A stretch of 64,000 bases of DNA from a virus, in IMG/VR virus record IMGVR_UViG_3300032236_001232, positions 1-64,000 of that record; one strand, given 5' to 3'. This document shows, piece after piece, positions 1 to 64,000 of this stretch. The notes under the pieces are model-generated. The model searched no databases. It had not been told where the DNA came from and saw only the letters and a program-made list of their open reading frames with translations. The translations under genes were made by a program, and so were the position numbers. Within the stretch, counting starts at the first letter, position 1; every line of letters starts with the position of its first letter.

Positions 1-93
1 GTGGAAGAGGATGTCAAAAACGGTCGCCCGGGCATTGGCTACGGCGACAGTTGGGCATACCTGACCCAGGTGGATCGCGTGGTCAAGTATTGA
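1..93 (+). CDS. 3' end of an unidentified gene
   Basis: An open frame runs from the window edge to TGA at 91-93 and encodes 30 residues ending in LTQVDRVVKY. The true start lies outside the window, unless the GTG at position 1 is used. I do not recognise the protein. It precedes the first of the strong early-type promoters and is probably another small accessory gene of the rightward early cluster. Confidence 0.4.
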   Translation: MEEDVKNGRPGIGYGDSWAYLTQVDRVVKY

Positions 94-96
94 GCC

Positions 97-112
97 GTTG
101 TAAAAACACAAC
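97..112. repeat. Small hairpin GTTGT-AAAAAC-ACAAC upstream of the first promoter
   Basis: The 16-base sequence GTTGTAAAAACACAAC has 5-bp arms around an A-rich loop. It ends three bases before the -35 hexamer at 116. A nearly identical copy (GTTGTAAAAAAACAAC) lies at 4267-4282 and a half copy at 5434. It could be an A-tract UP-like element, a weak hairpin of the preceding transcript, or a protein-binding site. Confidence 0.4.
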
Positions 113-115
113 AGG

Positions 116-144
116 TTGACACAGTCCCCGCTACGCCATATAAT
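116..144 (+). promoter_or_regulatory. Consensus sigma70 promoter P1
   Basis: TTGACA at 116-121 and TATAAT at 139-144 are separated by exactly 17 bp, a perfect sigma70 consensus. Transcription should begin near 151. This makes the ATG at 178, with AAGGAG at 166-171, the natural start of the next gene rather than the ATG at 151. The sequence TACGAACATG just downstream of the -10 recurs at the second promoter. Confidence 0.9.
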
Positions 145-177
145 ACGAACATGGACACCGCAAACAAGGAGCAGGCA

Positions 178-564
178 ATGAGCGAATACACTTACAAATC
201 CTGGGAAGAGTACACTCCGCTCGAGCAGGCTGCTATGACCTGGTGGGACATGTACAAGGACGCACACGGCATCCGCCCACGCGGCACGGACACTAGCGAT
301 TGGTCGCTGGCTCGGTTCCGGGCAGAGATGCTATACCTGCAGGAAGTGATTGAGCGCAACGATCTCCAGCGCCGGGTTGACGAGGACGCGGCTATCCACG
401 CCTTTGAGGCAAGGGTTGAGAAGATCATCGCCCAGGGCGCCAAAGACCGCGCTATGGCCATCCGCTGGATACACGAAGCGGAAGGCAGCGACGGCGATGA
501 CGAGTATCTCTGCTACCTGGTTGGCGTGCCATACGGCTACATTAAGACTGAGGTGTCAGCATGA
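178..564 (+). CDS. Conserved phage-type hypothetical protein
   Basis: This 128-residue protein has no function I can assign. ATG 178 is chosen because AAGGAG sits 6 bases upstream and the in-frame ATG at 151 coincides with the predicted transcription start. The N-terminal half contains MYKDAHGIRPRG, a motif resembling a short helical segment seen in small phage proteins (from memory). The rest is helical, charged and soluble. It is the first gene after promoter P1 and its stop overlaps the next start (ATGA at 561-564), so the two are translationally coupled. It is probably an early host-interaction or regulatory protein, by position only. Confidence 0.75.
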   Translation: MSEYTYKSWEEYTPLEQAAMTWWDMYKDAHGIRPRGTDTSDWSLARFRAEMLYLQEVIERNDLQRRVDEDAAIHAFEARVEKIIAQGAKDRAMAIRWIHEAEGSDGDDEYLCYLVGVPYGYIKTEVSA

Positions 565-761
565 AGATCATGCTGGAGACCACAGCCTGGCCAGAGGGGT
601 CGGGCGACTGTAATCATGTCTATGTGTTTGAGGACTACAAGGCCGGCAGCCGCAGTGCCAAGGCCGTGGCGTATGTACCACACGGTGTAGACCCGGTCCA
701 GAAGTTTAAGACACCACTGGACATTGACCTGCGTGGCAGGACCTTTGTGGCTGTGGCATAA
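561..761 (+). CDS. Small hypothetical early protein
   Basis: A 66-residue protein starts at an ATGA overlap with the preceding gene and so is probably translated by coupling. It is rich in short beta-type segments (VYVFEDY, AVAYVPHG) and has no transmembrane helix or recognisable motif. It ends just before promoter P2 and is cotranscribed from P1. Function unknown. Confidence 0.65.
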   Translation: MKIMLETTAWPEGSGDCNHVYVFEDYKAGSRSAKAVAYVPHGVDPVQKFKTPLDIDLRGRTFVAVA

Positions 762-772
762 GCACAACAGGG

Positions 773-801
773 TTGACAGGTCCCTTCAAGTTCGCTATAC
801 T
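773..801 (+). promoter_or_regulatory. Consensus-type sigma70 promoter P2
   Basis: TTGACA at 773-778 and TATACT at 796-801 have a 17-bp spacer. The flanks match P1: CAACAGG just upstream of the -35 and TACGAACATG downstream of the -10. It lies in the gap after a stop codon (GGCATAA) and drives the genes from 832 onward. Confidence 0.87.
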
Positions 802-831
802 ACGAACATGATGAACGCAACGGAGCAGACA

Positions 832-972
832 ATGACCGCACAAGAATTGATTGCCGTATTGGCTCAGTTGGATCCCAATAAAGAAATCCTGATCTATGAT
901 GGATCGTTTGACACCAATAAGCCAATCGACGAAGTTAAAATTGACCAGGACGGCGAAGTCGTTATTTCCTAA
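832..972 (+). CDS. Small hypothetical protein
   Basis: A 46-residue protein starts at ATG 832 with GGAG at 822-825. The in-frame ATG at 808 is unlikely because it lies at the predicted P2 transcription start. The sequence has an amphipathic N-terminal helix (MTAQELIAVLAQLDP) followed by alternating beta-type residues (EILIYDG, EVVIS). The compact pattern resembles many tiny early phage proteins. Function unknown. Confidence 0.65.
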   Translation: MTAQELIAVLAQLDPNKEILIYDGSFDTNKPIDEVKIDQDGEVVIS

Positions 973-981
973 GGAGCGGCT

Positions 982-1143
982 ATGAAAACAGCACACCTTA
1001 AACAAGAGTTAGTAAATCGAGTGATCTATCAAATACAGTGTGACCTGGAAGACAGGGACACTACTGCCATAGAAGAGCTGCTTTCGAAACTCGACGACGA
1101 ATACCTAATCGCTTACCTGCCTGAAGCAGATACCTTAGTCTAA
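982..1143 (+). CDS. Small acidic hypothetical protein (53 aa)
   Basis: ATG 982 has AAGGAG at 971-976, overlapping the previous gene's stop region. The 53-residue product ends in DEYLIAYLPEADTLV. The pattern of a helical acidic body and a C-terminal YLPE segment resembles small proteins of T4-like phages (from memory). It belongs to the P2 transcript, and the next gene begins 8 bases after its stop. Function unknown. Confidence 0.65.
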   Translation: MKTAHLKQELVNRVIYQIQCDLEDRDTTAIEELLSKLDDEYLIAYLPEADTLV

Positions 1144-1151
1144 GGACCGCT

Positions 1152-1334
1152 ATGGATAACTTTAAAGTCACTTGGATCTTCCGCAACGGACACCAGTGGA
1201 GCCAATTCTTTACCACTGCTGACGAGCGTACCAACTTCGTCAATCGCGTGGGCTTGGTCACTCATCCGGACATCGATCGCGTCTACATCACCGATCCTGA
1301 CGGTGTAGACATTGATCTCAAGCGTGTGGCATAA
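1152..1334 (+). CDS. Small hypothetical protein
   Basis: A 60-residue protein has the ribosome-binding site AAGGA at 1142-1146. The sequence starts MDNFKVTWIF and alternates beta strands with a polar helix, suggesting a small single-domain alpha/beta fold. No known motif is visible. It is the last gene of the P2 group before promoter P3. Confidence 0.65.
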   Translation: MDNFKVTWIFRNGHQWSQFFTTADERTNFVNRVGLVTHPDIDRVYITDPDGVDIDLKRVA

Positions 1335-1345
1335 CAGCAACACGG

Positions 1346-1374
1346 TTGACAACACCTGAACAATCAGGTATACT
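1346..1374 (+). promoter_or_regulatory. Sigma70-type promoter P3 with an inverted repeat in the spacer
   Basis: TTGACA at 1346-1351 and TATACT at 1369-1374 are 17 bp apart. The spacer holds the perfect inverted repeat ACCTGA-ACAA-TCAGGT (1354-1369), whose right arm touches the first base of the -10. A dimeric repressor could bind there, and this is the only promoter of the set with such a repeat. It drives the membrane-protein gene at 1405 and those after it. Confidence 0.87.
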
Positions 1375-1404
1375 ACACACATACTGAAACACAAAGGAAA
1401 TCAA

Positions 1405-1659
1405 ATGAAACATCTTAGTCCTCCAAGTCCAGAAGTTCGCGCTATCGTCAAGATGGCTGGTATCACTGCCATTGTCATTGTTGTGCCAATGCTGCTACGC
1501 TCGTTGACCCTGTGGTTTACCGGCGAAGAAATCGTATTTGGTATCTGTATGGCGCTGCTGGCTTTTACCTTCTACGGTATGTTCCAACTGTTCGTTGATC
1601 AGGAACGCCGCAAGGATGAACTCCAGGCTCGTCTCGACCGACTCAACGGTGCTGAATAA
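1405..1659 (+). CDS. Small membrane protein, two predicted transmembrane helices
   Basis: The product has 84 residues with AAAGGAA upstream of ATG 1405. Two hydrophobic stretches are clear, at about residues 15-35 (AGITAIVIVVPMLL) and 42-62 (EIVFGICMALLAFTFY). A highly charged C-terminal tail (DQERRKDELQARLDRL) probably lies in the cytoplasm. There is no signal peptide. It is directly under P3, which suggests early expression of an inner-membrane protein. Function unknown. Confidence 0.7.
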   Translation: MKHLSPPSPEVRAIVKMAGITAIVIVVPMLLRSLTLWFTGEEIVFGICMALLAFTFYGMFQLFVDQERRKDELQARLDRLNGAE

Positions 1660-1685
1660 TCAACTAAACACCAAAGGAAATTAAA

Positions 1686-1985
1686 ATGAACAATTATGCA
1701 ATCGAACTGATCAATGTATCCACTCCAACCGGCGATGCAATTTTCCTAACCAATCGAACTGACCGTAGGACTGACAGCGTCCTTGCAAGAGAAGTGCCTG
1801 GTTATTTCAAAGACCCTAACTATACCTTTATCAATAAGGTTGTGTTGGCAGACAACCTTTCAAAGGATGCAGGCGAACTTGCGCTGAAGAAGTTCTATGC
1901 TGTGTATGAATCCCTGAATGTGCGCATTTTGAATGCACCAACAGCAAAAGGTCGTAAGGAATTCGAACTGTTCCAAACCGCTTAA
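1686..1985 (+). CDS. Hypothetical protein
   Basis: A 99-residue soluble protein with AAAGGAA before ATG 1686, a spacing nearly identical to that of the preceding gene. It mixes beta-type (YAIELINVSTP) and helical (AGELALKKFYAVYESL) segments, with no known motif. It lies in the P3 operon between a membrane protein and another small acidic protein. Function unknown. Confidence 0.65.
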   Translation: MNNYAIELINVSTPTGDAIFLTNRTDRRTDSVLAREVPGYFKDPNYTFINKVVLADNLSKDAGELALKKFYAVYESLNVRILNAPTAKGRKEFELFQTA

Positions 1986-1997
1986 GAAAGGACCAGT

Positions 1998-2213
1998 ATG
2001 GAAATCCACGGACTGACCCAATTCCAACAGGACCTGGCTGACACGCTGTGGGACTGTGAAAACGAAGAAGAAATCCGGACAGTGATTGACTTCTACGGCG
2101 ACCCAGCCTACACAGTATACCAACTGATGGTTGCCGCACACTACGACGAACAAATCCAAAGCCACGAGGATATTGATTTGGCTAAGGAAGTGCTTGACAA
2201 CCTGTGTAAATAA
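1998..2213 (+). CDS. Small acidic hypothetical protein
   Basis: A 71-residue acidic helical protein whose ribosome-binding site AAAGGA lies at 1986-1991. It begins MEIHGLTQFQQDLAD and contains DCENEEEIRTVIDFYG, resembling a common class of short T4-like phage proteins (from memory). The -35 of promoter P4 lies inside its last codons. Function unknown. Confidence 0.65.
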   Translation: MEIHGLTQFQQDLADTLWDCENEEEIRTVIDFYGDPAYTVYQLMVAAHYDEQIQSHEDIDLAKEVLDNLCK

Positions 2214-2222
2214 TCGTATACT
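2194..2222 (+). promoter_or_regulatory. Sigma70-type promoter P4
   Basis: TTGACA at 2194-2199 and TATACT at 2217-2222 are separated by 17 bp. The -35 lies within the end of the preceding gene. It serves the AAA+ ATPase gene 30 bases downstream. Confidence 0.85.
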
Positions 2223-2251
2223 ACGCTACTACTTACTAGAGAATACACACA

Positions 2252-3115
2252 ATGGCAACAGCAAAATCCAGCAAAGGCTCCACAGTACTTGAGTTTGATG
2301 TCGAAGCTATCAAACGACGCGAACGCGAAGTGGCCAAAGAGTCAGACGAACAGATCCTGACACGACTGGCAGAACGCTTTGATATCCTTACCGAAATGAC
2401 TAAGGCAGTCAAGTCGGGCGATATCCGCGCAATGATCGTCAGTGGTCCTCCAGGCGTGGGCAAAAGCCATAATGTTGAAGCAGTACTACAGAAGGACGAC
2501 CTGTTCAATAAACTAGCCGAACGCAAACCCAAGTTTGAGATCGTTAAAGGCGCTATGTCAGCGATTGGTCTATACGGCAAACTGTTTGAATTCTCAGCGA
2601 AAGGCAATGTGGTCGTGTTTGACGATTGCGACAGTATCCTTATGGAGGACCTTAGCCTTAACATCCTTAAAGGCGCACTGGACTCAAGTCGTCGGCGATT
2701 CATCAGCTGGAATACTGACAGTCGCATCCTAAGAAGCGAAGGTATTCCTAATCGCTTTGAGTTCTGCGGTAGTGCCATCTTTATCACCAATATCAAGTTT
2801 GAACACATTAAGAGCAAGAAACTGCGCGATCACTTGGACGCACTAGAGTCACGCTGTCACTATATTGACCTGCAGATGGATACTAACAGGGAGAAAATCC
2901 TGCGTATCCGGCAGATCGTAAAGGGCGGCATGCTGGATGATAGAGACAACCTCACCGATATTGCCAAAGACGAGATCGTTGAGTTTATTACAGCAAACCA
3001 GGACCGACTGCGCGAACTCAGCTTGCGTATGGTGCTGAAGATTGCAGACCTGCGCGGCGGCTTTCCTGCCAACTGGCAAGCAATGGCTCGTACTACATGC
3101 ATGCGTCGAGCATAA
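2252..3115 (+). CDS. AAA+ ATPase
   Basis: This 287-residue protein is a P-loop ATPase. The Walker A motif GPPGVGKS is at residues 65-72 and a Walker B motif VVFDDCD at about 121-127. A candidate arginine finger (DSSRRRF) and a small helical lid-like C-terminus follow. Similar stand-alone AAA+ proteins occur in aquatic T4-like phages (from memory), but their role is not established. They could remodel host replication or protein complexes. It stands immediately downstream of promoter P4 and so is probably an abundant early protein. It differs from the T4 clamp loader gp44, being shorter with different motif spacing. Confidence 0.85.
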   Translation: MATAKSSKGSTVLEFDVEAIKRREREVAKESDEQILTRLAERFDILTEMTKAVKSGDIRAMIVSGPPGVGKSHNVEAVLQKDDLFNKLAERKPKFEIVKGAMSAIGLYGKLFEFSAKGNVVVFDDCDSILMEDLSLNILKGALDSSRRRFISWNTDSRILRSEGIPNRFEFCGSAIFITNIKFEHIKSKKLRDHLDALESRCHYIDLQMDTNREKILRIRQIVKGGMLDDRDNLTDIAKDEIVEFITANQDRLRELSLRMVLKIADLRGGFPANWQAMARTTCMRRA

Positions 3116-3130
3116 CAAGGAAACACTAAA

Positions 3131-3394
3131 ATGCTACAGATCAACATTGGCAGCAGGCAGGCAGCAAGGCTTGCTGCACTGTTGACTATGATATTCACCC
3201 TGTATGTATTGGGACTTGACCTAGCCGGTGACCACTTTTGGGCATTGGGATCTATACTGGCAATTACACTACTAATGGAGTTCCTAGCACACGGTGCGGG
3301 AATGGAAGCAGGAATAGAAATGATAGTTAACATGCCAGAATCCGCCCGCAACCAACTGATCCAACAGCTACGTGAAGAAGAGACCGAATCATGA
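3131..3394 (+). CDS. Small membrane protein, two predicted helices
   Basis: An 87-residue protein with AAGGAAA upstream. Hydrophobic segments lie at about residues 12-30 (AALLTMIFTLYVLGL) and 36-52 (FWALGSILAITLLMEFL), followed by a polar C-terminus ending in EEETES. It overlaps the next start by 4 bases (ATGA at 3391), so translation is coupled. Function unknown. Confidence 0.65.
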   Translation: MLQINIGSRQAARLAALLTMIFTLYVLGLDLAGDHFWALGSILAITLLMEFLAHGAGMEAGIEMIVNMPESARNQLIQQLREEETES

Positions 3395-3618
3395 AATTTA
3401 CACAGTGCCAATGGATCGGAGCCGGTGAAGGCTGCAACCATAAATCATTAACTGATTCAAGCTATTGCGGCCACCACTACCCACGCATCTACGCTGTAGG
3501 CTCGGCCCTAAGCCGACGCAAGGCAGACCAACGATTGGCCGGCTACATCGTTAAGAGTGAACGAGATCCTACAGCAACGGATCCAGACACTGATCACCTA
3601 CCAGAGGTGTCAGCTTGA
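3391..3618 (+). CDS. Small cysteine/histidine-rich hypothetical protein
   Basis: A 75-residue protein starts in an ATGA overlap. The N-terminal half carries Cys7, Cys15, Cys26 and a His-His pair (SSYCGHHYPR), a spacing that could bind one zinc ion. The C-terminus is polar and probably disordered. Its stop overlaps the next start (3615-3618). Function unknown; a zinc-binding DNA- or protein-contacting role is only a guess. Confidence 0.6.
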   Translation: MKFTQCQWIGAGEGCNHKSLTDSSYCGHHYPRIYAVGSALSRRKADQRLAGYIVKSERDPTATDPDTDHLPEVSA

Positions 3619-3818
3619 AATTGATCGTTGCAGTAATTACGCTAGTAGCCTGCGCTGTGCTGCTACTAGCGGCAGGGTGGATTATACCCTGGACTATTAA
3701 TGTGTTTGGAGCCACACTGTGGCCCACTCATGTCATTCCCTACACATGGGAAACAGCCGTAGCGGGTGCGGTTATTCTTGTTGTATTCACCCCACGCATT
3801 ACAATTAAAAAGCCTTAA
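3615..3818 (+). CDS. Small membrane protein, two predicted helices
   Basis: A 67-residue hydrophobic protein with segments at residues 3-24 and 44-58. The first could be a signal anchor. It is coupled to the preceding gene by a 4-base overlap. It is the last gene of the rightward early group, and its TAA stop shares bases with the stop of the opposing GIY-YIG gene (TTAA, 3815-3818). Confidence 0.65.
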   Translation: MKLIVAVITLVACAVLLLAAGWIIPWTINVFGATLWPTHVIPYTWETAVAGAVILVVFTPRITIKKP

Positions 3819-4168
3819 TCACCACGCACATCGGTATTGAGCACAGGCTTAATCGCACGGCGCAATTCTACTTCACGCTTATGCGCCGCAGCCTTGCCAC
3901 GCACAATCTCATGCACACGGATCTCAATGTCTTCTTTGCTACGCAACTCGCGTAACGCAACACAAAGACTCCAGTCCTTGTTTTCTTTCTGCGCACGATA
4001 CCAATGCTTATTAGCACGGACTTGCACTGAACGCATTACAGTAGACTCAGTCTTTGCAGTAACACCAATGTAGTTGAGACCATTTACAATCAGCTCGTAA
4101 ATGATATGGTTACGATCGCTACGCTTTTTGCGAGCGGCTGTCTTAGTTGGCTGTGCTGTGGTATCCAT
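3815..4168 (-). CDS. GIY-YIG-like nuclease domain protein
   Basis: The start is set at ATG 4166-4168 because promoter P5 lies just upstream; an in-frame ATG at 4264 would lie before the promoter. The 117-residue product opens with a basic tail (ARKKRSDR). It then shows HIIYELIVNGLNYIGVT, a good match to the first GIY-YIG strands (Y-x10-YIG), an arginine/histidine helix (VRANKHW) and a late glutamate (HKREVELRR) ahead of KPVLNTD. These suit the single-domain GIY-YIG fold with its Tyr, Arg and Glu catalytic set. Such proteins include free-standing homing or restriction-type nucleases and T4 EndoII. No NUMOD domain is attached, so a host-DNA nuclease is as likely as a homing role. Confidence 0.65.
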   Translation of the reverse strand: MDTTAQPTKTAARKKRSDRNHIIYELIVNGLNYIGVTAKTESTVMRSVQVRANKHWYRAQKENKDWSLCVALRELRSKEDIEIRVHEIVRGKAAAHKREVELRRAIKPVLNTDVRGD

Positions 4169-4174
4169 GTGTGT

Positions 4175-4203
4175 ATAATACAGCGGGTGGCTCAGACTGT
4201 CAA
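4175..4203 (-). promoter_or_regulatory. Sigma70-type promoter P5 (leftward)
   Basis: Read on the minus strand, TTGACA (4203-4198) and TATTAT (4180-4175) are separated by 17 bp. The upstream context CCCTGTTGACA resembles the other early promoters. Transcription starts near the ATG of the GIY-YIG gene at 4168. Confidence 0.8.
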
Positions 4204-4282
4204 CAGGGTGCCGGTGTGTGGCGTAATGGCAACAGGGTGAGGGGGGTTGGGTATACATACACAAGTGTTGTAAAAAAACAAC
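4201..4282. repeat. Promoter-flank direct repeats and second GTTGT hairpin
   Basis: CAACAGGGTG occurs at 4201-4210 and again at 4230-4239. The first copy overlaps the -35 of P5 and the same word precedes P2. GTTGTAAAAAAACAAC at 4267-4282 copies the hairpin beside P1. A TATACA at 4252 lies too close to the second repeat to form a normal promoter. The region looks like a patchwork of duplicated or decayed early promoter pieces. Confidence 0.4.
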
Positions 4283-4364
4283 AACTTGCTTGCTAAAAAT
4301 TCACCCCTAAAAAAACTCGACTTAGATTAGAACCCCGGTGATCTAGATCTCCAACTCTGCTTTC

Positions 4365-4386
4365 TTTTGCGCAGCAATTTTTTTAG
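4365..4386. repeat. Left copy of a GCGCAGYAATTTTTT direct repeat
   Basis: The core GCGCAGCAATTTTTT (in 4365-4386) recurs as GCGCAGTAATTTTTT at 4672-4692, and a degenerate inverted copy is seen near 5450-5463. The two direct copies bracket the DUF2061-like gene and its promoter. A T-run after a short TTGC/GCAA stem could also give weak termination. Confidence 0.45.
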
Positions 4387-4430
4387 GCTAGCTATACCCC
4401 TCGGGCTGTATCACTCATACACATTGTATG

Positions 4431-4438
4431 TATAAATA
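4431..4438 (+). promoter_or_regulatory. T4-type late promoter TATAAATA
   Basis: The octamer TATAAATA is an exact T4 late promoter -10 element. It lies 43 bases before the ATG of the small membrane protein gene, which carries its own AGGAG ribosome-binding site at 4467-4471. Confidence 0.7.
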
Positions 4439-4481
4439 TCTCCGGTTATACACATTTGTATATTATAGGAGAACTGTATAT

Positions 4482-4667
4482 ATGGTAGAGCGTCCCATAC
4501 GAACATTTGCACGTATTGTTTCATTCAGACTAATAGCATTGGCCATAACGGCCTTTTTTGTTGGGTGGAGTGTAGCTGTTACGCTGCAACTCATATTGCT
4601 GTGTGTGCATTACAGCATGGAGCGGCTGTGGTTAAAAACAACCTGGGGTCTACAAACCACACCTTAA
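4482..4667 (+). CDS. DUF2061-like small membrane protein
   Basis: The start ATG 4482 is preceded by AGGAG at 4467-4471; an in-frame ATG at 4428 precedes the late promoter and is rejected. The 61-residue product begins with the basic segment RPIRTFARIVSFRLIALAI and ends in HYSMERLWLKTTWG. Two hydrophobic helices lie between. This pattern (K/R-rich start, SFR, ER-W-K-WG end) matches the DUF2061 family of small inner-membrane proteins of unknown function. It carries a late promoter and is flanked by direct repeats, so it may be a recent insertion expressed late. Confidence 0.6.
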   Translation: MVERPIRTFARIVSFRLIALAITAFFVGWSVAVTLQLILLCVHYSMERLWLKTTWGLQTTP

Positions 4668-4690
4668 AAAATTTTGCGCAGTAATTTTTT
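4666..4690 (+). terminator. AT-rich inverted repeat, possible terminator
   Basis: AAAAAATT (4666-4673) and AATTTTTT (4683-4690) form an 8-bp inverted repeat around a 9-base loop, beginning inside the stop codon of the DUF2061-like gene. The stem is A/T only, so termination would be weak. The right half overlaps the second copy of the GCGCAG direct repeat. Confidence 0.35.
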
Positions 4691-4836
4691 AGTTACACTA
4701 TATAGAGGTCGGTATGTGTGTGACTATTTCTTAGGCCACCATGGTTTATGCTGTTTACGTGCTGAATCAGGCACGGGTGTTTTGTCGTCGTTGTTGTCTG
4801 CGTTGGTTGTGTTATTGTTATTATTCATAGTATATA

Positions 4837-5352
4837 TTATTGTTGGAATGAAGTTGTAGTTGTTCCTGCTGTTAGTGTCATTGGCCAGTTGAATGTACCT
4901 GCAGTGCCAGTGTTATATGTGCCGTCTGCTGGGTCCAGTATCCAGTATACAATAGAAGGGACTCCGCCAAATCCTGTAGTGCTGTAGTATATAGCAACTG
5001 GAGTAGTGCTGTATGTGCTGCCTGAGCTCCAATGTGCAGTCCATATTTCACCGCTGCCACCCGGAGTGCTGTCTGGTAAATTAGCAGCAACAAATGTTAA
5101 ATTAGCACTGGTCAGTCCTCTCATGGCCACTCCAGATTTAGTGGAATTGTTTATAGTGATACCAGTTCCGCTAACAGTAGCAGTAAAATCTTCCAGACTG
5201 CCCATTACTGGAGGGCCACTAGGATAATCAAATTCTGTAAAAGTTATAGTAATATCACCAGGAGCGGGGCCACCGCCACCACCTGCACCAGCGGTAACAC
5301 CGTGTCCTATAGTGATACCTGATCCGAAACGAATATTGTATGGTTGTGACAT
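4837..5352 (-). CDS. Putative virion or tail-fibre-associated protein
   Basis: A 171-residue protein of Gly, Ser and Thr-rich composition, with beta-type repeats and no charged core, typical of fibre or decoration proteins. The N-terminus has a short repeated turn pattern (GSGITIGHGVTAGAGGGGG) leading into beta strands. AAAGGA lies before the ATG and a CATAAATA late promoter at 5384-5391. No family is recognised. The composition resembles the adhesin cluster at 23-33 kb, so an exposed structural role is inferred. Confidence 0.6.
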   Translation of the reverse strand: MSQPYNIRFGSGITIGHGVTAGAGGGGGPAPGDITITFTEFDYPSGPPVMGSLEDFTATVSGTGITINNSTKSGVAMRGLTSANLTFVAANLPDSTPGGSGEIWTAHWSSGSTYSTTPVAIYYSTTGFGGVPSIVYWILDPADGTYNTGTAGTFNWPMTLTAGTTTTSFQQ

Positions 5353-5383
5353 GGTGGGCGGGTCCTTTGTTATGTGTAGTATA

Positions 5384-5391
5384 TATTTATG
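5384..5391 (-). promoter_or_regulatory. Late promoter CATAAATA
   Basis: The minus-strand octamer CATAAATA lies 31 bases before the ATG at 5352, with a normal leader containing AAAGGA. It differs from the start-adjacent late promoters found elsewhere in the window. Confidence 0.6.
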
Positions 5392-5502
5392 GTGAGCGGG
5401 GTGTGATGTGTAGTGGGTAGATAATATGGTGGTGTTGTAAAAATCATCGCAAAAATCTGCGCTCCGCGCTTCGCTTGGGTGGGCCTAGTGTTCCGTTCTT
5501 GT

Positions 5503-5510
5503 GTAAATAT
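5503..5510 (+). promoter_or_regulatory. Late promoter-like GTAAATAT next to a start codon
   Basis: GTAAATAT ends 4 bases before ATG 5515. This is the same geometry as several late promoters on the minus strand, and it supports that start codon although there is no ribosome-binding site. Confidence 0.4.
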
Positions 5511-5514
5511 CTAT

Positions 5515-5781
5515 ATGAACATGTTATGGGATCGTCATCCAGAATTGCCCTATCGTGCTGTAGTTCCGTGGCCACGTGTGTATACGGTTGGTAATCAGCA
5601 GGATTGGGTTGCCGCTGTGGATTGTGTACAGACTTGGTTAGAAACTTCGGTAGGTCGGCATTGGTGTGAATGGACCTGGACTGGGTGGAGTTTAGCACAT
5701 AGTGATTTATGTGCTGTGAGTTTTCGTTGGGAGCCCTCAGTCAGTATGTTTCTGCTACGCTTTGGGGTAGCGGAGGATTAA
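5515..5781 (+). CDS. Tryptophan-rich hypothetical protein
   Basis: An 88-residue protein is rich in tryptophan, with the pattern GRHWCEWTWTGW followed by VSFRWEPSVSMFLLRFG. Alternating hydrophobic residues suggest a small beta sandwich; I recall similar short proteins in T4-like phages but no function. ATG 5515 is chosen over ATG 5479 because of the adjacent late promoter-like element. Its TAA stop shares bases with the stop of the converging gene (5778-5781). An antisense frame at 5444-5698 is judged spurious. Confidence 0.55.
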   Translation: MNMLWDRHPELPYRAVVPWPRVYTVGNQQDWVAAVDCVQTWLETSVGRHWCEWTWTGWSLAHSDLCAVSFRWEPSVSMFLLRFGVAED

Positions 5782-6638
5782 AGACCAGCAGCTTTCAGCA
5801 GTGCGTCCAGTTCGGGATCTTTTCTTGTAGTTGCTGCTGTTGTTGTAGTCGGCGGTGTCTCTGTTGCGGGGGTTGTTGATGGAGCGGCTGTAGCAGGAGG
5901 GGTAGCACTAGGAGTTGATGCAGCAGGTGTGTTAGCAGCAGCAGGGCCGGGTGTGGGCGATGCGGCAGGTGTTGCAGTGGTATTTGGTTTAGATGAACTT
6001 TTTTGTTGTTGTGCTTTATTGTAATCGTTTTTAATTCTTTCGTAAAATTTGGCTTCAATTTTACCAGGATCCGGAGGGGTACTACTTTTGTCTAGTTCTG
6101 CGACTGTTTTTGCTATATATTCTTCTTCCTCTTTGGTAAAAGGTTCGTTTATACGTCGCGAAAATAATTCCATTGCTATTGTTCCTGCTACAGTTGTATA
6201 AGGAAACACTAGACCCAACACATTGCGAACGAGATGTTTTTCCAACTCACTCTGTGTTTTTTCATCGTGATTCTGTTTGGCGTTTTTCCAGTTAGCAAAG
6301 TCCATAGCACTAAAAAATAAAAACCCAGTTCTGATTCCCGGGCGAGAAAGGATATTTGCCGTATATCTAGTCATTGCACTGCCAATAGCATGTATCAGTT
6401 CAGGTGAGCCAGCGATAGTACGAGCAGCAGTGCCAGCCACACTGGGTTGTGCTGATGCTGCTGCAGGTGAGGTGAAAAAATTCTTAATACCCTTTAATGC
6501 TTTGCCGCCTAGTTTTATACCTTGCCCGATCAATTGTCCAGCACCTGGTAGTGCTTCGGTTACTATTTGAGTGGAAGGAGTATTTTCCAATACCGTCAAC
6601 CGATCCCTCAGGTTGGCCATTTCTTTAGAGTTGGACAT
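5778..6638 (-). CDS. Putative virion protein with Pro/Thr/Ala-rich tail
   Basis: A 286-residue protein with AAAGGAA before the ATG. Residues 1-110 include a short coiled segment and an Ala/Gly-rich region (GAGQLIGQGIKLGGK). Residues 110-170 include amphipathic helices. About residues 205-275 form a low-complexity Thr/Pro/Ala linker. The C-terminus LDALLKAAGL resembles the ends of other large proteins here, such as the 743-residue protein at 32639. No enzymatic motif is seen. It is paired with the peptidoglycan-binding-like protein upstream, so a virion or injected-protein role is inferred. Confidence 0.55.
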   Translation of the reverse strand: MSNSKEMANLRDRLTVLENTPSTQIVTEALPGAGQLIGQGIKLGGKALKGIKNFFTSPAAASAQPSVAGTAARTIAGSPELIHAIGSAMTRYTANILSRPGIRTGFLFFSAMDFANWKNAKQNHDEKTQSELEKHLVRNVLGLVFPYTTVAGTIAMELFSRRINEPFTKEEEEYIAKTVAELDKSSTPPDPGKIEAKFYERIKNDYNKAQQQKSSSKPNTTATPAASPTPGPAAANTPAASTPSATPPATAAPSTTPATETPPTTTTAATTRKDPELDALLKAAGL

Positions 6639-6651
6639 CGAACAATTTCCT

Positions 6652-8211
6652 TTATTTGGGTGCGGCCGCTCGGGCCAGCTCGGCTGCTTTTTGTTTTAGT
6701 TTAGTAAGTCGTGCTTGATCTTCCGCCGACAGTGATTTAAACAGTTCTTGATTGTCAAGGTATGGTTTCAGTGTTTTCCAATCCTGTTCTGTCTGTGCTC
6801 TTACCTCAGGAGTGACTTCAGCTGCTGCATCGTCAAATTTGCCTGCTGCATAATCTCTAGCTATGTTAGCAGCGTCCAAGCCCAAAGCAATAGCAGTTCC
6901 TGGTCCTGGAAGTAAGCTAGCGATAGCGCTGGCTCCGGCTATTCCTGCGCCCAACCAGTCACCTTCTTTGCCGCGAGTATAAGCGTCTTGTGCGCCAAAT
7001 GCCAATCCTGCGCCGGGTGCTATTTTTTTCCATGTTGTTCCTAGTGCTGCCTTGGCTACTTTTCCAGCTGTGGATGACGCTGCATCTGCTGCAACAGTTT
7101 TACCTATGCCAAAAGGATTGTGAGCATTAGCGACTGCAGGATTAGCATTTTGCATTGTTTGCATTCTGGCCTGTGCACCGGCATCACGAGCTACTCCTCC
7201 CGATCTATCTGGTACAATAATTTCTGCTTCGTCTACTATTTGACGAATCTTTTGTATCTGTTCAATTGGAGTTAATTTGTTAAAGCCTTCATCAAGTTTG
7301 AATTGTTTACTCAATCGATCTAATGCAGCTTTTGCCTGTTGAGGTTGAGCAGGTGCTGCTGCTGGTGCTGCCGGTGCTGGTGCTGCCGCTCCACTGGTGC
7401 CGGGTTGTGTCGGGGTGGATATCTGCGCCATGGCACGCTCTGTTTCTATTGCACCGTCTTTATCACCTGCTGCTCTTTGCTGTCCAGCTTGTTTTTTCAA
7501 TACTTGTAATTGAGCAATAGTCTCTTTAGAAAGGGTAGTTGCTGCTTTACTGTTGGAGGGCAAAGTGCCAGCCTTGTAATCATCAATAGCCTGGCGTGTA
7601 TACTTGCCCATTCTACCATCCACACCGGTTGGTCCTAGGTTGTATCCCATGGCCTTTAGTTTTTCTTGAATTGATTTTAACTTTTCGTCAACTGGTGCTG
7701 GCACTTTTTTCGTTGGAGAAGTTTGTTGTGGAGCAGTCCCACCTGTACCGGCTTGTCCATCTCGTTGTAATTCAAATTCATTTTTTTCCGGCGGTGTTGT
7801 TGCTACGGTAGTAGGAGATACTTTTATTGGATCTCTTACTGTAGTAGGGGAAGTTGTTGCAACATCAGCATCGACCGCTGCTGCAGGTTTGGTATTATCA
7901 GGGACAGTCGGCTCATTAACTACCGGAGCATTTGTCGATACAGGACGAGATTTAAACGTTTCTGGTTCGCCCGGTTGACCTCCTAATGCCTGTGTAACGG
8001 TATTTAAATTTTGTCGGCCAAAGTTTAATTGTTTTGCTATTGCTTGATCTTCTGGATCTTTAAAATAGCTAATTGGTGGTTTAGGACCGGGCATATCTTT
8101 CAAGATATGCGGATCTTGGCGATTGGCGCCGCCGAGATATTTTTCTTGTTCTGGGCTAAATTTAAATTCTTCTTCCTCAACAAGATTGATATAATATCTT
8201 AAATTTTTCAT
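6652..8211 (-). CDS. Putative virion protein with a peptidoglycan-binding-like motif
   Basis: A 519-residue protein; ATG 8211 (MKNLRYYINLVEE) is preferred because the longer frame would begin at TTG 8229. A segment near residues 185-220 (LKAMGYNLGPTGVDGRMG) matches the PG_binding_1 pattern of a short helix followed by G-x-DG-x-hG. The rest is low-complexity Pro/Ala/Thr linker and, after about residue 380, an Ala/Gly-rich hydrophobic zone (LGAGIAGASAIASLLPGPG) that could insert into or cross membranes. A late promoter lies 33 bases upstream. The mix suits a virion or internal protein that touches the cell wall at entry. No lytic catalytic residues are visible. Confidence 0.55.
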   Translation of the reverse strand: MKNLRYYINLVEEEEFKFSPEQEKYLGGANRQDPHILKDMPGPKPPISYFKDPEDQAIAKQLNFGRQNLNTVTQALGGQPGEPETFKSRPVSTNAPVVNEPTVPDNTKPAAAVDADVATTSPTTVRDPIKVSPTTVATTPPEKNEFELQRDGQAGTGGTAPQQTSPTKKVPAPVDEKLKSIQEKLKAMGYNLGPTGVDGRMGKYTRQAIDDYKAGTLPSNSKAATTLSKETIAQLQVLKKQAGQQRAAGDKDGAIETERAMAQISTPTQPGTSGAAAPAPAAPAAAPAQPQQAKAALDRLSKQFKLDEGFNKLTPIEQIQKIRQIVDEAEIIVPDRSGGVARDAGAQARMQTMQNANPAVANAHNPFGIGKTVAADAASSTAGKVAKAALGTTWKKIAPGAGLAFGAQDAYTRGKEGDWLGAGIAGASAIASLLPGPGTAIALGLDAANIARDYAAGKFDDAAAEVTPEVRAQTEQDWKTLKPYLDNQELFKSLSAEDQARLTKLKQKAAELARAAAPK

Positions 8212-8244
8212 TTTATTTTTTAGCCACAAAACAGGCTTTAGAAC

Positions 8245-8252
8245 TATTTATT
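8245..8252 (-). promoter_or_regulatory. Late promoter AATAAATA
   Basis: The minus-strand octamer AATAAATA lies 33 bases upstream of ATG 8211, in the short gap after the HAD nucleotidase gene. It would give the long virion-type gene and its downstream partner a late transcript. Confidence 0.55.
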
Positions 8253-8256
8253 CGTA

Positions 8257-8787
8257 TTAGAACTTTTCCTTTAGTCGTAGAAGTTCTAATTTAAACAGGT
8301 CTTCTAATTCGGCCAGTGCTAGGTCGTATTCACCGGCTCGCACCTGCACAGCATGTCCGCCACTGCTACGCCATTGTCCACAGTTGCTAGTGCGGTCATC
8401 CACCAGTATATCACCTGGACGACAGTGGTGTTGTTTGTCCTCACTATAAGGTCCGAACCTTACAGCAATATTAGGATAGTATTCTCTCATCCATTCTATT
8501 TTGTCCCAGAAACAGTCAGGCACGTCATTTAATCGAGGAATAGCAGTCAGCATGTATAAACCCCATCCTAGTTCATCGCGAAAGCGTTCGGCCAGTGTCA
8601 TCAGTTGGTCGGCTTGTGGCATTTTAGGTAATGATCTATAAAGATGAGGATAATCTCGAATACGATTCCAACCTTCATCGGGCCAGCGTTCGGCAACAGT
8701 ATCGAAGTCGCAGTCTTTTAGTATTTCACGAGCTTTGGCGTCAAAGTCAGCAACGACGCCGTCCATGTCAATGTATATCGTGGGCAT
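8257..8787 (-). CDS. HAD-family 5'(3')-deoxyribonucleotidase-like protein
   Basis: A 176-residue protein opens with IYIDMDGVVADFD. This is HAD motif I, with the nucleophile Asp7 and acid/base Asp9, and matches cytosolic 5'(3')-deoxyribonucleotidases. Later elements include the LTAIPR segment (motif II-like Thr) and GDILVDDRTSN (motif IV Asp pair). Length and motif order suit the family, which dephosphorylates deoxynucleoside monophosphates. In a phage it would tune nucleotide pools or salvage. AAGGA precedes the ATG. Confidence 0.8.
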   Translation of the reverse strand: MPTIYIDMDGVVADFDAKAREILKDCDFDTVAERWPDEGWNRIRDYPHLYRSLPKMPQADQLMTLAERFRDELGWGLYMLTAIPRLNDVPDCFWDKIEWMREYYPNIAVRFGPYSEDKQHHCRPGDILVDDRTSNCGQWRSSGGHAVQVRAGEYDLALAELEDLFKLELLRLKEKF

Positions 8788-8805
8788 ATGTATTAGTCCT
8801 TGGTA

Positions 8806-9504
8806 TTATTGACTAATACTTAGTTTTTGATCGTGTAGTCGGTCCAACATTACGGCCAGTGCTTCTACACTGCCGCTATTGCGTAAACTCTTGTAGACTA
8901 GATTTCCTTTGCTGAATTCACCTGCTGGTGTGTTTAATCCCATGCGTCTGTATTTTCTCAACAGTTCCATTAATCGTTCGCAAGTTGGTAAATGAGCATG
9001 TATAACAGCACGTTGGATTAGTCTACCCCATATGCGAGTCATGCGTTCCGCAGCAGCAAAGTCTACATCAGGTTGATCTTGTTGTTCAGGTGGAGTGATC
9101 CAACCGTTCTTAGATAAACTGTATACTGCTCCCTTTACTGGCTCGTTAAGGTTTTCTACGTAAATTTCTACAGGTATATCTCGTATAGTGATTGCGTGTT
9201 CGCGTTTGAATAACAGTCGTTTAGTATCAAACAGTTCTTCAGCTTCCCTGGCACATTCGACTCTACTGAGGTCTACTATGAGGTGCAGATCCAAGTCGCT
9301 GTGTTCTGTATAAGTATAGTTAGCGTTGCTGCCAGTGACAATAATATCTTCCACTTTGAATGGAACATCAACGAATTTTTGAAATTCTCTAGCAATTTTT
9401 ATTAGTGCAGATCTTACCTCAGGACGTAGGGTTTCACCTGCCCAAAGTCGAGGATTAAGAGTATTGTGTAGTTCTATAGCCGGAATGATCTGCGTTAATT
9501 TCAT
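8806..9504 (-). CDS. Nucleotidyltransferase-fold protein
   Basis: A 232-residue protein has the pol beta-type signature GSNANYTYTEHSDLDLH at about residues 58-74. The GS motif and the metal-binding pair D70 and D72 are clear. A third acidic residue may be in VEIYVEN further on. The C-terminal half is helical, with a basic patch (RLMELLRKYRRMG). Related phage proteins are of unknown substrate; tRNA or nucleotide transfer is possible. A late promoter lies 7 bases before the ATG, so expression is probably late. Confidence 0.7.
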   Translation of the reverse strand: MKLTQIIPAIELHNTLNPRLWAGETLRPEVRSALIKIAREFQKFVDVPFKVEDIIVTGSNANYTYTEHSDLDLHLIVDLSRVECAREAEELFDTKRLLFKREHAITIRDIPVEIYVENLNEPVKGAVYSLSKNGWITPPEQQDQPDVDFAAAERMTRIWGRLIQRAVIHAHLPTCERLMELLRKYRRMGLNTPAGEFSKGNLVYKSLRNSGSVEALAVMLDRLHDQKLSISQ

Positions 9505-9511
9505 AGACTAG

Positions 9512-9519
9512 TATTTATT
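9512..9519 (-). promoter_or_regulatory. Late promoter AATAAATA adjacent to start codon
   Basis: AATAAATA on the minus strand ends 7 bases before ATG 9504. There is no room for a ribosome-binding site in the predicted transcript. Confidence 0.6.
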
Positions 9520-9535
9520 TGGATTAAATATGTTT

Positions 9536-10102
9536 ATGATTAAGAAAAATTATTTAGGTCACTTATTAGTGTCAAATCCCAGTAACCCCAAAGATGATCT
9601 TGGAAATCAATCGGTTATTCTCATGGCCACACACGGGGACAATGTAGCTATCGGGTTGCAGATTAATAGACCCAGTCCTGAATTAGATTTAGCAGACATC
9701 AGTGAAAGTCTTGGTGTAAATGTAGATACCGGTCATCCTGTATTTTACGGCGGTAATACCAACACCGCCAAGATACATATGGTTCACAGTTTAAACTGGT
9801 CAACGGCCAGCACTGTTAAACTCACTGATGATATTGGAATAACCAATGACATCAGTGTGCTGGTAGCCATTTCTCAAAATCAAGGACCTGAGTATTTTAG
9901 AGCCTGTGCCGGTTATTGGTGGTGGGACAATACACTGTTAAAACAAATGTTAGATCCTAAACTGTTTGCCGAATGTCCTGTTCCTTATAGATGGCAAATA
10001 GTTCCTGCCACTACTGAGAATGTTTTTTTAACACATCCTGATGACCAGTGGCAAGAGGCCATTGAACAAAGCACCAAGTTCCTAGTTAATTGTTATTTCT
10101 AA
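9536..10102 (+). CDS. YqgE/AlgH (UPF0301, DUF179)-like protein
   Basis: A 188-residue protein that matches the bacterial YqgE/AlgH pattern. It has GHLLVSNP at the start, then VILMATHGDNVAIGLQINRP, then PVFYGGNTNTAKIHMVHS. Family length is about 185 residues, so it appears complete. The bacterial family is of uncertain function, once linked to alginate regulation. ATG 9536 is preferred to 9530 because a TTAAATAT element (9524-9531) ends 4 bases before it. It is a lone plus-strand gene between minus-strand genes and converges with the helicase gene with a 4-base shared stop. This looks like an acquired bacterial gene. Confidence 0.75.
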   Translation: MIKKNYLGHLLVSNPSNPKDDLGNQSVILMATHGDNVAIGLQINRPSPELDLADISESLGVNVDTGHPVFYGGNTNTAKIHMVHSLNWSTASTVKLTDDIGITNDISVLVAISQNQGPEYFRACAGYWWWDNTLLKQMLDPKLFAECPVPYRWQIVPATTENVFLTHPDDQWQEAIEQSTKFLVNCYF

Positions 10103-11547
10103 TCCTTTTCGGGATTTAATTTAGTCATCATAGAACGAATCAGTGGAGCCTGGGCAGATGCCTTAGCAATTGGTTTGCGAAATCCAGATCCTACAGTAGG
10201 ATCAATATCGTCTGTTCCGTTGCTAGCGGTAGTAACTACACTGGTTCGTTTGAGATTATTGATCACACTGGTAGCCTGTTGTTCTCGGAAACTGGGCTCA
10301 CTTTCTTCTTCGCCTAGGTCAGTAATCCTCAGTGTGTCCAAGTTGAATTCCAAATCTACCTTTTGACCCACGCCACTGCTGCTACGTGTTTTCATAAACT
10401 GAATTTGATAGCGACCACGTTCTTTCATAGCACGACTGGTAAAGATACCAATCACATTGTCTGCTGTCATGATCTTACTGAGTCCGCCACTGATATGGCT
10501 GTGATCAAACTCAATCTCCTCCACTGCCGATCTATTCAACTGACTGGCTGTCACTGTAACACATTGTGTCTCCATTGCTAGGTTACGAATCTCTTCTGAC
10601 ACATATTTGTCTTTAACAAACAGATCACTGGGCGAGACCTTCACGCTTAAAGGCATCATCAAATCCAAATAATCTATCAACAAAACATCAGGTTTTACAC
10701 CTTTTTTGACCTGATATTCTTTTAAATAGGCACGAATATCGTTACAATTTTTACCACTGGGCATATACTTAACTTGTAGGTTTCCAGCACGTTTGCCCAT
10801 CATTTTTACTTTGAGTTCGACATCGTCAATACTCTTAAAAATCTCACGAGTTGCAATGCCTGTGGTCATGGAATCCAGTCGCATACTGACCAACCCTTCG
10901 CTAAGTTCAAAAGTTAGATACAGCACATTCAAACCAGCCAGTGCCCAGTTGACTCCTAAGTTGGCCAAGAACAAACTCTTACCACCGCCCGATCCTGCAC
11001 AGAAAATATTCAGTTCTCCACGATTGAATCCACCATAGAGTTTTTTATCTATAGTGGGCCACCCGGTGCTGACTTGTCCGTTACCGTCTTTGAGTTTGGT
11101 TAGCCGTTCTCTAGGATCTTCAAAGTAATCAGTGCCCATGTCCTTGTTTAGACTGATCTGTATGGCGTCTTTGATTAATTTTTCCACAGGACCATAATCA
11201 CCTTTTTCCAGTAGATCGGCACTGGATAAAATGGCTCGTTCTAGTGCCCTATGTCTACTAAACTGTTCAAAGTGATCCATTAGCCATTCATAGTTTTCTT
11301 TGGCTACGCTGGCTGCTTTGAAGTCAGTTCCACAGTTGGCATTCACAATGGATACTGTGGGCATGACTCGATAGTTGTCCACATACAAATTAATAAATTC
11401 AGCAGCCTGGTGTAATTTCTGATCAAAGTTTGCCGAGTCAAAGATATTTTGACAACGCATAAAAGTTTCAGCATCACCTAAAAACAGTTCCAGGAATTCT
11501 TTCTGAACATCAAAATTATAGTTGGGCTTGAGCGGTTTAGTTAGCAT
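10099..11547 (-). CDS. 41: Replicative DNA helicase (T4 gp41-like)
   Basis: This 482-residue DnaB-family helicase unwinds DNA ahead of the replication fork and partners with the primase encoded just upstream. The RecA-like core shows Walker A GSGGGKS at about residue 190, Walker B VLLIDYLDLM and the TASQLNRS motif (DnaB motif 4-like). The N-terminal domain is all helical, as in gp41. ATG 11547 is chosen because it gives the typical N-terminus MLTKPLKP; upstream in-frame starts lie inside the primase. It overlaps the primase gene by 11 bases. A polar C-terminal tail follows the core. Confidence 0.93.
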   Translation of the reverse strand: MLTKPLKPNYNFDVQKEFLELFLGDAETFMRCQNIFDSANFDQKLHQAAEFINLYVDNYRVMPTVSIVNANCGTDFKAASVAKENYEWLMDHFEQFSRHRALERAILSSADLLEKGDYGPVEKLIKDAIQISLNKDMGTDYFEDPRERLTKLKDGNGQVSTGWPTIDKKLYGGFNRGELNIFCAGSGGGKSLFLANLGVNWALAGLNVLYLTFELSEGLVSMRLDSMTTGIATREIFKSIDDVELKVKMMGKRAGNLQVKYMPSGKNCNDIRAYLKEYQVKKGVKPDVLLIDYLDLMMPLSVKVSPSDLFVKDKYVSEEIRNLAMETQCVTVTASQLNRSAVEEIEFDHSHISGGLSKIMTADNVIGIFTSRAMKERGRYQIQFMKTRSSSGVGQKVDLEFNLDTLRITDLGEEESEPSFREQQATSVINNLKRTSVVTTASNGTDDIDPTVGSGFRKPIAKASAQAPLIRSMMTKLNPEKD

Positions 11548-12532
11548 TAGACAGTTTCTTATGTAGTAGTTGAATTTTAATAGGGTTAGTTTCTCTATAA
11601 TGTAATATTGTGGCCATTGTGTAGAGTCTGCCGTATTGGCATACAGCATCGGCAACGTCTTTGATATGGGGCTCCCAAGGTGGCATACTGACTGACCAGT
11701 TATTGTCCAGAGCAGATCGAATCATAGCAGCACCTGCGGCATCTCTGTCGGGCACAACAATGGTGTCTCTATTTAACGCAGTGATTCTCGCTGCTTGATT
11801 TTTGTTAACTTCGTTGGTCATTATGGCCACACCGTCCACAGCAATAGCATCAAATTGTCCTTCAACAACTATGCAGTATTTTCTATCATAGTTGGCAGTT
11901 TGTGAGTCGATATTAAAAACATATCCAGGTTGGCTCACATTTAGATATTTGGGCTTACCTGGCGTGATTTTACGAGCAGTAAATCCTACCGTTCTTTTTT
12001 CGTGATAGAATGGTATAATCAATCTATCCCTATAACCATCAGCAGGAGACCACATCCAAGGATACCAATCTATGTGCATGCCCCTAGTAATCAAATACTC
12101 AAACATTTTCACTACAGATTCTTCAAGATCCGACTGTGCCCACTCTTTTAATGTGCGAGTATCTTCTGGCAAATCTCGATCTTCTAATGTGAAATTGGCC
12201 AGGCTTTTTAAAACAGGTGAGGTGTTTTGTTGTTGACGCATCAGTTCAAAATTCAATTTGCTGATGTCATCGGCACTCATACCTAACCATTGGCAAAGTC
12301 GTTTGGTGTTGGCACTGAGTAGTCGTCCTGGGCTCCACCCAGCCTTAAATCCGCAGTTGAAGCAATGATATTGAAACCCGCTCTCTGATGTGGTCAATAT
12401 ACCACCTCGGCTACGAGTATCTGCTGCCTGTCCTCTGTGGTGGCAGCAAACAGCGTCAAAACTAATCCACCCACTGGGTGTAGTTTTACGACGGCCTGGT
12501 ATTAGAGATAATATTGTATTTGAGAAGTCCAC
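11537..12532 (-). CDS. 61: DNA primase (T4 gp61-like)
   Basis: A 331-residue primase that makes RNA primers for lagging-strand synthesis. The N-terminal zinc-binding element is CCHH (residues 29-32) plus CFNC (57-60). The TOPRIM domain has EGQFDAIAVDG and the acidic DRDAAG motif. The gene starts with GTG at 12532, with no good ribosome-binding site. A small inverted repeat (12533-12547) lies directly in front, overlapping the upstream gene's stop. It forms a translational unit with the helicase downstream. Confidence 0.92.
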   Translation of the reverse strand: MDFSNTILSLIPGRRKTTPSGWISFDAVCCHHRGQAADTRSRGGILTTSESGFQYHCFNCGFKAGWSPGRLLSANTKRLCQWLGMSADDISKLNFELMRQQQNTSPVLKSLANFTLEDRDLPEDTRTLKEWAQSDLEESVVKMFEYLITRGMHIDWYPWMWSPADGYRDRLIIPFYHEKRTVGFTARKITPGKPKYLNVSQPGYVFNIDSQTANYDRKYCIVVEGQFDAIAVDGVAIMTNEVNKNQAARITALNRDTIVVPDRDAAGAAMIRSALDNNWSVSMPPWEPHIKDVADAVCQYGRLYTMATILHYRETNPIKIQLLHKKLSNAN

Positions 12533-12547
12533 ATGCTATTTTAGCAT
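12533..12547. promoter_or_regulatory. Hairpin directly before the primase GTG start
   Basis: ATGCTA-TTT-TAGCAT is a perfect 6-bp inverted repeat that begins one base before the primase GTG and includes the stop codon of the preceding gene. In mRNA it would form a hairpin at the initiation site and may limit or couple primase translation. Confidence 0.4.
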
Positions 12548-13584
12548 CTATACAGGACTTTGTCAAAACTTCCGAAGAAAGTAGGATTGTTGTTAGTTGA
12601 TTCAGCCGGAGCAACAGCAGGCACATACATGATGCGAACATAGCTAAACACACCATTGAAGTTGACATAATCAATACCAGAGTATCCATTATAGGTTCTA
12701 GTGGCCACAGTAGCATATCTACCGAATCTGGAAGGACTATTGTCCAGTGTGCCTTGTATATAAACAGTTCCGCGATATCCAGTCATATACATGGCCACTG
12801 TATGTAGACCAGCATTGCTGTTGAATTCCGGATAGGCGTAGATGTTGCCACTCTTGTGTTCATACAGATTAGAATCGGCGTTGAAACTCTGGTTAAAACT
12901 GATCACTTCTTGGCTGGGTTGTAGAACAGGGTAAATGTCCTGCATCACCTTTAATTGCCCTGCCACAGTGTAATAAGTGTTGGCATAAGCAGGAAGATAA
13001 GTTCCGTCGGTGGGGTCTTGATATTTCACAGTGAATTGATATTCACTAATGTCAAGATCCATAGTGTCGCTTTCAGTAAGAACCAATTCCCCTATGCCTT
13101 GTAGACCAGGTGTGCAAACTGTTAGTGCAGTGGAAGATGATACTGGAAAAATGGTGCTGCGGTTCAGTGTAACTGTGTTGGTATTGATTCCAACGATTGC
13201 TGTATTAGCAGCGATACCATATCCGGTAACTGTCTGCCCAATAGTCAACACAGAAGTATCGCTAAAACTCAATGCAGTGCCAATATCTGTTTGTGTAGCA
13301 CTGGTATATAGGGTTTGACTATCGTCCAGTATGGTTAGTGGCTTTTCTATAAGCAGTCTACGATTAACTGCGTCAAACATGCTGAACACATAGGTAGCAG
13401 TAGTCGACACGGCGATTTTTTTCTGATCGCTGTTTTTAAATTGTATACGAACTCGATTTTTAATGCCTTTTTGTATGTTAAGGTCTCGTTGATACATTAC
13501 TCGATTGACTCCTTGAATGCCAGAATCCAAATCTAATATTACATCGAACTGATTGGCATATAAATAGATTGGCAAATTTTGCAT
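12541..13584 (-). CDS. Putative virion structural protein
   Basis: A 347-residue protein made largely of beta-type sequence, with low lysine and many Tyr, Asn, Thr and Ser residues. A central segment (LTIGQTVTGYGIAANTAIVGI) resembles beta-sandwich domains of fibre or baseplate proteins. The C-terminal half (YMTGYRGTVYIQGTLD) also looks like a jelly-roll or carbohydrate-binding fold. No enzyme motif. It is under a start-adjacent late promoter (13590-13597) although it stands between replication genes. Confidence 0.6.
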   Translation of the reverse strand: MQNLPIYLYANQFDVILDLDSGIQGVNRVMYQRDLNIQKGIKNRVRIQFKNSDQKKIAVSTTATYVFSMFDAVNRRLLIEKPLTILDDSQTLYTSATQTDIGTALSFSDTSVLTIGQTVTGYGIAANTAIVGINTNTVTLNRSTIFPVSSSTALTVCTPGLQGIGELVLTESDTMDLDISEYQFTVKYQDPTDGTYLPAYANTYYTVAGQLKVMQDIYPVLQPSQEVISFNQSFNADSNLYEHKSGNIYAYPEFNSNAGLHTVAMYMTGYRGTVYIQGTLDNSPSRFGRYATVATRTYNGYSGIDYVNFNGVFSYVRIMYVPAVAPAESTNNNPTFFGSFDKVLYRC

Positions 13585-13589
13585 AACGG

Positions 13590-13597
13590 TATTTATT
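13590..13597 (-). promoter_or_regulatory. Late promoter AATAAATA adjacent to start codon
   Basis: AATAAATA on the minus strand ends 5 bases before ATG 13584. Confidence 0.6.
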
Positions 13598-13606
13598 CTT
13601 TAATCA

Positions 13607-13990
13607 ATGAGTCTAAACAGTCAATTTCGAAACAACTATCCTTTTATAACCTGTATCAAATCCAATGAAACAGAATACCTAGGAATTATCATTAATTTGG
13701 ACTCTTATGTGGCCAGCATATACGATATATCTGTAATTAAAGATACAGAAGAAAAAAATCAATTCTTGGAATTAGGTGAAACTTGGTGGTGGGAAAGCAA
13801 CCGACGAATACCCATAAACATCTTCTTGAAAAACGAAATGATACTATTCCGTTATGCCATTAAAACATTTAACAGTAAAGATGTTGAAGTGATTTTTGGG
13901 CCCACTGTGAATCTCAGCGAAATAGCAGAAAAGCGAGTAAAGAGAAAAAGCATTCAGTTGGTTAGAATGCCTAAGAATACTCGTGGCTAA
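13607..13990 (+). CDS. Hypothetical protein
   Basis: A 127-residue soluble protein on the plus strand, transcribed away from the virion gene at 13584. It has mixed alpha/beta character with a tryptophan cluster (GETWWWESNRRIPINIF) and a basic C-terminus (EKRVKRKSIQLVRMPKN). No ribosome-binding site or clear promoter is visible. It overlaps the DnaE-like gene tail-to-tail by 20 bases. Its length without stops and normal composition suggest it is real. Function unknown. Confidence 0.6.
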   Translation: MSLNSQFRNNYPFITCIKSNETEYLGIIINLDSYVASIYDISVIKDTEEKNQFLELGETWWWESNRRIPINIFLKNEMILFRYAIKTFNSKDVEVIFGPTVNLSEIAEKRVKRKSIQLVRMPKNTRG

Positions 13991-14537
13991 TGCTTTCGCA
14001 AATTAAATTCATGTGAACTATCACTGCCATTGCATAACTTAGTGCATGTGCCTTTTTGAAATAATATTCATCATTGGCCGGTTTGATCCATACTTCCTGC
14101 ATTATGGAATCCCAGTCTCGCCCTACTAGATATCTTTTAGCCGGCCTAATCATAGCCAATACTGCTGCCAATTGTTCCACAGTTGTTGGTTTAGTTTGAC
14201 GCAGTAGATTTCCGTGTCCGTTGACATGGAACAGCAAATTAACAAATTCGTCTTGCTCCAGCAGATCCCACAATGGCTCAGTATTCATTAGTCGTTCTAA
14301 ATGCTCATTGTCTTTAACATCTCGATATATGTTGACATTGAGAAAATCTAATTTAAAATAGCCTCTTGTTTCCGCAGTTCGATAATCAATACTGGCCAAC
14401 CCTGTTAAAGGGTTGACGGGTATTTCGTGGCAGTAAACTCCGGTGTTGTGTCGTTTACTGCCATCGAGACTGGCAGGAATGTGCTGAATAATCTCCAGCA
14501 CACTATTACGATCTGCAAAATCAATATCGATATCCAT
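13971..14537 (-). CDS. Miniature DnaE-like (C-family DNA polymerase palm) protein
   Basis: A 188-residue protein strings together, in order, the hallmarks of the bacterial Pol III alpha catalytic region. It starts MDIDIDFADR, like the PDIDVDF catalytic motif (D4 and D6). It continues with YFKLDFLN at 60-67, like KMDFLGL (third Asp, D64), then LRQTKP at 112-117 with LAAVLAMIRP at 123-132. It ends with YFKKAHALSYA at 159-169, like FNKSHAAAYA. Real DnaE is over 1000 residues, so the PHP, most of the fingers and the C-terminal domains are absent. Polymerase activity is doubtful; a decoy or inhibitor of host replication is one possibility. It overlaps the upstream cupin gene by one base. Confidence 0.65.
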   Translation of the reverse strand: MDIDIDFADRNSVLEIIQHIPASLDGSKRHNTGVYCHEIPVNPLTGLASIDYRTAETRGYFKLDFLNVNIYRDVKDNEHLERLMNTEPLWDLLEQDEFVNLLFHVNGHGNLLRQTKPTTVEQLAAVLAMIRPAKRYLVGRDWDSIMQEVWIKPANDEYYFKKAHALSYAMAVIVHMNLICESISHEYS

Positions 14538-14893
14538 TACTGTTGGCTATCGCCCTTGCCCACACGATAATTATCTTCCACACTGTCTGGCGTGCTGACT
14601 TCAATAATGGTGCCTTCTTCAATACAGATTACCTGATGTGGCAACAATGGTTCGTTGCGCCAAGTATCCCCGGCGACCAATGTGCGACTATCTGTTGTGG
14701 CATTACGAGTGTTGATCCAGCGAACTTCAAATCGTCCATCCAGCACATACCAAGTTTCATCTTTCTCAGCATGAAAGTGCATACTGAACCTAGATCCCTT
14801 GTCAAACTTCAGCAGTTTTCCGCAATACTTGTCGTTGGTGGCCCAAATTAATTCGTGGCCCCAACCTTTTTCTACAAAACCTTCTAATCTCAT
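14537..14893 (-). CDS. Cupin protein, phosphomannose-isomerase-like
   Basis: A 118-residue single-domain cupin. The metal-binding motif 1 is seen in MHFHAEKDETWYVLDG (two His, one Glu) and the second half has PHQVICIEEG. The fold matches the C-terminal cupin of type II mannose-6-phosphate isomerase/GDP-mannose pyrophosphorylase and related small proteins. It may act in sugar or nucleotide-sugar metabolism, or simply bind a small ligand. It is coupled to the DnaE-like gene by TAATG at 14537 and to the upstream gene by a 4-base overlap. Confidence 0.75.
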   Translation of the reverse strand: MRLEGFVEKGWGHELIWATNDKYCGKLLKFDKGSRFSMHFHAEKDETWYVLDGRFEVRWINTRNATTDSRTLVAGDTWRNEPLLPHQVICIEEGTIIEVSTPDSVEDNYRVGKGDSQQ

Positions 14894-15588
14894 TTTATTC
14901 CTACCTCTTCACAAATTTCTTTTACCAAAGCGACATCTGCCGGTAATTCTTTAAATCTCTTAATCCAATACGGCACATCAAAAGCAGGAGCAATCATTTC
15001 CAATTGCTCGTCGCTCATTTTGCCAATCATTTCTTTTCCACTGATTGAATTTAGTGTAATCCAGCAACTGATATTTCCATTGCGTATATCATATACAGCA
15101 CGGCTTAGACTGACATAATTGTAATAGTGTGCAAACTCAGCATTTTGTGTATCACCCCATTCCATCATGGTTTTCAAACTGCGCTCTACTGCACTTTCCA
15201 CTGGTTCAATCTTCAGCATGTCATATAGATATGCATCGTATAATTCATCCCTGCACCAGTGATCCAATTTGACACCACTCTTGATCACATGATCTACAAA
15301 GCGATCTGGATATAGTGGATTGACATTGTTAATAAAACTGCCAAACTTTACAAAGGCGTTGTAATAACTGCTTTCGCAAAATTCCTCATAGGTCTTGGGT
15401 TTTTTAGCACCTTGTGTCAATTGCCAAAAGCGATTGAATGCCATAAATCCTGCTTGGACACGCTTTTCATCTCGTTGCATGGCACGACGTTTCTTCTCAC
15501 ACATATGAGCCATGAGAGTTCGCTCTTTCATAAAACTGGTGTTGCAATGAACACACTTGTATGGTTGTGCCAAGATCAAATCACTCAT
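14890..15588 (-). CDS. C2H2-type zinc-finger phage protein
   Basis: A 232-residue protein with an N-terminal zinc finger: CVHC near residues 12-15, followed by a His and Cys at LMAHMCEKK. Helical domains rich in Trp, Tyr and Asp follow. Initiation at 15588 (MSDLILAQPYKC) is preferred because the longer frame at 15612 overlaps the previous gene more. The rest has no family I recognise beyond a memory of similar proteins in T4-like phages. A nucleic-acid-binding or late-transcription role is only inferred from the finger and from its place among replication genes. Confidence 0.6.
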   Translation of the reverse strand: MSDLILAQPYKCVHCNTSFMKERTLMAHMCEKKRRAMQRDEKRVQAGFMAFNRFWQLTQGAKKPKTYEEFCESSYYNAFVKFGSFINNVNPLYPDRFVDHVIKSGVKLDHWCRDELYDAYLYDMLKIEPVESAVERSLKTMMEWGDTQNAEFAHYYNYVSLSRAVYDIRNGNISCWITLNSISGKEMIGKMSDEQLEMIAPAFDVPYWIKRFKELPADVALVKEICEEVGIK

Positions 15589-16045
15589 ATTCTTTGCGTT
15601 GTTTACGATCAAACCCTAGATTATCAAACAGTTCTTGTCGATCTTCTTGTGTCATTAGACTGGCCAACAGTTTAATATCCTCTATCTTTTTAGCAGGATG
15701 CATTTCCGCTAGTAGATTTTCAAATTTGTTGACTTTTTCTTTTTTGCCTGCTGCTAGGTATGGATGATAAGTTGGCGATCCGCCACCAGTTGCAGCAAAC
15801 AATTTCCAAAGCAGTGCTTTGTGATTTTTACTTAGTGTCCAATGATTCTTATTAACAAATTCGTTGGTATTTTCTAAATACCATTCCTGTATATCGCGAT
15901 CGCCTGTGGTATTTGATACATAGCGCATTAGTATATATGGACTGAATGCTTTTTTCTCCTCATCAGTGAGATTGTCATAGAAATCATAATTTCTATTGTC
16001 TACTGCTGCCAATTCACGTTTGATATCAAGTTTTGCTGCGGCCAT
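15581..16045 (-). CDS. Possible clamp-loader small subunit (gp62-like)
   Basis: A 154-residue mainly helical protein with the order FYDNLTDEEKKAFSPYILMRYVSN near residues 22-45. This resembles the F-x-N...PFMINRxLS region of aquatic T4-like gp62 proteins. The C-terminal part (IKLLASLMTQEDRQELFDNLGF) echoes the terminal helices of that subunit. gp62 stabilises the gp44 ATPase ring that loads the sliding clamp. The match is by pattern only and no gp44 or gp45 lies in the window, so another helical replication accessory remains possible. Its first codons were copied into the neighbouring chimeric gene. Confidence 0.4.
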   Translation of the reverse strand: MAAAKLDIKRELAAVDNRNYDFYDNLTDEEKKAFSPYILMRYVSNTTGDRDIQEWYLENTNEFVNKNHWTLSKNHKALLWKLFAATGGGSPTYHPYLAAGKKEKVNKFENLLAEMHPAKKIEDIKLLASLMTQEDRQELFDNLGFDRKQRKEYE

Positions 16046-16223
16046 TATCTTTACTCAAGTAGTATATTACTTTAACACGTTCTAGGGCTTCTTGTAAAGC
16101 GGGATTGGTTAGTGCTGCTCGGTGAATATCTCCCCACAGTTGACTTTCTCTTATTTCGTTGATTAAGTTTTTTCTTCGGTCGCTTACTGAGTGCAATTCT
16201 TGTTTGGTATCAAGTGTTGCCAT
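16026..16223 (-). CDS. Chimeric small protein from a tandem duplication
   Basis: A 65-residue protein. Its first ten residues (MATLDTKQEL) resemble the start of the next gene (MAAAKLDIKREL). Its C-terminal 38 residues copy the end of the upstream gene (ALQEALERVKVIYYLSKDNG against ALQEALERVKVLYYLSKDNG). The underlying DNA at 16041-16100 and 16219-16278 is 55 of 60 identical. It is therefore best explained as a new gene made by duplication of the junction between its two neighbours. Function unknown. Confidence 0.65.
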   Translation of the reverse strand: MATLDTKQELHSVSDRRKNLINEIRESQLWGDIHRAALTNPALQEALERVKVIYYLSKDNGRSKT

Positions 16224-16278
16224 TGTCTTTGCTCAAATAGTATAATACTTTAACACGTTCCAGGGCTTCTTGTAAAGC
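16041..16278. repeat. Tandem direct repeat, 178-bp period
   Basis: The 60-base segments 16041-16100 and 16219-16278 differ at 5 positions, and weaker similarity extends on the left toward 16015/16193. Each copy spans the last codons of one gene, its stop, and the start codon of the next gene. Confidence 0.8.
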
Positions 16279-16515
16279 AGTATTATGTTCAGCAATCTTT
16301 CGTATGTCGGCCCATAATTCTGCTTGTTCGCGTTCGTTTATTAGCGCCCATGCTTTGGCGCTCATAGAGACCAGCACTCGATCGGTTGAGCCTGGTTCCC
16401 TAGCATAAATTGTTTCTCCGTGATCTGGACTTTCGTATATTGGCACAGTTTTACCAGCAGGCCGAATAACTAACCAGTTCGCTTTGACGACTGACTTCTT
16501 TGACGAAATACGCAC
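16210..16515 (-). CDS. Small hypothetical protein, parent of the duplicated copy
   Basis: A 101-residue protein. The N-terminal half is beta-rich (WLVIRPAGKTVPIYES). The C-terminal helix region (LWADIRKIAEHNTALQEALERVKVLYYL) recurs in the next gene. ATG 16515 overlaps the preceding gene by 65 bases; no good start exists between 16515 and ATG 16362, and the intervening sequence looks protein-like, so the long form is kept. The helix-ending pattern is seen in small phage proteins (from memory). Function unknown. Confidence 0.55.
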   Translation of the reverse strand: MRISSKKSVVKANWLVIRPAGKTVPIYESPDHGETIYAREPGSTDRVLVSMSAKAWALINEREQAELWADIRKIAEHNTALQEALERVKVLYYLSKDNGNT

Positions 16516-16954
16516 AGGTTGGGTTGGGACCAGAATGCAGCGGTGTGCATAGCAATTGTCCTGGTTTCATCTTAGGAAAATACCATTTAACATCTTGATA
16601 CACATCAATAATATCAATGTCAAGGAATTCCGGTCTATAACTGCCTAGTGGATTAAAACAGAATGTCCTGAACCCGCGATCGTTCAAACTGGTCAGTGGC
16701 AGCACTTCCATTTCAGGGCCTTCGGGATCACCCACAATGGTGCACCAGTCCAACGGCATAGCAAGTTCGTTGTCGCCGATCTTTAATACAACGGCAGGTC
16801 CTGTAAAACTTTCAAGAAAGATCAGTGGAATAAAAAAATGGTCAGGATTACTGCTGTCGCTGTTATCCAGCACAGCGAATCTTAGATCTTCTTCGATTTC
16901 ATCGGGTAAATCGTTTAGACTGAACATACAGTTGTCAAGAGTGAGTATTTGCAT
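16451..16954 (-). CDS. Conserved phage hypothetical protein next to uvsW
   Basis: A 167-residue protein. The N-terminus LNDLPDEIEEDLRFAVLD and the segment HFFIPLIFLESFTGPAVVLKIGD, followed by PLDWCTIVGD and SLNDRGF, match a pattern I remember in aquatic T4-like phages. That family has no known function. It is a mixed beta/alpha acidic protein. It begins one base after the UvsW stop, probably in the same transcript, so a role in late regulation or recombination is possible but unproven. Confidence 0.65.
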   Translation of the reverse strand: MQILTLDNCMFSLNDLPDEIEEDLRFAVLDNSDSSNPDHFFIPLIFLESFTGPAVVLKIGDNELAMPLDWCTIVGDPEGPEMEVLPLTSLNDRGFRTFCFNPLGSYRPEFLDIDIIDVYQDVKWYFPKMKPGQLLCTPLHSGPNPTCAYFVKEVSRQSELVSYSACW

Positions 16955-16955
16955 A

Positions 16956-18416
16956 TTATTGGTATTTTACTTTTTCAATAGTGAAGGGGTAATGTGCTTC
17001 TTTGTAGAAGCGTTTACGTTCGGTAAGATGACGTTTTGCGTATTTAGAAGCTGCGGTAATATCGTGTATGTTCACAAAGTCTTTGTCGTCGGCTTTTCTA
17101 ATTCCTCGTCCAATGCTTTGAATAACTCGCACAAAACTTTTTCCTGGTTCCAACAAGACCAAATTAAAAATCCGGGGAATATTAATACCGACGGCAGCAA
17201 CGCCATAAGTGGCCACGATAATTTTATTGTCGGCAGTTTTAATTTCGTCATAGTGTTCTTTCCTGTTTTTTGTTTTGACTTCGCCGGATACAAAAACACT
17301 ATCTGGCAAATTTTCAACTAAAAACTTACCACTTTCAATTCTGTCTACTAGGATCAGCGTATTACCGGATTCAGCAATACGACTGATTAACCCAGCAATA
17401 TAAGTCATTCTGACTTCATCGCAGACCAGGTATTTTAATTCTTCTTGATAGCTTCTAAATTCTTTCCATTCGGCAGTCTGAACAATATTTACATGACATT
17501 GACTCAGCACGCCAGACTCCTGCAGAGTATGTGCTTGAACACGATTTACTACTTCGCCTAGACTGGCCTTGATGGCTTGAAATTCATGTTCTGCCTTGGG
17601 AATAGTTCCAGTCAATCCCCACCTGATAGGAGTTTGCGATAAGTTGCGAGTTAATAGGTTTTTTAGAACTTCTGCCTTGGCCATATGGACTTCATCCACC
17701 ATTACTGTTTGAACATTGTCTAATAGTTCTTCCAATCGAGCGGAGGCAAGTTCGTCATAATTCTTGCTATTTTTGTCTAAGATATTGAGACTTTGCCAAG
17801 TGCAGATTGTGTGCGTTCGATCTAGATCTTTTCTATCTCCGTAATAGACTCCTACATCTAAACGGCAATTGATAAAATCTTCTTCGGTTTGTTCCACTAG
17901 ACTTTTGTTGGGCACAATGGTAATTGTACGACCGAATTTTTCACAGATTTTACTCAGTGTTGCTGTGGTGATGGTTTTGCCAAAACCAGTGGCAATTTCC
18001 TGAATACACTGCGGATGTTTGAGAAACATGTTGATAACATCAACTTGATCTTCTCGTAATCTGATAGGTTGGCCGGCAAAACGATGTCCCGTCGGCCAAG
18101 TCAACTCACCCCAAAAATCAGTGTCAATTGCCGCAAAATCCAGGTCGATAGGATTACGGTGATCTTCCAATTCAATATAGAAGTTTCTACCTTCTAGATA
18201 CTCCAATACCTGCGGCAACATGCTCATATAGGTGGTTCCTCCCAGTCCGAAGAAACTGATGCTGCCATCCCACCGACCCAAGCGATAACTGGGGCGAAAA
18301 CGGGCACTAGGGTCTTCATATTTGAATTTTTTGACCAGTGCTTTACGAGTGTCAAGGTCGAGATTTTCTATCTTGACATTGACTTCGTCTTTGATTATTA
18401 CTTTGCAAGAAGCCAT
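16956..18416 (-). CDS. uvsW: UvsW-like ATP-dependent DNA/RNA helicase
   Basis: A 486-residue superfamily 2 helicase. The N-terminal domain (residues 1-110) resembles the DNA-binding domain of T4 UvsW. Walker A ATGFGKT is at 142-148, the Walker B box is VDEVH near 240, LTGT marks motif III, and QSIGRGIRK marks motif VI. UvsW unwinds branched DNA and R-loops and helps switch T4 replication from origin- to recombination-dependent modes. The start overlaps the upstream HARP-like gene by 19 bases. Confidence 0.93.
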   Translation of the reverse strand: MASCKVIIKDEVNVKIENLDLDTRKALVKKFKYEDPSARFRPSYRLGRWDGSISFFGLGGTTYMSMLPQVLEYLEGRNFYIELEDHRNPIDLDFAAIDTDFWGELTWPTGHRFAGQPIRLREDQVDVINMFLKHPQCIQEIATGFGKTITTATLSKICEKFGRTITIVPNKSLVEQTEEDFINCRLDVGVYYGDRKDLDRTHTICTWQSLNILDKNSKNYDELASARLEELLDNVQTVMVDEVHMAKAEVLKNLLTRNLSQTPIRWGLTGTIPKAEHEFQAIKASLGEVVNRVQAHTLQESGVLSQCHVNIVQTAEWKEFRSYQEELKYLVCDEVRMTYIAGLISRIAESGNTLILVDRIESGKFLVENLPDSVFVSGEVKTKNRKEHYDEIKTADNKIIVATYGVAAVGINIPRIFNLVLLEPGKSFVRVIQSIGRGIRKADDKDFVNIHDITAASKYAKRHLTERKRFYKEAHYPFTIEKVKYQ

Positions 18417-19588
18417 GAAAATTCCGTTTGTTTGGGGTTGATTTTTTCGGTGTAGTAGACCAAATTTTCGTGATTTTTCACAAAATCTCTCAGGCTGTAA
18501 TGCACATTATCAAAACCTAAATTGACTACTGTATGAAATTTGATTCCAGATTTAAGCACAGGTTTAGGAAACTTGCCGCTAACAAACACAGCACGAGTAG
18601 TATCTGTGATGGGATTATTAAAACCAGAATTTTTCACAAAATTATTGAAATTTTCGTGGGTTTCTTTGGGTAGCCTAAACATCACACTGACCTCTGCGGA
18701 ATCAATTCCGATATTTTTTAAAAATTCACAACAGGTCTGTAATTTTTCCAATTCACTACCACCGGGAATAATAAACAGCGTTGGCGTCATATATTTTACT
18801 ATATCAGTCAGTGAAAAAATGTCGTATTTTTCACTGTTGATATGGAAATCTTCGCTGGGATTGCTTCTAACAAAATCTCTAGTGTTTTGATTGATTTCAT
18901 CAGTTTTGAGGTATTCCTCAATGTTTTCACCCCAGGTCAAAACTCCTAATTTTCTTGCCTCAAAGACAGATTTTAGTATATTTTCAGACGGAAAAATTGG
19001 AGAATTTTGCGAAAAATTGCGAATTTTTACCCCATCATTTTCTGCCACTAGTATAGGTATATACTGCTCCATGTTTTCGACAATACTATTATATTGTTCG
19101 ACATAGGATTGAAATTCTGTATCCATTTCAAATGAATTTTCTTGGGCAATATTCAGCAAATGTGCAATGCTATATTCGCTTAGAGGAAAAATCCAGCATT
19201 TTTTCTCAGAATCCCATTGGCCTGTGTGATTAACGGTTTTCTTACTTTTAATAGCTTCAATAATTTTTTGATCAAAAGGAAATTCTACCTGGACCGCTTT
19301 ACCATAGTAATCATGCTCAACTACGGTGATGCGTTTGACTGTATTGATTTTTCTAATTCCCAGTCGATATGAGGGATTTTCCAAGAATTGTGAAATATCC
19401 CGACCTGCTTGGGCAGAAATCGCTGATTGGTATCGTTTTAGAATTTTTACCATGGCAGCGCCTTGCTTTTCGGTCAGGCTATTTTTAAAAATGATCTGTT
19501 CGTATATACTGTGGACCAGCCGAGTGTCCCAAGAATTTAAGGGGATGCTGTTTCTAACAGAAAAGATGACAAGATCTTCAATATTCAT
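18398..19588 (-). CDS. HARP-like domain protein coupled to UvsW
   Basis: A 396-residue protein without helicase motifs. Around residues 85-150 it reads VVEHDYYGKAVQVEFPFDQKIIEAI, then GQWDSEKKCWIFPLSEYS. This matches the HARP (HepA-related) fold of the SMARCAL1 annealing helicase: hydrophobic, F-P-(F/Y)-x, and W-D-x-E-K-x-W-x-F-P-L. HARP domains bind forked DNA. In phages such a protein beside UvsW may target the helicase to branch points. The C-terminal half is alpha/beta with no motif found. A candidate sigma70-type promoter lies upstream at 19595-19623. Confidence 0.65.
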   Translation of the reverse strand: MNIEDLVIFSVRNSIPLNSWDTRLVHSIYEQIIFKNSLTEKQGAAMVKILKRYQSAISAQAGRDISQFLENPSYRLGIRKINTVKRITVVEHDYYGKAVQVEFPFDQKIIEAIKSKKTVNHTGQWDSEKKCWIFPLSEYSIAHLLNIAQENSFEMDTEFQSYVEQYNSIVENMEQYIPILVAENDGVKIRNFSQNSPIFPSENILKSVFEARKLGVLTWGENIEEYLKTDEINQNTRDFVRSNPSEDFHINSEKYDIFSLTDIVKYMTPTLFIIPGGSELEKLQTCCEFLKNIGIDSAEVSVMFRLPKETHENFNNFVKNSGFNNPITDTTRAVFVSGKFPKPVLKSGIKFHTVVNLGFDNVHYSLRDFVKNHENLVYYTEKINPKQTEFSWLLAK

Positions 19589-19594
19589 GTGTTT

Positions 19595-19623
19595 ATTATA
19601 CAGTAGAGTTGATTAAAGAGCAA
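19595..19623 (-). promoter_or_regulatory. Candidate sigma70 promoter for the HARP-like/uvsW genes
   Basis: On the minus strand TTGCTC (19623-19618) and TATAAT (19600-19595) are 17 bp apart, just before ATG 19588. The -35 is weak (TTG only) but the -10 is a consensus match. No NATAAATA late motif is present, which fits early or middle expression. Confidence 0.5.
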
Positions 19624-20068
19624 TGTCTTCAAGCCCAGCGGCTCTCAGTTTAATAATGTTGTTGATTTGGTAGCCTTTGATATCCAGCGCTTTGATAATG
19701 CCCAACCATTGGTTTCTCAGCATGGCAAATTCGTTGATAATTTTCTCCATATCAACAACATCGGCTTCGCCTTCTACATATTTTTCACAATCTCTGCTAC
19801 TGAGTGCTCGTTGATAGTTTTCCAAATACTTTCTAAATGCTTTAGATCGTACGCGGCGTAATTCAATATTGAGATATTCTAGCACAGCTTCAATTTCTTG
19901 AAGTTGATTAAATCGCTGTTCAACAATACCAGGCAAGGCCGCCGAAGCCCGCTCCACAATACCGTGGATTTTGACTTCTTTGCGGGCTTGCTCTAGTTCG
20001 TTGTAAAAGTGCGTTAAACAGTCTGGAAGGTGTGCGATATCTCTACTAACTCGGGTATACCAAGTCAT
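19613..20068 (-). CDS. uvsY: UvsY-like recombination mediator
   Basis: A 151-residue helical protein. Its C-terminus (WLGIIKALDIKGYQINNIIKLRAAG) resembles the T4 UvsY ending (AIKSRGFAIKHIQDMRAF): a helix, a G-(Y/F)-x-I turn, then a basic-acidic helix. Its size matches the 137 residues of T4 UvsY. UvsY helps load UvsX recombinase on gp32-coated single-stranded DNA. Position in the same operon as UvsX and gp32 supports the call, but the N-terminal half is not recognisable, so confidence is moderate. Confidence 0.55.
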   Translation of the reverse strand: MTWYTRVSRDIAHLPDCLTHFYNELEQARKEVKIHGIVERASAALPGIVEQRFNQLQEIEAVLEYLNIELRRVRSKAFRKYLENYQRALSSRDCEKYVEGEADVVDMEKIINEFAMLRNQWLGIIKALDIKGYQINNIIKLRAAGLEDIAL

Positions 20069-20325
20069 CAGTGATCCTCATCTTCCTCGTATTTCCAATC
20101 GTCTTCATCGTCTTCATCGTCAACATAGCCATTTTCTTCGTCCATGACTGTTTCGATAGCAGTGTCAAGGTGAGGATCAAAGCCAGATAAGCCTTCAATT
20201 ACGCTCATTTCTACATCGCGGCTGATGAGAAAATCGATGAATTGTGTTGCGGCATTATCACGATTTTTTTCTGGAACATATTCTTTAAAAGTGTCCCAGA
20301 TTTCAATGATGAGATCTTCTTCCAT
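20068..20325 (-). CDS. Small acidic conserved protein between uvsX and uvsY-like genes
   Basis: An 85-residue protein with a helical N-terminus (DLIIEIWDTFKEYVPEKNRD) and a strongly acidic tail (DDEDDEDDWKYEEDEDH). The acidic tail could mimic DNA or contact gp32 or UvsX. GAGGA at the end of uvsX gives its ribosome-binding site, and a 1-base overlap couples it to the UvsY-like gene. I remember similar proteins in T4-like phages but know no function. Confidence 0.7.
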   Translation of the reverse strand: MEEDLIIEIWDTFKEYVPEKNRDNAATQFIDFLISRDVEMSVIEGLSGFDPHLDTAIETVMDEENGYVDDEDDEDDWKYEEDEDH

Positions 20326-20328
20326 TTT

Positions 20329-21381
20329 TTATTCCTCAGTTTCTTCAACAGTTGCAGGGGCGGTTACGATTGAATTGTCCCATTCCAACATGATTGTCAT
20401 TAATTTATCTTCTGTCCAGTTTTTACGGAATTCACTGCTGATTTCCCCGGTCTTCTTGCTAACATATTGTAGCTTATTTCCGCTCTTTGTCAAGATCCCC
20501 ATCTTTTCAAAAAGATCAACAAGCCCACTAGTAGGACTCATGCCAGTTGAATAGGGAATTTTAACCTGAACACTTTCAAAAGGTTTAGCATAACGAGTTT
20601 TCATGATCTTACAGGCTGATCTAATGCCCAACACATCCGTAACTTTGTTACCATCCTCATCCTCTTTGAGTTTGAGTTTTTTCATAGCAACCACAATACT
20701 GGAAGCGTAAACAAATCCTTGACCGCCGCTAATCTTGTCATCTGGGTCAAACATGTCTTGGCTAGCATAGGTATGATTCGTACAAACCATGCCCACATTA
20801 TAATTGCCAAACATATTAACACAGTTGCGGACCAGTGCTGTCAGTGCTTTGGGTTTACGGCCCATGTCGCCTTTTAGGTCGCCTGCTTCAAACTGGTTAA
20901 TGTCAGTAGGAGTCAGCAACATGCCTAAACTGTCAATGACAAAAAGAACTTTAGGACGTTCGTCTTCGGGCATGACCTTGTATTCTTTCATAAACTCATG
21001 AATGGTTTTTGCCACATCATCAATCATGGCCATGTTGAGTTTGAGCAGTTTACCTTCGCTGGTATCCACACCCAAGTCCAGTAGCCATTTTTCGTCCAGA
21101 GCGTTTTCTGTATCTACAAGAACAACATAAATGCCTTGTTCTTGTGCATGACGAATAATGTTGCCGGAGCAGATATAACTCTTACCAGCACCACTTTCAC
21201 CAGCAAATACAGTGACTTTGCCTAATGGAATACCTTTGAAAAAGTCTCCACTGATCAAGTAGTTTAGGGCGTAGTTGCCTGTGCTGACCCAATCAGTGGG
21301 ATCATTAAAACCAATACCAAGTCCGTCGATAGACTTGGTAAGGCTTTTGCGAAATTTTGTAATATCAAAAGCCTTGCTCAT
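20329..21381 (-). CDS. uvsX: UvsX recombinase (RecA family)
   Basis: A 350-residue RecA-family strand-exchange protein. Walker A is GESGAGKS (residues 61-68), Walker B is VLFVIDSLGML near 150, and the DNA-binding loop region contains FDPDDKISGGQG. It drives recombination-dependent replication and repair, with gp32 and probably the UvsY-like protein as partners. It is complete, close to the length of T4 UvsX. The start follows the preceding small gene by one base. Confidence 0.95.
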   Translation of the reverse strand: MSKAFDITKFRKSLTKSIDGLGIGFNDPTDWVSTGNYALNYLISGDFFKGIPLGKVTVFAGESGAGKSYICSGNIIRHAQEQGIYVVLVDTENALDEKWLLDLGVDTSEGKLLKLNMAMIDDVAKTIHEFMKEYKVMPEDERPKVLFVIDSLGMLLTPTDINQFEAGDLKGDMGRKPKALTALVRNCVNMFGNYNVGMVCTNHTYASQDMFDPDDKISGGQGFVYASSIVVAMKKLKLKEDEDGNKVTDVLGIRSACKIMKTRYAKPFESVQVKIPYSTGMSPTSGLVDLFEKMGILTKSGNKLQYVSKKTGEISSEFRKNWTEDKLMTIMLEWDNSIVTAPATVEETEE

Positions 21382-21382
21382 A

Positions 21383-21592
21383 TCAGTCGTCCCTTGGCAT
21401 TTCTGTGGCTTCTTGAACTAGAGCAGTCAGTTGTGCGAGATTACTGACCATAATCTTTGCAGACTTATAGTCCCCATCCTCGTCGCGACCCGAGATTTCA
21501 AACAAGTAGCCGTTATCATACATATTGACAGTGAATGATTCGCACACCTTGGCCAATTTATCGCCAATGGTAGAGATTGTTTTTTTAGTCAT
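21383..21592 (-). CDS. Small hypothetical protein between gp32 and uvsX
   Basis: A 69-residue protein whose body is a short alpha/beta mix (VNMYDNGYLFEISGRDEDGDYKSAKIMV) suggesting a small beta-hairpin domain. It is placed between two single-strand-DNA proteins and cotranscribed with them; its stop is next to the UvsX start. Function unknown. Confidence 0.7.
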   Translation of the reverse strand: MTKKTISTIGDKLAKVCESFTVNMYDNGYLFEISGRDEDGDYKSAKIMVSNLAQLTALVQEATEMPRDD

Positions 21593-21604
21593 GTCAATCT
21601 CCTA

Positions 21605-22591
21605 TTAAGTTGATTGACGTTTGCGAATCATAGCAATAATGTCCGCGGCACGACTGCTGGCTTCACTACCTGAATCAGCGGCAGTCTCTTCTTCCTTGAC
21701 CTCTGGCTTTGGTGTAGCAACAACTTTAGCGGGTGTTGCTGCCGCAGCCTCAAAAGGGATGTCAGTATCCTCTACTGCTGCCCCACCTTTGGATCCAGTA
21801 GCAGTGCCGCCACCGCCCATACCTGCGGGTTTAAAGTAAGCACCCCAACGATCCATGTCAAATGCTTCACCATCAACTGATGCTTCAAACATTTCTTTCA
21901 TGACTTTGAGTTCAACTGCACCTGGCTTTTTAGGCAGGAAGTCTGACAGATTAAACAGACCATACTGTTTAATAGCAGCCTGTTCTGCTTCATTTAGCGC
22001 CCGTTCACGACGAGCCCAGTTGCTGGTGCTGTAGTCAGCATAGCCACCTTTGCTGGTTTTAACGATCTTAAAGTCCAGTCCACGAACATAGTCGGTGGGC
22101 AGTTCTTCGATCTCACTGTCCATCAGTGCGTTCTTAACAATGTTAAAGATTTGGCTACCGATGATAAAGCGACGGATAGGATTTTCTGGAGTCTTGTCCT
22201 CGGCCAGTTTGCTGTCAACCACAAAGCCTTGGAACAGATATGATTTCTTTTTCCAATAGCGGCGACCCATTTCTTCCAAGCTCTTGTCTTTAAACCATGG
22301 ACGAACTTCGGTAAGAATAGGGCAAGTCTCTCCCCACATCTCCATACAAGGCACTTGGACTTGTACAGGTTTGCTGCTGGTTTCGCCTTTAACTCCAGCA
22401 AAAGGCAGTTTGATTAGGTTGCGTTCAACCCAGAAAAAAGTGTTGTTTGAGTCTGCGTCCGGAAGGAATCGAACGGTAGCAGTTTGTCCGTCTTGGATAT
22501 TCCAGTGTGGATAAATTGCGTTGTCTCCAGTGCTAACAGTTTGTTGACTGGATTGTTGAAGTTTAGCGCGAATTTCTGCAAGAGTAGCCAT
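21605..22591 (-). CDS. 32: Single-stranded DNA-binding protein (T4 gp32-like)
   Basis: A 328-residue protein that coats single-stranded DNA in replication and recombination. The core resembles gp32: FLPDADSNNTFFWVERNLIKLPF near the start, then RYWKKKSYLFQGFVV, PTDYVRGLDFKIVKT and YADYSTSNWARRERAL. Only two Cys (VPCMEMWGETCPI) lie in the expected zinc region, so the classical gp32 zinc site may be altered. A Gly-rich linker (GMGGGGTATGSKGG) leads to an acidic C-tail of the type used for partner binding. AAGGAG precedes the ATG. Confidence 0.93.
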   Translation of the reverse strand: MATLAEIRAKLQQSSQQTVSTGDNAIYPHWNIQDGQTATVRFLPDADSNNTFFWVERNLIKLPFAGVKGETSSKPVQVQVPCMEMWGETCPILTEVRPWFKDKSLEEMGRRYWKKKSYLFQGFVVDSKLAEDKTPENPIRRFIIGSQIFNIVKNALMDSEIEELPTDYVRGLDFKIVKTSKGGYADYSTSNWARRERALNEAEQAAIKQYGLFNLSDFLPKKPGAVELKVMKEMFEASVDGEAFDMDRWGAYFKPAGMGGGGTATGSKGGAAVEDTDIPFEAAAATPAKVVATPKPEVKEEETAADSGSEASSRAADIIAMIRKRQST

Positions 22592-22660
22592 AATATTTCT
22601 CCTTAATGTTTATGTGCCTATTTTATGCCATTCCTTCTAGCCCACTGACTAAAAGAAAAA

Positions 22661-22694
22661 AGTTAGCATACAGCTATTGTATGCTAACTTTATT
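22661..22694 (-). terminator. Rho-independent terminator after the adhesin/cupin transcript
   Basis: On the minus strand AAGTTAGCATACA, a 5-base loop ATAGC, and TGTATGCTAACTT form a perfect 13-bp stem followed by TTTTCTTTT. It lies between the stop of the cupin gene (22734) and gp32, and separates the leftward late adhesin transcript from the recombination genes. The stem is nearly symmetric and could work in both directions. Confidence 0.85.
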
Positions 22695-22733
22695 TATCTC
22701 GCAACCTCAAGTTTTGCCAGAAATTTGCTTTTA

Positions 22734-23078
22734 TCAATCTACCTTTGCAGCAGCTGACAATGGGTTATGTCGGTCTTCAAACATTTCGTCAACTACATTC
22801 CCATCCATATCTCTCAGAGCAAAAACACAGTAATATAGTACATCGTCAGTTAACGCTGTAATTTTATGTTCATGTTCTTTTTTGATCACTATAAAGGTAG
22901 GTGCTGTAAATTCTTTTGTTGGATTTCCGGTAACCTCTATTTGAACACTGCCTTTTACCAATAAGGTAACATGATCAAAATAATGTTTATGCCCGGCGTG
23001 ACTATCACCGGATTTATCCAGCGTGTTTTGTCTTACCCAGATGTTACCAAAATATCCTAATTCGTGATATAAGTTCAT
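22734..23078 (-). CDS. Cupin-fold protein at the end of the adhesin cluster
   Basis: A 114-residue protein. A cupin motif is seen in HAGHKHYFDHVTLLVKGSVQIEV (His/His/Glu-type site) and in a second half containing IVIKKEHEHKI. The start is ATG 23078, in a 4-base overlap with the upstream gene's TGA, so translation is coupled. Small cupins at the ends of phage fibre clusters could bind sugars or metals or act in assembly. The substrate is not visible. Confidence 0.65.
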   Translation of the reverse strand: MNLYHELGYFGNIWVRQNTLDKSGDSHAGHKHYFDHVTLLVKGSVQIEVTGNPTKEFTAPTFIVIKKEHEHKITALTDDVLYYCVFALRDMDGNVVDEMFEDRHNPLSAAAKVD

Positions 23079-23458
23079 AAGTATTCCACTTTGGTTCCAG
23101 TTTCCCATTGTTGGTTTGTTTCATTCCATTGATATATTTTACCATCCAATGGATAACTTACAGGTGCTTCCCACCAGCAGGTATCTTCATTTAATATCCA
23201 ACTAGCATATGGTTTAGGATGAATGAAAGCATCACGAGATTGATCATAAAAAGATCCAATGGCGGCGTAATTTTTTCTAAACGGTGTACCACCTAATAAA
23301 TGAACACCACCTTGCGTATTGTAGCTGGTGCGTTTACAAACCTGCCCTCGAACTTCGCTGTATACCTGTTCCCAATCGATTCCGTCGTCTCCTTCGTCTT
23401 TTCCAGGAATAACTTCCGTAACAATATTATCTTGATCTAAGAATGCGTAATGTGCCAT
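23075..23458 (-). CDS. Fibre-associated MAH-type protein (paralogue A)
   Basis: A 127-residue protein with the pattern MAHYAFLD...TSYNTQGGVHLLGGTPFRKNYAAIGSFYD...PKPYASWILNEDTCWWEAPVSYPLDGKIYQWNE. It shares most of this with the gene at 25273. Such proteins are common near fibre genes of aquatic T4-like phages. Composition suggests a small beta-rich domain that may sit on a fibre or assist its assembly. It lies between the cupin gene and the long glycine-rich adhesin, all cotranscribed. Confidence 0.65.
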   Translation of the reverse strand: MAHYAFLDQDNIVTEVIPGKDEGDDGIDWEQVYSEVRGQVCKRTSYNTQGGVHLLGGTPFRKNYAAIGSFYDQSRDAFIHPKPYASWILNEDTCWWEAPVSYPLDGKIYQWNETNQQWETGTKVEYL

Positions 23459-23470
23459 TTTAATTACCTT

Positions 23471-25267
23471 TTAAGCAAATACAATATTACCGGTTCCGGC
23501 AGTAAAAGTATATATGCGATATCCTGCACGAGTAGATGTATCTACGGAATATGTCAATCCGCCACCTATTGAAGAAAGAGCAGGTAAAGTTGTCGGGTAG
23601 ACAATAACAACAACCCCAGCCGAACCATTCCCACCGGAGTATGTTACGGTCGGTCCTGGCGGGTTTGGTTGTCCACCGCCACCGCCACCTCCGCTACCAC
23701 GATTTGCCGGAGATGCATTAGATCCGTTAGATCTTCTTCCCCCTGCACCACCGCCTCCTGAGCCGCCCGATCCTAGTGTTCCAGCATCACCTCCAGCACC
23801 GCCTCCACCGCCCCCGGCATATGTTACACTGCTGCCTGTGATGGAAGAAGCAGTTCCGTTGCCTCCACTTCCTGCGTTACCTCCGTAAGCTGCTATACCT
23901 CCATCGCCGCCACTGCCGCCGCCACCGCCGCAGCTATCAGGAGAATTTCTTCCCGATCCACCACCTTGCCCACCGTTATTTCCTTGCCCAACTGTTCCCA
24001 AAGCAGGTATCCTTGCACTATTATATCCGAAACTGCCACCTCCGCCGCTGCCACCTGTTGTTGGTCCACTATCGCAAGATCCTCCGCCTCCTCCTCCCAA
24101 TGAAGTGGCTGAAGAAAATACACTATTTGATCCAGTACCTCCGCGATAGCTAGTCCCAGCCGATCCACTTCCACCTGCGCCAACTGTTACCAATACATTA
24201 GCACCGGCTGTAACTCCATATGAAGGATAGTATTGAAAACCACCTGCACCACCACCGCCGCCTTGCGCCCAGTCTAGTACAGTTTTTCCACCACCGCCGC
24301 CGCCGCCGGCAACTAGAAGTAATTCAACAGTTCTATTTGCTAGATAAGTTGGAGTAGTTGGTGCTAGTGTTCCGCTAGAGGTAAATGTGTGAATGACATA
24401 GTTACCTGTACAGGTAACCGTTCCGCCGGTAAAGTACTGGACGAAACCGGGATAGCGTATGACCACAATACCAGAGCCGCCAGATAAACCAGTAGCCGCA
24501 GCATTGCCGCCTCCGCCGCCTCCAGTATTTGTAGTTCCGGTAGTAGCTAATGCTTGAGAATTTTGATTTGCTCCGTAGCCTCCTCCACCTATACCCCCAA
24601 TTGCTGTAGTGTTAACACTGCTATGACTTGCACCGCCGCCCCCACCGGCATAAACAACACGAGTTCCAGTAATATCAGATGCAATACCTGCACCTCCATT
24701 GCCTCCGGAAGGAAAAGTTGTTGCTCCCCATGGGATAAGTCCAGCAGTCCCGGCCCCGCCGCCACCTGCCCCGCCATATGGGTAAGTTGTGTTTGATGAT
24801 GTCACATAAGCAGTGCCACCTGCATTACCTTGTCCTGAAATTCCTGAACCACCACCTAACCCATAACTATTATTTGCTTGACCACCTCCACCACCGGACC
24901 CGCCAACTGTTCCTGCTCCGCCGTATGCACCACCATAACCACCACCAGTGGCTACAATACGACCAGTAGATGCTCCGGAACCGGTAGCATCAAATACAGA
25001 CGCTCCGCCTTGAGTGCCAGGATTACCACCAGTGCCGCCGGCGCCAACTGTTACATAATAAGAACTACCTGCTGTGATACCGGCATAACCTTGAAGTAAT
25101 CCACCTGCTCCGCCTCCGCCGCCGGACGCAGAACTTTGTGAACCACCCCCGCCTCCGCCAGCTACGATCAAGTACTCTATTACAGTAGGAGGGATACCTA
25201 CCCAATCATTATTTTTAACGGCTTGAGCAACTTGGCTCAGCGTCCACATCCCACTGTATGCTGGCAT
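23471..25267 (-). CDS. Glycine-rich adhesin-like protein (598 aa)
   Basis: The start ATG 25267 has AGGAG 8 bases upstream, overlapping the end of the previous gene. The protein begins MPAYSGMWTLSQVAQAVKNNDW and then has two long glycine-rich domains. Each opens with the signature hydrophobic-YLIVAGGGGGG or ELLLVAGGGGGG, followed by GGGGGAGG-type runs and IVVIRYPG or VVIVYPTT. Such domains resemble adhesins at the tips of tail fibres (T4-like gp38 type) that form polyglycine helices. The C-terminus ends AGTGNIVFA, as in its paralogues. Probable receptor-binding protein. Confidence 0.75.
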   Translation of the reverse strand: MPAYSGMWTLSQVAQAVKNNDWVGIPPTVIEYLIVAGGGGGGSQSSASGGGGGAGGLLQGYAGITAGSSYYVTVGAGGTGGNPGTQGGASVFDATGSGASTGRIVATGGGYGGAYGGAGTVGGSGGGGGQANNSYGLGGGSGISGQGNAGGTAYVTSSNTTYPYGGAGGGGAGTAGLIPWGATTFPSGGNGGAGIASDITGTRVVYAGGGGGASHSSVNTTAIGGIGGGGYGANQNSQALATTGTTNTGGGGGGNAAATGLSGGSGIVVIRYPGFVQYFTGGTVTCTGNYVIHTFTSSGTLAPTTPTYLANRTVELLLVAGGGGGGGKTVLDWAQGGGGGAGGFQYYPSYGVTAGANVLVTVGAGGSGSAGTSYRGGTGSNSVFSSATSLGGGGGGSCDSGPTTGGSGGGGSFGYNSARIPALGTVGQGNNGGQGGGSGRNSPDSCGGGGGSGGDGGIAAYGGNAGSGGNGTASSITGSSVTYAGGGGGGAGGDAGTLGSGGSGGGGAGGRRSNGSNASPANRGSGGGGGGGQPNPPGPTVTYSGGNGSAGVVVIVYPTTLPALSSIGGGLTYSVDTSTRAGYRIYTFTAGTGNIVFA

Positions 25268-25272
25268 TTCTA

Positions 25273-25635
25273 TTACTCCTGCGTCGGTAGAACGACTTCG
25301 GTCCAACTAGTTGTTGCTTCGTTCCAAGTATACATCTTGCCATCAGATGGATAGGATATAGGTGGATTCCACAAACATGTTGCCTCATCTAATAACCAAC
25401 TGGCATATGGTTTAGGTGGAATAAAAGCATCTCTTACACTGTCATAAGTGTAACCAACGCCTGCATAATTCTTACGCAATGGTGTGCCGCCTTGAGAGTG
25501 TACTCCGCCTTGTGTGTTGTAACTGGTTTGAATCCAACTAGCAGGGTCACCCCAATGTCCTAGTTCAAGAACATCACGTTCAATCACAATCACCTGGGTG
25601 ACTATACCGTTTTCTACTTTTGCAAAATGTGCCAT
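25273..25635 (-). CDS. Fibre-associated MAH-type protein (paralogue B)
   Basis: A 120-residue paralogue of the gene at 23075, sharing SYNTQGGVHSQGGTPLRKNYAGVGYTYD and PKPYASWLLDEATCLWNPP. The two flank the 598-residue glycine-rich adhesin, so the adhesin and its satellite were probably duplicated or shuffled as a unit. AGAGGA precedes ATG. Function unknown; a fibre-attached domain is likely. Confidence 0.65.
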   Translation of the reverse strand: MAHFAKVENGIVTQVIVIERDVLELGHWGDPASWIQTSYNTQGGVHSQGGTPLRKNYAGVGYTYDSVRDAFIPPKPYASWLLDEATCLWNPPISYPSDGKMYTWNEATTSWTEVVLPTQE

Positions 25636-25652
25636 TTTATTGTCCTCTTATT

Positions 25653-26540
25653 TTAGAAAGTTATGGTACCACTACTGGTCCAAATATATATCTGATATTC
25701 GTTATTGTATCGAATTTGCGGATTGCCTGTGGTGCTCACAGGCGGTGCTAGATTCCGTGGATAACGAATGATGACTATACCAGACCCACCAGAACCGCTA
25801 TATATTGTGCTAACATTATAAAATCCACCACCACCACCTCCGCTGCCTGAATTAGCAATAGCAGGATAACCATTACAACCAGTTGGGTTACTAACCGGGG
25901 TTCCTGTACCGCCATTCCCACCACCTGCTACGCCTAGCCCTGCAATATAAGATACATTATTTGATCCACCCCCGCCCCCACCGGCATAGAAAACTCTCGA
26001 ACCTGTAATTGTTGAAACCATTCCGGCACCGCCACTCGCTCCAACAGCAGTAATAACATCAAGCCCTACACTTCCAGCACCGCCACCTCCTCCACCAAAA
26101 TAATCAGTTTTCAAAGCACCCAACCCGCCTGAGTTACCTTGACCTGATATACCCGATCCGCCGGCTGTCAATTGTCCACCACAGCCGCCTCCTCCTGATC
26201 CGCCGGAACCGCCAGCTGTAGTGCCGCCGGAACCACCTCCTCCGCCAGTTGCGGTAATACCACCAAATACTGAATTACTTCCGTTGTTTATTGTTGTAGT
26301 AGTAGCATTGGTTGCACCCCATGAAGCGCCTCCTGCACCGACGGTAACTGTAATACTCGATCCCGGTGTGATCGCATATCCTGCAGCAGTCAGTAGACCA
26401 CCGGCACCCCCGCCCCCGCCAATATAAGCACCACCGGCACCACCTCCAGCAACCACAAGGTATTCTACAGTGGCAGTCTTTTGGTCAGTGAAGGGATTAA
26501 ATGTTGCACTAACAAATCCGCCTAGATAATTATTACTCAT
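25653..26540 (-). CDS. Glycine-rich adhesin-like protein (295 aa)
   Basis: A 295-residue protein with one copy of the glycine-rich domain (VEYLVVAGGGAGG ... IVIIRYPRNL) and a short C-terminal beta segment ending IWTSSGTITF. The repeated GGGGG/AGG runs suggest polyglycine helices. The terminal segment is shared with the three other glycine-rich products, implying a common trimerisation or attachment element. Probable receptor-binding or fibre-tip protein. Confidence 0.7.
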   Translation of the reverse strand: MSNNYLGGFVSATFNPFTDQKTATVEYLVVAGGGAGGAYIGGGGGAGGLLTAAGYAITPGSSITVTVGAGGASWGATNATTTTINNGSNSVFGGITATGGGGGSGGTTAGGSGGSGGGGCGGQLTAGGSGISGQGNSGGLGALKTDYFGGGGGGAGSVGLDVITAVGASGGAGMVSTITGSRVFYAGGGGGGSNNVSYIAGLGVAGGGNGGTGTPVSNPTGCNGYPAIANSGSGGGGGGFYNVSTIYSGSGGSGIVIIRYPRNLAPPVSTTGNPQIRYNNEYQIYIWTSSGTITF

Positions 26541-26551
26541 AGTGTTGTTAT

Positions 26552-28834
26552 TTAAAAGGTTATTGTTCCGCTACCTGTATATGTGTACACACGGTTTTTA
26601 TATCCTAAACCAGTTGCGAATGGACTGGACTGGCTCCAAGTTGGCACCGCTGCACTTACGTTACCTTGTGCAAGCACAACAGTTGATGTAGAAGAATCTG
26701 CAAAATAAGACCCAGACACTGAATTTAATAGTAGTTTAGTTCCAGATATTGCCGTTAATGGTGCTGTTGGAACTGTTAATGTTGTTAACGACGGGTTGTA
26801 CACAGCCGTGTTTGTCATTCTTAAATTAGTAAAATAACCATTTGGATTGTATAAATTTGGCGCTTGGTTGTATGCTCCCCATACAAAATTAGTGCAATCC
26901 ACTGCTTGCGAGTTGCTTGCATTAGTTGCATATCTTGTACCATTTGAAAACAAAGATATAGTGGTTCCTGATCTTACAACCGCGATATGTGTCCATGTGT
27001 TAACCAAAAGAGAAGCGGTATTGCTACTTATAAGTTGAAACATTGACCCTGTTGCGTTTTGATAATACAAATAATTTGATGCTGGATTGTACTGAATATA
27101 GATATTATTGCCACCGGAAAACCAAATTTTAAGTGCTGATAGGTCGGTAATAAACACCCACATCTCAATTGTAAAATCGCCAGTTCCTAAATTCAAATTG
27201 CTCGAGGTTGCGCTCATGTATTGATTTGCTGTGCCAGAAAAGTACATACTCCCAGATCCACTAGTGCCAACGGTTGGACTACCAGTAGTCGCAGTGGCTC
27301 CGGCATAAGTGTCTGGGTAACTTAAGACGACAATGCCAGAGCCGCCAGAGCCGCCTGCGTAAAAAGTTGTAGGGCTTAAACTAAGGCCGCCACCCCCACC
27401 TCCGCCTCCGGTATTTGGAGTTCCGTTAGTACCAGTAGTTGTTAAACTTCCAGCGCCGCCGCCGCCGGTTCCTCCTGTAGTTGTGGTGGTTACAGTAGTT
27501 CCTCTATAATCGCCGCCGCCGCCTCCTCCGCCAGCAAAGACAGTTACTGTGCCAGTAATAATAGATGCAATACCTGCCCCGCCATTTCCTGACAATTGCG
27601 GCCCAGTACTATTATAGTAGTAATCTTGTCCGGCGGCTCCTGCTCCGCCACCTCCGCCTGACTTAGGGTAGTTTATATTATTACCTGACCCACCTTTGTT
27701 TCCTTGACCGGCAATTCCTTGGCTGCCTCCTACTTGATTATTAGAACTTCCGCCTGAACCTCCGCCTGAACCTCCTGCAGAAGATGATATACCAGAAGCT
27801 CCTCCACCACCACCGCCTGTAGCAGTAATGGATCCAAAGACGGAATTTTGACCAACAGAACCGACTAATGTGTTGTCACTAGAAGACAATGCTCCTCCGG
27901 CACCGCCGCCACCTACAGTAACAGTGATAGCAGATCCTGCGGTAACAGACACAGATCCTTGAAGTAATCCCCCGCCTCCTCCTCCGCCACCGGCGTTACC
28001 ATTGCCGCCTCCTCCTCCGCCGGCAACCACAAGGTAGTCTACCACCGGAGGTGGAAGGTGAGTAATTTGAGTAAATGGATACGCTTGAACTGGATTACTT
28101 CCGTTAGTTCCGGAATATATTGTACCATCCATTCCGGTAAATCCATTACCGCTATTATCAATAAGTGTTGAACTTTGGCATGTTAATAAAGAAGTACCGC
28201 TGATAGCAGTCAATGGACTAGTCGGCGGTGCAAAATTCGCGGTGTAAACAGCAGTACCTTTGACAAGACGAAAATTAGATACAATTCCTGTATGAAAGTT
28301 TATAAAACCTGGAGTCACGCTGGTTCTATGTGCCGAGATATCTAGTTCTGTAAATACCTGATCGTTTGAAGCATAACTTCCGGTACCTACACTTGTTCCA
28401 TTTACATAAACCTTTATTGAAGAACCGCTTCTAACAACCGCTACATGATACCAGTTGTTTATTACAGGAGTAAATGTTGTAGTAACTGCTGTCAGCGAAC
28501 TGCCAGATGTGTTTAATTGTTCCCATTTTAGGACATCAGTGGAGGAGCCGGCCCAAGAAAGATTGTAGTAAGATTGATCTGTGCTTCCTTTATTCCATGA
28601 CCAAACAGTACTTGCTGTATTAGCGCTCCATAAAATCCAAGATTCTATTGTATATGTAGTAGTTGTGCTTATATCTAATGGTCCAGAGGCTGTAATAGAA
28701 TATCTAATCATGCGATTACCGCCACCAGTTGAATTATTAAAAATAACTCCGTATGTAAGTGGTTGCTGGGGATTCCACGACTTTTGTTGTAAACCTTGTA
28801 GATGATGTTTTAAGGTAAAAATTCCTCTTGCCAT
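26552..28834 (-). CDS. LamG plus glycine-rich adhesin (760 aa)
   Basis: The protein has three parts. An N-terminal LamG/concanavalin-like domain (residues about 30-250) has YTIESWILWS and NWYHVAVVRSGSSIKVYVNG. A glycine-rich domain (about 265-510) opens VDYLVVAGGGGGG and closes IVVLSYPD. A second LamG domain (about 525-735) contains FTIEMWVFIT and NTWTHIAVVRSGTTISLFSNG. LamG domains commonly bind glycans, so the protein probably recognises a cell-surface sugar. The C-terminus ends YTGSGTITF, matching its paralogues. Confidence 0.75.
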   Translation of the reverse strand: MARGIFTLKHHLQGLQQKSWNPQQPLTYGVIFNNSTGGGNRMIRYSITASGPLDISTTTTYTIESWILWSANTASTVWSWNKGSTDQSYYNLSWAGSSTDVLKWEQLNTSGSSLTAVTTTFTPVINNWYHVAVVRSGSSIKVYVNGTSVGTGSYASNDQVFTELDISAHRTSVTPGFINFHTGIVSNFRLVKGTAVYTANFAPPTSPLTAISGTSLLTCQSSTLIDNSGNGFTGMDGTIYSGTNGSNPVQAYPFTQITHLPPPVVDYLVVAGGGGGGNGNAGGGGGGGGLLQGSVSVTAGSAITVTVGGGGAGGALSSSDNTLVGSVGQNSVFGSITATGGGGGGASGISSSAGGSGGGSGGSSNNQVGGSQGIAGQGNKGGSGNNINYPKSGGGGGAGAAGQDYYYNSTGPQLSGNGGAGIASIITGTVTVFAGGGGGGGDYRGTTVTTTTTGGTGGGGAGSLTTTGTNGTPNTGGGGGGGGLSLSPTTFYAGGSGGSGIVVLSYPDTYAGATATTGSPTVGTSGSGSMYFSGTANQYMSATSSNLNLGTGDFTIEMWVFITDLSALKIWFSGGNNIYIQYNPASNYLYYQNATGSMFQLISSNTASLLVNTWTHIAVVRSGTTISLFSNGTRYATNASNSQAVDCTNFVWGAYNQAPNLYNPNGYFTNLRMTNTAVYNPSLTTLTVPTAPLTAISGTKLLLNSVSGSYFADSSTSTVVLAQGNVSAAVPTWSQSSPFATGLGYKNRVYTYTGSGTITF

Positions 28835-28847
28835 AGTATATCCAACC

Positions 28848-29711
28848 TTAAAAAGTTATTGTTCCGCTAGCAACGAACACATACACTCGCCATGCACCTG
28901 CGATGTATGTTTGTGGACTACCAGTTGTTGCAGTCGCCTGGCCAAAATATGCCGGGTAACGGATAACTACAATGCCCGAGCCGCCTGCTACACCGTTTGA
29001 TGTCACTGTGCCAGATTTTCCGCCACCGCCACCGCCGCCACCGGTGTTAGAAACTCCAGTTGTTGCTAGTCCGTTAGTTCCATAACCGCCGCCACCGCCG
29101 CCCCCGCCACCGAGCCCCCCAGGGAATAGAGTATAACCTGTTCCGGCACCATAACCGCCTCCTCCACCGCCAGCATATTGAACTGGTGATCCAGTAATTT
29201 GTGAAACAACCCCTGCCCCGCCATTTGGAGCAGGAGCATTATTAATTCCACTACCCCCAACTGAACCCGCTCCGCCTCCGGCGCCAGCCGCTCCGTAGTC
29301 TGCTCCTGAGTATGAAGCGGCAGCACCGCCGTTATTACCTTGTCCTGCGGTTCCTGATCCATAAGTTGGATTGCCGGCAACTGCGCCACCACCGCCTGAA
29401 CCACCGGATTGGCCGGCCCCGTTATTTGATGTTCCAACGCCACCGCCTATGGCAGTTATAGTTCCAAAGACAGAATTTGACCCATTTGAACCAGATCCGC
29501 CTGCGCCAACGGTAACGGTAATACTTGAACCAATTGTAATAGGATACCCAGTTCCGGTGAGTAATCCACCAGCGCCGCCGCCTCCTCCTTGAGATTGTGC
29601 GTTACCACCAGCGCCGCCGCCGGCAACTACCAAATACTCAACGGTAGTGACAGGACCATTCAGCCCCGTAGAACCTGCCGAAAGTATCCCGCCGTTGTAA
29701 CGTTGTGACAT
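28848..29711 (-). CDS. Glycine-rich adhesin-like protein (287 aa)
   Basis: A 287-residue single glycine-rich domain protein beginning MSQRYNGGILSAG and carrying VEYLVVAGGGAGG near residue 25. It is one of four related products and ends VFVASGTITF. It is closest in plan to the 295-residue gene downstream. Probable fibre tip or decoration. Confidence 0.7.
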   Translation of the reverse strand: MSQRYNGGILSAGSTGLNGPVTTVEYLVVAGGGAGGNAQSQGGGGGAGGLLTGTGYPITIGSSITVTVGAGGSGSNGSNSVFGTITAIGGGVGTSNNGAGQSGGSGGGGAVAGNPTYGSGTAGQGNNGGAAASYSGADYGAAGAGGGAGSVGGSGINNAPAPNGGAGVVSQITGSPVQYAGGGGGGYGAGTGYTLFPGGLGGGGGGGGGYGTNGLATTGVSNTGGGGGGGGKSGTVTSNGVAGGSGIVVIRYPAYFGQATATTGSPQTYIAGAWRVYVFVASGTITF

Positions 29712-29729
29712 TATGTAACCGTATCGGGT

Positions 29730-30101
29730 TTAGGTTATGGCTTCGTAGCTGGCTACTAATTCTAGTGCGCTGCTAGTGCCCACCGTAACTACCACGCTTT
29801 GACCTTCGCCTACATAAAACGCAGTAGTCTTGTCTGTGATAATTAGCGATGCATAAGCTGGTACTGAAATTTGATAAGCAATACGATAAGCAGTACCACC
29901 GCCACTGATTGCACTATTAACTGATACTGTTACAGTGGCAGCATTGGCAGTTACGTTACTGGCCACAATGCTTTCTATTTTATTTACTGTACTGGTAGCT
30001 GGTGTTAGTGCTGTCCAAGTGTTAGCACTGGTGTTAGCGGGAATCAAATATGTGGTGTTGCCATATATGGTTGATGCCCCTATGATATTTGGATTGGCCA
30101 T
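29730..30101 (-). CDS. Small beta-rich virion-type protein
   Basis: A 123-residue protein of Ala, Thr, Ser and Val-rich beta sequence with an even rise-and-fall pattern (TVSVNSAISGGG, QISVPAYASLIITD). It looks like a single immunoglobulin- or jelly-roll-like fibre domain. GGGAG precedes the ATG. It is set between adhesin genes, so a fibre connector or cap is inferred. Confidence 0.6.
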   Translation of the reverse strand: MANPNIIGASTIYGNTTYLIPANTSANTWTALTPATSTVNKIESIVASNVTANAATVTVSVNSAISGGGTAYRIAYQISVPAYASLIITDKTTAFYVGEGQSVVVTVGTSSALELVASYEAIT

Positions 30102-30106
30102 TTTGT

Positions 30107-32635
30107 TTAATCACTCCCGTAAATTGTTGCCAATGCATAACTCTTGGCTTTTGTTGTTCCTATATTAGTCGATAGTGAGGTATTTAGCAGCACTAAATCG
30201 GTTAGTGCTAAATCCATGTCTGATAATATAAAGGTTCTTCCTAGCTGAGCAGCAGGTGTAGTAATACTCTTACTAACTGCACTGTAGGTGCTGGTTCCTA
30301 TGGCATTGGTGGCATAGACTGTAAATGTATAGGTATTACTAGCCTGTAACCCACTAACTGTAATTGTTCCACTTCTTGAAGTAACTGATGTACCGGTTAT
30401 ACCGCCCGGCGTAGATACCGCAGTATAGCTGGTAATAGTACTACCACCATTTAGTAGAGGCGCCATATAACCAATTTTAGCTGTGTAGTCGTTAGTTACT
30501 GTGCTTACATATCCCATAATTGGTGCATCTGGCACTGTTGGGGTATAGGTAATAACCGGACCAGCAAGGAATTCAGCAGTTGGTGCCGTAAAGTTTGCCG
30601 TATATCTAGCAATACCTTTTGTGATACGCACATCTTGCACGTAACCATTAAAATAAACAGTATCTCCCTGTCTCCATCCAATCAATAATGGTTTACCACC
30701 GTCGCTCATTGCTGTTACTTGTGCTGTAGAGTTTACCTGCGTTCCATTTAAGAATACTTTAATAGTTGTGCCAGTGCGAACTAATGCAACATGATTCCAA
30801 ACATTTAATGTTACAGAGGTAGCTGCACCATAATCTGTTTCAGTCGGCGATAGTCCATTTCCATTGCCAAGAGGTGCAATTAATTTACCTGCGGTGGTTA
30901 CTCCTATCCAATATTGAGAATAAGATGTGCCAGAAATGCCATCTTTACCAAGTATTACTTGATTAGCTGCTGTTAATGCTGTACAGTAAAACCAAGTTTC
31001 TATAGTGAAATCACCAGTTGTTAAATTTAACTGAGGATTATGAGGGATACTCAAATAATCACTAGTGCCATTAAACTTCATACTAGCAGGCGACCATTTG
31101 TACACGCTGGTGCTGACTTGTGCGCTTCCTACCGTGATTTCATTATTCTGCACCGCAGCGTCGTAGATTCCCGCGTTGGTGTAGTTGAGAAGCAATTGTG
31201 TACCTGAAATTGCTGTTACTGGCGCAGTGGGAGGAGTAAAGTTAGCAGTATAAACAGCCGTTCCCATTACAACACGCGGATTAGATATATAACCAAAATA
31301 ATCATATGCAAAAGAACCTGTGTTGCCACCAAAAAATATAGTTGTGTTTGCATTTACCCAACTAACAGTTCCAGACATAATAGACACACCATTCAAATAA
31401 ACGCTAGTTGTGCTACTATTTTTGACTATCGCAATATGTTGCCAAGCATAGAGAGTTGGCGTAACACTTGAAGTCAATACGTTTGAAGATCCAAATGTGT
31501 TGATTACAAATGCGTTAGCAGATCCGCCCGGTATTAAACCATAAACAGTTCCAGCTGCCGGCGTCATTGTAATATAGCGGGCACTGCTGCTACCCAAACT
31601 TTGAGCATAAAACCATGCTTCAATTGTCCAATTTCCAGTAGAAAGATTAAACACGGAATTTTGCGGGGGAACAACAGAATCTCCGCTTGTTCCAAAATAC
31701 ACACTCCCGCCATAGGCTGCAGCGGTATACGAAGATAGCAGGGCAAATGGTTGAAAGGATTGAATTTTAGGGGAATTGTTAACTGTAATTGCAAAAGCAT
31801 TGGTGCTGTTGTCTTTAAATCGATTATCTTGGCAGGTCAATAGAACGGTATTGGTAACAGCGGTCAATGGAGTAGTAGGACCACCGGCAGGAGGAACAAT
31901 TGCGGTTCCGTTTACAAAACGAACATTGCTAAGATATCCTTGCATATTGTAACCAGAAGCCCAATTTAATCCACCAATGAAAAAATTATTTGCACTGATA
32001 CTATCGGCGCTGGTTCCAGTTGCTACACTTGTACCATTTATGTATAATGTAAGTTGATTTGTACTCGTCCCTGATCTAACAACAGCGATATGATACCAGG
32101 CACCGAGAGTCGGTGTCCATGTGTAGGCTATTTTAGAACTGCCGCCATTTGTGAAAATGTTTAAAACATCTGCATTCGAATCCCTACTAATTTCTATAGG
32201 ACTCAACCCGCTTTGTCCCATTAAAATCATTCTTTGATTAGTACCAGACCACGCAGTCCAATTTGCCCAAAATTCTACAGTAAAATTGCTTGTGCCGACT
32301 GCAAATACAGCATTATTTGATACAAGTAAATTATCAGCAGTTGTTGTTCCAAAATACCCACTCCAATATCCGCTAGGCCAATATGGAGTAAATGAACCTT
32401 GTGTTGGAGTTCCGCTGCGAGTGATGGTGAAGTTGTTGGCACTAGAATCTAAAAACGTATTATTTGTAGCAGTATTGACACCAGTTGTTTTAGTTAATAA
32501 TACATTATTTGCAAAGTTACTGTCAGTTACAGTGACCGCTGTACCTGAGGAAACAACCCCGGACTTTTGAATAGCTAACCCGTTGCCACGTACAACACCA
32601 GTTCCAAACGTTCCTCTTCTATATGCCGCAACCAT
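30107..32635 (-). CDS. Triple-LamG, fibronectin-III adhesin (842 aa)
   Basis: After a short N-terminal part there are three LamG-type domains, at about residues 85-265, 315-495 and 520-690. Each is marked by F/WT(V/I)E-W and a (W)YHIAVVRSG-like or HIAIVKN segment with LxxNG(T/V). A fibronectin type III-like domain (about 700-800) carries TVSGLQASNTYTFTVYATN. The C-terminal LSDMDLALTDLVLLN segment is unusual. Several glycan-binding domains suggest a multivalent receptor-binding protein. It begins only four bases upstream of another late gene's end. Confidence 0.75.
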   Translation of the reverse strand: MVAAYRRGTFGTGVVRGNGLAIQKSGVVSSGTAVTVTDSNFANNVLLTKTTGVNTATNNTFLDSSANNFTITRSGTPTQGSFTPYWPSGYWSGYFGTTTADNLLVSNNAVFAVGTSNFTVEFWANWTAWSGTNQRMILMGQSGLSPIEISRDSNADVLNIFTNGGSSKIAYTWTPTLGAWYHIAVVRSGTSTNQLTLYINGTSVATGTSADSISANNFFIGGLNWASGYNMQGYLSNVRFVNGTAIVPPAGGPTTPLTAVTNTVLLTCQDNRFKDNSTNAFAITVNNSPKIQSFQPFALLSSYTAAAYGGSVYFGTSGDSVVPPQNSVFNLSTGNWTIEAWFYAQSLGSSSARYITMTPAAGTVYGLIPGGSANAFVINTFGSSNVLTSSVTPTLYAWQHIAIVKNSSTTSVYLNGVSIMSGTVSWVNANTTIFFGGNTGSFAYDYFGYISNPRVVMGTAVYTANFTPPTAPVTAISGTQLLLNYTNAGIYDAAVQNNEITVGSAQVSTSVYKWSPASMKFNGTSDYLSIPHNPQLNLTTGDFTIETWFYCTALTAANQVILGKDGISGTSYSQYWIGVTTAGKLIAPLGNGNGLSPTETDYGAATSVTLNVWNHVALVRTGTTIKVFLNGTQVNSTAQVTAMSDGGKPLLIGWRQGDTVYFNGYVQDVRITKGIARYTANFTAPTAEFLAGPVITYTPTVPDAPIMGYVSTVTNDYTAKIGYMAPLLNGGSTITSYTAVSTPGGITGTSVTSRSGTITVSGLQASNTYTFTVYATNAIGTSTYSAVSKSITTPAAQLGRTFILSDMDLALTDLVLLNTSLSTNIGTTKAKSYALATIYGSD

Positions 32636-32638
32636 TTT

Positions 32639-34870
32639 TTATTTTAATCCAGCTAGTTTCAACATGCTCTCCATTTCTCCACGCTCACGAGCCTGATCAA
32701 ATGAGTGATCCATATCGTCGGGAGCACTATCACCATGTCCTGGAGCATAATCATCAGCATATGGCTCTTCTGGTTCATACTCGCTTTGCATTTCCATGGC
32801 TGTTTTTAATATTTCAGATCTGGTAGGATTTTTGCCAGAAAACGCAGGTGTCATGCCAACTAAATGTTTCCAACTGCTACCAAATTGGCGACGCATATCT
32901 CCGGCATTGACCTTTTTGCTACGTAGAGCAGCAATCATTTCAGGTAGGTCATTTTGGAAATCAATATCTCTATCACTCATGGCACCTTCGTCCATTTCTG
33001 GTTCAGCTGGCATTCCACTGAGCTCGCGAATTCTAGCCAATCCATCTACATCATTTACCTTGCCGTGTTTTTTAGCCCAACGACGTGTGAGTTTTTCCAT
33101 AAACTGCTCGGCCATTTCACGAGCACGTTCGCCCATTTCCTCGCCGTATTTTTCAGAAATTTCTTTCTTAACTTCAGTGGCAATGTTCTCTGGATCTCTA
33201 AATGCGCCCACATCGGGATTGTCTTCATTAAAACGACTCTTAACGATTTCAGCAATCTTACGAACCATTCCCTCACGACCTTCTGCGGTCATTGTGCTGT
33301 TGGTCCACATACCTTCATCGTTCTCTGCTGACATGATGCCATGCACAGTAGCAGTACCACGACCTTCTGGTTGTGTCATTTCTGCTGTGGGCTGTTCAGT
33401 TCCTGGCGCAGGTGGTAATTCTGGTGCAGCAGGTGCCGGAGGTTGTTCAGTTCCAGCCGCTGCCACGGGTGCAGGCGACTCGCCTTCTGCATCTGTATAG
33501 TTAATGCCTAGTTTATCTAATAAGCTGGGTTGATTTTCTTTGGCCCAAGGAATGAATACATCTTCCATTGGATCTGCTTCGCTATCAATTCTTGCTTCAT
33601 CTTCAAAGTTTTGATTTAGTTCTTCGTCATCTAATCCTAATTCGCTAAAAAAGTTAATGGCTGTTTCACCATTAGGGCCTAATTGTAATGGTTCTGGTAA
33701 TTGTTCTAATGCCTGTTTAATTGCCGCAATTTGATCGTCAGTTAGTTCGCCACGTTCTGTAGCATCTGCCCAATCTTCAAATTCTTTGAATATGCTTTCT
33801 TTAACTTCTTTGTCATCTTCTTCATCTTCTGTATCATCTTCGCTGACTAGATCTTCTAATTCAATCTCATTAGTTTCTGCCATGATGCGATGTATTAGTG
33901 GAAAGTATTGTGTAAGTTCTTCTTGGAAATTTTTCTGTGTAAATTTGCTCTTGTATTCTTCCATAGTTACAGCATCTAGTTCTGTCATGCTGTCATCAAG
34001 TTGTTCTTGCTCGTTAAATTCTGCTAACCAATTTTCATAATATTGACGCTTGCCTATTGCAGCAATTTTCGCTTTTAGCTCTGTAAGTCGGCCTACGGCC
34101 CTGTCTGTTATTCCTGTGGCGTCATCATGCAGTGTTTGATGTTGAACTTTTCTTTGAAATTCGCCTAGTTGAGCAATTTCCTCACTCATTTTAATAATAG
34201 CACGGCCTGCGGGGTCATGTGGGATGCCACCGTGATCTACGTGTTGTGCCATGGCAAATGCGCCTGCTGGATGAATGAACGGATACTTAAAACGCTCACC
34301 ATCTCTATTTTGAATAAAAATTGCCTTGATGTTTTTACGTTGGCTACGACTACCAGCAAAATCTTCATCTACTGGTTTGTGATGTCTTACAATGACTTCA
34401 GTGCGTCCTTGGATAGCACGACTGGTTTTGCGCGAACTCTTATGGTTCCAACGGCTTTCATTTACGGTGTTCATAGGTTCTTCTTCCTTAGGGCCTTGGG
34501 TCGCAGCTAGATGCTGGAAATCATTTTTGTCAAGGTTGTTTTTGGCAATGTCTCTGGTATCAAATCTCAACAGTCTACGCATGGCAAAGAAACGCATTTC
34601 TTTTAAAAAATCATACCATGTTTGTTTAACAGGAGTATCTTGATTTTCTGTAATGCCTTGACTATAATAAACTTTGAGACTACCCAGATCATTTAGACTG
34701 ATACTAACACGACCTAGATTATTACCTTCGTGAATAAAATCAAAATCAAAGAAGCGAGCTTCGGCTGGATCGATGGTCACAGCGCCGGTTTCGTCGCCCA
34801 TTTCTAAATTACTAAAGCGACTACGCACTTTGTCAAAAACGTCTTGAGAAATTATCTGGATAGGTTTCAT
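32639..34870 (-). CDS. Large putative virion protein (743 aa), highly charged
   Basis: A 743-residue protein. Residues 1-170 are a mixed alpha/beta region (DFIHEGNNLGRVSISLND). Residues 170-330 include HDPAGRAIIKMSEE helices. Residues 330-470 are acidic with many Glu and Asp. A Pro/Ala-rich linker lies near 480-520, and basic-acidic helices follow to the terminus MESMLKLAGLK. No catalytic motif is visible. Similar large proteins lie near the terminase genes of aquatic T4-like phages (from memory). Virion or morphogenesis role inferred. A CATAAATA promoter ends 4 bases before its ATG. Confidence 0.55.
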   Translation of the reverse strand: MKPIQIISQDVFDKVRSRFSNLEMGDETGAVTIDPAEARFFDFDFIHEGNNLGRVSISLNDLGSLKVYYSQGITENQDTPVKQTWYDFLKEMRFFAMRRLLRFDTRDIAKNNLDKNDFQHLAATQGPKEEEPMNTVNESRWNHKSSRKTSRAIQGRTEVIVRHHKPVDEDFAGSRSQRKNIKAIFIQNRDGERFKYPFIHPAGAFAMAQHVDHGGIPHDPAGRAIIKMSEEIAQLGEFQRKVQHQTLHDDATGITDRAVGRLTELKAKIAAIGKRQYYENWLAEFNEQEQLDDSMTELDAVTMEEYKSKFTQKNFQEELTQYFPLIHRIMAETNEIELEDLVSEDDTEDEEDDKEVKESIFKEFEDWADATERGELTDDQIAAIKQALEQLPEPLQLGPNGETAINFFSELGLDDEELNQNFEDEARIDSEADPMEDVFIPWAKENQPSLLDKLGINYTDAEGESPAPVAAAGTEQPPAPAAPELPPAPGTEQPTAEMTQPEGRGTATVHGIMSAENDEGMWTNSTMTAEGREGMVRKIAEIVKSRFNEDNPDVGAFRDPENIATEVKKEISEKYGEEMGERAREMAEQFMEKLTRRWAKKHGKVNDVDGLARIRELSGMPAEPEMDEGAMSDRDIDFQNDLPEMIAALRSKKVNAGDMRRQFGSSWKHLVGMTPAFSGKNPTRSEILKTAMEMQSEYEPEEPYADDYAPGHGDSAPDDMDHSFDQARERGEMESMLKLAGLK

Positions 34871-34874
34871 CTTG

Positions 34875-34882
34875 TATTTATG
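34875..34882 (-). promoter_or_regulatory. Late promoter CATAAATA adjacent to start codon
   Basis: CATAAATA on the minus strand is separated from ATG 34870 by 4 bases, leaving no room for a ribosome-binding site. Confidence 0.6.
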
Positions 34883-35974
34883 TTAAAATGTATTTACATA
34901 GATGGGCATAGGCATAACCCATTCATCTTCGGATTCTTCTCTCATTTTATCATAGATACTGGGATCCCATTCCTGCAGAGTCATGGCCATTCTCACAGCC
35001 AATAACAAACTACTGACTAGATCATCATGGGTTCCAGATTTACCGGCAAAACTTATACCCTTAGCCACATAGGTTTTAAGTTCACTGATTAAGGGCTTGC
35101 TGTTTAATGTCATTCTATTGCTTTCAATTAAATGCTTTAATTTAGCACAGGCTGATATTTTACTAGTATGTGTAGTATTAAATCCTTTGCGGAATCTACG
35201 CACATGACCACGCTTAACTGGTTCACTGAGGAACAGTCCAGGGACACTTTCTTCGCCTATCTCTTCCATGGCTACCAGTGCTGCTTCACCTACGCTATTG
35301 TTTTCAATGCTGTAATATAAACTAGGAGTAACACCTTTCCTCGCACACTCGCTATTGATGTGATTACAAATATCTCTTAATATTCTCACCTGTCCCTGAA
35401 TAGGAGTAAGGTTATGATGCCACTCGGCTACTTGATCAAAACTGGGCAGTTCCATAATCTGTATAGCCGCAGGATCACCACCTGTTCCTAGACTGGGATC
35501 TAATGCCACTAGATAAGTGTGTTTAGGATTGATCTTTTTATACCAACGACATTGACCCATTTTCATTATGGGTTCCTTACCGTCTATACCGGCCAGTTTG
35601 AGACTGCTGATCAGGGTTTCATCAAAAACCAAAAATTCACAATTTTTAACAAGAATATCATTAGCATAAAATCTATGATTTTTTTCAACATTGAATAGAT
35701 CATATACTGGTTCTTTGTCAAACAATTTTACAGATACTACTTTTTCAATACCACTTGCAACTTGAATTCTTATACCGGGAAACAATTTTTGTGCTTCAAT
35801 TGGGCAGAATTTATTATCAAAAAAGTTGTGGTCAGGAGTGCAGGTTATTTCTCTGGTTTCTGTTTTTACCTTCAGTGTTTTTTGTAGGCCTTTATCCAAT
35901 AGCCCCTCAAAATTACTCCATCCGGTGTCGGTGAGGACTTGTAATCCTAATTTATTTTTTAGCAATTCTTCCAC
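34883..35974 (-). CDS. 17: Terminase large subunit C-part with C-intein (gp17 nuclease half)
   Basis: Translation probably starts at GTG 35974, with GAAGGA at 35987-35982 seven bases upstream, inside the end of the endonuclease gene. The first 111 residues form a C-intein. GLQVLTDTGWSNFEG is followed by block B-like ITCTPDHNFF, then VYDLFNVEKNHRFY (block F) and ANDILVKN ending in Asn111. The extein then starts with Cys (C+1) and gives 252 residues of terminase nuclease: FLVFDETLI, the Asp motif VALDPSLGTG, the Glu motif YYSIENNS, and THDDLVSSLLL with a third Asp. Trans-splicing with the N-part would restore a 528-residue gp17. The penultimate intein residue is Lys, not the usual His. Confidence 0.88.
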   Translation of the reverse strand: MEELLKNKLGLQVLTDTGWSNFEGLLDKGLQKTLKVKTETREITCTPDHNFFDNKFCPIEAQKLFPGIRIQVASGIEKVVSVKLFDKEPVYDLFNVEKNHRFYANDILVKNCEFLVFDETLISSLKLAGIDGKEPIMKMGQCRWYKKINPKHTYLVALDPSLGTGGDPAAIQIMELPSFDQVAEWHHNLTPIQGQVRILRDICNHINSECARKGVTPSLYYSIENNSVGEAALVAMEEIGEESVPGLFLSEPVKRGHVRRFRKGFNTTHTSKISACAKLKHLIESNRMTLNSKPLISELKTYVAKGISFAGKSGTHDDLVSSLLLAVRMAMTLQEWDPSIYDKMREESEDEWVMPMPIYVNTF

Positions 35975-36635
35975 GACTAAATCCTTCAGGTTGATTACCT
36001 TCTTTAAATTGACGGGCCACCTCGCCATTGTTATACCACAGCATTCCTCGTTTTGCAGGCAATAATCGAGGCAACCTACCTTTAACATATCCATCTGGAC
36101 AATTTAGAGCATATGTTTCTACTACTCCGTTATTGAACCAGGTTTTTCCTTTGGCAGATCCTACTGTGCCTTTTTTAGCATCACTTATTTTTTTATTTCT
36201 TGCAGGATCTTTAGTATAATCATAATATCCGTCGGCAGATCTAATCTTAATTTGTTTTTCTCTTTCTTCTTCAGACCACCCTGTGCCTTTCTTTCGTCCG
36301 CCAATACCCGGTCTTTTTACACCCCTATTAGCGGCAGGTTTTCCATACATAGGATTTTTATCTCCTAAACGCATTTTAGATAGTTTCTCCTTGGCCTCTG
36401 TAGTATGTTTATAGCCACCGGGATTAGAATTTTTTAATATTTCATAAATTCTTTCTTCGTCTTTCATAATGCCAGATAAACTCAACCATGCTACTCTGTC
36501 CTGCCATCGGCCGTATTTTTCATATAGTTCTTTATGAGCAATGGCATGCTCCTCTATACTTAATTCAACCAAATTTGAAGGTTCATCGGAGCCTCCTGCG
36601 TGTCGAGGTATTATATGATGCTTATGTATTTTCAT
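35952..36635 (-). CDS. Free-standing HNH homing endonuclease between the terminase halves
   Basis: The 227-residue protein starts at ATG 36635, 5 bases after a GATAAATA late element; an in-frame ATG at 36728 lies inside the N-intein frame. The HNH domain is KHHIIPRHAGGS with NLVELS and EEHAIAH. A NUMOD3-like DNA-binding segment (HTTEAKEKLSKMRLGDKN) follows. Two repeats of W(F/Y)NNG...P-(D/E)-G-(Y/F)...GR are at the C-terminus. The gene lies exactly in the break of the split intein. It probably cuts intact terminase alleles and so spreads the split arrangement. Confidence 0.88.
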   Translation of the reverse strand: MKIHKHHIIPRHAGGSDEPSNLVELSIEEHAIAHKELYEKYGRWQDRVAWLSLSGIMKDEERIYEILKNSNPGGYKHTTEAKEKLSKMRLGDKNPMYGKPAANRGVKRPGIGGRKKGTGWSEEEREKQIKIRSADGYYDYTKDPARNKKISDAKKGTVGSAKGKTWFNNGVVETYALNCPDGYVKGRLPRLLPAKRGMLWYNNGEVARQFKEGNQPEGFSRGRIAKK

Positions 36636-36640
36636 AATAT

Positions 36641-36648
36641 TATTTATC
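36641..36648 (-). promoter_or_regulatory. Late-type element GATAAATA before the endonuclease
   Basis: GATAAATA on the minus strand lies between the N-intein stop (36662) and ATG 36635, and ends 5 bases before the ATG. Confidence 0.45.
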
Positions 36649-36661
36649 ATTTCGTCAAATA

Positions 36662-37588
36662 TTATGAACTCATCAACAATTGTTTTAAATCTATAATCGA
36701 TATTTGTTCTATTTTTCCATTTGGCCATTTAACAGATATGATAGAATTTCCAGTAATACATTCGTGCTCTCGCCTAAATCGTTCTTCACCAATACGACTG
36801 CGTTCAACTTCGGCCCATTCTTCGTTTCGTTCAGGATGTTCGCTCCAATGTGCTTTGAATGGGAAGAATCCATTCTTACCTGTTTCTGTAGTATTTCCAT
36901 GTTCGTCAAATCGTTTATTGGCTTCGTGCCAGATCTGCGCAAACTGGTCTTCATCACTGTTAGGGGTTGATGTAATAATGGCCTTACCACCAGTGGCCAG
37001 TGTAGGACTAATGGAGGTCCAGAATTCACTGGCAATGTTAGGCGGCACGAACGCAAACTCGTCTGCGTATAGTAGTGATAAACTCATACCCCGGCCAGTT
37101 GTTTCTGTAGTAGTCTGTGCTACAATACGACTGCCGTTATCAAACTCAATACTTTGTTTATTATAACTGGTGCAACCTGCACGAATATGATCAGGACATA
37201 ATTCATAAGCATAACGAACACGCAACATAATCTCTTGAGCACCTGTGTGTTTGTGTGCTGCTACCAGTATGGTGCTGTTATCTACAAACATAGCATACCA
37301 CAGTAGATAACCGGCTGCTGTTGTAGTTTTACCTGTTTGTCTTGGTAGTAGATTTACATTAAATCTATGATCGTGATAACTGTCAATCAGTCTGCGTTGA
37401 TAATCAAATGCTTCGTATTTTAGTTTACCCTTCACCGGATGCTGAATGAAGAAAAAATTGTCTAAGAAGTAATGCGGCCCGTTGACAGGGTCCTTACACT
37501 TCGCCAGTTCTTCAATCATCTGTTCAGTGTATTGAATCTGACTGTGTGGTGTTTTAACCAGTTTATATTCGTTTTCTTTCTTGGCCAT
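36662..37588 (-). CDS. 17: Terminase large subunit N-part with short N-intein (gp17 ATPase half)
   Basis: A 308-residue product. Residues 1-276 are the ATPase half of gp17: Walker A LPRQTGKTT (81-89), Walker B LLYADE (172-177), coupling motif TSTPN (206-210). Residue 277 is the first intein Cys (CITGNSIISV, block A), followed by WPNGKIEQISIIDLKQLL and a stop 32 residues after the Cys. The terminase reading frame then resumes in a separate gene about 0.7 kb downstream. The N-intein is far shorter than the roughly 90-100 residues of canonical split inteins. It resembles the atypically split AceL-TerL type. Confidence 0.92.
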   Translation of the reverse strand: MAKKENEYKLVKTPHSQIQYTEQMIEELAKCKDPVNGPHYFLDNFFFIQHPVKGKLKYEAFDYQRRLIDSYHDHRFNVNLLPRQTGKTTTAAGYLLWYAMFVDNSTILVAAHKHTGAQEIMLRVRYAYELCPDHIRAGCTSYNKQSIEFDNGSRIVAQTTTETTGRGMSLSLLYADEFAFVPPNIASEFWTSISPTLATGGKAIITSTPNSDEDQFAQIWHEANKRFDEHGNTTETGKNGFFPFKAHWSEHPERNEEWAEVERSRIGEERFRREHECITGNSIISVKWPNGKIEQISIIDLKQLLMSS

Positions 37589-37592
37589 AATT

Positions 37593-37600
37593 TTATTTAC
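37593..37600 (-). promoter_or_regulatory. Late promoter-like GTAAATAA adjacent to the terminase start
   Basis: GTAAATAA on the minus strand is followed by 4 bases and ATG 37588. It lies just after a terminator, so the terminase genes appear to form their own late transcript. Confidence 0.5.
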
Positions 37601-37602
37601 AT

Positions 37603-37628
37603 AAAAAAAGCCTCCGAAGAGGCTTTTT
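37603..37628 (-). terminator. Rho-independent terminator with UUCG loop
   Basis: On the minus strand AAAAAGCCTC-TTCG-GAGGCTTTTTTT forms a stable stem with a UUCG tetraloop and a T tract. It ends the transcript from the upstream gene cluster, and the T tract flows into the terminase late promoter. Confidence 0.93.
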
Positions 37629-37647
37629 GGTTAAGTTGGGTTAACTG

Positions 37648-38502
37648 TTAACGAGTCTCAGTCACGAACTGTTTCCAGTCTGCCATTAACTGCTCTTCCA
37701 TAGTGGCAAATGCTTTAGGCTTATCGCCGTCCATACGATCACCTTGACCAGGTTGATTCTCACGATGTGCGAATTCATTAGCATCAAAGGGTGCAGGTGG
37801 TTCTGGATCTGCTGGACTATTATCATACATGCCTTCGTCGGCTTCTTCCTCGTCGTCCATTTCCTCATCGCCCATGTCTGGATTCATTTTGTCCATTACA
37901 CTGCGCATCATTTCGCCGTTGCTATGATCGTGATCAAGATCCATAGAAGGTTCGGCAGTTAAAATTGCTGGTTCATGTTCTATGCCTAGATGTGCTGGTT
38001 CAACTTGATGAACACCGGCCAGTTTCATAATGTCTGCTAGCATACCACTGAGTTCAGGACCACTGTTGGCTGTCATGGAAATACTGGCAGGAGTATGTGT
38101 TTGTCCACCCATGCCCGGCATAGGCATCATGCCACATTCTGCTAGGTCTAAACTTTCACTTACGGCAGTTTGATCCATTGTATCGGCAGCAGCAGTCGGG
38201 GCCACAGCAGCAGGGGCAGCACTGGTTTTAAGATAGTTAGGATTCTTTTTTTCAAATTCTTCTGGACTTAGCACAGGAACAGGACGACCGGTAGCATCAA
38301 CCGGAGCACCTTTACCGTTGGCATCTCTCCACTGTTGGTCAGCAACTCGTTTGTTTAATTGCTGCTCATATGGTGTGCCACGATATTTCTGTTGCATAGC
38401 CTGCAATTGTTGTAAGGCAGGACTAGCCTGGCCTTCGCGAATTATATTGGGATTGCCGGCGTCTAATTCGGCCAATCTTTTCATTAGATCGATCATCTGC
38501 AT
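37648..38502 (-). CDS. Putative structural or scaffold-like protein (284 aa)
   Basis: A 284-residue protein. Residues 1-90 are helical (LMKRLAELDAGNPNI) and Gln-rich, the centre is Ala/Met/Pro-rich and His-containing, and the C-terminal half is acidic (EEMDDEEEADEG). A short LADIMKLAGVH segment recalls the LKLAGLK and LLKAAGL ends of two other large proteins. There is no enzyme motif. It lies between gp16-type and gp17 genes, so a packaging or head-related role is inferred. AAGGAA precedes the ATG. Confidence 0.5.
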   Translation of the reverse strand: MQMIDLMKRLAELDAGNPNIIREGQASPALQQLQAMQQKYRGTPYEQQLNKRVADQQWRDANGKGAPVDATGRPVPVLSPEEFEKKNPNYLKTSAAPAAVAPTAAADTMDQTAVSESLDLAECGMMPMPGMGGQTHTPASISMTANSGPELSGMLADIMKLAGVHQVEPAHLGIEHEPAILTAEPSMDLDHDHSNGEMMRSVMDKMNPDMGDEEMDDEEEADEGMYDNSPADPEPPAPFDANEFAHRENQPGQGDRMDGDKPKAFATMEEQLMADWKQFVTETR

Positions 38503-38506
38503 AATT

Positions 38507-39094
38507 TTATTTCCTTGGATCGGGAGCAGTTTTTAAAATACTGGCCGTGTTGCCTTCGCTATCGGTGCTGTATTTAACAGTGCTTTCTGTAGGGATCTGT
38601 TCACCTCTAGCCTTACGCTCTAGTTTTAGTAGATCATTTAACTCTTTAACAAAACCACTGTTATATTTGTCGCCATAATAATCTTCAAACTGAGGACTTC
38701 CTGCTTCTTTATAATCGGGATCATTTAGTAGCGCACCCTCACGCTGCTCAACTGGTTCCTGGTATTCTTCACTGGGCTCACCTGGACGACGCACAACCAA
38801 ACGCTGTTTACCACATCCAAGTTCTGCACTGAGATATTCAGTCAGTTCATATTGTGTTGTAGGATAGTCCAGTGTAACTTCGTAGATATTAACCTCAGCA
38901 TTTTTAACATGAGGAAAATCTAGTGGTAACTCTTGAATAGGTGTTTTAGCAGTTTTCTTGAAACCACTGAGCGTATATCTACCCAATAGTGACTTCAGTT
39001 GATCTTCTTGGTCAGGGGTGATATCACCGGCGATTTTAACACGAAAATCGTATTGTTTTTTACTTTCAGAAAGGTAGGCTTTGAATGATTTCAT
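38507..39094 (-). CDS. Hypothetical protein between gp16 and gp17
   Basis: A 195-residue protein beginning MKSFKAYLSESKKQYDF. It contains EVTLDYPTTQYELTEYLSAEL, suggesting an alpha/beta domain, followed by a polar Glu/Pro-rich linker and the C-terminal helix VKELNDLLKLERKARG. No family is recognised. Its late promoter AATAAATA ends 8 bases before its ATG. A virion role is likely from location. Confidence 0.55.
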   Translation of the reverse strand: MKSFKAYLSESKKQYDFRVKIAGDITPDQEDQLKSLLGRYTLSGFKKTAKTPIQELPLDFPHVKNAEVNIYEVTLDYPTTQYELTEYLSAELGCGKQRLVVRRPGEPSEEYQEPVEQREGALLNDPDYKEAGSPQFEDYYGDKYNSGFVKELNDLLKLERKARGEQIPTESTVKYSTDSEGNTASILKTAPDPRK

Positions 39095-39101
39095 AGTGTA
39101 G

Positions 39102-39581
39102 TTATTTATTAAGATTCTTAAGTTTTTCTAAGATGCTATTGCGATCGGTTAAAATATAGCCCTCGCCCTCTACAGTAGCACTCTCTCCACCGTGTTTTTT
39201 CTCTATGGCTAACTTCTTCAACTGCAGATCTACCATCTTTAGTTTTTTATCAATCTTGTTAGTCTTGGCTGTGATGGCAGCATTCATCATTTGTGCTGCT
39301 ACTTCAAACATACGAGCACCAAACCGTGGATCTACATTCATTCCTAGATCCATTAGATCGTCATAGGCCTGTTCTGCCTTATTTGCCAATGCGTCTAATT
39401 CGGCATCACTGACATCACCTAGCCCCTTTACTCTGGGCAATGCGGCGGCAATTTTATCAAATTCTTCTAAGCGATCTTCCAAACTGATCACAGGGGTTGG
39501 GACAGGTTTAACATCCTTAGGATCCATATAAGGAGTATTATCAGGTTCGATGTTCAAAATTTCTTCTAATCTTTTAGTCAT
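39102..39581 (-). CDS. 16: Terminase small subunit (T4 gp16-like)
   Basis: A 159-residue protein. A long central coiled-coil helix (residues about 75-125; LMDLGMNVDPRFGARMF, AITAKTNKIDKKLKMVDLQLKKL) matches the oligomerisation region of T4-like gp16. Polar ends are typical. gp16 regulates gp17 and promotes packaging initiation. It lies in the packaging cluster as expected. Confidence 0.82.
   Translation of the reverse strand: MTKRLEEILNIEPDNTPYMDPKDVKPVPTPVISLEDRLEEFDKIAAALPRVKGLGDVSDAELDALANKAEQAYDDLMDLGMNVDPRFGARMFEVAAQMMNAAITAKTNKIDKKLKMVDLQLKKLAIEKKHGGESATVEGEGYILTDRNSILEKLKNLNK
39103..39110 (-). promoter_or_regulatory. Late promoter AATAAATA near start codon
   Basis: AATAAATA on the minus strand ends 8 bases before ATG 39094 and overlaps the last codons of the gp16 gene. 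Confidence 0.5.
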
Positions 39582-39589
39582 AATTTTAA

Positions 39590-40036
39590 TTATCTCTTTT
39601 TATTTGGGTTCCCAACAAAAAGGTCGTGCTCATTAATTACCCTAAATTTAATACCCTGCTGTTTACAGAATTGAGTAGCAGCAGCCCACTTGGCTTGATT
39701 TTTAACAAACTGTGCTTGGTTATAGGGATTTTTTCCTACACGTTCTTTTATCATTTGATTAGCTGGTTTAATCTCTACCATTTCCACATGTTTTGTTTGA
39801 TTACGATCTATGTAGGATATTAGAAAGTCTGGAACATAAACAGTTTGTTTACCAGTTAGTGGGTCACGATAGGGTATTTTTACTGGTTCACTGGACCATT
39901 GTTGAACTGCAGGATTGTTGTCGCAGAACATGCAGAAGGTGGTTTCCCAACTGCTGCGACAGTATGGCAGTTTAGACCCAACATATTTTTCAGGATTCTT
40001 GGGTGTAAATATGCCTTGAGCAAATTTTAAACTCAT
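39590..40036 (-). CDS. 4: Head completion protein (T4 gp4-like)
   Basis: A 148-residue protein resembles T4 gp4: FTPKNPEKYVGSKLPYCRSSWETTF matches the gp4 opening PKNIEKYRGDPKKITYRSNWEKFF. It goes on with PDFLISYIDRNQTKHVEMVEIKP (nuclease-type D and E-x-K pair) and AAATQFCKQQGIKFRVINE. gp4 belongs to the restriction-endonuclease-like fold and completes DNA-filled heads before tail joining. It overlaps the next gene by 4 bases. Confidence 0.88.
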   Translation of the reverse strand: MSLKFAQGIFTPKNPEKYVGSKLPYCRSSWETTFCMFCDNNPAVQQWSSEPVKIPYRDPLTGKQTVYVPDFLISYIDRNQTKHVEMVEIKPANQMIKERVGKNPYNQAQFVKNQAKWAAATQFCKQQGIKFRVINEHDLFVGNPNKKR

Positions 40037-40407
40037 GGTAGGATATTTCTTGCTACCTCAAAGTTGGGTTCAAACGCTAAACCATATCCTAAAAAACTCG
40101 TCTTTATTCTGTTGTTATTAACTATCTCTGATACTAGCGCACTGATTTCGACGTTGTCTAATCCTTTTAGAGTATCTAATATTTCCATAGGATTATAGCC
40201 GTCTTTTTTTGCTTGTTTAATTATAACAACAACTACAGATTCAGCAGCACTGGGTTCAAATCCCCTGCCGGTGAAGAATGATTTCATTGCTTCAAATGTG
40301 TTGTTATCTAGTTCAAGGGGTTTTTCGTAGTAGGTATCAAAAGCCAGAACAGTGGAGTTTTGATTGGCGGTAGACTTTAAGGGAAGATTGCTATAGATAT
40401 TTGACAT
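40033..40407 (-). CDS. Conserved virion-type protein, unknown role
   Basis: A 124-residue protein containing LAFDTYYEKPLELDNNTFEAMKSFFTGRGFE followed by helices (AKKDGYNPMEILDTLKGLDNVEISALVSEIVN). I remember homologues in aquatic T4-like phages between head-completion and tail genes but no assigned number. Its stop overlaps the gp4-like start. A structural role is inferred by position. Confidence 0.65.
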   Translation of the reverse strand: MSNIYSNLPLKSTANQNSTVLAFDTYYEKPLELDNNTFEAMKSFFTGRGFEPSAAESVVVVIIKQAKKDGYNPMEILDTLKGLDNVEISALVSEIVNNNRIKTSFLGYGLAFEPNFEVARNILP

Positions 40408-40410
40408 ATT

Positions 40411-41511
40411 TTATGTTCTTGGAAATGTTACAGCTCGTGCCTTGGTAAAAACTTCTTGTACTGTTGTCCCAGCAATGGTTAACCCAGTATTGATATCGTT
40501 TTTTACACTACCGGGTTGATTACCCGATGATGATATATTACTCAGCGCCCCGGATAATATACTGTAGCCTTCTTGTCTTAGACCGGCTTTGTTAAACTGA
40601 CTAACACTTTTTACCAGATCCTTAGTCTGTAGTGCTACACCTAAATAATCTAATGGAGTTTTGGCATTGGCCAGTGTCCCATCTTCGCCAAAAATAGAAT
40701 CTGCTCCAGCAATGGCTCCTAATACACCGCCGCCGGTTCTTAATGGACTAGGGGCATTGTCGTAATAAACAGCAGAAAATTTTCCAGAAGCATCATTTTT
40801 CTTTATTTTGCCTTGCCTGTATACAACAGCTTCATATGCCAAATTCATTTTATTGGTAAGTATTTTACCAGATTCTTCTTGACTTAAACTGTCGTGTGTC
40901 CAGTCGGATATTTTTGGATTGAGTAATGTAAACTGTGTAAATCTTTTTTTATGTAATACAAAAATATCTATACTATCAAAAAAGTTTTTATTTTGAAAAT
41001 TATCCAATCCGTATGCATAATCAGTGATGCCATATTTTGTATCAGAAAATTCTAATACCGTTCCATCTGCTGCTCGTGCTTGTCCATACTTGCCATCGAA
41101 GTAGTAATAGTTATAATAGTTCTTCCAGAGATTTGTAGTTGCATCGCCGTTATCGTCATGGAAATCAATACTAACTTCGCTATATGTCATCTTGGTTTGA
41201 ACAACTGTTTTTCTGTTATACTGATTAAGTGTTTCAGTATTGATCTTAAATTTAGGGAGATCAACTCTTTTAGCTAGAAATCCAATGTCGTTAAGACCTC
41301 TTGTTATATATGTAGGATCTAATTTATTAATAATATCTTTATTAACATTAAAATTTACAAAATATAAGAATCCTACCTTAGGGGACCGATCGTAATTATT
41401 TTGAACATATAAACGATTAGCATGTTGGTAGTCTCTAAGATCACCATCATACCCGCCGCCGAGGATTCCGGTTGCTACATTACCGAGAAAATTTGTAAAT
41501 GCGTTACTCAT
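40411..41511 (-). CDS. Tail-tube-fold protein, possible baseplate tube initiator
   Basis: A 366-residue protein sharing features of the gp19 fold: an N-terminal GFLAKRVDLPKFKINTETL region (beta sheet facing the tube) and a central VSIDFHDDN region. Its length and C-terminal extension (SVSQFNKAGLRQEGYSILSG) make it larger than gp19. It could be the gp54- or gp48-type initiator at the baseplate, or a second tube protein. A CTAAATAT late element ends 4 bases before its ATG and a terminator separates it from gp19. Confidence 0.55.
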   Translation of the reverse strand: MSNAFTNFLGNVATGILGGGYDGDLRDYQHANRLYVQNNYDRSPKVGFLYFVNFNVNKDIINKLDPTYITRGLNDIGFLAKRVDLPKFKINTETLNQYNRKTVVQTKMTYSEVSIDFHDDNGDATTNLWKNYYNYYYFDGKYGQARAADGTVLEFSDTKYGITDYAYGLDNFQNKNFFDSIDIFVLHKKRFTQFTLLNPKISDWTHDSLSQEESGKILTNKMNLAYEAVVYRQGKIKKNDASGKFSAVYYDNAPSPLRTGGGVLGAIAGADSIFGEDGTLANAKTPLDYLGVALQTKDLVKSVSQFNKAGLRQEGYSILSGALSNISSSGNQPGSVKNDINTGLTIAGTTVQEVFTKARAVTFPRT

Positions 41512-41515
41512 GCTA

Positions 41516-41523
41516 ATATTTAG
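41516..41523 (-). promoter_or_regulatory. Late promoter CTAAATAT adjacent to start codon
   Basis: CTAAATAT on the minus strand ends 4 bases before ATG 41511 and lies immediately after the gp19 terminator. Confidence 0.5.
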
Positions 41524-41533
41524 CCAAATAAAA

Positions 41534-41557
41534 AGGCCTGGTTTTTAAGCCAGGCCT
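41534..41557 (-). terminator. Rho-independent terminator after gp19
   Basis: AGGCCTGG-CTTAAAAA-CCAGGCCT followed by TTTTATTT on the minus strand gives an 8-bp GC-rich stem. It would end the sheath/tube transcript, so the downstream gene needs its own late promoter. Confidence 0.9.
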
Positions 41558-41577
41558 GGGTTGATAAAAGCGGTTTA

Positions 41578-42213
41578 TTAGCCGCCTAGTGCTAATGTGC
41601 GGATTGTGCGTCCTACATCTACACCTAGTCCAGTGCGATCTCCACCTGGACGATTTAGTTGGATAGCATTATCGTAGGTGATGGTTAGTGAAATATCCAT
41701 TGGATCGTTACTACCATAATCCCCACCTTGATATTGAGCCTGTTTAATAAAGCATCCTAAGAATTCAAAACTTTCTAAACTAGTTGGTTCGTAAGCACCG
41801 TTACCACCGTCAGTAATTTCAACACGCATTCTAAACTTGTAATCAACACCGGATGCTGCGCCACTTTGCTCATAGAAATCAAACTGTTTCTGTAGTTGCT
41901 CGCCGACTTTTCTAGTAACTGCTCCAGTGACATCGTCACGTAGAACCACTTTGGTATCCGCAAAACTATGACGACCTGCTAGCTTAACAGTGCTGTTATA
42001 AACTTTGAGAGAAATTTGCTCAAAGCTCACATCAGGTCTTCCTGCGTTCATAACCTGTTTTGTCATTTCTGTGCTGGGTGCGCCGGCAACTCCGAAGTTA
42101 TCGAACGTAACACGAAAACGATATTTCAGTTTCGGCATCAACAAACCTTGAGTATTGCTACTCTGGTTTGTCGATAAAGGCACTGTAAATCTATTTAAAC
42201 TTGCGATTGGCAT
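41578..42213 (-). CDS. 19: Tail tube protein (T4 gp19-like)
   Basis: A 211-residue protein with the expected tube-subunit pattern: KLKYRFRVTFDNFG near residue 30, then the KVYNSTVKLAGRH and YDNAIQLNR segments of the gp19 family. Many copies stack to form the inner tube through which DNA is ejected. It sits directly downstream of the sheath gene, as in T4. Late promoter GTAAATAA at 42235-42242. Confidence 0.92.
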   Translation of the reverse strand: MPIASLNRFTVPLSTNQSSNTQGLLMPKLKYRFRVTFDNFGVAGAPSTEMTKQVMNAGRPDVSFEQISLKVYNSTVKLAGRHSFADTKVVLRDDVTGAVTRKVGEQLQKQFDFYEQSGAASGVDYKFRMRVEITDGGNGAYEPTSLESFEFLGCFIKQAQYQGGDYGSNDPMDISLTITYDNAIQLNRPGGDRTGLGVDVGRTIRTLALGG

Positions 42214-42234
42214 CTGGATGCTCCTTTATTCTTA

Positions 42235-42242
42235 TTATTTAC
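42235..42242 (-). promoter_or_regulatory. Late promoter-like GTAAATAA for gp19
   Basis: GTAAATAA on the minus strand lies 21 bases upstream of ATG 42213, with AAAGGAG between them. Unlike the start-adjacent promoters, this gives a normal leader. Confidence 0.5.
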
Positions 42243-42245
42243 CTA

Positions 42246-45230
42246 TTATTTCCCGGCAGCAATTTCACCAGTATTCTTAATTCTCAATGGAATGTAGATG
42301 AATTCCACAGCTTTAACTGGTTCAATAGCAATATCCATATACAACTCACTGCGGTCAATTCTCGCAGGAGTATTGTTTGAAGTGTCACAAACAACAATAA
42401 AGTCATATAGAGCACGTTGACCTACTAGCTCGATCAATAGACTTTCAGCAGCAGCTTTAATTTCTCTACGTGTCTGAGCATCGTTTGGTTCAAACAAGAA
42501 TGGCTTAGCTAATATAGACAACTGTCTTCTCAAGTAAGCTACCAATCTAACCACATTGATACGATCTAGCGCACTGGCTACACTGGCACGGGTCTGTTGA
42601 CCAAAGTTAACTAGTCCAACGCCAGGTAATGTAGCGATAGGATTAATAGCAATCTTGTCAGTTGGGTTTTGTAACACATCTCTCAATGCTTGATATATTG
42701 CCGCTGTTTTAAACTCGCCTTCACCTGTAATGTATCCTACGGATGTAGCATTGTCGACGCCGCCCCGGCGTGTCCCTGCTGGTGCAAACCATGGATAACT
42801 CTTAGCATCACTATTGGTAATAGTGCGTAGCATCATATGACTTGCTGGCACAACAATATTCTTGCCTGTATTATCTGTGGTATAACCACTAGGATAGAAT
42901 ACACCTAAATATTCATTATGTGTAACTAACCCGTCCTCGCCATTGTCATACGCATTAGCAGTATTTTTACCCCATGCTGCTAGATCAGTGGCATTGGGTG
43001 CCAATCTAAATGGTGTATCACCGACTACAAATGCTGTTTGACCGATATCTGTGTTAAACGCAACCATGTTAGCAATGGCCTCTGGATATCCAGGCGTAGC
43101 AATCAAGTTGAAGGTCAATGTATCTGTATCTCTAATTGCGGTGTTAGCATCAATGAAAGACTTTAAGCCGTCAACTACAAATTTTCTCTGTGCTAGACGA
43201 CCAAATACTCCACTGCCATCCTCATTGGTGCCACTAACACAGGTCCAACGATTTGGATTGTATCCGGACATGCTGTCATTATTGTGTCTAATATTATTAG
43301 CTGTTGTATCTATCGCACCTCTCATGTATTCTTTTACATTATATCCCGAGCGGCGTAGATTCCATAGTCTGATACCTTTTGGATATAACGCAGGATCTGG
43401 ACAATCTGGATCAACATAATTGCTGGACAATAGATTTACGATAGTTGCCGGATCTTCATCGGCACCTGCTGTGCTCCACCGAGCATTGGCAAACACCCAC
43501 CCGTCTGGACTGGTTTGATCTGTAGTATCCTGTAGATTCCACATCTTCGAATCGGCATCATAAACATATACATCTTTACCATATCTATCTGTGTCGGCTG
43601 TGCTAACCCAAATGTCATTAGTAACAAGAGCATTTCCGTTACTTTGTGTTGTTGGTTCGATAGCAGACACAATAGGACCAGCTGGATCAGTGGTAGGATA
43701 AGCATTTAAGTACCCAGACCAATTGGTTCCAGTATGGACCATAATATCAACTTCGCCTAAGTTAACATCGTACCAAAGTTTTCCATCTGCTGGATCAGTA
43801 TATGGAGCGGTAGTCTTGGCCTGATAGCCCAATGGCTTCCAATTAGAAGCTAGGAAATCAAATGCGCTATCCGGTGAAGCATATACATTGGTTATTGTGC
43901 TGGTGTTAATACTAGAATTGGCTAATGGTGTTCCGGCGCCATCTTTATATTCAAAATCACCACCTAGTAAGTGACTGATTGTTAATTTATTGGTAGTATC
44001 ATTATAGGAAGCAGAGATGTTAGTCAATGTTGAAGCAATAATAGCTGTTGCAGCATTTTTAGCAACGCTGTTCTTTGCCCCAGTTGTCCACGGAGCAACC
44101 GTAATCTCTACAGTAGGTCCCCAGCTTGTGCCACTGGCTAATGTTTCTCTAATCGTGAATTTTTGTGTAGCCGCACTGCTGGTTGTAGTTACTGCAGGAC
44201 TGGTTACAACAGTAGCACCGGATCCGTTGCGTTTCCATAATTTAAAGTTGGCAACAGGGTTAGTTGCGTGATCGTAGTTGGACTCGATAAACAGTGTGCC
44301 TACTGCTATGTTTTTACCACCACCAGTAAAGTCTAATTTTTGTAGGGCTTGTTGTGTGCTGGAATAGATAGCGGTAGATACTGTGCTCCAAGTTTGAGTT
44401 GAACCACTGTAATATTTTACACTCCAATTTGCTCCATTGCCAGGCGTGGTTGTTTTGACCCAAACACTACCTGTATGTGTAGCAGTAGAAGTGAAATCAG
44501 GATAGTCAGTGTGTGGACTGATTTTTAATGTTTTGTTAGTAAGGGTATTAGAAACATTTAACCAGGCAGTGCCGCCTACTACTTGCCAAGAAGAAGTGGA
44601 TCTATACCATAATGTATTTTCATTATCGGCTGTTACGACCATGGCATAATCACCAATCGCTTCATTGAGTCTTCCTTCAACCGGAGTCATGCCATCACTA
44701 GTTACAGTATCAACATTGGTATCATCAATGATTCGCGGAGTCTTGGCAACAAAGTCTCCCTTTCCACTCTTTAGTGTAGGATCCCATTCAAATACACCAT
44801 ATAGGCTATTTTCACTGTCAACCCAATATGTGCGATCAGCAGGGCTGCCTGTTGGAATACTAGTTGCTGGTTTTAGTTGTCCTAAATCAACATCGGCACG
44901 AGCAATGTAAGCACGTGAACTTACACCTAATAAACTATATGCCGCCTGCAAACCGTATTCGTTTAATTCGTTGCCGTGGATTGGATTCCCGGCAGTATCG
45001 GTATAAAACCTTGGAGTTCCAAATGTGTCTACCAAATCACGCTGACTTGTGATAACATATATCTTACCACTGTTTGCTGCTGTGGTACCCTGTGCAACTC
45101 CACCGCTTGGGGTAGTTTTATCTTGTGCTGTAGCAACGAATAAAATAGGAACGGTTCCCGGAGCAGCCGGAGTATAAAAACTCTCGTCGATTACTGTTAC
45201 GAGCGTGCCTGGTGATTGTAATGTAGCCAT
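42246..45230 (-). CDS. 18: Tail sheath protein (T4 gp18-like), enlarged
   Basis: A 994-residue sheath protein. The N-terminal part (MATLQSPGTLVTVIDESFYTP) and the C-terminal part (RINVVRLVAYLRRQLSILAKPFLFEPND ... EPVKAVEFIYIPLRI) match the conserved sheath core. It is much longer than T4 gp18 (659 residues). The extra length lies in the middle (roughly 130-650), where Trp/Tyr/Thr-rich repeated domains such as WYRSTSSWQVVGG probably form surface-exposed insertions. CAGGAG precedes the ATG and CTAAATAA (45261-45268) is a candidate late promoter. Confidence 0.92.
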   Translation of the reverse strand: MATLQSPGTLVTVIDESFYTPAAPGTVPILFVATAQDKTTPSGGVAQGTTAANSGKIYVITSQRDLVDTFGTPRFYTDTAGNPIHGNELNEYGLQAAYSLLGVSSRAYIARADVDLGQLKPATSIPTGSPADRTYWVDSENSLYGVFEWDPTLKSGKGDFVAKTPRIIDDTNVDTVTSDGMTPVEGRLNEAIGDYAMVVTADNENTLWYRSTSSWQVVGGTAWLNVSNTLTNKTLKISPHTDYPDFTSTATHTGSVWVKTTTPGNGANWSVKYYSGSTQTWSTVSTAIYSSTQQALQKLDFTGGGKNIAVGTLFIESNYDHATNPVANFKLWKRNGSGATVVTSPAVTTTSSAATQKFTIRETLASGTSWGPTVEITVAPWTTGAKNSVAKNAATAIIASTLTNISASYNDTTNKLTISHLLGGDFEYKDGAGTPLANSSINTSTITNVYASPDSAFDFLASNWKPLGYQAKTTAPYTDPADGKLWYDVNLGEVDIMVHTGTNWSGYLNAYPTTDPAGPIVSAIEPTTQSNGNALVTNDIWVSTADTDRYGKDVYVYDADSKMWNLQDTTDQTSPDGWVFANARWSTAGADEDPATIVNLLSSNYVDPDCPDPALYPKGIRLWNLRRSGYNVKEYMRGAIDTTANNIRHNNDSMSGYNPNRWTCVSGTNEDGSGVFGRLAQRKFVVDGLKSFIDANTAIRDTDTLTFNLIATPGYPEAIANMVAFNTDIGQTAFVVGDTPFRLAPNATDLAAWGKNTANAYDNGEDGLVTHNEYLGVFYPSGYTTDNTGKNIVVPASHMMLRTITNSDAKSYPWFAPAGTRRGGVDNATSVGYITGEGEFKTAAIYQALRDVLQNPTDKIAINPIATLPGVGLVNFGQQTRASVASALDRINVVRLVAYLRRQLSILAKPFLFEPNDAQTRREIKAAAESLLIELVGQRALYDFIVVCDTSNNTPARIDRSELYMDIAIEPVKAVEFIYIPLRIKNTGEIAAGK

Positions 45231-45260
45231 TTGTATGATCTCCTGATGGATTTACTTTAT

Positions 45261-45268
45261 ATTATTTA
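45261..45268 (-). promoter_or_regulatory. Late promoter-like CTAAATAA for gp18
   Basis: CTAAATAA on the minus strand lies 30 bases upstream of ATG 45230. The normal leader carries CAGGAG. Confidence 0.5.
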
Positions 45269-45331
45269 GCTACTAGATTAAAAAATCTCCAGGTTAAATA
45301 CACACGAAAAGGGCACAAAAAGGGCAGTCGT

Positions 45332-45667
45332 ATGCGTAAATTATGTAAGAAATGTCAGTCACGCCCGGTAGCTATTAACTATCGTAAAGAAGGGCGTGTC
45401 TTTTATAGAAGTCAATGCGACCACTGCGCTCGCGGTTTAGAAAAATCTAAACCACTGTGGGTGTTGTCAGGATATAAGAAAAAAGATCAGTGCGATCGAT
45501 GCGGGTTTAAGAGTCGCCATCCAGAAGTGTTTAATGTCTTTTATGTTGACGGCGACTTAACCAATAATAGAATTACTAATCTTAAAACAGTCTGTGCTAA
45601 CTGCCAGCGAACACTTCATCAAGACGGGGTGCGTTGGCGTCAGGGAGATTTGACTCCCGATTTTTAA
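45332..45667 (+). CDS. Zinc-ribbon HNH-like protein
   Basis: A 111-residue plus-strand protein with two Cys-x2-Cys pairs at the start (CKKC, CDHC) and CDRC plus CANC later. The region FYVDGDLTNNRITNLKTVCANC resembles the HNH fold (usual form: HxDG(N/D)xxNNxxxNLxxxCxxC). The expected first catalytic His is Tyr, so nuclease activity is doubtful. Small HNH-like proteins of this type occur in cyanomyoviruses (from memory). A TTAAATAC element at 45294 may be its late promoter. Its end overlaps the dNMP kinase gene by 71 bases tail-to-tail. Confidence 0.55.
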   Translation: MRKLCKKCQSRPVAINYRKEGRVFYRSQCDHCARGLEKSKPLWVLSGYKKKDQCDRCGFKSRHPEVFNVFYVDGDLTNNRITNLKTVCANCQRTLHQDGVRWRQGDLTPDF

Positions 45668-46292
45668 CTACAGATTCTAAAGCCGCAAATAGATCCGAAA
45701 TAGATCCATTGTTGTCAATTTCAAGGTCGATGGGTTGACCAATCCAGGAAGTTTCGCTAGCATGGATTCCTAGATCCTCTAAACATTTACGACCTATAGC
45801 CCACCCTATATTTCCATTTGGACCTTTATTGTAGCTTTCAGCATGATGATACCATTCGGGTTCTGGGCCGCGTTTAATCCTAATTACTTTTCCACCAGCA
45901 TTTTTAATTGCTGTAATTTCATTAGGAAAACGAACATCACTGATAACAATATTATCACGTGTTTTGCGCATTTTATTTTCTAAACTGGCAATCCAAATTT
46001 CGTCGTGGAATGCACCACGTAGAACTTCTGTGCCCCAATATTGTAGAATCCATCTAGGAGTAAGATTGGCAATTCCTAATCGCAATGACCACCAAGTATC
46101 GACCTGTTCTCGCCACTCTCTGGCTTCCTTGGTACGACCTTCTAGCAGTGTTCTATCCCATCCAAATACTGCTGCTACAGCATCTTTCAATGTGCTGGCA
46201 AAACTGTCTCGCCTAAATTGATGATAATTTACAAGGTAGTCTGCTGCTGTGTCCTTGCCTGCTGAGATAAATCCTACAAACCCGATGATCAT
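45597..46292 (-). CDS. 1: Deoxynucleoside monophosphate kinase (T4 gp1-like)
   Basis: A 231-residue P-loop kinase. ATG 46292 is preferred because GGGAG lies 5 bases upstream; the longer GTG start at 46304 would put that site inside the gene. The P-loop GFVGFISAGKDTAAD is near residue 5, and ISDVRFPNEITAIKNAGG matches the T4 gp1 lid/substrate region. It phosphorylates dNMPs to dNDPs for DNA synthesis. It stands beside late genes, as gp1 does near head genes in T4. Confidence 0.8.
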   Translation of the reverse strand: MIIGFVGFISAGKDTAADYLVNYHQFRRDSFASTLKDAVAAVFGWDRTLLEGRTKEAREWREQVDTWWSLRLGIANLTPRWILQYWGTEVLRGAFHDEIWIASLENKMRKTRDNIVISDVRFPNEITAIKNAGGKVIRIKRGPEPEWYHHAESYNKGPNGNIGWAIGRKCLEDLGIHASETSWIGQPIDLEIDNNGSISDLFAALESVVKNRESNLPDANAPRLDEVFAGS

Positions 46293-46351
46293 ATGCTCTC
46301 CCACTAGATAGTAATATTATATTACAGTCTAATTAAAAAATCAATCTCAGT

Positions 46352-47110
46352 TTAGCCAATTACAAATGTAAGAGGTGTTCCACCATCTTTGTAGTTGATT
46401 AGGTCTTGTTCCAATACTTCGAGTTCAGCCTTGCCTTCGCCTTTGAGAGCAGCACCATTTAACTGTGTGGCACCTTGCGGACTAGCAATACTGCCAAATT
46501 TTTCACGTGCTTCGCCTAACATGAGTTTACAAGTGGCCAAACTGTAGTCATATAACCACTGCCTTGCTTGTGGATCTTGTAGTAAATTAAAGTCTGGTCG
46601 ATAGTTATACATCCAAACTAACAATTCTTCCTCATTACGAGGACGCTGCATTAGTGTTAGCAATTTAGTAGTTTGGTTAAATGTAAAATTAATATCACTA
46701 CCAAACATTTTACCTACTTGTTTTTGATAGCTAGCGAATGCGTAATAGGTAGCCAACCCGCCCATATGAGTAGATGTTAACAAATATGTATTACTATAGG
46801 CCAGGTTGAATGGTTCAAACAAACTACCGCCATCGCCACCGCCTGTGCGACTACCAATACTGCGACGAAATAACTGTCGAATACCCATTACTTCTTTGGG
46901 CATGACATAATCGTTAGTGTCGGTTATGGTAGTAATAAATCCAAAACTTTCTTCAACACTGTTGCTGCTGCGCTGACGAAATTTTGTCAGTGCGCGATCT
47001 ATGGCAATATTGTAATCTTTGGGTTCTAATTCAACATCAACCATGCTGCCGCCCAGCATACTTTGAATATATTCTATGACTTGTTGTCTTTCGTTTAAGG
47101 AGTCGCTCAT
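46352..47110 (-). CDS. 13: Neck protein (T4 gp13-like)
   Basis: A 252-residue protein. The start ATG 47110 (MSDSLNERQQVIEYIQSMLGG) is preferred over a longer frame at 47248 that would run through the late promoters. It contains LEPKDYNIAIDRALTKFRQRSSNSVEESF near residue 35, typical of gp13. A TATAAATA promoter lies 5 bases upstream. gp13 and gp14 make the neck joining head and tail. The start abuts a divergent gene (CATATG), so both promoters share a few dozen bases. Confidence 0.85.
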   Translation of the reverse strand: MSDSLNERQQVIEYIQSMLGGSMVDVELEPKDYNIAIDRALTKFRQRSSNSVEESFGFITTITDTNDYVMPKEVMGIRQLFRRSIGSRTGGGDGGSLFEPFNLAYSNTYLLTSTHMGGLATYYAFASYQKQVGKMFGSDINFTFNQTTKLLTLMQRPRNEEELLVWMYNYRPDFNLLQDPQARQWLYDYSLATCKLMLGEAREKFGSIASPQGATQLNGAALKGEGKAELEVLEQDLINYKDGGTPLTFVIG

Positions 47111-47115
47111 ATGAA

Positions 47116-47123
47116 TATTTATA
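47116..47123 (-). promoter_or_regulatory. Perfect late promoter TATAAATA for gp13
   Basis: TATAAATA on the minus strand is followed by 5 bases and ATG 47110. It is an exact T4 late consensus, interleaved with the opposite late promoter. Confidence 0.75.
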
Positions 47124-47125
47124 CT

Positions 47126-47133
47126 AATAAATA
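47126..47133 (+). promoter_or_regulatory. Late promoter AATAAATA (rightward)
   Basis: AATAAATA on the plus strand ends 7 bases before ATG 47141. It lies 2 bases from the opposite TATAAATA, so the two divergent late promoters together occupy about 18 bp. Confidence 0.6.
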
Positions 47134-47140
47134 CAACACT

Positions 47141-47872
47141 ATGCCAGAAACCTTTGCTTTCCTCCAAAACAAATATACCAGGTGGTATTTTAATATTATT
47201 TCCAATGCTCAAAATAGAGATATTGTTGGCTATATTGAAAAACATCATATTATTCCTAAAAGTTTAGGTGGAAGTAATCACAAAGACAATTTAGTTAAAT
47301 TAACCGCACGAGAGCATTTTATATGTCACTGGTTACTTACTAAGATGGTAATTGAAACAAAACATCGATATCAAATGTGGAATGCATTTAGTTGTATGTT
47401 ATATCGAACCAGATCCGATCAAACTCGATATAAAGTAACTGGACAAATATTTGAGAATATCAAAAAAGAGGGTGCTAAAATCAAAAGTATTAAATTCAGT
47501 GGAGAAAATAACCCAATGTATGGAAAAACTCATTCTAATGAAGCAAGGGTTAAAATGGGTATTTCTCATCTGGGTCAAAAACGATCTAAAGAAACCTGTA
47601 AAAATATAAGTCTATCTAGGTTAGGAAAATCTAAAACAGAATCCCACAAAAATTCTTTAAAAAAATCTTGGTCTGAAAATAGAGAATCTCGATCTGGAAA
47701 AAATCATCCAGGATATGGTAAACCGTTAGACGACAGCATTAAAGAAAAAATAAGGCAATCAGTTTTAAATAAACCATTACATACCTGCGAACATTGTGGG
47801 AAAACTACAACTAAGGGTAATTATCGAAGATGGCACAGTGATAATTGTAAAGTTATTTTAGGAGTAATCTAA
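47141..47872 (+). CDS. Free-standing HNH homing endonuclease with NUMOD3
   Basis: A 243-residue protein; ATG 47141 (MPETFAFLQNKY) is preferred over ATG 47111 because of the adjacent late promoter. The HNH domain is KHHIIPKSLGGS with NLVKLTAREHFICH. NUMOD3-type repeats follow (ENNPMYGKTHSNEAR, GQKRSKETCKNISLSRLGK). A C-terminal zinc-finger-like piece has CEHC and HSDNC. It is inserted between gp13 and gp14, and its stop overlaps the gp14 start (TAATG), so gp14 translation is coupled to it. Confidence 0.85.
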   Translation: MPETFAFLQNKYTRWYFNIISNAQNRDIVGYIEKHHIIPKSLGGSNHKDNLVKLTAREHFICHWLLTKMVIETKHRYQMWNAFSCMLYRTRSDQTRYKVTGQIFENIKKEGAKIKSIKFSGENNPMYGKTHSNEARVKMGISHLGQKRSKETCKNISLSRLGKSKTESHKNSLKKSWSENRESRSGKNHPGYGKPLDDSIKEKIRQSVLNKPLHTCEHCGKTTTKGNYRRWHSDNCKVILGVI

Positions 47873-49077
47873 TGCCTCGCCTGTCAATGTTCCGCCCAGA
47901 GAAAGGAAAAGATTTTCGTTTCTTAGATCGCATTATCAATGAAGAATTTCAAGTAGGTGGAACAGATGTCTACCTACACAAATATATCGGACCTGTTGAT
48001 CCATTAGAAGGAGCCAGCACTCCAGGAACTCCCGTGAATACCAATCCTATTCCAGAATTAGGAATCCAGGATGTGATTTTTATGGAGAATAGAGATAGAC
48101 ATTATGATCCCGATGTCTATGTTATGCGCTGTATCTACACTATGCAGGACTTGGATTTTAATTTAAGCCAGTTTGGATTGTTTCTACAGAATGATACCAT
48201 TATGATTCATTTTCATTTGCGTAATACAGTAGATACAATTCAACGAAAAGTCATGCCAGGCGATGTAATAGAACTACCGCACCTCAAAGATGAATATGCA
48301 CTGGACAATAACTTAGTGGCACTAAAACGATTTTATGTTATACAGGATGTTAGTCGTCCTGCTGTGGGATTTAGTCAAACATGGTATCCACATTTGCTTC
48401 GTGCTAAATGTGTGCCTATGGTGGACAGTCAAGAGTTTAAAGAAATTCTTGATAGCGATGCTGGAGCAGGAAATGGCAGCACTTTACGAGATCTTCTCAG
48501 CACATATCAACGCAGCATAGAAACTAATGATCAAATCATAGCAGAGGCAGAAAAGGATGCGCCTAGCAGTGGATATAATACACAGAATTTGTATGTCATT
48601 CCTACTAGAGAATCAGGATTAGTCAATGTGGCCGATGCCAGTATAGACTATGCAGATGCTAGCGCAGAGTTATCAGTATTAGATGCCAGTGTGGTATTAC
48701 AAACTCCAAATAAAAATTATTATTTGAATTATCTCAGTGATGATGGTATTCCTCCAAATGGAGCAGCATATGGATTCGGCATATCATTTCCCTCCAACCC
48801 TATTACAGGACAATTTTTCCTTAGATCGGACTATTTGCCAAATAGACTATATAGGTATGATGGCAGACATTGGATTAAATTTGAAGATAATGTGCGAATG
48901 ACTCTAAATAATCTAGGCAACGAAGATACTGCTAGTGGAACATTTGCTGGTAAACAAGTTAGACAAACACAAAAAACTGGATTTATTAATAATGCCAACA
49001 CTGCTACCATTAACGGTGAGGTTGTAGTAGAACGCCAGGCACTCAGTAAGGCATTAAAACCCAAGGCGGACAATTAA
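47872..49077 (+). CDS. 14: Neck protein (T4 gp14-like)
   Basis: A 401-residue protein with MPRLSMFRPEKGKDFRFLDRII at the start and QVGGTDVYLHKYIGP next, as in gp14 of aquatic T4-like phages. It is longer than T4 gp14 (about 256 residues), with the extra length in the C-terminal half. It completes the neck to which the tail docks. It is flanked on both sides by homing endonuclease genes, overlapping the upstream one by one base. Confidence 0.87.
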   Translation: MPRLSMFRPEKGKDFRFLDRIINEEFQVGGTDVYLHKYIGPVDPLEGASTPGTPVNTNPIPELGIQDVIFMENRDRHYDPDVYVMRCIYTMQDLDFNLSQFGLFLQNDTIMIHFHLRNTVDTIQRKVMPGDVIELPHLKDEYALDNNLVALKRFYVIQDVSRPAVGFSQTWYPHLLRAKCVPMVDSQEFKEILDSDAGAGNGSTLRDLLSTYQRSIETNDQIIAEAEKDAPSSGYNTQNLYVIPTRESGLVNVADASIDYADASAELSVLDASVVLQTPNKNYYLNYLSDDGIPPNGAAYGFGISFPSNPITGQFFLRSDYLPNRLYRYDGRHWIKFEDNVRMTLNNLGNEDTASGTFAGKQVRQTQKTGFINNANTATINGEVVVERQALSKALKPKADN

Positions 49078-49078
49078 T

Positions 49079-49588
49079 ATGTATATCTATAAATTTACTC
49101 ACATAGAAACAGGAAGATCTTATGTAGGACAAACTATTCAAGATCCTAATCGGCGTAGGCTTGAACATATTTGTGATAGTAGACATACTCCACGAACATA
49201 TCACTTTCACAATGCATTGAAAAAATATGGAATAGGTGCATTCAGTTTTGAAGTTATTGCAAAAGCATCATCGTTGGATGAGTTAAATGTCTTGGAAGAA
49301 AAATTCATTGTAGAGTTTGATAGTATTGCTAATGGATTTAATATTAGAAATGGTGGAGGAAATAAGACACATCATCCTGACAGTATTAAGCGAATGAGCG
49401 AGGCACAAAAAGCTGTTAGGGCTGAAAGAAAAATTAATGGCACCGATAGTGGTTGGAAAAGAAAAGATGGCGGACCGATGAAGGGTAAAGCTCATCCAAA
49501 TAAAGGCGGAACAAGTTCGTTAAAAGGAAAAACTTTAAAAATGATTGACGGTAAGAAAAGATGGGTAGAACGGGAGGCGTCGGTTTAA
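49079..49588 (+). CDS. GIY-YIG homing endonuclease with NUMOD3
   Basis: A 169-residue protein opening MYIYKFTHIETGRSYVGQT, the GIY-YIG pattern with Y-I-Y and YVGQT. The catalytic Arg helix (RRRLEHICDSRH) and Glu (LNVLEEKFIVEFDSI) follow. The C-terminal NUMOD3-like tail has HHPDSIKRMSEAQKAVR and GGPMKGKAHPNKGG. It begins one base after the gp14 stop, a typical SegA-type insertion site. Confidence 0.88.
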   Translation: MYIYKFTHIETGRSYVGQTIQDPNRRRLEHICDSRHTPRTYHFHNALKKYGIGAFSFEVIAKASSLDELNVLEEKFIVEFDSIANGFNIRNGGGNKTHHPDSIKRMSEAQKAVRAERKINGTDSGWKRKDGGPMKGKAHPNKGGTSSLKGKTLKMIDGKKRWVEREASV

Positions 49589-49603
49589 TACCGATGAATT
49601 AAG

Positions 49604-50998
49604 ATGGACCACTACTATGATGGACAGGTAAGACGATATCTATCTCAGTTCATGCGTATCATGAGCAACTTCAGTGTGAAGGATGCTAAAGGTCAACTAA
49701 CTCGTGTTCCTGTAAGATACGGAGATATGAGCCGTCAGGTATCTCAAATACTAAAGAAAAACAGTGAGAATACCGTTCCTAGTGCGCCTTTTATTGCTTG
49801 TTATATTAAAGATTTACAATATGATCGTGCTAGAATGCAGGAACCGACATTTGTCAGCACAGTTAATATCAGAGAACGTGCCCTAGATGCCGCTGGTAAT
49901 CAATACCTAAACACCCAAGGGAGCAATTATACTGTAGAGCGTATGATGCCAGTTCCTTATCTGGCTGACTTTGCTGCAGATATTTGGACAACCAATACTG
50001 ATCAAAAACTACAATTATGGGAACAGATCTCTGTGCTGTTTAATCCCAGTTTAGAATTACAGACCACCGATAACTATATTGATTGGACCAGTATTAGTGT
50101 TCTTACTCTTAAAAGTCAAACATGGACCAGTCGAGCTGTGCCACAAGGGTTAGAACAAGATATTGAAATATTAAACATGGTATTTGATACACATGTTTGG
50201 ATCACACCGCCTGTTAAAGTTAAGAAGTTAGGGATTATCACTAAAATTATTACCACAGCGTTTAGCACAGAACAAGGGGTTATTAGCAGTGATTATAGCA
50301 ATGCCGATGCTGTATTAGGATCGTTAGGTGATACACTGCTTAATGTTGTTGTAACACCAGGAGATTTTGATTTACTAGTGATGAATAATGTAGCCACACT
50401 GATATCACAAAATGGTCAAAATGATTTCTTAGACATCACTGCTCCAGCTTATCAAAATTCTTGGCGTAGTGTATTGGATCTATATCCTGGGTCCTTTAAG
50501 GCCGGTATCAGTCAAATAAGATTAAAGAAAGATGATGGCACAGAAATTGTTGCTTATATCAGTTTAGATCCTACCGATGAAAGGCGTATGGTATTAAATA
50601 TCGACAGCGATACTATTCCTACTAATACTATTATCAGCGGAAGAGGCACAGTAGATGCTATTATTAATCCAGAAACATTCAATCCTAGCGGAAGAGTAAC
50701 CGGAACACGGTATTTGATTCTCGAAGATCTCAATATCAATAATCAATATTCAGATGTAGGCTATGATGGCCCAGATGCTTGGAAGAATTCAGACAACTCT
50801 GATCCACAGGCGCATGGCAATGATATTATAGAGTGGGATGGTAGTCAATGGAACATCGTGTTCGATTCTACTACAGTCACCGATGTAGTTTATATAACTA
50901 ATTCTTATACAGGGGTTCAATATAAATGGAGTCAAGGGTCGTGGAGCAAGAGTTTCGAGGGAGTATACGACAAGGCTCTATGGCGTCTAGTGCTATAA
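49604..50998 (+). CDS. 15: Tail terminator/completion protein (T4 gp15-like)
   Basis: A 464-residue protein. The N-terminal part (YDGQVRRYLSQFMRIMSNFSV, then RVPVRYGDMSRQ and APFIACYIKDLQYDRARMQEP) matches the T4 gp15 order SSFRRYATLMGDLFSNI and FIRVPITYAS. T4 gp15 has 272 residues, so about 190 extra residues lie in the C-terminal half and look like beta domains. gp15 caps the tail and stabilises the sheath for neck attachment. No good ribosome-binding site is seen. Confidence 0.83.
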   Translation: MDHYYDGQVRRYLSQFMRIMSNFSVKDAKGQLTRVPVRYGDMSRQVSQILKKNSENTVPSAPFIACYIKDLQYDRARMQEPTFVSTVNIRERALDAAGNQYLNTQGSNYTVERMMPVPYLADFAADIWTTNTDQKLQLWEQISVLFNPSLELQTTDNYIDWTSISVLTLKSQTWTSRAVPQGLEQDIEILNMVFDTHVWITPPVKVKKLGIITKIITTAFSTEQGVISSDYSNADAVLGSLGDTLLNVVVTPGDFDLLVMNNVATLISQNGQNDFLDITAPAYQNSWRSVLDLYPGSFKAGISQIRLKKDDGTEIVAYISLDPTDERRMVLNIDSDTIPTNTIISGRGTVDAIINPETFNPSGRVTGTRYLILEDLNINNQYSDVGYDGPDAWKNSDNSDPQAHGNDIIEWDGSQWNIVFDSTTVTDVVYITNSYTGVQYKWSQGSWSKSFEGVYDKALWRLVL

Positions 50999-51420
50999 AT
51001 CGTATTGTCTGCAGTGGAGGATTATTCCTCTCTAAAGACACTCGAAGGTTTTTATTGTTGTTACGTAGCTCGGGTAAAACAGCCGGAACATGGGGATTTG
51101 TTGGTGGTAAAAAAGAACCTGCTGATAGCACACCAATTGATACTCTAATAAGAGAGTCCCAAGAGGAAGTAGGTCGCACTCCTACAATAAAAAAGATTGT
51201 TCCTTTAGAATTGTTTACCAGTAATGATCAACACTTTCAATACAGCACCTATGTATTACTAGTCGATCGTGAATTTATTCCTATACTAAACAACGAACAC
51301 GAAGGGTATGCTTGGTGTAATTATAACTCATGGCCCAAGCCATTACACCAAGGTGTTAAGAATAGTTTTAATAATAAAACAATACGAGCTAAGTTAGAAG
51401 TGTTGCTAGACTTAATCTAA
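50980..51420 (+). CDS. NUDIX hydrolase
   Basis: A 146-residue protein with the NUDIX signature GFVGGKKEPADSTPIDTLIR followed by ESQEEVG. The loop is one residue longer than the classic G-x5-E-x7-REUxEExGU and has Asp or Ser at the first acidic position, so metal binding may be altered. ATG 50980 is preferred because AAGG lies 4 bases upstream; the longer frame starts inside gp15. Family members hydrolyse nucleoside diphosphates linked to other groups. It overlaps gp15 by 19 bases. The substrate cannot be inferred. Confidence 0.8.
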   Translation: MASSAINRIVCSGGLFLSKDTRRFLLLLRSSGKTAGTWGFVGGKKEPADSTPIDTLIRESQEEVGRTPTIKKIVPLELFTSNDQHFQYSTYVLLVDREFIPILNNEHEGYAWCNYNSWPKPLHQGVKNSFNNKTIRAKLEVLLDLI

Positions 51421-52065
51421 TAGGTCTGGTCCAAATGCCCAGGTTCCGAGGTGTCTCAATTCCATACTAAGGTTAGTATCAATTTTAACTGTGTATCCTG
51501 CCTGAGCCATTTTTTGACAAAGTATCATATCTTCGCCTAAGTGATCATTACTTTCCGGGCTCCACCCAAATTCAAACCATGGTTTAGGAATAATATCAAA
51601 TATGTCTGCTCGCATCAGCATACAGCCCATACCCACTCCTTCAACCGGAACCAATTCATCTCTGGCTTCAAAAGGCAAAGGATCTTGCCAATTGCCGATA
51701 GTCTCATAGGCAACACCCTTAGCAGGTAGTTGTCGTCTGATATAATTTGCGGCTACAATAGGTTCTTTATGAGCTAATAATCTCAGTGCTGTGCTAGCAG
51801 GAGCAACGATATCACTGTCTAACCACAATAGATATTCTGCCCCGGTTTCTCTACCAAATGTAGCAAGACGTTCTCTTTGTGTAAGAAGAATGGTGCTGGC
51901 ATCCATGATAACCTGTGTATCTAGACCATTCATAGTGTTTAGTTTAACGATTTCTGCGAGGCATAGTGCATGAGCACTATGTAGTAAATCTCTAGTAGGA
52001 ACTAGTATTGCCAGTTTGTTTTTTTTAATTGACCATTGACTTGTAGCAAATACGCTCTTTTTCAT
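51412..52065 (-). CDS. Glycosyltransferase, GT-A fold
   Basis: A 217-residue protein. LLWLDSDIV near residue 85 contains the DxD-type metal site, followed by MGCMLMRADIF and the acceptor region GEDMILCQKMAQAG. A pattern ending in LRHLGTWAFG follows. It resembles the glycosyltransferase at 61080 and the degenerate one at 60250. It may modify virion proteins, DNA or host glycans. It overlaps NUDIX tail-to-tail by 9 bases and the next gene by 4. Confidence 0.8.
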   Translation of the reverse strand: MKKSVFATSQWSIKKNKLAILVPTRDLLHSAHALCLAEIVKLNTMNGLDTQVIMDASTILLTQRERLATFGRETGAEYLLWLDSDIVAPASTALRLLAHKEPIVAANYIRRQLPAKGVAYETIGNWQDPLPFEARDELVPVEGVGMGCMLMRADIFDIIPKPWFEFGWSPESNDHLGEDMILCQKMAQAGYTVKIDTNLSMELRHLGTWAFGPDLLD

Positions 52066-52532
52066 GCACCCGCCACATCTCTGCTCAAGGTCTCTCCTTG
52101 TATAACCAATTCTCTAATAGCATTAATTAAGTCTTGGGTGCGTTTAGCAGTGAGAATAAAATCGCTAGGGCTAAGTTTACAGGTCATGCTCATTGTTTCT
52201 GCACTGACCTTATCTTTACATAGCACTTCGATAGCACCGCGTCGAGCTAGATTTTCAATAAAATTTTGTCTAACAATTTCGTCGTCGTTACTAATTAATT
52301 CTAAACATTCGTCTTGATCTAATTCTTCTGCTAGTTCTTCAAGAATGGCCAATTCTGCTACCTCTTCTTCTAAGGGGTTATCCTCATTTTGAAGAATTTG
52401 AATTCTATTTAAAAAATCTATTAGTGTTGCTGGATTGGTAGTTCGATCGTTATAAACAATGTTATCTAGTTCCCACCGACTAGGGCCGACTGGAACTTGT
52501 GATAGAATGTAATCTACGTTTAATTTTGTCAT
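52062..52532 (-). CDS. Hypothetical helical protein near the long fibre
   Basis: A 156-residue acidic helical protein with LNRIQILQNEDNPLEEEVAELAILEELAEELDQDE as a likely coiled coil (given in pieces: LNRIQILQ, then LEEEVAELAILEELAEEL). The second half is basic and helical. It is positioned between a small beta-type protein and a glycosyltransferase. A tail-fibre assembly or connector role is possible; no family is recognised. Confidence 0.55.
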   Translation of the reverse strand: MTKLNVDYILSQVPVGPSRWELDNIVYNDRTTNPATLIDFLNRIQILQNEDNPLEEEVAELAILEELAEELDQDECLELISNDDEIVRQNFIENLARRGAIEVLCKDKVSAETMSMTCKLSPSDFILTAKRTQDLINAIRELVIQGETLSRDVAGA

Positions 52533-52543
52533 TTTTTGCCATT

Positions 52544-52747
52544 TTAGTTAGGATAAGCATTAGGAGTTGTCTTACCGCCAAACGTGCTAGAAAAACTAAT
52601 TTGAGCATTAGCTGCCTTACCGCCATAATTGACACCTAGTGTGGCACTTAATTTAATGTTACTGCCGGCTGAATGAGCAACACCCGAGAATGCTGTATAA
52701 ACCTGTCCCATTACTATTGTTGCCCCTGTTGCCGGTAAAGTTGCCAT
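52544..52747 (-). CDS. Small structural-type protein
   Basis: A 67-residue beta-type protein rich in Ala, Gly, Ser and Thr (MATLPATGATIVMGQVYTAFS). The composition matches small fibre-associated proteins. It begins 3 bases after the long fibre gene's stop and may be an accessory or chaperone of the fibre. Function unknown. Confidence 0.5.
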   Translation of the reverse strand: MATLPATGATIVMGQVYTAFSGVAHSAGSNIKLSATLGVNYGGKAANAQISFSSTFGGKTTPNAYPN

Positions 52748-52750
52748 TTT

Positions 52751-55700
52751 TTATTCCTTAGAAGTCAACGTATTTATTGCTTCTTTCAACTGAATAATTT
52801 GCTGTTGTTGTTCTTTAATAGCCTCTACAAGCAGTGGTATTAGTTTTTCGTATTGAATAGTTTGGTAATTTTCCCCTGATTTACTTCCACCTGCTCCATC
52901 ATCATCAAACGGTGCTGGACGAACCGCTTCTGGTAAGACTGCATCAACTTCATCTGCAAACAATCCTACCAGCTTCTTGGTTCTATCATAACCAAAAGAC
53001 TCAGCTGTAGCATTTGGTGTATATGTAATACCTGTTAATGATAACACCTTCACAACAGCATTGTCAATAGTTTGGACATTTTCCTTAAGGCGTCTATCTG
53101 AATAATATGCTGTGATTTCGCTACTAGCACGTATTTCGCCCGCAACTCCCGGAACGGCAGTTCCCGCGGATATTGCCCCACCAATTATAATATTCCCGCC
53201 AATACCCGCACCGCCTGCTACTTGCAGAGCACCTGTAATTGTTGATGTCGCCGCAGTAGTATTTGTTATTGTAAATTGTGTAGCTAACGGACTACCCGGG
53301 CCTTGTGGCCCTTGCGGACCGGTATTACCAGTTGGTCCTTGTGGCCCTTGAGCACCAGTAACACCTTGTGGACCTTGCGCTCCAGTAACACCTTGTGGTC
53401 CTTGTGGTCCTTGCGCTCCAGTATTACCAGTTGGCCCTTGTGGTCCTTGTGGTCCAACCGAACTGCTCCACGTAAATCCAGTTCCAGTCCATGCTAGATA
53501 TGTAGTAGCAGTAGTAGGTGCTGCTATAAATCCTGTGGCACCGACACCGGTTTGATAATGTAGTTGATTTGCTGCACCGCCTGCTATGTTAGTAGCAGTA
53601 GTAGAAGTTCCTGTTAGATTTCCAATAAAGGTAGTTGCAGTTACTACACCGCCGACAAATAACCCGCCACCGATTCCAACACCACCTATTACCTGTAATG
53701 CCCCGGTATTGGTGCTAGTAACGCCAGTAGTAGCAGTAACTACCACTTTGGTAATGGTAGCGGTATTGCCAGTTAGATTACCTACGTTACTGATATCGCC
53801 GCCGGTCATATCAATGTCGCTACCACCAGCACCGGCAATATATAATGTGCCGCCTACATATAAATCTTTACCAACTGCTAATCCACCTGCTACCTGTAGC
53901 GCACCAGTTAGTGTAGATGTGGCATTAGTTACACCCGGTACAATGATATTTGTAGCTGTAAGTGTAGTGCCGTTATAAGTTAATCCGCTACTAAATGCAG
54001 TAGTTCCAGTTGATGTTTGATAAGGAATTTGATCTTTAATACCACCGGCAATATTTGTAGCATTGGTTGCAGTTGTTGCAGTTCCAGTTACAGAACCGGT
54101 AAAGTTACCAACAAATGTAGTAGCAGTTACTACACCGCCGACATACAGACCACCACCGATGCCAACTCCACCGACTACAGTTAGTGCGCCAGTTTGAGTA
54201 GTGGCAGACCCTGTTGAATTGGTAAGAATAATATTACCGGTTCTAAATGTACCATATGTAGCACTAGTGAATACACTGCTGGTGCTTTCTGCGCCTGCAC
54301 TATACCAATTTAAATATTTGTTGGTATTATCTATTACTAGTGCGGCATTTGTATCCGTTGAATTCGCAAAATAATGGAACCTAAAACCAACGTCTTTTCC
54401 GTCATCTACATTCCATTTTCCATATACCCCACTAGGAGGTACGTGAACTTCTATTAGGTTATCAGTGTAATATGTGTTACTACTTAATACATTGGTAGCA
54501 GTACCATTGAAAGTTACCTGGCCACTGAATGTAGTATCGCCGGTAACTAAAAGTGTACCGCCAATGCCGACGTTATTAACTAGATAACTATCACCGGTTA
54601 CACCTAATCCACCGCCGGTTATTACTAAACTTTGTCCACCGGTAGCACTGGCACTGCCTGTTCCACTGGTTGCTTGAACTTGTGTTACATAAGTAGGGGC
54701 ACTAGCACCTGCTGTTAATAATGATTTTTGTGTTCCGCTTAATGCTAGGAAAGCTGTGGTATTAGCGGCACTTTGATAAGGTAAACTACCGGCAGAACCA
54801 GCTAGTAAATTAGCAGCATAACCAACCTGTAATGTACTGGTGTTGGTAATATTAGATCCTGCTATGCTACCTACAAAAGTTGTAGCAGTGACTATTCCGC
54901 CGACATATAATCCACCTGCTACCCCAACACCGCCGGCAATTTGCAATACACCAGTATTTGTGCTGTATGCTCCGGTAGTAGCAGTGATAATAAACTTAGT
55001 AATAGTAGCTGTATTTGCAGTTAGATTACCAATATTACTAATATCGCCGCCGGTCATATCAATGTCGCTACCACCAGCACCAGCAATATAAAGTGTTCCA
55101 CCTACGTATAAATCTTTACCAACTGCCAATCCTCCTGCTACTTGAATTGCACCAGTAGTGGTTGATACTGCATTAGTTGTGCCATTAACAATTAAATTAG
55201 TAGCAGTAATAGTTGCACCAACAAATAATCCGCCGCCAACTCCGACTCCGCCAACTACCTGTAAAGCACCCGTGTTGGTCGAGCTTGTAGGAGTTGTATT
55301 GGTAATTGTCGTGGCATTAACTACTGCTCCGCCAGTAAATGAACTTCCACTACTGGTACTCACTGCATAACCATTAACATAGACATTGGTTGCTGTAATT
55401 ACACCGCCGACATATAATGCACCACCGACACCAATACCACCGTTAACAACCAGTGCACCTGTAGTAGTCGATACTGATGTAGCGGTATCATATACTATAA
55501 CTTGTGTAGCTGTGGAGAATAAAACATCACCTGTTCCGTCAGGATCAATTAATAGATTAGCATTTGACCCTACTGGATATGTTGTAATATTAAGAGTAGT
55601 TATATTACCGACGTGATTTGTAGCGGTAACAGTGCCACCGACAAACAAGTTACCACCGACACCAACTCCACCGGCTACTTGTAATGCTCCGGTAACTGTC

Positions 55701-58690
55701 GATGATACATTAGTTGTACCAGGAACTACAATGTTAGTAGCGGTAAATGTTGTACCATTGAATGTTAACCCACTACCGAATGTAGTAATGCCCGCAGCAC
55801 TTTGATATGGAATTTGATTTGTGCCACCACCGATAATGTTATTGGCATTTACAGCACTATTAACATAAACACTTGAGGTGTTAGTAAATGCCGGAGCCGA
55901 TCCACTTCCTTGACTGACCAATAACCACCCAGCAGTTCCTTGTGCTAAAAACGCGGTGGTATTAGGAGCACTTTGATATACCAATGAGCCGTTTGCAACG
56001 CCATTACCTAATAAATTGGCTGCATAACCAACTTGTTGAGTTGAGGTATTACCGGAATTTAAAATATTAGCTACAGCAGCATTACCGACATACATACTAC
56101 CTGTGCTAATGAAAGCAGTAGAACCTGCACCTGTTTGATAAGCAAATTGATTAGCGCTACCACCTGCTAAATTAACAGCAGTTGTCATCAATGTAGATGT
56201 TGTTAGCGTAACTGTGGCTACATTAGCAGCAACACTAGCACTGAGACCTGTATTGAAATTAATAGTAGCAGCGGTTCCCTGACTTATTCCAAGACTCTGA
56301 ATGGTTAACGAACTGGCTGTACTAACTGCATAACCGTTAACATAGATATTGGTAGCAGTTACTACACCGCCGACATATAAACCTCCACTGATACCGACAC
56401 CGCCGGCTACAGTGAGTGCCCCGGTATTTGTGCTAGTAACACCAATTGTAGAACTGATATTGGTTGTGGTGAATGTTCCTGTATTAGCAGATATTCTACC
56501 AACTCCAAACATATCGCCACCCCCCATATCGAGGTCACCGCCTGCCGAACCAGCAATAGTTAATGTTCCACCAATATATAAATCTTTACCAACTGCTAAT
56601 CCTCCCGCTACCTGCAATGCTCCTGTGGTAGTCGATGTAGCATTAGTTGTACCAGGAACAATGATATTGGTAGCGGTTATTGTATTACCGACATATAAAC
56701 CACCGCCGATACCAACACCACCGGTTACCTGTAAAGCACCGGTATTAGTTGAGATAGCAGCAGTGCTACCTGTTAGTGTTAGTGTATTTTGATATACAGG
56801 GGATCCTGTACCACCGCTAACTAAAATTTGTCCTGCTGTACCTGGTCCGACAAATCCAGTTGTGCCAGGGGCTGTTTGATATACTATTTGTCCTGCTGTA
56901 CCATTTAATATATTTGTAGCAGTAATTCCACCGGGTAAACTTGCTGCTGCCGCTATCGATGATCCTAATGTCGAAGTAGTAACTACTTGTGACCCGGAAG
57001 CCAATATTGAAGTCCCAGATGACTTAACTGCAACTGAGCCGATATATAGAGTTCCGCTGGTTACATAAACATCTCTAAAGGGGTTAGCAAGTGATCCTAA
57101 ATCTACAGAGGAGTTCCCTGGCATAATGGAACCGCCTACATATAAACTTCCACCTATTCCAACTCCCCCAATTACCTGTAAGGCACCAGTTGCAGTGCTA
57201 GATGATACAGTGTTATTACTAACCGATATAGAAGCAAATGTTACCGAGCTGGTTGTATATAAATCTTGGTCGGTTCTACTCGGGCCCTGCGGTCCTTGAG
57301 CTCCGGTATTACCAGTTGGTCCCTGTGGCCCGGTTACTCCCTGCGGTCCTTGTGCCCCTGTGTTACCAGTTGGACCCTGCGGTCCTTGAGCACCGGTATT
57401 ACCAGTTGGGCCTTGTGGTCCCGTAACTCCTTGTGGTCCTTGCGCTCCGGTATTACCAGTTGGTCCTTGAGGTCCTTGAGCACCGGTGTTACCTGTAACT
57501 CCCTGCGGTCCTTGTGGTCCCGTAACTCCTTGTGGTCCTTGAGCACCTGTGTTGCCTTGAGGTCCTTGTGGTCCCGTAACTCCCTGTGGACCTTGTGGTC
57601 CTGTAACTCCTTGCGGTCCTTGAGCACCAGTATCACCAGTTGGTCCTTGTGGTCCCTGAGCACCGGTGTTTCCTTGTGGCCCTTGTGGCCCGGTTACTCC
57701 TTGTGGTCCTTGAGCTCCGGTATTACCAGTCGGTCCCTGTGGCCCGGTTACTCCCTGAGGTCCTTGTGGTCCCTGAGCACCGGTGTTTCCTTGTGGCCCT
57801 TGTGGCCCTGTTACTCCTTGTGGTCCTTGAGCCCCGGTGTTACCTGTAACTCCCTGCGGTCCTTGTGGTCCCGTAACTCCTTGTGGCCCTTGCGGACCTG
57901 TTACCCCTTGCGGTCCTTGTGGGCCCGTTGGGCCAACTGCACTAACCAATTGTCCGTTGGTATAGATATTACCGGCATATATAGATCCACCAATACCAAC
58001 ACCGCCTGCAATAATTAATGCACCAGTAGTAGTAGAACTAGCAGCAGTATTATTAGTTGTTTGTATAATATCATCTGTTTTAACCAGCGTAGTGGTAACA
58101 GTAGTATACTGAATTGTTAATTTTTGAGCGACAATTTCGCCGCCGATATATAAATTGCCCCCAATGCCGACTCCGCCGGTTACAATTAAAGCACCTGTAG
58201 TAGTAGAACTGGCTTGAGTGTTTAATGTGAGCGTAGCCGTCGATCCAATAGTAAGGCCGGTGCTGGCATTAAACTTGTTAATTGTTGTAGATTCTAGCCC
58301 TACATATGATCCGTCAACAACATCTGCTAGTGTAAAATATCTATCACCCGGAGTTAAGGTATTAACTTGAATATTATCTGCATTGGTGCTAGATCCAGCA
58401 CTAATACTCCCTAAATTAGACCACGAAGCTGTGCTTCCGTCACTAGTTAATACGGTATTGGCACCACCGATAGGTATAAAACCAGTGGTCCCCGGGGCTG
58501 TTTGATAAGGAATACTGCCAGATGTTCCACCTGCTAGGTTAGTGGCGGTATTAGCAGTGTTTGCTGTTCCTGAGCCCGACCCCGATCCTGAGCTAGTCCG
58601 AGTCCACGAGTTTGTGCTAGTGGAATATGTATAGGTAATACCGTTTAGGGTAGTAGTTTGACCATTGGTTGCCGGTGCTGGAAAAGACAA
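52751..58690 (-). CDS. Long tail fibre with collagen-like repeats and S74 chaperone
   Basis: A 1979-residue protein starting with TTG 58690 (AAGGA upstream; no ATG possible in frame nearby). From the N-terminus it has a Ser/Thr-rich start, a collagen-like Gly-x-y block (57279-57933; [10 protein letters not shown] type) and a long array of repeated modules. The modules read like [15 protein letters not shown] plus LYVGG. A second short Gly-x-y block lies at 53296-53456. The terminal 116 residues are a Peptidase S74/intramolecular chaperone domain, with the catalytic Ser in SDRRLKENV. This suggests a trimeric fibre that self-cleaves after folding. TATAAATA (58722-58729) is a perfect late promoter. 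Confidence 0.88.
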
Positions 58691-58721
58691 TTGAATTTCC
58701 TTGAAAGGTTAATCGATAGTG

Positions 58722-58729
58722 TATTTATA
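58722..58729 (-). promoter_or_regulatory. Perfect late promoter TATAAATA for the long fibre
   Basis: TATAAATA on the minus strand lies 31 bases before the TTG start at 58690, with a normal leader containing AAGGAA. It is an exact T4 late consensus. Confidence 0.75.
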
Positions 58730-58817
58730 GATATTTTAAAAGAAAAATAAATTTCTAATTTATCCTTCTTTCTTCTAAAAATACTACTATTCTACACCTT
58801 ACGGGGATTATTGAACA

Positions 58818-59129
58818 TTACTCGGATTCGAGGATTTCTTTAATTCTAGCCATAAGCGTTTCGTCTGTCCATGTACCTCGAACTGCAAGATACTCATCTC
58901 CTTCCCATGCAAAGAATGTTCTAGGAATCGGGTCGGCCCCTATCGGTTCAAAAACTACAGTTACCTGGACACTATTGCGACGACCTCGCCCAAAATTAAA
59001 ATTATCGGTTTGAGCATTGCCGGGTGTATATCCATAATTTTCTTGAACATCTGCGAGATAGAAAGAATCAGCAATTACAGCCTCAACTGGAGGAATCACT
59101 ACAACAGGTTTGCTTAATGATGTTGACAT
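58818..59129 (-). CDS. Hypothetical protein upstream of the long fibre
   Basis: A 103-residue protein with a hydrophobic start, a polar middle with FNFGRGRRNSVQ, and a C-terminal helix LMARIKEILESE. AAGGA precedes the ATG and AATAAATA (59155-59162) is a candidate late promoter. It is separated from the fibre by a 127-base gap. Virion role inferred by position only. Confidence 0.5.
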   Translation of the reverse strand: MSTSLSKPVVVIPPVEAVIADSFYLADVQENYGYTPGNAQTDNFNFGRGRRNSVQVTVVFEPIGADPIPRTFFAWEGDEYLAVRGTWTDETLMARIKEILESE

Positions 59130-59154
59130 AAAAAATCCTTTTAAAATATTACAA

Positions 59155-59162
59155 TATTTATT
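59155..59162 (-). promoter_or_regulatory. Late promoter AATAAATA
   Basis: AATAAATA on the minus strand lies 25 bases before ATG 59129, leaving a normal leader with AAGGA. Confidence 0.5.
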
Positions 59163-59164
59163 GT

Positions 59165-59389
59165 CTAATCTTTTTCTGTAACTATCACAGCAACACGATC
59201 AATCCAAATTAATCTACCATAACAGGCAATGTTCCACTTGGTTTCGCCGTGTTCTTGTGTGCATTCTGTAAAAGTTTCCCCGATTAATCTTACATCGGTT
59301 GCTAGATGTTCAACACCATTTTCAAAAACTCTCCAAACTAAATCAGATCCGTTATGCTTAGTGTTGAACCTAACGTGATATTTGTTCAT
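59165..59389 (-). CDS. Small hypothetical protein
   Basis: A 74-residue protein with the pattern YHVRFNTKHNGSDLVWRVFENG followed by WNIACYGRL. I recall similar small proteins in aquatic T4-like phages, function unknown. Its ATG overlaps the kinase-nucleotidyltransferase stop by 4 bases. Confidence 0.6.
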   Translation of the reverse strand: MNKYHVRFNTKHNGSDLVWRVFENGVEHLATDVRLIGETFTECTQEHGETKWNIACYGRLIWIDRVAVIVTEKD

Positions 59390-60240
59390 TTCAATCCAAG
59401 TTCTTGCCGAATTTTAGTTGCCGATATATTATGTATAGCATCATCAAAGGTTTCTTGTTCGATTTTATATCCTACATCTCTTCCGTAGGTAATATTAACA
59501 ATATTAGGCACAACCTGAATTTCGTATTGACCTTGATACAATGGATCTAAATCCCTACGAATAAATGATTTAACTTGTTCTACCGCAAATGGGTTACTTC
59601 CTTGCCACCCTTGGCAATCACGAATTTGTATTACTACCTGTCCAGTCTTGGCGATAGCCCGATCAAACAGTGCTCGATGCCCAGCATGCCATGGTTGCCA
59701 TCTGCCTAACATCTGCACAGTTTCTTTTTGCCAGTCAAATACAGGGCGACGCTTATTATAAAGAATATGGCTGCCTACAAATTCTGCCCATTTTTCACAG
59801 TTTTGTTCGGTAATCCTAAAGTCGTAAACATCCGGCGGAACAAAGGCTTTGTTAGTGTCCTCATAGCGACCGGCAGCAATAGTATCCATCCATATAACCC
59901 AATCTGCTTTAAAGTTATGACGCATTTCGGGTAATGGTGCTACAAAATCACAAATAACATAATCGCCTGTGCATTCTAAAGCAAATCTAGCCATTCGAAA
60001 ACTTTGTCTGATGCGCCCTTCTCGACTAAAATCCCAATCATTATATCTTTGGCGAATATCGTCGGCATTAAACCAATCTACACGGGCACGGAAATTGCTA
60101 GGTGCAATTTCATGTCCTACAGCTCTTTCGAGCGGCATAGTTTCAAGATTACTGAAATCTTCAAGATAAGTTTTAAGAGCTTTTGCTAGATATGTTTTAC
60201 CTGCTCCAGGTAATCCCATAATTAAAATTTTAACAGGCAT
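59386..60240 (-). CDS. Bifunctional APS-kinase-like / nucleotidyltransferase protein
   Basis: A 284-residue protein with two domains. Residues 1-160 are an APS-kinase-like P-loop kinase: MGLPGAGKTYLAKAL, WFNADDIRQRYNDWDF, ICDFVAPLPEMR. Residues about 175-284 are a nucleotidyltransferase of the NMNAT/cytidylyltransferase type, with GRWQPWHAGHRALF (HxGH) and ISATKIRQELG (ISxTxxR). APS kinase makes PAPS, the donor for sulfotransferases, and a sulfotransferase-like gene lies 4 kb away in the same direction. The second domain is too short for ATP sulfurylase. Substrates are inferred, not shown. Confidence 0.75.
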   Translation of the reverse strand: MPVKILIMGLPGAGKTYLAKALKTYLEDFSNLETMPLERAVGHEIAPSNFRARVDWFNADDIRQRYNDWDFSREGRIRQSFRMARFALECTGDYVICDFVAPLPEMRHNFKADWVIWMDTIAAGRYEDTNKAFVPPDVYDFRITEQNCEKWAEFVGSHILYNKRRPVFDWQKETVQMLGRWQPWHAGHRALFDRAIAKTGQVVIQIRDCQGWQGSNPFAVEQVKSFIRRDLDPLYQGQYEIQVVPNIVNITYGRDVGYKIEQETFDDAIHNISATKIRQELGLK

Positions 60241-60249
60241 GATTATTCC

Positions 60250-61080
60250 TTATTCGTATAGTGATTTAATATCGTCTGTTGTTTCTCTTTTAACTTCCGT
60301 AACAGTTTCACCAGTTTGAGTGGTAGATTGGGGAGAATTTAATCTATCATTTATTACTCGAATTAAATCTACAGCATAGACATGTTGTTCCGAACATGCA
60401 CAAGATGTTTTGGCATTTAACCAAATATTATATCCAAGATCGGTGATTTTATCGCACAGCACAATTGAATCGCTGAAAGACTTACCATCTTTTACCTTGT
60501 ATTCAAATACATTCTTGATTTCATTGCCTGTATTATTGGTGATTGATATATTTGTATCCAATAATTCTTCTACAACTTCTTTGCTGAGTTTTAAAAATCC
60601 CGCACTGGAATATTTTACTTTAAAAAAGTCTTCTTTATTTTTTTCAAATTTATCAAAATCCATGTCTAGATCAAATACAATATCTTGAACTACTTTTTTA
60701 ATTACAGGCAATCCTACAACATCCTCTGGGCTGAGAATTATTTCTAAAAAAGAATTAGCATCCCACGCTAAATTAGCATCAATCAATACAGCACACTTGT
60801 AGTCTGTATCTCTTAATGTGTTTAACAGTTCATTTTTTGCCATCGGTGGGTTAGACATGTGCCCAATGAATGATGTAAATACTCTAATGCCATATCTCAT
60901 ACAGAGTCTGATAGTATTAGATAAACTGTTGGCATATAATGCAGATACAGAATTATTTTCTGTATAGGTTAAAATAACCACATTGACAAATTCCTGCTGG
61001 TCAACATTTGTTGTTGATGTTTCTTCGACTGTTGTTTGAGTAGCTCGAGCAGGAATTTCGAGCCGTTTGTTATTTTTCAT
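60250..61080 (-). CDS. Degenerate GT-A glycosyltransferase-like protein
   Basis: A 276-residue protein of the same plan as the neighbour at 61080 (NSVSALYANSLSNTIRLCMRYGI; LIDANLAWDANSFLEIILSP; DVVGLPVIK). The DxD-type metal site is DAN instead of DSD, which suggests lost or changed catalysis. It may serve as a non-catalytic partner or have a different substrate. Its ATG shares one base with the neighbour's stop. Confidence 0.65.
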   Translation of the reverse strand: MKNNKRLEIPARATQTTVEETSTTNVDQQEFVNVVILTYTENNSVSALYANSLSNTIRLCMRYGIRVFTSFIGHMSNPPMAKNELLNTLRDTDYKCAVLIDANLAWDANSFLEIILSPEDVVGLPVIKKVVQDIVFDLDMDFDKFEKNKEDFFKVKYSSAGFLKLSKEVVEELLDTNISITNNTGNEIKNVFEYKVKDGKSFSDSIVLCDKITDLGYNIWLNAKTSCACSEQHVYAVDLIRVINDRLNSPQSTTQTGETVTEVKRETTDDIKSLYE

Positions 61081-61850
61081 TATAGTTCCTTGTAGATGTT
61101 TTTAAATGATTTTAAATAATCAAGGCCAGAGGAATTAGTTGTATCGATATATTGCTTTGTTTGATTTTTAAAATTATTTTTATACCATTTTAAAAAATTC
61201 CCTGTATACTTTTTTCCACCGTAATGGTTACAAGTAATGTGCGGATCTAAATATATCTTAAAATTTCCTTCTTCACGAAGCCTATTACATACGTATATAT
61301 CCTCGCTGACTAAAGATTTGCCTTTAATCTGAATGTTAAATATAGCCTTTCTGTGTTTAACTGTGTCCGTTGATGATTCGGGTATTTCTGTATAGGGCTC
61401 ACTGTTGTCCCATAACCATTGGCAAGCCTTTCTACTAAATCTTAAAAATCCAGTTCCTAATCCTCTAACTTCATATAGATTCTGTATACTCGGTTTCATT
61501 TCTCCAAAATATCCCACATACATCTCCGGAGAATCACTTTTTTTAGGGTATGTGCCACCAACAACATCTACCGGATAACTAAGTATTTTAAAGAAGTCTT
61601 CTGGATTCCACTCTATATCAGAGTCAATCCAAAATAGATCATCGCAATCGTTATCTAATGCTATAAACAGTGTGTCATTTCTTGCTCGTTGGATTAGCGC
61701 ATCATAACTAACCCACATTGGTATAATTTCAACGTTTTCATCAAACGATCGTTTAACAGTGCCAACAAGGCTATTGGCATACCAGGAATCAACCCTTCCA
61801 TCATAGCAAGGGGTGCCTATAACAACTCTTCTTTTTTTATCTTTTGACAT
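61080..61850 (-). CDS. Glycosyltransferase, GT-A fold
   Basis: A 256-residue protein. IGTPCYDGRVDSWYANSL near the start is the nucleotide-sugar binding region, FWIDSDIEW supplies the DSD metal site, GLGTGFLRFSRKA lies near the acceptor, and SEDIYVCNRLREEG with HITCNHYGG provide a catalytic acid and His. It overlaps the GT4 gene by 14 bases. It may build a glycan on a virion or host molecule together with the genes around it. Confidence 0.82.
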   Translation of the reverse strand: MSKDKKRRVVIGTPCYDGRVDSWYANSLVGTVKRSFDENVEIIPMWVSYDALIQRARNDTLFIALDNDCDDLFWIDSDIEWNPEDFFKILSYPVDVVGGTYPKKSDSPEMYVGYFGEMKPSIQNLYEVRGLGTGFLRFSRKACQWLWDNSEPYTEIPESSTDTVKHRKAIFNIQIKGKSLVSEDIYVCNRLREEGNFKIYLDPHITCNHYGGKKYTGNFLKWYKNNFKNQTKQYIDTTNSSGLDYLKSFKNIYKEL

Positions 61851-62745
61851 CTTTTATTAAATTTTTCCATAGTGGCATTCTAGCATTCCAAGACCAGAAT
61901 TTATTGTAATGATCGGATTGTTCTTTGTAAAATAAGTCATTATGATTGTATTCTTCTATTGCTTGATTCAATGCTGCTGTATAGGAATCTACTAATACAG
62001 CATGATCCTGTGTATAGTTTACATAGGTTGCCCAATCTGAACAGGTCTCAAATAATGCTCCATAATTGGTTACTAATAATTTACACCCGGCTGCTGCTGC
62101 TTCAATAGCCGAAATACAACTGGTCTCTTCAAATATACTTGGATAAGCAAATATATGAGCGGACTGTAGTGCTTTCCTTACACCCGAGTTCGAAGCATAT
62201 CCCATATAATTTACGTTTTTCATGCTTTTAGCTCTATTAAACATTTCAATGTAACGATCACCAAATTGTCGATCAAAAGATTTGCCGTAAATTATAGTAG
62301 AAGAATATATATCCAATTCAACATCGTCTCTATCAAGTTTTTCAAAGCTATCTAACAATACAGATAATCCTCTCCACGGAGTAGATGTATATATCAGTTT
62401 TAATTTTCCATTATTAGGTTTTTTAACATGGGGTATCGGTTCAATCCAATTTTTAATTACTCGAGATTTATTTTCTGGAATATGAAAAATATATCTAAAT
62501 TTTTCATATTGCCAATTTGAAGCATAAACAAAGTAATCAATTTTATTAACAAAATCTTCGTTGGCCATTAGGACAACATTTTCTTGATCGTAGTTCAATT
62601 CCTGCCAAAGAATATTAATCCTACCTTCTTGTATTAGGTTAAAATCACACATGGATGAAATTAGATTAATATCTGGTTCAAAATCGTTCACCATGTATTT
62701 CATTAACGAGTAATACATCAACTCCGATCCGCCAAGTGGTTTCAT
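61837..62745 (-). CDS. GT4-family glycosyltransferase
   Basis: A 302-residue protein of GT-B fold. The donor-binding half has LIYTSTPWRGLSVLLDSF and FAYPSIFEETSCISAIEAAAAG (GT4-type EX7E-like region). KPLGGSELMYYSL near the start is the GG-S-E acceptor loop. The N-terminus is short compared with the usual 350-400 residues. It overlaps the methyltransferase gene by 4 bases. Sugar specificity cannot be seen. Confidence 0.85.
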   Translation of the reverse strand: MKPLGGSELMYYSLMKYMVNDFEPDINLISSMCDFNLIQEGRINILWQELNYDQENVVLMANEDFVNKIDYFVYASNWQYEKFRYIFHIPENKSRVIKNWIEPIPHVKKPNNGKLKLIYTSTPWRGLSVLLDSFEKLDRDDVELDIYSSTIIYGKSFDRQFGDRYIEMFNRAKSMKNVNYMGYASNSGVRKALQSAHIFAYPSIFEETSCISAIEAAAAGCKLLVTNYGALFETCSDWATYVNYTQDHAVLVDSYTAALNQAIEEYNHNDLFYKEQSDHYNKFWSWNARMPLWKNLIKDVKR

Positions 62746-63392
62746 ATTTTATTAAACAGTATATCAATTTGAAGTAAAAATTCATTGCTATCATACATAC
62801 AATGCATTATATCTAAAATTTGATAATCTTTACTTCTCATATATTCAATTACATCACCGACTAGCGGGGCCTCCAAGTTGTATGGTTTAACTGAAGTTTC
62901 TATTAATATATATTTTGGTTGATATATTGTTAAAAAGTTTTCAGCCCCTCTAAGTATGTCCAGTTCTGATCCTTGTGTATCTAGTTTCACTAGCCCCGAA
63001 TTTTTCCAATTTCCTCTAAAGTTTACTCTTTTTGAAATATCGTCTAATGTAGTTGTTCTCTTTTTTATTACAATAGGATTTTTATAATATTGAGTCAGTT
63101 CCCTATATACTGAACTACCTGTTGTAATTGAATTTTCGTTGTGTAATGTAAAAAAATCTAATTCTTGATTAGATCTATCGCTTAGTAATGCAAAAATAGC
63201 ATCGCTATATAGCCAAGGTTGTTGTCTTTCGTCGGCTTCTATTTGCCATACCCTAGCTTCAGGCCAATAATTTTTTACTGTCCTAGTAAATTCACCCCGA
63301 TAGGCTCCAATATCTAAAAAATGGCTTATATCTACACCGGAGTTTTTTAATACAGAAAGCCGACGACTAATACTATTCATTAGTCTATCCAC
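62742..63392 (-). CDS. FkbM-family SAM-dependent methyltransferase
   Basis: A 216-residue protein. FLDIGAYRGEFT near residue 25 is the SAM-binding glycine loop, and VKLDTQGSELDILRGAENFL is the FkbM signature (D-x-QG-x-E). FkbM enzymes methylate hydroxyls on sugars or small molecules. Context with glycosyltransferases and a sulfotransferase suggests methylation of a glycan. It overlaps its neighbours at both ends. Confidence 0.83.
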   Translation of the reverse strand: MDRLMNSISRRLSVLKNSGVDISHFLDIGAYRGEFTRTVKNYWPEARVWQIEADERQQPWLYSDAIFALLSDRSNQELDFFTLHNENSITTGSSVYRELTQYYKNPIVIKKRTTTLDDISKRVNFRGNWKNSGLVKLDTQGSELDILRGAENFLTIYQPKYILIETSVKPYNLEAPLVGDVIEYMRSKDYQILDIMHCMYDSNEFLLQIDILFNKI

Positions 63393-64000
63393 TTGACTTG
63401 ACGTTTCATATGGTCAAAATCTTTTTTCCAAAAGGACTGATCAGCATACATCTTCCATAAATCCTCAGGAATAATCGGTTTCCTCGGAGTCCATTCAACT
63501 TTTTTCTTAATAGTATGTAGCCCAGACATTGAAACTTTATCATCAAAATTATTATAATTGTCTTCTACATTATCAAAATCGTGATTAAAATACGGTTCAT
63601 TTAAAAAGGCATAAATTTGACGCATGGTATTTTCTGGACGTTTTGTGATTGCGTCATAATTCACTACACAAATTATATCTTTTTCATTAGAGTATAATGC
63701 TTGTTTTGTGCAGGCCAACGGAGCATTTAAGAAACCACCGATAGCCATAACTGTATGTGTCCTTTCGTATACACTGATATGTTCTTGACTTCCATAAATG
63801 CCTTTTAACGTGAGGGGATTTTTTTCATTAATTCGTTCAATGCTGTCGAGTATCCAAGGAACATCTCTTATACACAGTATTAATTTTCCATCGGGCCAAA
63901 TGGTTTTTATCATCGGTGTATGCGCCGCCCATCCCCTATTGGTATTAAAACAAACTGCGTTCCCATCGCTATAATAGGCTTCAAACATTGCCCTAATAAT
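63380..64000 (-). CDS. Sulfotransferase-like protein, 5' end outside window
   Basis: At least 206 codons; the frame stays open to the window edge (codons before ATG 63988 are readable), so the N-terminus with the expected PAPS P-loop is outside. The visible part has CFNTNRGWAAHTPMIKTIWP and LILCIRDVPWILDSIER, the pattern of the 3'-PSB loop (RDxxW) in bacterial sulfotransferases. It probably sulfates a glycan using PAPS; the APS-kinase-like protein at 59386 may supply it. It overlaps the FkbM gene by 13 bases. Confidence 0.75.
   Translation of the reverse strand: MIRAMFEAYYSDGNAVCFNTNRGWAAHTPMIKTIWPDGKLILCIRDVPWILDSIERINEKNPLTLKGIYGSQEHISVYERTHTVMAIGGFLNAPLACTKQALYSNEKDIICVVNYDAITKRPENTMRQIYAFLNEPYFNHDFDNVEDNYNNFDDKVSMSGLHTIKKKVEWTPRKPIIPEDLWKMYADQSFWKKDFDHMKRQVKWID

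What the first reader, a model, noticed from the sequence alone, without database searches (positions are those of the whole stretch)
34883..37588. Fractured terminase gene: short split intein with an HNH endonuclease in the break
Seen: the gp17 ATPase half ends in CITGNSIISV plus 22 residues and a stop. An HNH/NUMOD3 endonuclease gene follows. A third gene then starts with intein blocks B, F and G (TPDHNFF, YDLFNVEKNHRFY, ILVKN) and continues with Cys and the gp17 nuclease half. Both enzyme halves keep their motifs. Known: fractured genes with split inteins and free-standing endonucleases are described in phage metagenomes, and AceL-TerL is an atypically short N-intein in TerL. Inference: this is a split, mobile TerL intein with an HNH rather than the Vsr-like endonuclease reported before. 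If so, terminase is made only by protein trans-splicing, and the endonuclease can home into intact terminase genes.
Basis: partly seen in the sequence, partly recalled or inferred. Interest (0 to 1): 0.93.

Follow-up and report, generated by a model that had tools for sequence, protein, structure and literature searches.

The report
Split terminase intein carrying homing nuclease
In this uncultured phage the gene for the DNA-packaging motor is cut in two by a mobile element, an intein that most likely splices the two protein halves back together, carrying a DNA-cutting gene that most likely copies the element into intact genes; dozens of relatives show how such elements are assembled, swap nucleases, lose them and heal.

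Summary
The T4-type terminase gene (minus strand 37588-34883) is broken by a 1,119-nt cassette (36760-35642): a 32-aa N-intein with stop, an HNH/NUMOD3 nuclease, and a 111-aa C-intein in the second gene. It is not an assembly error: 68 distinct C-inteins of this family were collected, nearly all split at the same site. Mobility is well supported. The closest terminases (97% identical) lack the cassette, while the cassette is about 93% identical at DNA level to that of phage L004, whose exteins are only 78-79% identical. L006 and L053 differ by the cassette in otherwise about 97% identical DNA.

One 121-aa C-terminal module occurs with HNH or GIY-YIG heads. Two phages carry it on a free-standing nuclease beside an intact terminase with an altered site. 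A copy of the C-extein start sits at the nuclease's promoter-like box, resembling the I-TevI operator. Three continuous inteins keep the nuclease's tail as a fossil, so they look re-fused.

Split inteins with endonucleases, also HNH ones, are already known: a new variant of a known kind. Splicing, cleavage and repression are untested.

The parts
36761..37588 (-). TerL (gp17-like) ATPase half, N-extein, residues 1-276, ends ..RREHE
   Evidence: 97% identical to intact TerL L011
36662..36760 (-). N-intein, 32 aa (Cys1 to MSS) plus stop 36664-36662
   Evidence: homologous to N-inteins of L004-L006, L085-L108 and to the first part of the continuous intein L009
36645..36671 (-). copy of the C-extein start (reads EFIIFDEMI in another frame), candidate operator / homing-site mimic; supplies the N-intein stop codon
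36639..36646 (-). TAAATAAT, late-promoter-like box just upstream of the HNH start, overlapping the mimic
   Evidence: TAAATA lies within 25 nt upstream of 7 of 55 long ORFs against about 0.4 expected
35952..36635 (-). HNH/NUMOD3 homing endonuclease gene, 227 aa from the conserved ATG (longer ORF to 36728)
35955..36317 (-). 121-aa C-terminal module (including two NNG..GF.GR repeats), probable target-recognition part
35952..35974 (-). overlap: last codons of the HNH gene and first codons of the C-intein gene in two frames
   Evidence: the layout recurs in the module-bearing split loci
35982..35987 (-). Shine-Dalgarno-like GAAGGA, 7 nt before the GTG start of the C gene
   Evidence: 58 of 68 loci have an SD-like string
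35642..35974 (-). C-intein, 111 aa (GTG start to Asn)
34883..35641 (-). TerL RNase H-like nuclease half, C-extein starting at Cys+1 (252 aa plus stop)
35642..36760 (-). whole mobile cassette, 1,119 nt, absent from L010-L014

Best explanation
This is a composite mobile element made of an atypically split (short N) intein and a homing endonuclease gene, inserted at a conserved site of the phage terminase large-subunit gene. The two gene halves are translated separately; the N-intein (32 aa) and C-intein (111 aa) associate and join the terminase halves by trans-splicing (inferred from conserved chemistry and fold). The HNH enzyme, guided by its C-terminal module, cuts intein-free terminase alleles near the RREHE|CEF junction, and repair copies the whole cassette in (mobility shown by comparison, cutting inferred). 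The element probably arose when a free-standing nuclease already aimed at this terminase site united with an intein at the same site: its tail became the overlapping start of the C-intein, and its control region, which mimics the homing site next to a late-promoter-like box, came along and supplies the N-intein stop. Loss of the nuclease leaves a bare split intein, or by in-frame fusion a continuous one. The confidence given is for the core (trans-splicing split intein plus homing nuclease); the origin, operator and re-fusion steps are less certain (see rivals and the section on the most novel reading).
For: Same layout at the same site in many contigs. C-int last Asn and Cys+1 68/68; block B TxxH 64/68; Cys1 or Ser1 in 57 of 62 N-inteins read, the other five probably my mis-placements at two-intein loci. 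Continuous homologue L009 modelled as a Hint fold (pLDDT 81), best PDB match VidaL split intein, E 1.3e-12, TM 0.86. HNH motif residues invariant in 24 proteins. Mobility: WIN versus L011 extein 97% without cassette, WIN versus L004 cassette about 93% DNA against about 70% flanks with sharp edges; L006/L053 pair; at least 8 changes on the tree. Head swap on one module. Free-standing module nucleases L223 and L234 beside intact TerL with altered site. Mimic motif in 29/32 HNH1+module genes against 7% of shuffles, and in none of the six HNH1 genes that lack the module. Fossil nuclease tails in continuous L009, L156, L166 and in nuclease-less split L145/L148 and L168.
Against: No splicing, cleavage or binding was measured. 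Penultimate His is missing (S/K/A in 64 of 68), so splicing efficiency is unknown. GIY-YIG type b loci lack the mimic motif (0/6), which weakens a universal operator role. For the window alone the mimic is only modestly above shuffles (16/27, 7 of 300 shuffles as good). AceL-TerL and GOS-TerL sequences were not held, so direct homology to them was not tested. The HNH model is weak (pTM 0.30).
Confidence: 0.88

Rival explanations
1. Terminase works as two separate non-covalent subunits and the intein halves are inert leftovers, as in the genes-in-pieces NrdA of phage Aeh1.
For: A split enzyme working without splicing has precedent (Aeh1 nrdA, described in PMC3653736). The penultimate His is lost.
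Against: Asn and Cys+1 are kept in 68/68 and block B in 64/68 across inteins as little as about 43% identical to the window's; inert ends would decay. Continuous versions, in which splicing would be needed, exist at the same site.
Confidence: 0.06
2. The interruption is a group I intron, a programmed frameshift, or an assembly error rather than a split intein.
For: The N and C parts happen to share a frame in the window; phage introns with HNH genes are common, and the similar Campylobacter IBB_35 TerL was described as intein plus intron.
Against: No Rfam intron match; the frame between the parts is full of stops and differs in L005, L093, L094 and others; recurrence in many contigs.
Confidence: 0.02
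3. The HNH gene is a packaging helper of terminase, as proposed for HK97-type HNH proteins, not a homing enzyme.
For: Position at terminase; HNH proteins assisting terminase are known (PMC10448857).
Against: 97% identical terminases lack it; it moves with the intein; catalytic heads are swapped for GIY-YIG; nuclease-less split and continuous versions exist.
Confidence: 0.03
4. Continuous mini-inteins L009, L156, L166 are the ancestral state and the nuclease tail was created by overprinting on intein sequence.
For: The usual view is that continuous inteins give rise to split ones.
Against: The tail repeats an upstream motif of the same nuclease and has a counterpart in free-standing L223/L234, which have no intein. 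L166 keeps about 21 tail residues in the other frame, and all three keep the rare GTG Val codon that serves as start in split forms.
Confidence: 0.2
5. The C-extein copy before the nuclease is a non-functional scar of an old insertion, not an operator.
For: It can be explained by recombination at the terminase site; GIY-YIG type b loci lack it.
Against: It recurs upstream of free-standing nucleases about 750 nt from the site, tracks the module rather than the head, keeps codon positions 1 and 2 while tolerating position 3 like a homing target, and overlaps a late-promoter-like box as in I-TevI (PMC2988022).
Confidence: 0.4

Closest known systems
Fractured genes with split inteins (Dassa et al. 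2009; paper not held here, recalled abstract)
   Same: Conserved phage enzyme gene broken by a split intein with a free-standing endonuclease gene between; control elements brought in with the endonuclease were noted there
   Different: Here the enzyme is terminase, the nuclease is HNH/NUMOD3 (GIY-YIG in relatives), genes overlap in two frames, and nuclease loss and re-fusion can be seen
AceL-TerL / GOS-TerL atypically split TerL inteins (PMC11766414)
   Same: TerL host, short N-intein (25/37 aa there, 32 here), long C-intein (104/115 there, 111 here), Cys+1
Split PolB intein with HNH in jumbo phage MIJ3 (PMC6892783)
   Different: PolB instead of TerL; typical long N part (blocks A to N4 in the N half)
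Campylobacter phage IBB_35 TerL (PMC3322345)
   Same: TerL interrupted by an intein and an HNH (mobE-like) gene
   Different: Described there as intein plus intron; related Campylobacter C-intein-like stretches are only about 33% identical
Free-standing nuclease plus intron, collaborative homing (reviewed in PMC2988022 and PMC10448857)
   Same: A free-standing nuclease pre-adapted to the insertion site unites with a splicing element
   Different: Here the splicing element is a split intein, and intermediates of the process are visible
I-TevI operator of T4 (PMC2988022)
   Same: Upstream copy of the homing site overlapping a late promoter-like box of the nuclease gene
   Different: Intron GIY-YIG enzyme, binding and repression shown there; only sequence evidence here
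VidaL split intein (PDB 6vgv)
   Same: Best structural and best-scoring intein relative in PDB
   Different: Sequence identity only about 23%

Membership tests
Split intein (class 1 Hint) | Catalytic Cys1, block B TxxH, C-terminal Asn, nucleophile +1 | tested here: met
Split intein (class 1 Hint) | Hint fold | tested here: met
   modelled on continuous homologue L009
Split intein (class 1 Hint) | Penultimate His in block G (common, not obligatory, so not counted as defining) | tested here: not met
   Lys here; S/K/A in 64 of 68
Split intein (class 1 Hint) | Ligation of exteins | not testable with these tools
   needs co-expression or virion mass spectrometry
Atypically split TerL intein (AceL/GOS type) | N-intein of about 25-37 aa, C-intein of about 104-115 aa in TerL | tested here: met
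   32 and 111 aa; reference lengths from PMC11766414
Atypically split TerL intein (AceL/GOS type) | Sequence homology and same insertion site as AceL-TerL | tested here: inconclusive
   reference sequence not held; engineered atypical-split consensus 6dsl_B matches weakly, E 0.018
Fractured gene (Dassa type) | Conserved enzyme gene split by a split intein with a separate endonuclease gene between | tested here: met
Fractured gene (Dassa type) | Vsr-like endonuclease (about half of the described loci, so not defining) | tested here: not met
   HNH/NUMOD3
HNH homing endonuclease | HNH motif and NUMOD DNA-binding motif | tested here: met
   NUMOD3 above cut-off, HNH 21.2 bits just under the 21.4 cut-off; H6, H7, N21, H30 invariant in 24 proteins
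HNH homing endonuclease | Cleavage of the intein-free allele | not testable with these tools
   needs purified enzyme
HNH homing endonuclease | Presence/absence and horizontal spread of the element | tested here: met
Group I intron | Group I ribozyme structure | tested here: not met
   no Rfam match
I-TevI-type autoregulated nuclease | Homing-site-like operator overlapping a phage promoter | tested here: inconclusive
   sequence resemblance only; promoter activity not shown
I-TevI-type autoregulated nuclease | Binding and repression | not testable with these tools
   needs binding and reporter assays

The most novel reading that the evidence does not exclude
This terminase site hosts a complete assembly line of composite elements: a free-standing nuclease with a fixed target module and a self-targeting operator merges with an intein, swaps catalytic heads (HNH, GIY-YIG) while keeping the module, and after nuclease loss the split intein heals into a continuous one, so that gene fracture is reversible.
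Probability: 0.55. Interest if true: 0.78.

Novelty: new variant of a known kind. Interest (0 to 1): 0.66.

Why it matters
How nuclease genes enter inteins and why inteins become split has been argued mostly from single snapshots. Here one site in one essential gene shows empty, free-standing, split with several kinds of nuclease, nuclease-less split and continuous states, including a near-identical plus/minus pair. It makes three ideas directly testable: that a pre-adapted free-standing nuclease unites with an intein, that target specificity lies in a portable C-terminal module, and that split inteins can revert to continuous ones. It also offers many short-N split inteins that may be useful for protein ligation.

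Tried and rejected
Group I intron in the break: no Rfam match. Programmed frameshift joining the parts: frames not conserved between loci. Bacterial-genome homologues of the C-intein: none in genome contigs. First alignments mixing N- and C-intein rows misaligned the N part and were replaced by extein-anchored A5. ATAAATA is not enriched over the whole window; only its position upstream of long ORFs is. The C-extein copy was first suspected to be an insertion scar; its recurrence before free-standing nucleases made an operator the better reading, though not proven. My pattern searches for nuclease classes missed L223 and mis-sorted L103 and L139; these were read by hand. The two-intein loci produce spurious N-intein first residues. 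Dassa 2009 is not held.

Full report
OBSERVATION. The window lies in a 163,947-bp virus record. On the minus strand the gp17-like terminase is in two genes: 37588-36662 and a second gene ending at 34883. The first carries the ATPase (Terminase_6N 2e-16, gp17 1e-35) up to RREHE, then 32 residues starting with Cys and a stop. The second carries a 111-aa C-intein followed by CEF and the RNase H-like nuclease. Between and overlapping both lies an HNH/NUMOD3 ORF (PHROG homing endonuclease 9e-18). Conserved starts suggest ATG 36635 for the HNH gene and GTG 35974 for the C gene. The two exteins add up to 528 residues (276 + 252).

NOT AN ARTEFACT. A search of IMG/VR gave intein-free terminases and intein-bearing ones. 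The same split with the same type of nuclease recurs in L004-L006 and L085-L108 (several of these are the same contig fetched twice); searches with the C-intein and with the nuclease's C-terminal module extended this. In 68 distinct C-inteins the last residue is Asn and +1 is Cys in all, and block B is present in 64. L008/L009, L156 and L166 have a continuous intein at the same site; L145/L148 and L168 are split without a nuclease. L009 models as a Hint fold whose best PDB match is the VidaL split intein.

MOBILITY. WIN and L011 are 97% identical in the exteins, but L011 has no intein; WIN and L004 are 78-79% identical in the exteins, yet 91/93/95% in N-intein, HNH and C-intein. At DNA level, identity to L004 jumps at the cassette edges from about 70% to about 93% and falls back at the other edge. 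L006 and L053 (without) share about 97% DNA identity over about 5 kb around the exact insertion. On an extein tree of 86 terminases, well-supported branches force at least 8 gains or losses (quick tree, SH-aLRT support only).

THE NUCLEASE IS MODULAR. HNH relatives outside terminase inteins share only the N-terminal head. The 121-residue C-terminal module is 50-62% identical in proteins whose head is GIY-YIG (L144, L155) or a distant HNH type (L147, L157, L167), where heads are unrelated or about 30% identical. Of 71 module loci found, nearly all are at this terminase intein. L223 and L234 are exceptions: intact terminase with a free-standing HNH plus module directly downstream. Their terminase sites read CEFVQDEETL and CEFLIWEETL, whereas 70 of 71 other empty alleles keep the Asp of DETL. 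That fits self-protection by an altered target; but these are two loci only, in a divergent clade.

A COPY OF THE SITE AT THE PROMOTER. Just before the nuclease start, at a nearly fixed place relative to the N-intein stop, lies DNA that reads (K/E)F(V/I)I(Y/F)DET in another frame, a copy of the C-extein start. It varies mainly at third codon positions, as a homing target does. A degenerate pattern for it is found in 29/32 HNH1+module genes, 4/5 HNH2+module, 2/3 GIY-YIG type a, 0/6 GIY-YIG type b and none of the six HNH1 genes without the module; shuffles give 3-12% (the pattern was made from the HNH1 loci, and the counts include related sequences). It also precedes the free-standing nucleases. 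It overlaps or abuts TAAATA, which lies within 25 nt upstream of 7 of 55 long ORFs in the window against about 0.4 expected. This matches the published I-TevI operator, a homing-site-like sequence overlapping a T4 late promoter and cut about 100-fold less (PMC2988022). Function here is inferred.

OVERLAP AND HEALING. The nuclease's tail (..QPEGFSRGRIAKK) and the C-intein start (VEELLKN..) are the same DNA in two frames. The tail repeats an upstream motif of the nuclease, so it is probably native to the nuclease. Continuous inteins L009, L156 and L166 keep this tail in the unused frame, L166 for about 21 residues, and keep the GTG codon that is the start in split forms. The simplest reading is that they lost the nuclease and re-fused.

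NAMED RELATIVES. Serratia phage 92A1 and Providencia phage PSTRCR_127 have terminase broken one codon earlier by a split intein with a GIY-YIG gene and the same overlapping layout; Vibrio phage Va1 has a nuclease fused to the C-intein. If these records come from propagated isolates, a broken terminase gene is compatible with a viable phage.

KNOWN AND NEW. The kind is known: fractured genes with split inteins (Dassa 2009, recalled abstract), AceL/GOS-TerL (PMC11766414), HNH in a split PolB intein (PMC6892783), HNH and intein in Campylobacter TerL (PMC3322345). New here, as far as the held literature shows, are the head swapping on one module, the homing-site mimic at the nuclease promoter of a split intein, the free-standing forms beside altered terminases, and the fossil-bearing continuous inteins. 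The literature check was limited to an open-licence library.

Noticed in passing
L139, L196, L227: Terminase broken into three pieces by two inteins: a second intein before CDEFAF with another HNH-type nuclease gene upstream, plus the site studied here.
   Followed up: partly
L142, L143, L205: Terminase with an additional intein C-terminal part before CDEFAF (Walker B region) besides the one studied here.
   Followed up: no
L174 (Serratia phage 92A1), L175 (Providencia phage PSTRCR_127): Named phage records with terminase fractured one codon earlier by a split intein with a GIY-YIG gene; TATAAATA lies inside the N-intein coding sequence upstream of the nuclease start.
   Followed up: partly
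L173 (Vibrio phage Va1): Nuclease fused in frame to the C-intein and C-extein, N-intein in a separate gene overlapping it.
   Followed up: no
L169 and L171: Same terminase site with a different nuclease type (L169 matches DUF7487; L171 has a Ser1 N-intein, GOS-TerL-like, and a Vsr-like looking end).
   Followed up: partly
L112: Divergent terminase with a gap of about 396 nt at the same site, possibly a continuous mini-intein, and an HNH gene of the same head family directly upstream.
   Followed up: no
window 47111-47872 (+) and 49079-49588 (+): Two further free-standing homing-type nuclease genes (HNH/NUMOD3 and GIY-YIG) inside the structural gene region; the first has TAAATA just before an internal ATG.
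   Followed up: no
window minus strand, starts at 39094, 37588, 34870, 41511, 26540, 13584, 9504: TAAATA within 25 nt upstream of long ORFs, a probable late-promoter box of this phage.
   Followed up: partly
window 37648-38502: Gene upstream of terminase lies where the alignment with L011, otherwise about 90% alike around terminase, breaks down.
   Followed up: no
L001 (Salicola phage SCTP-2): Intein at a different position of TerL (about residue 175 of the ATPase half), without a break in the gene.
   Followed up: no
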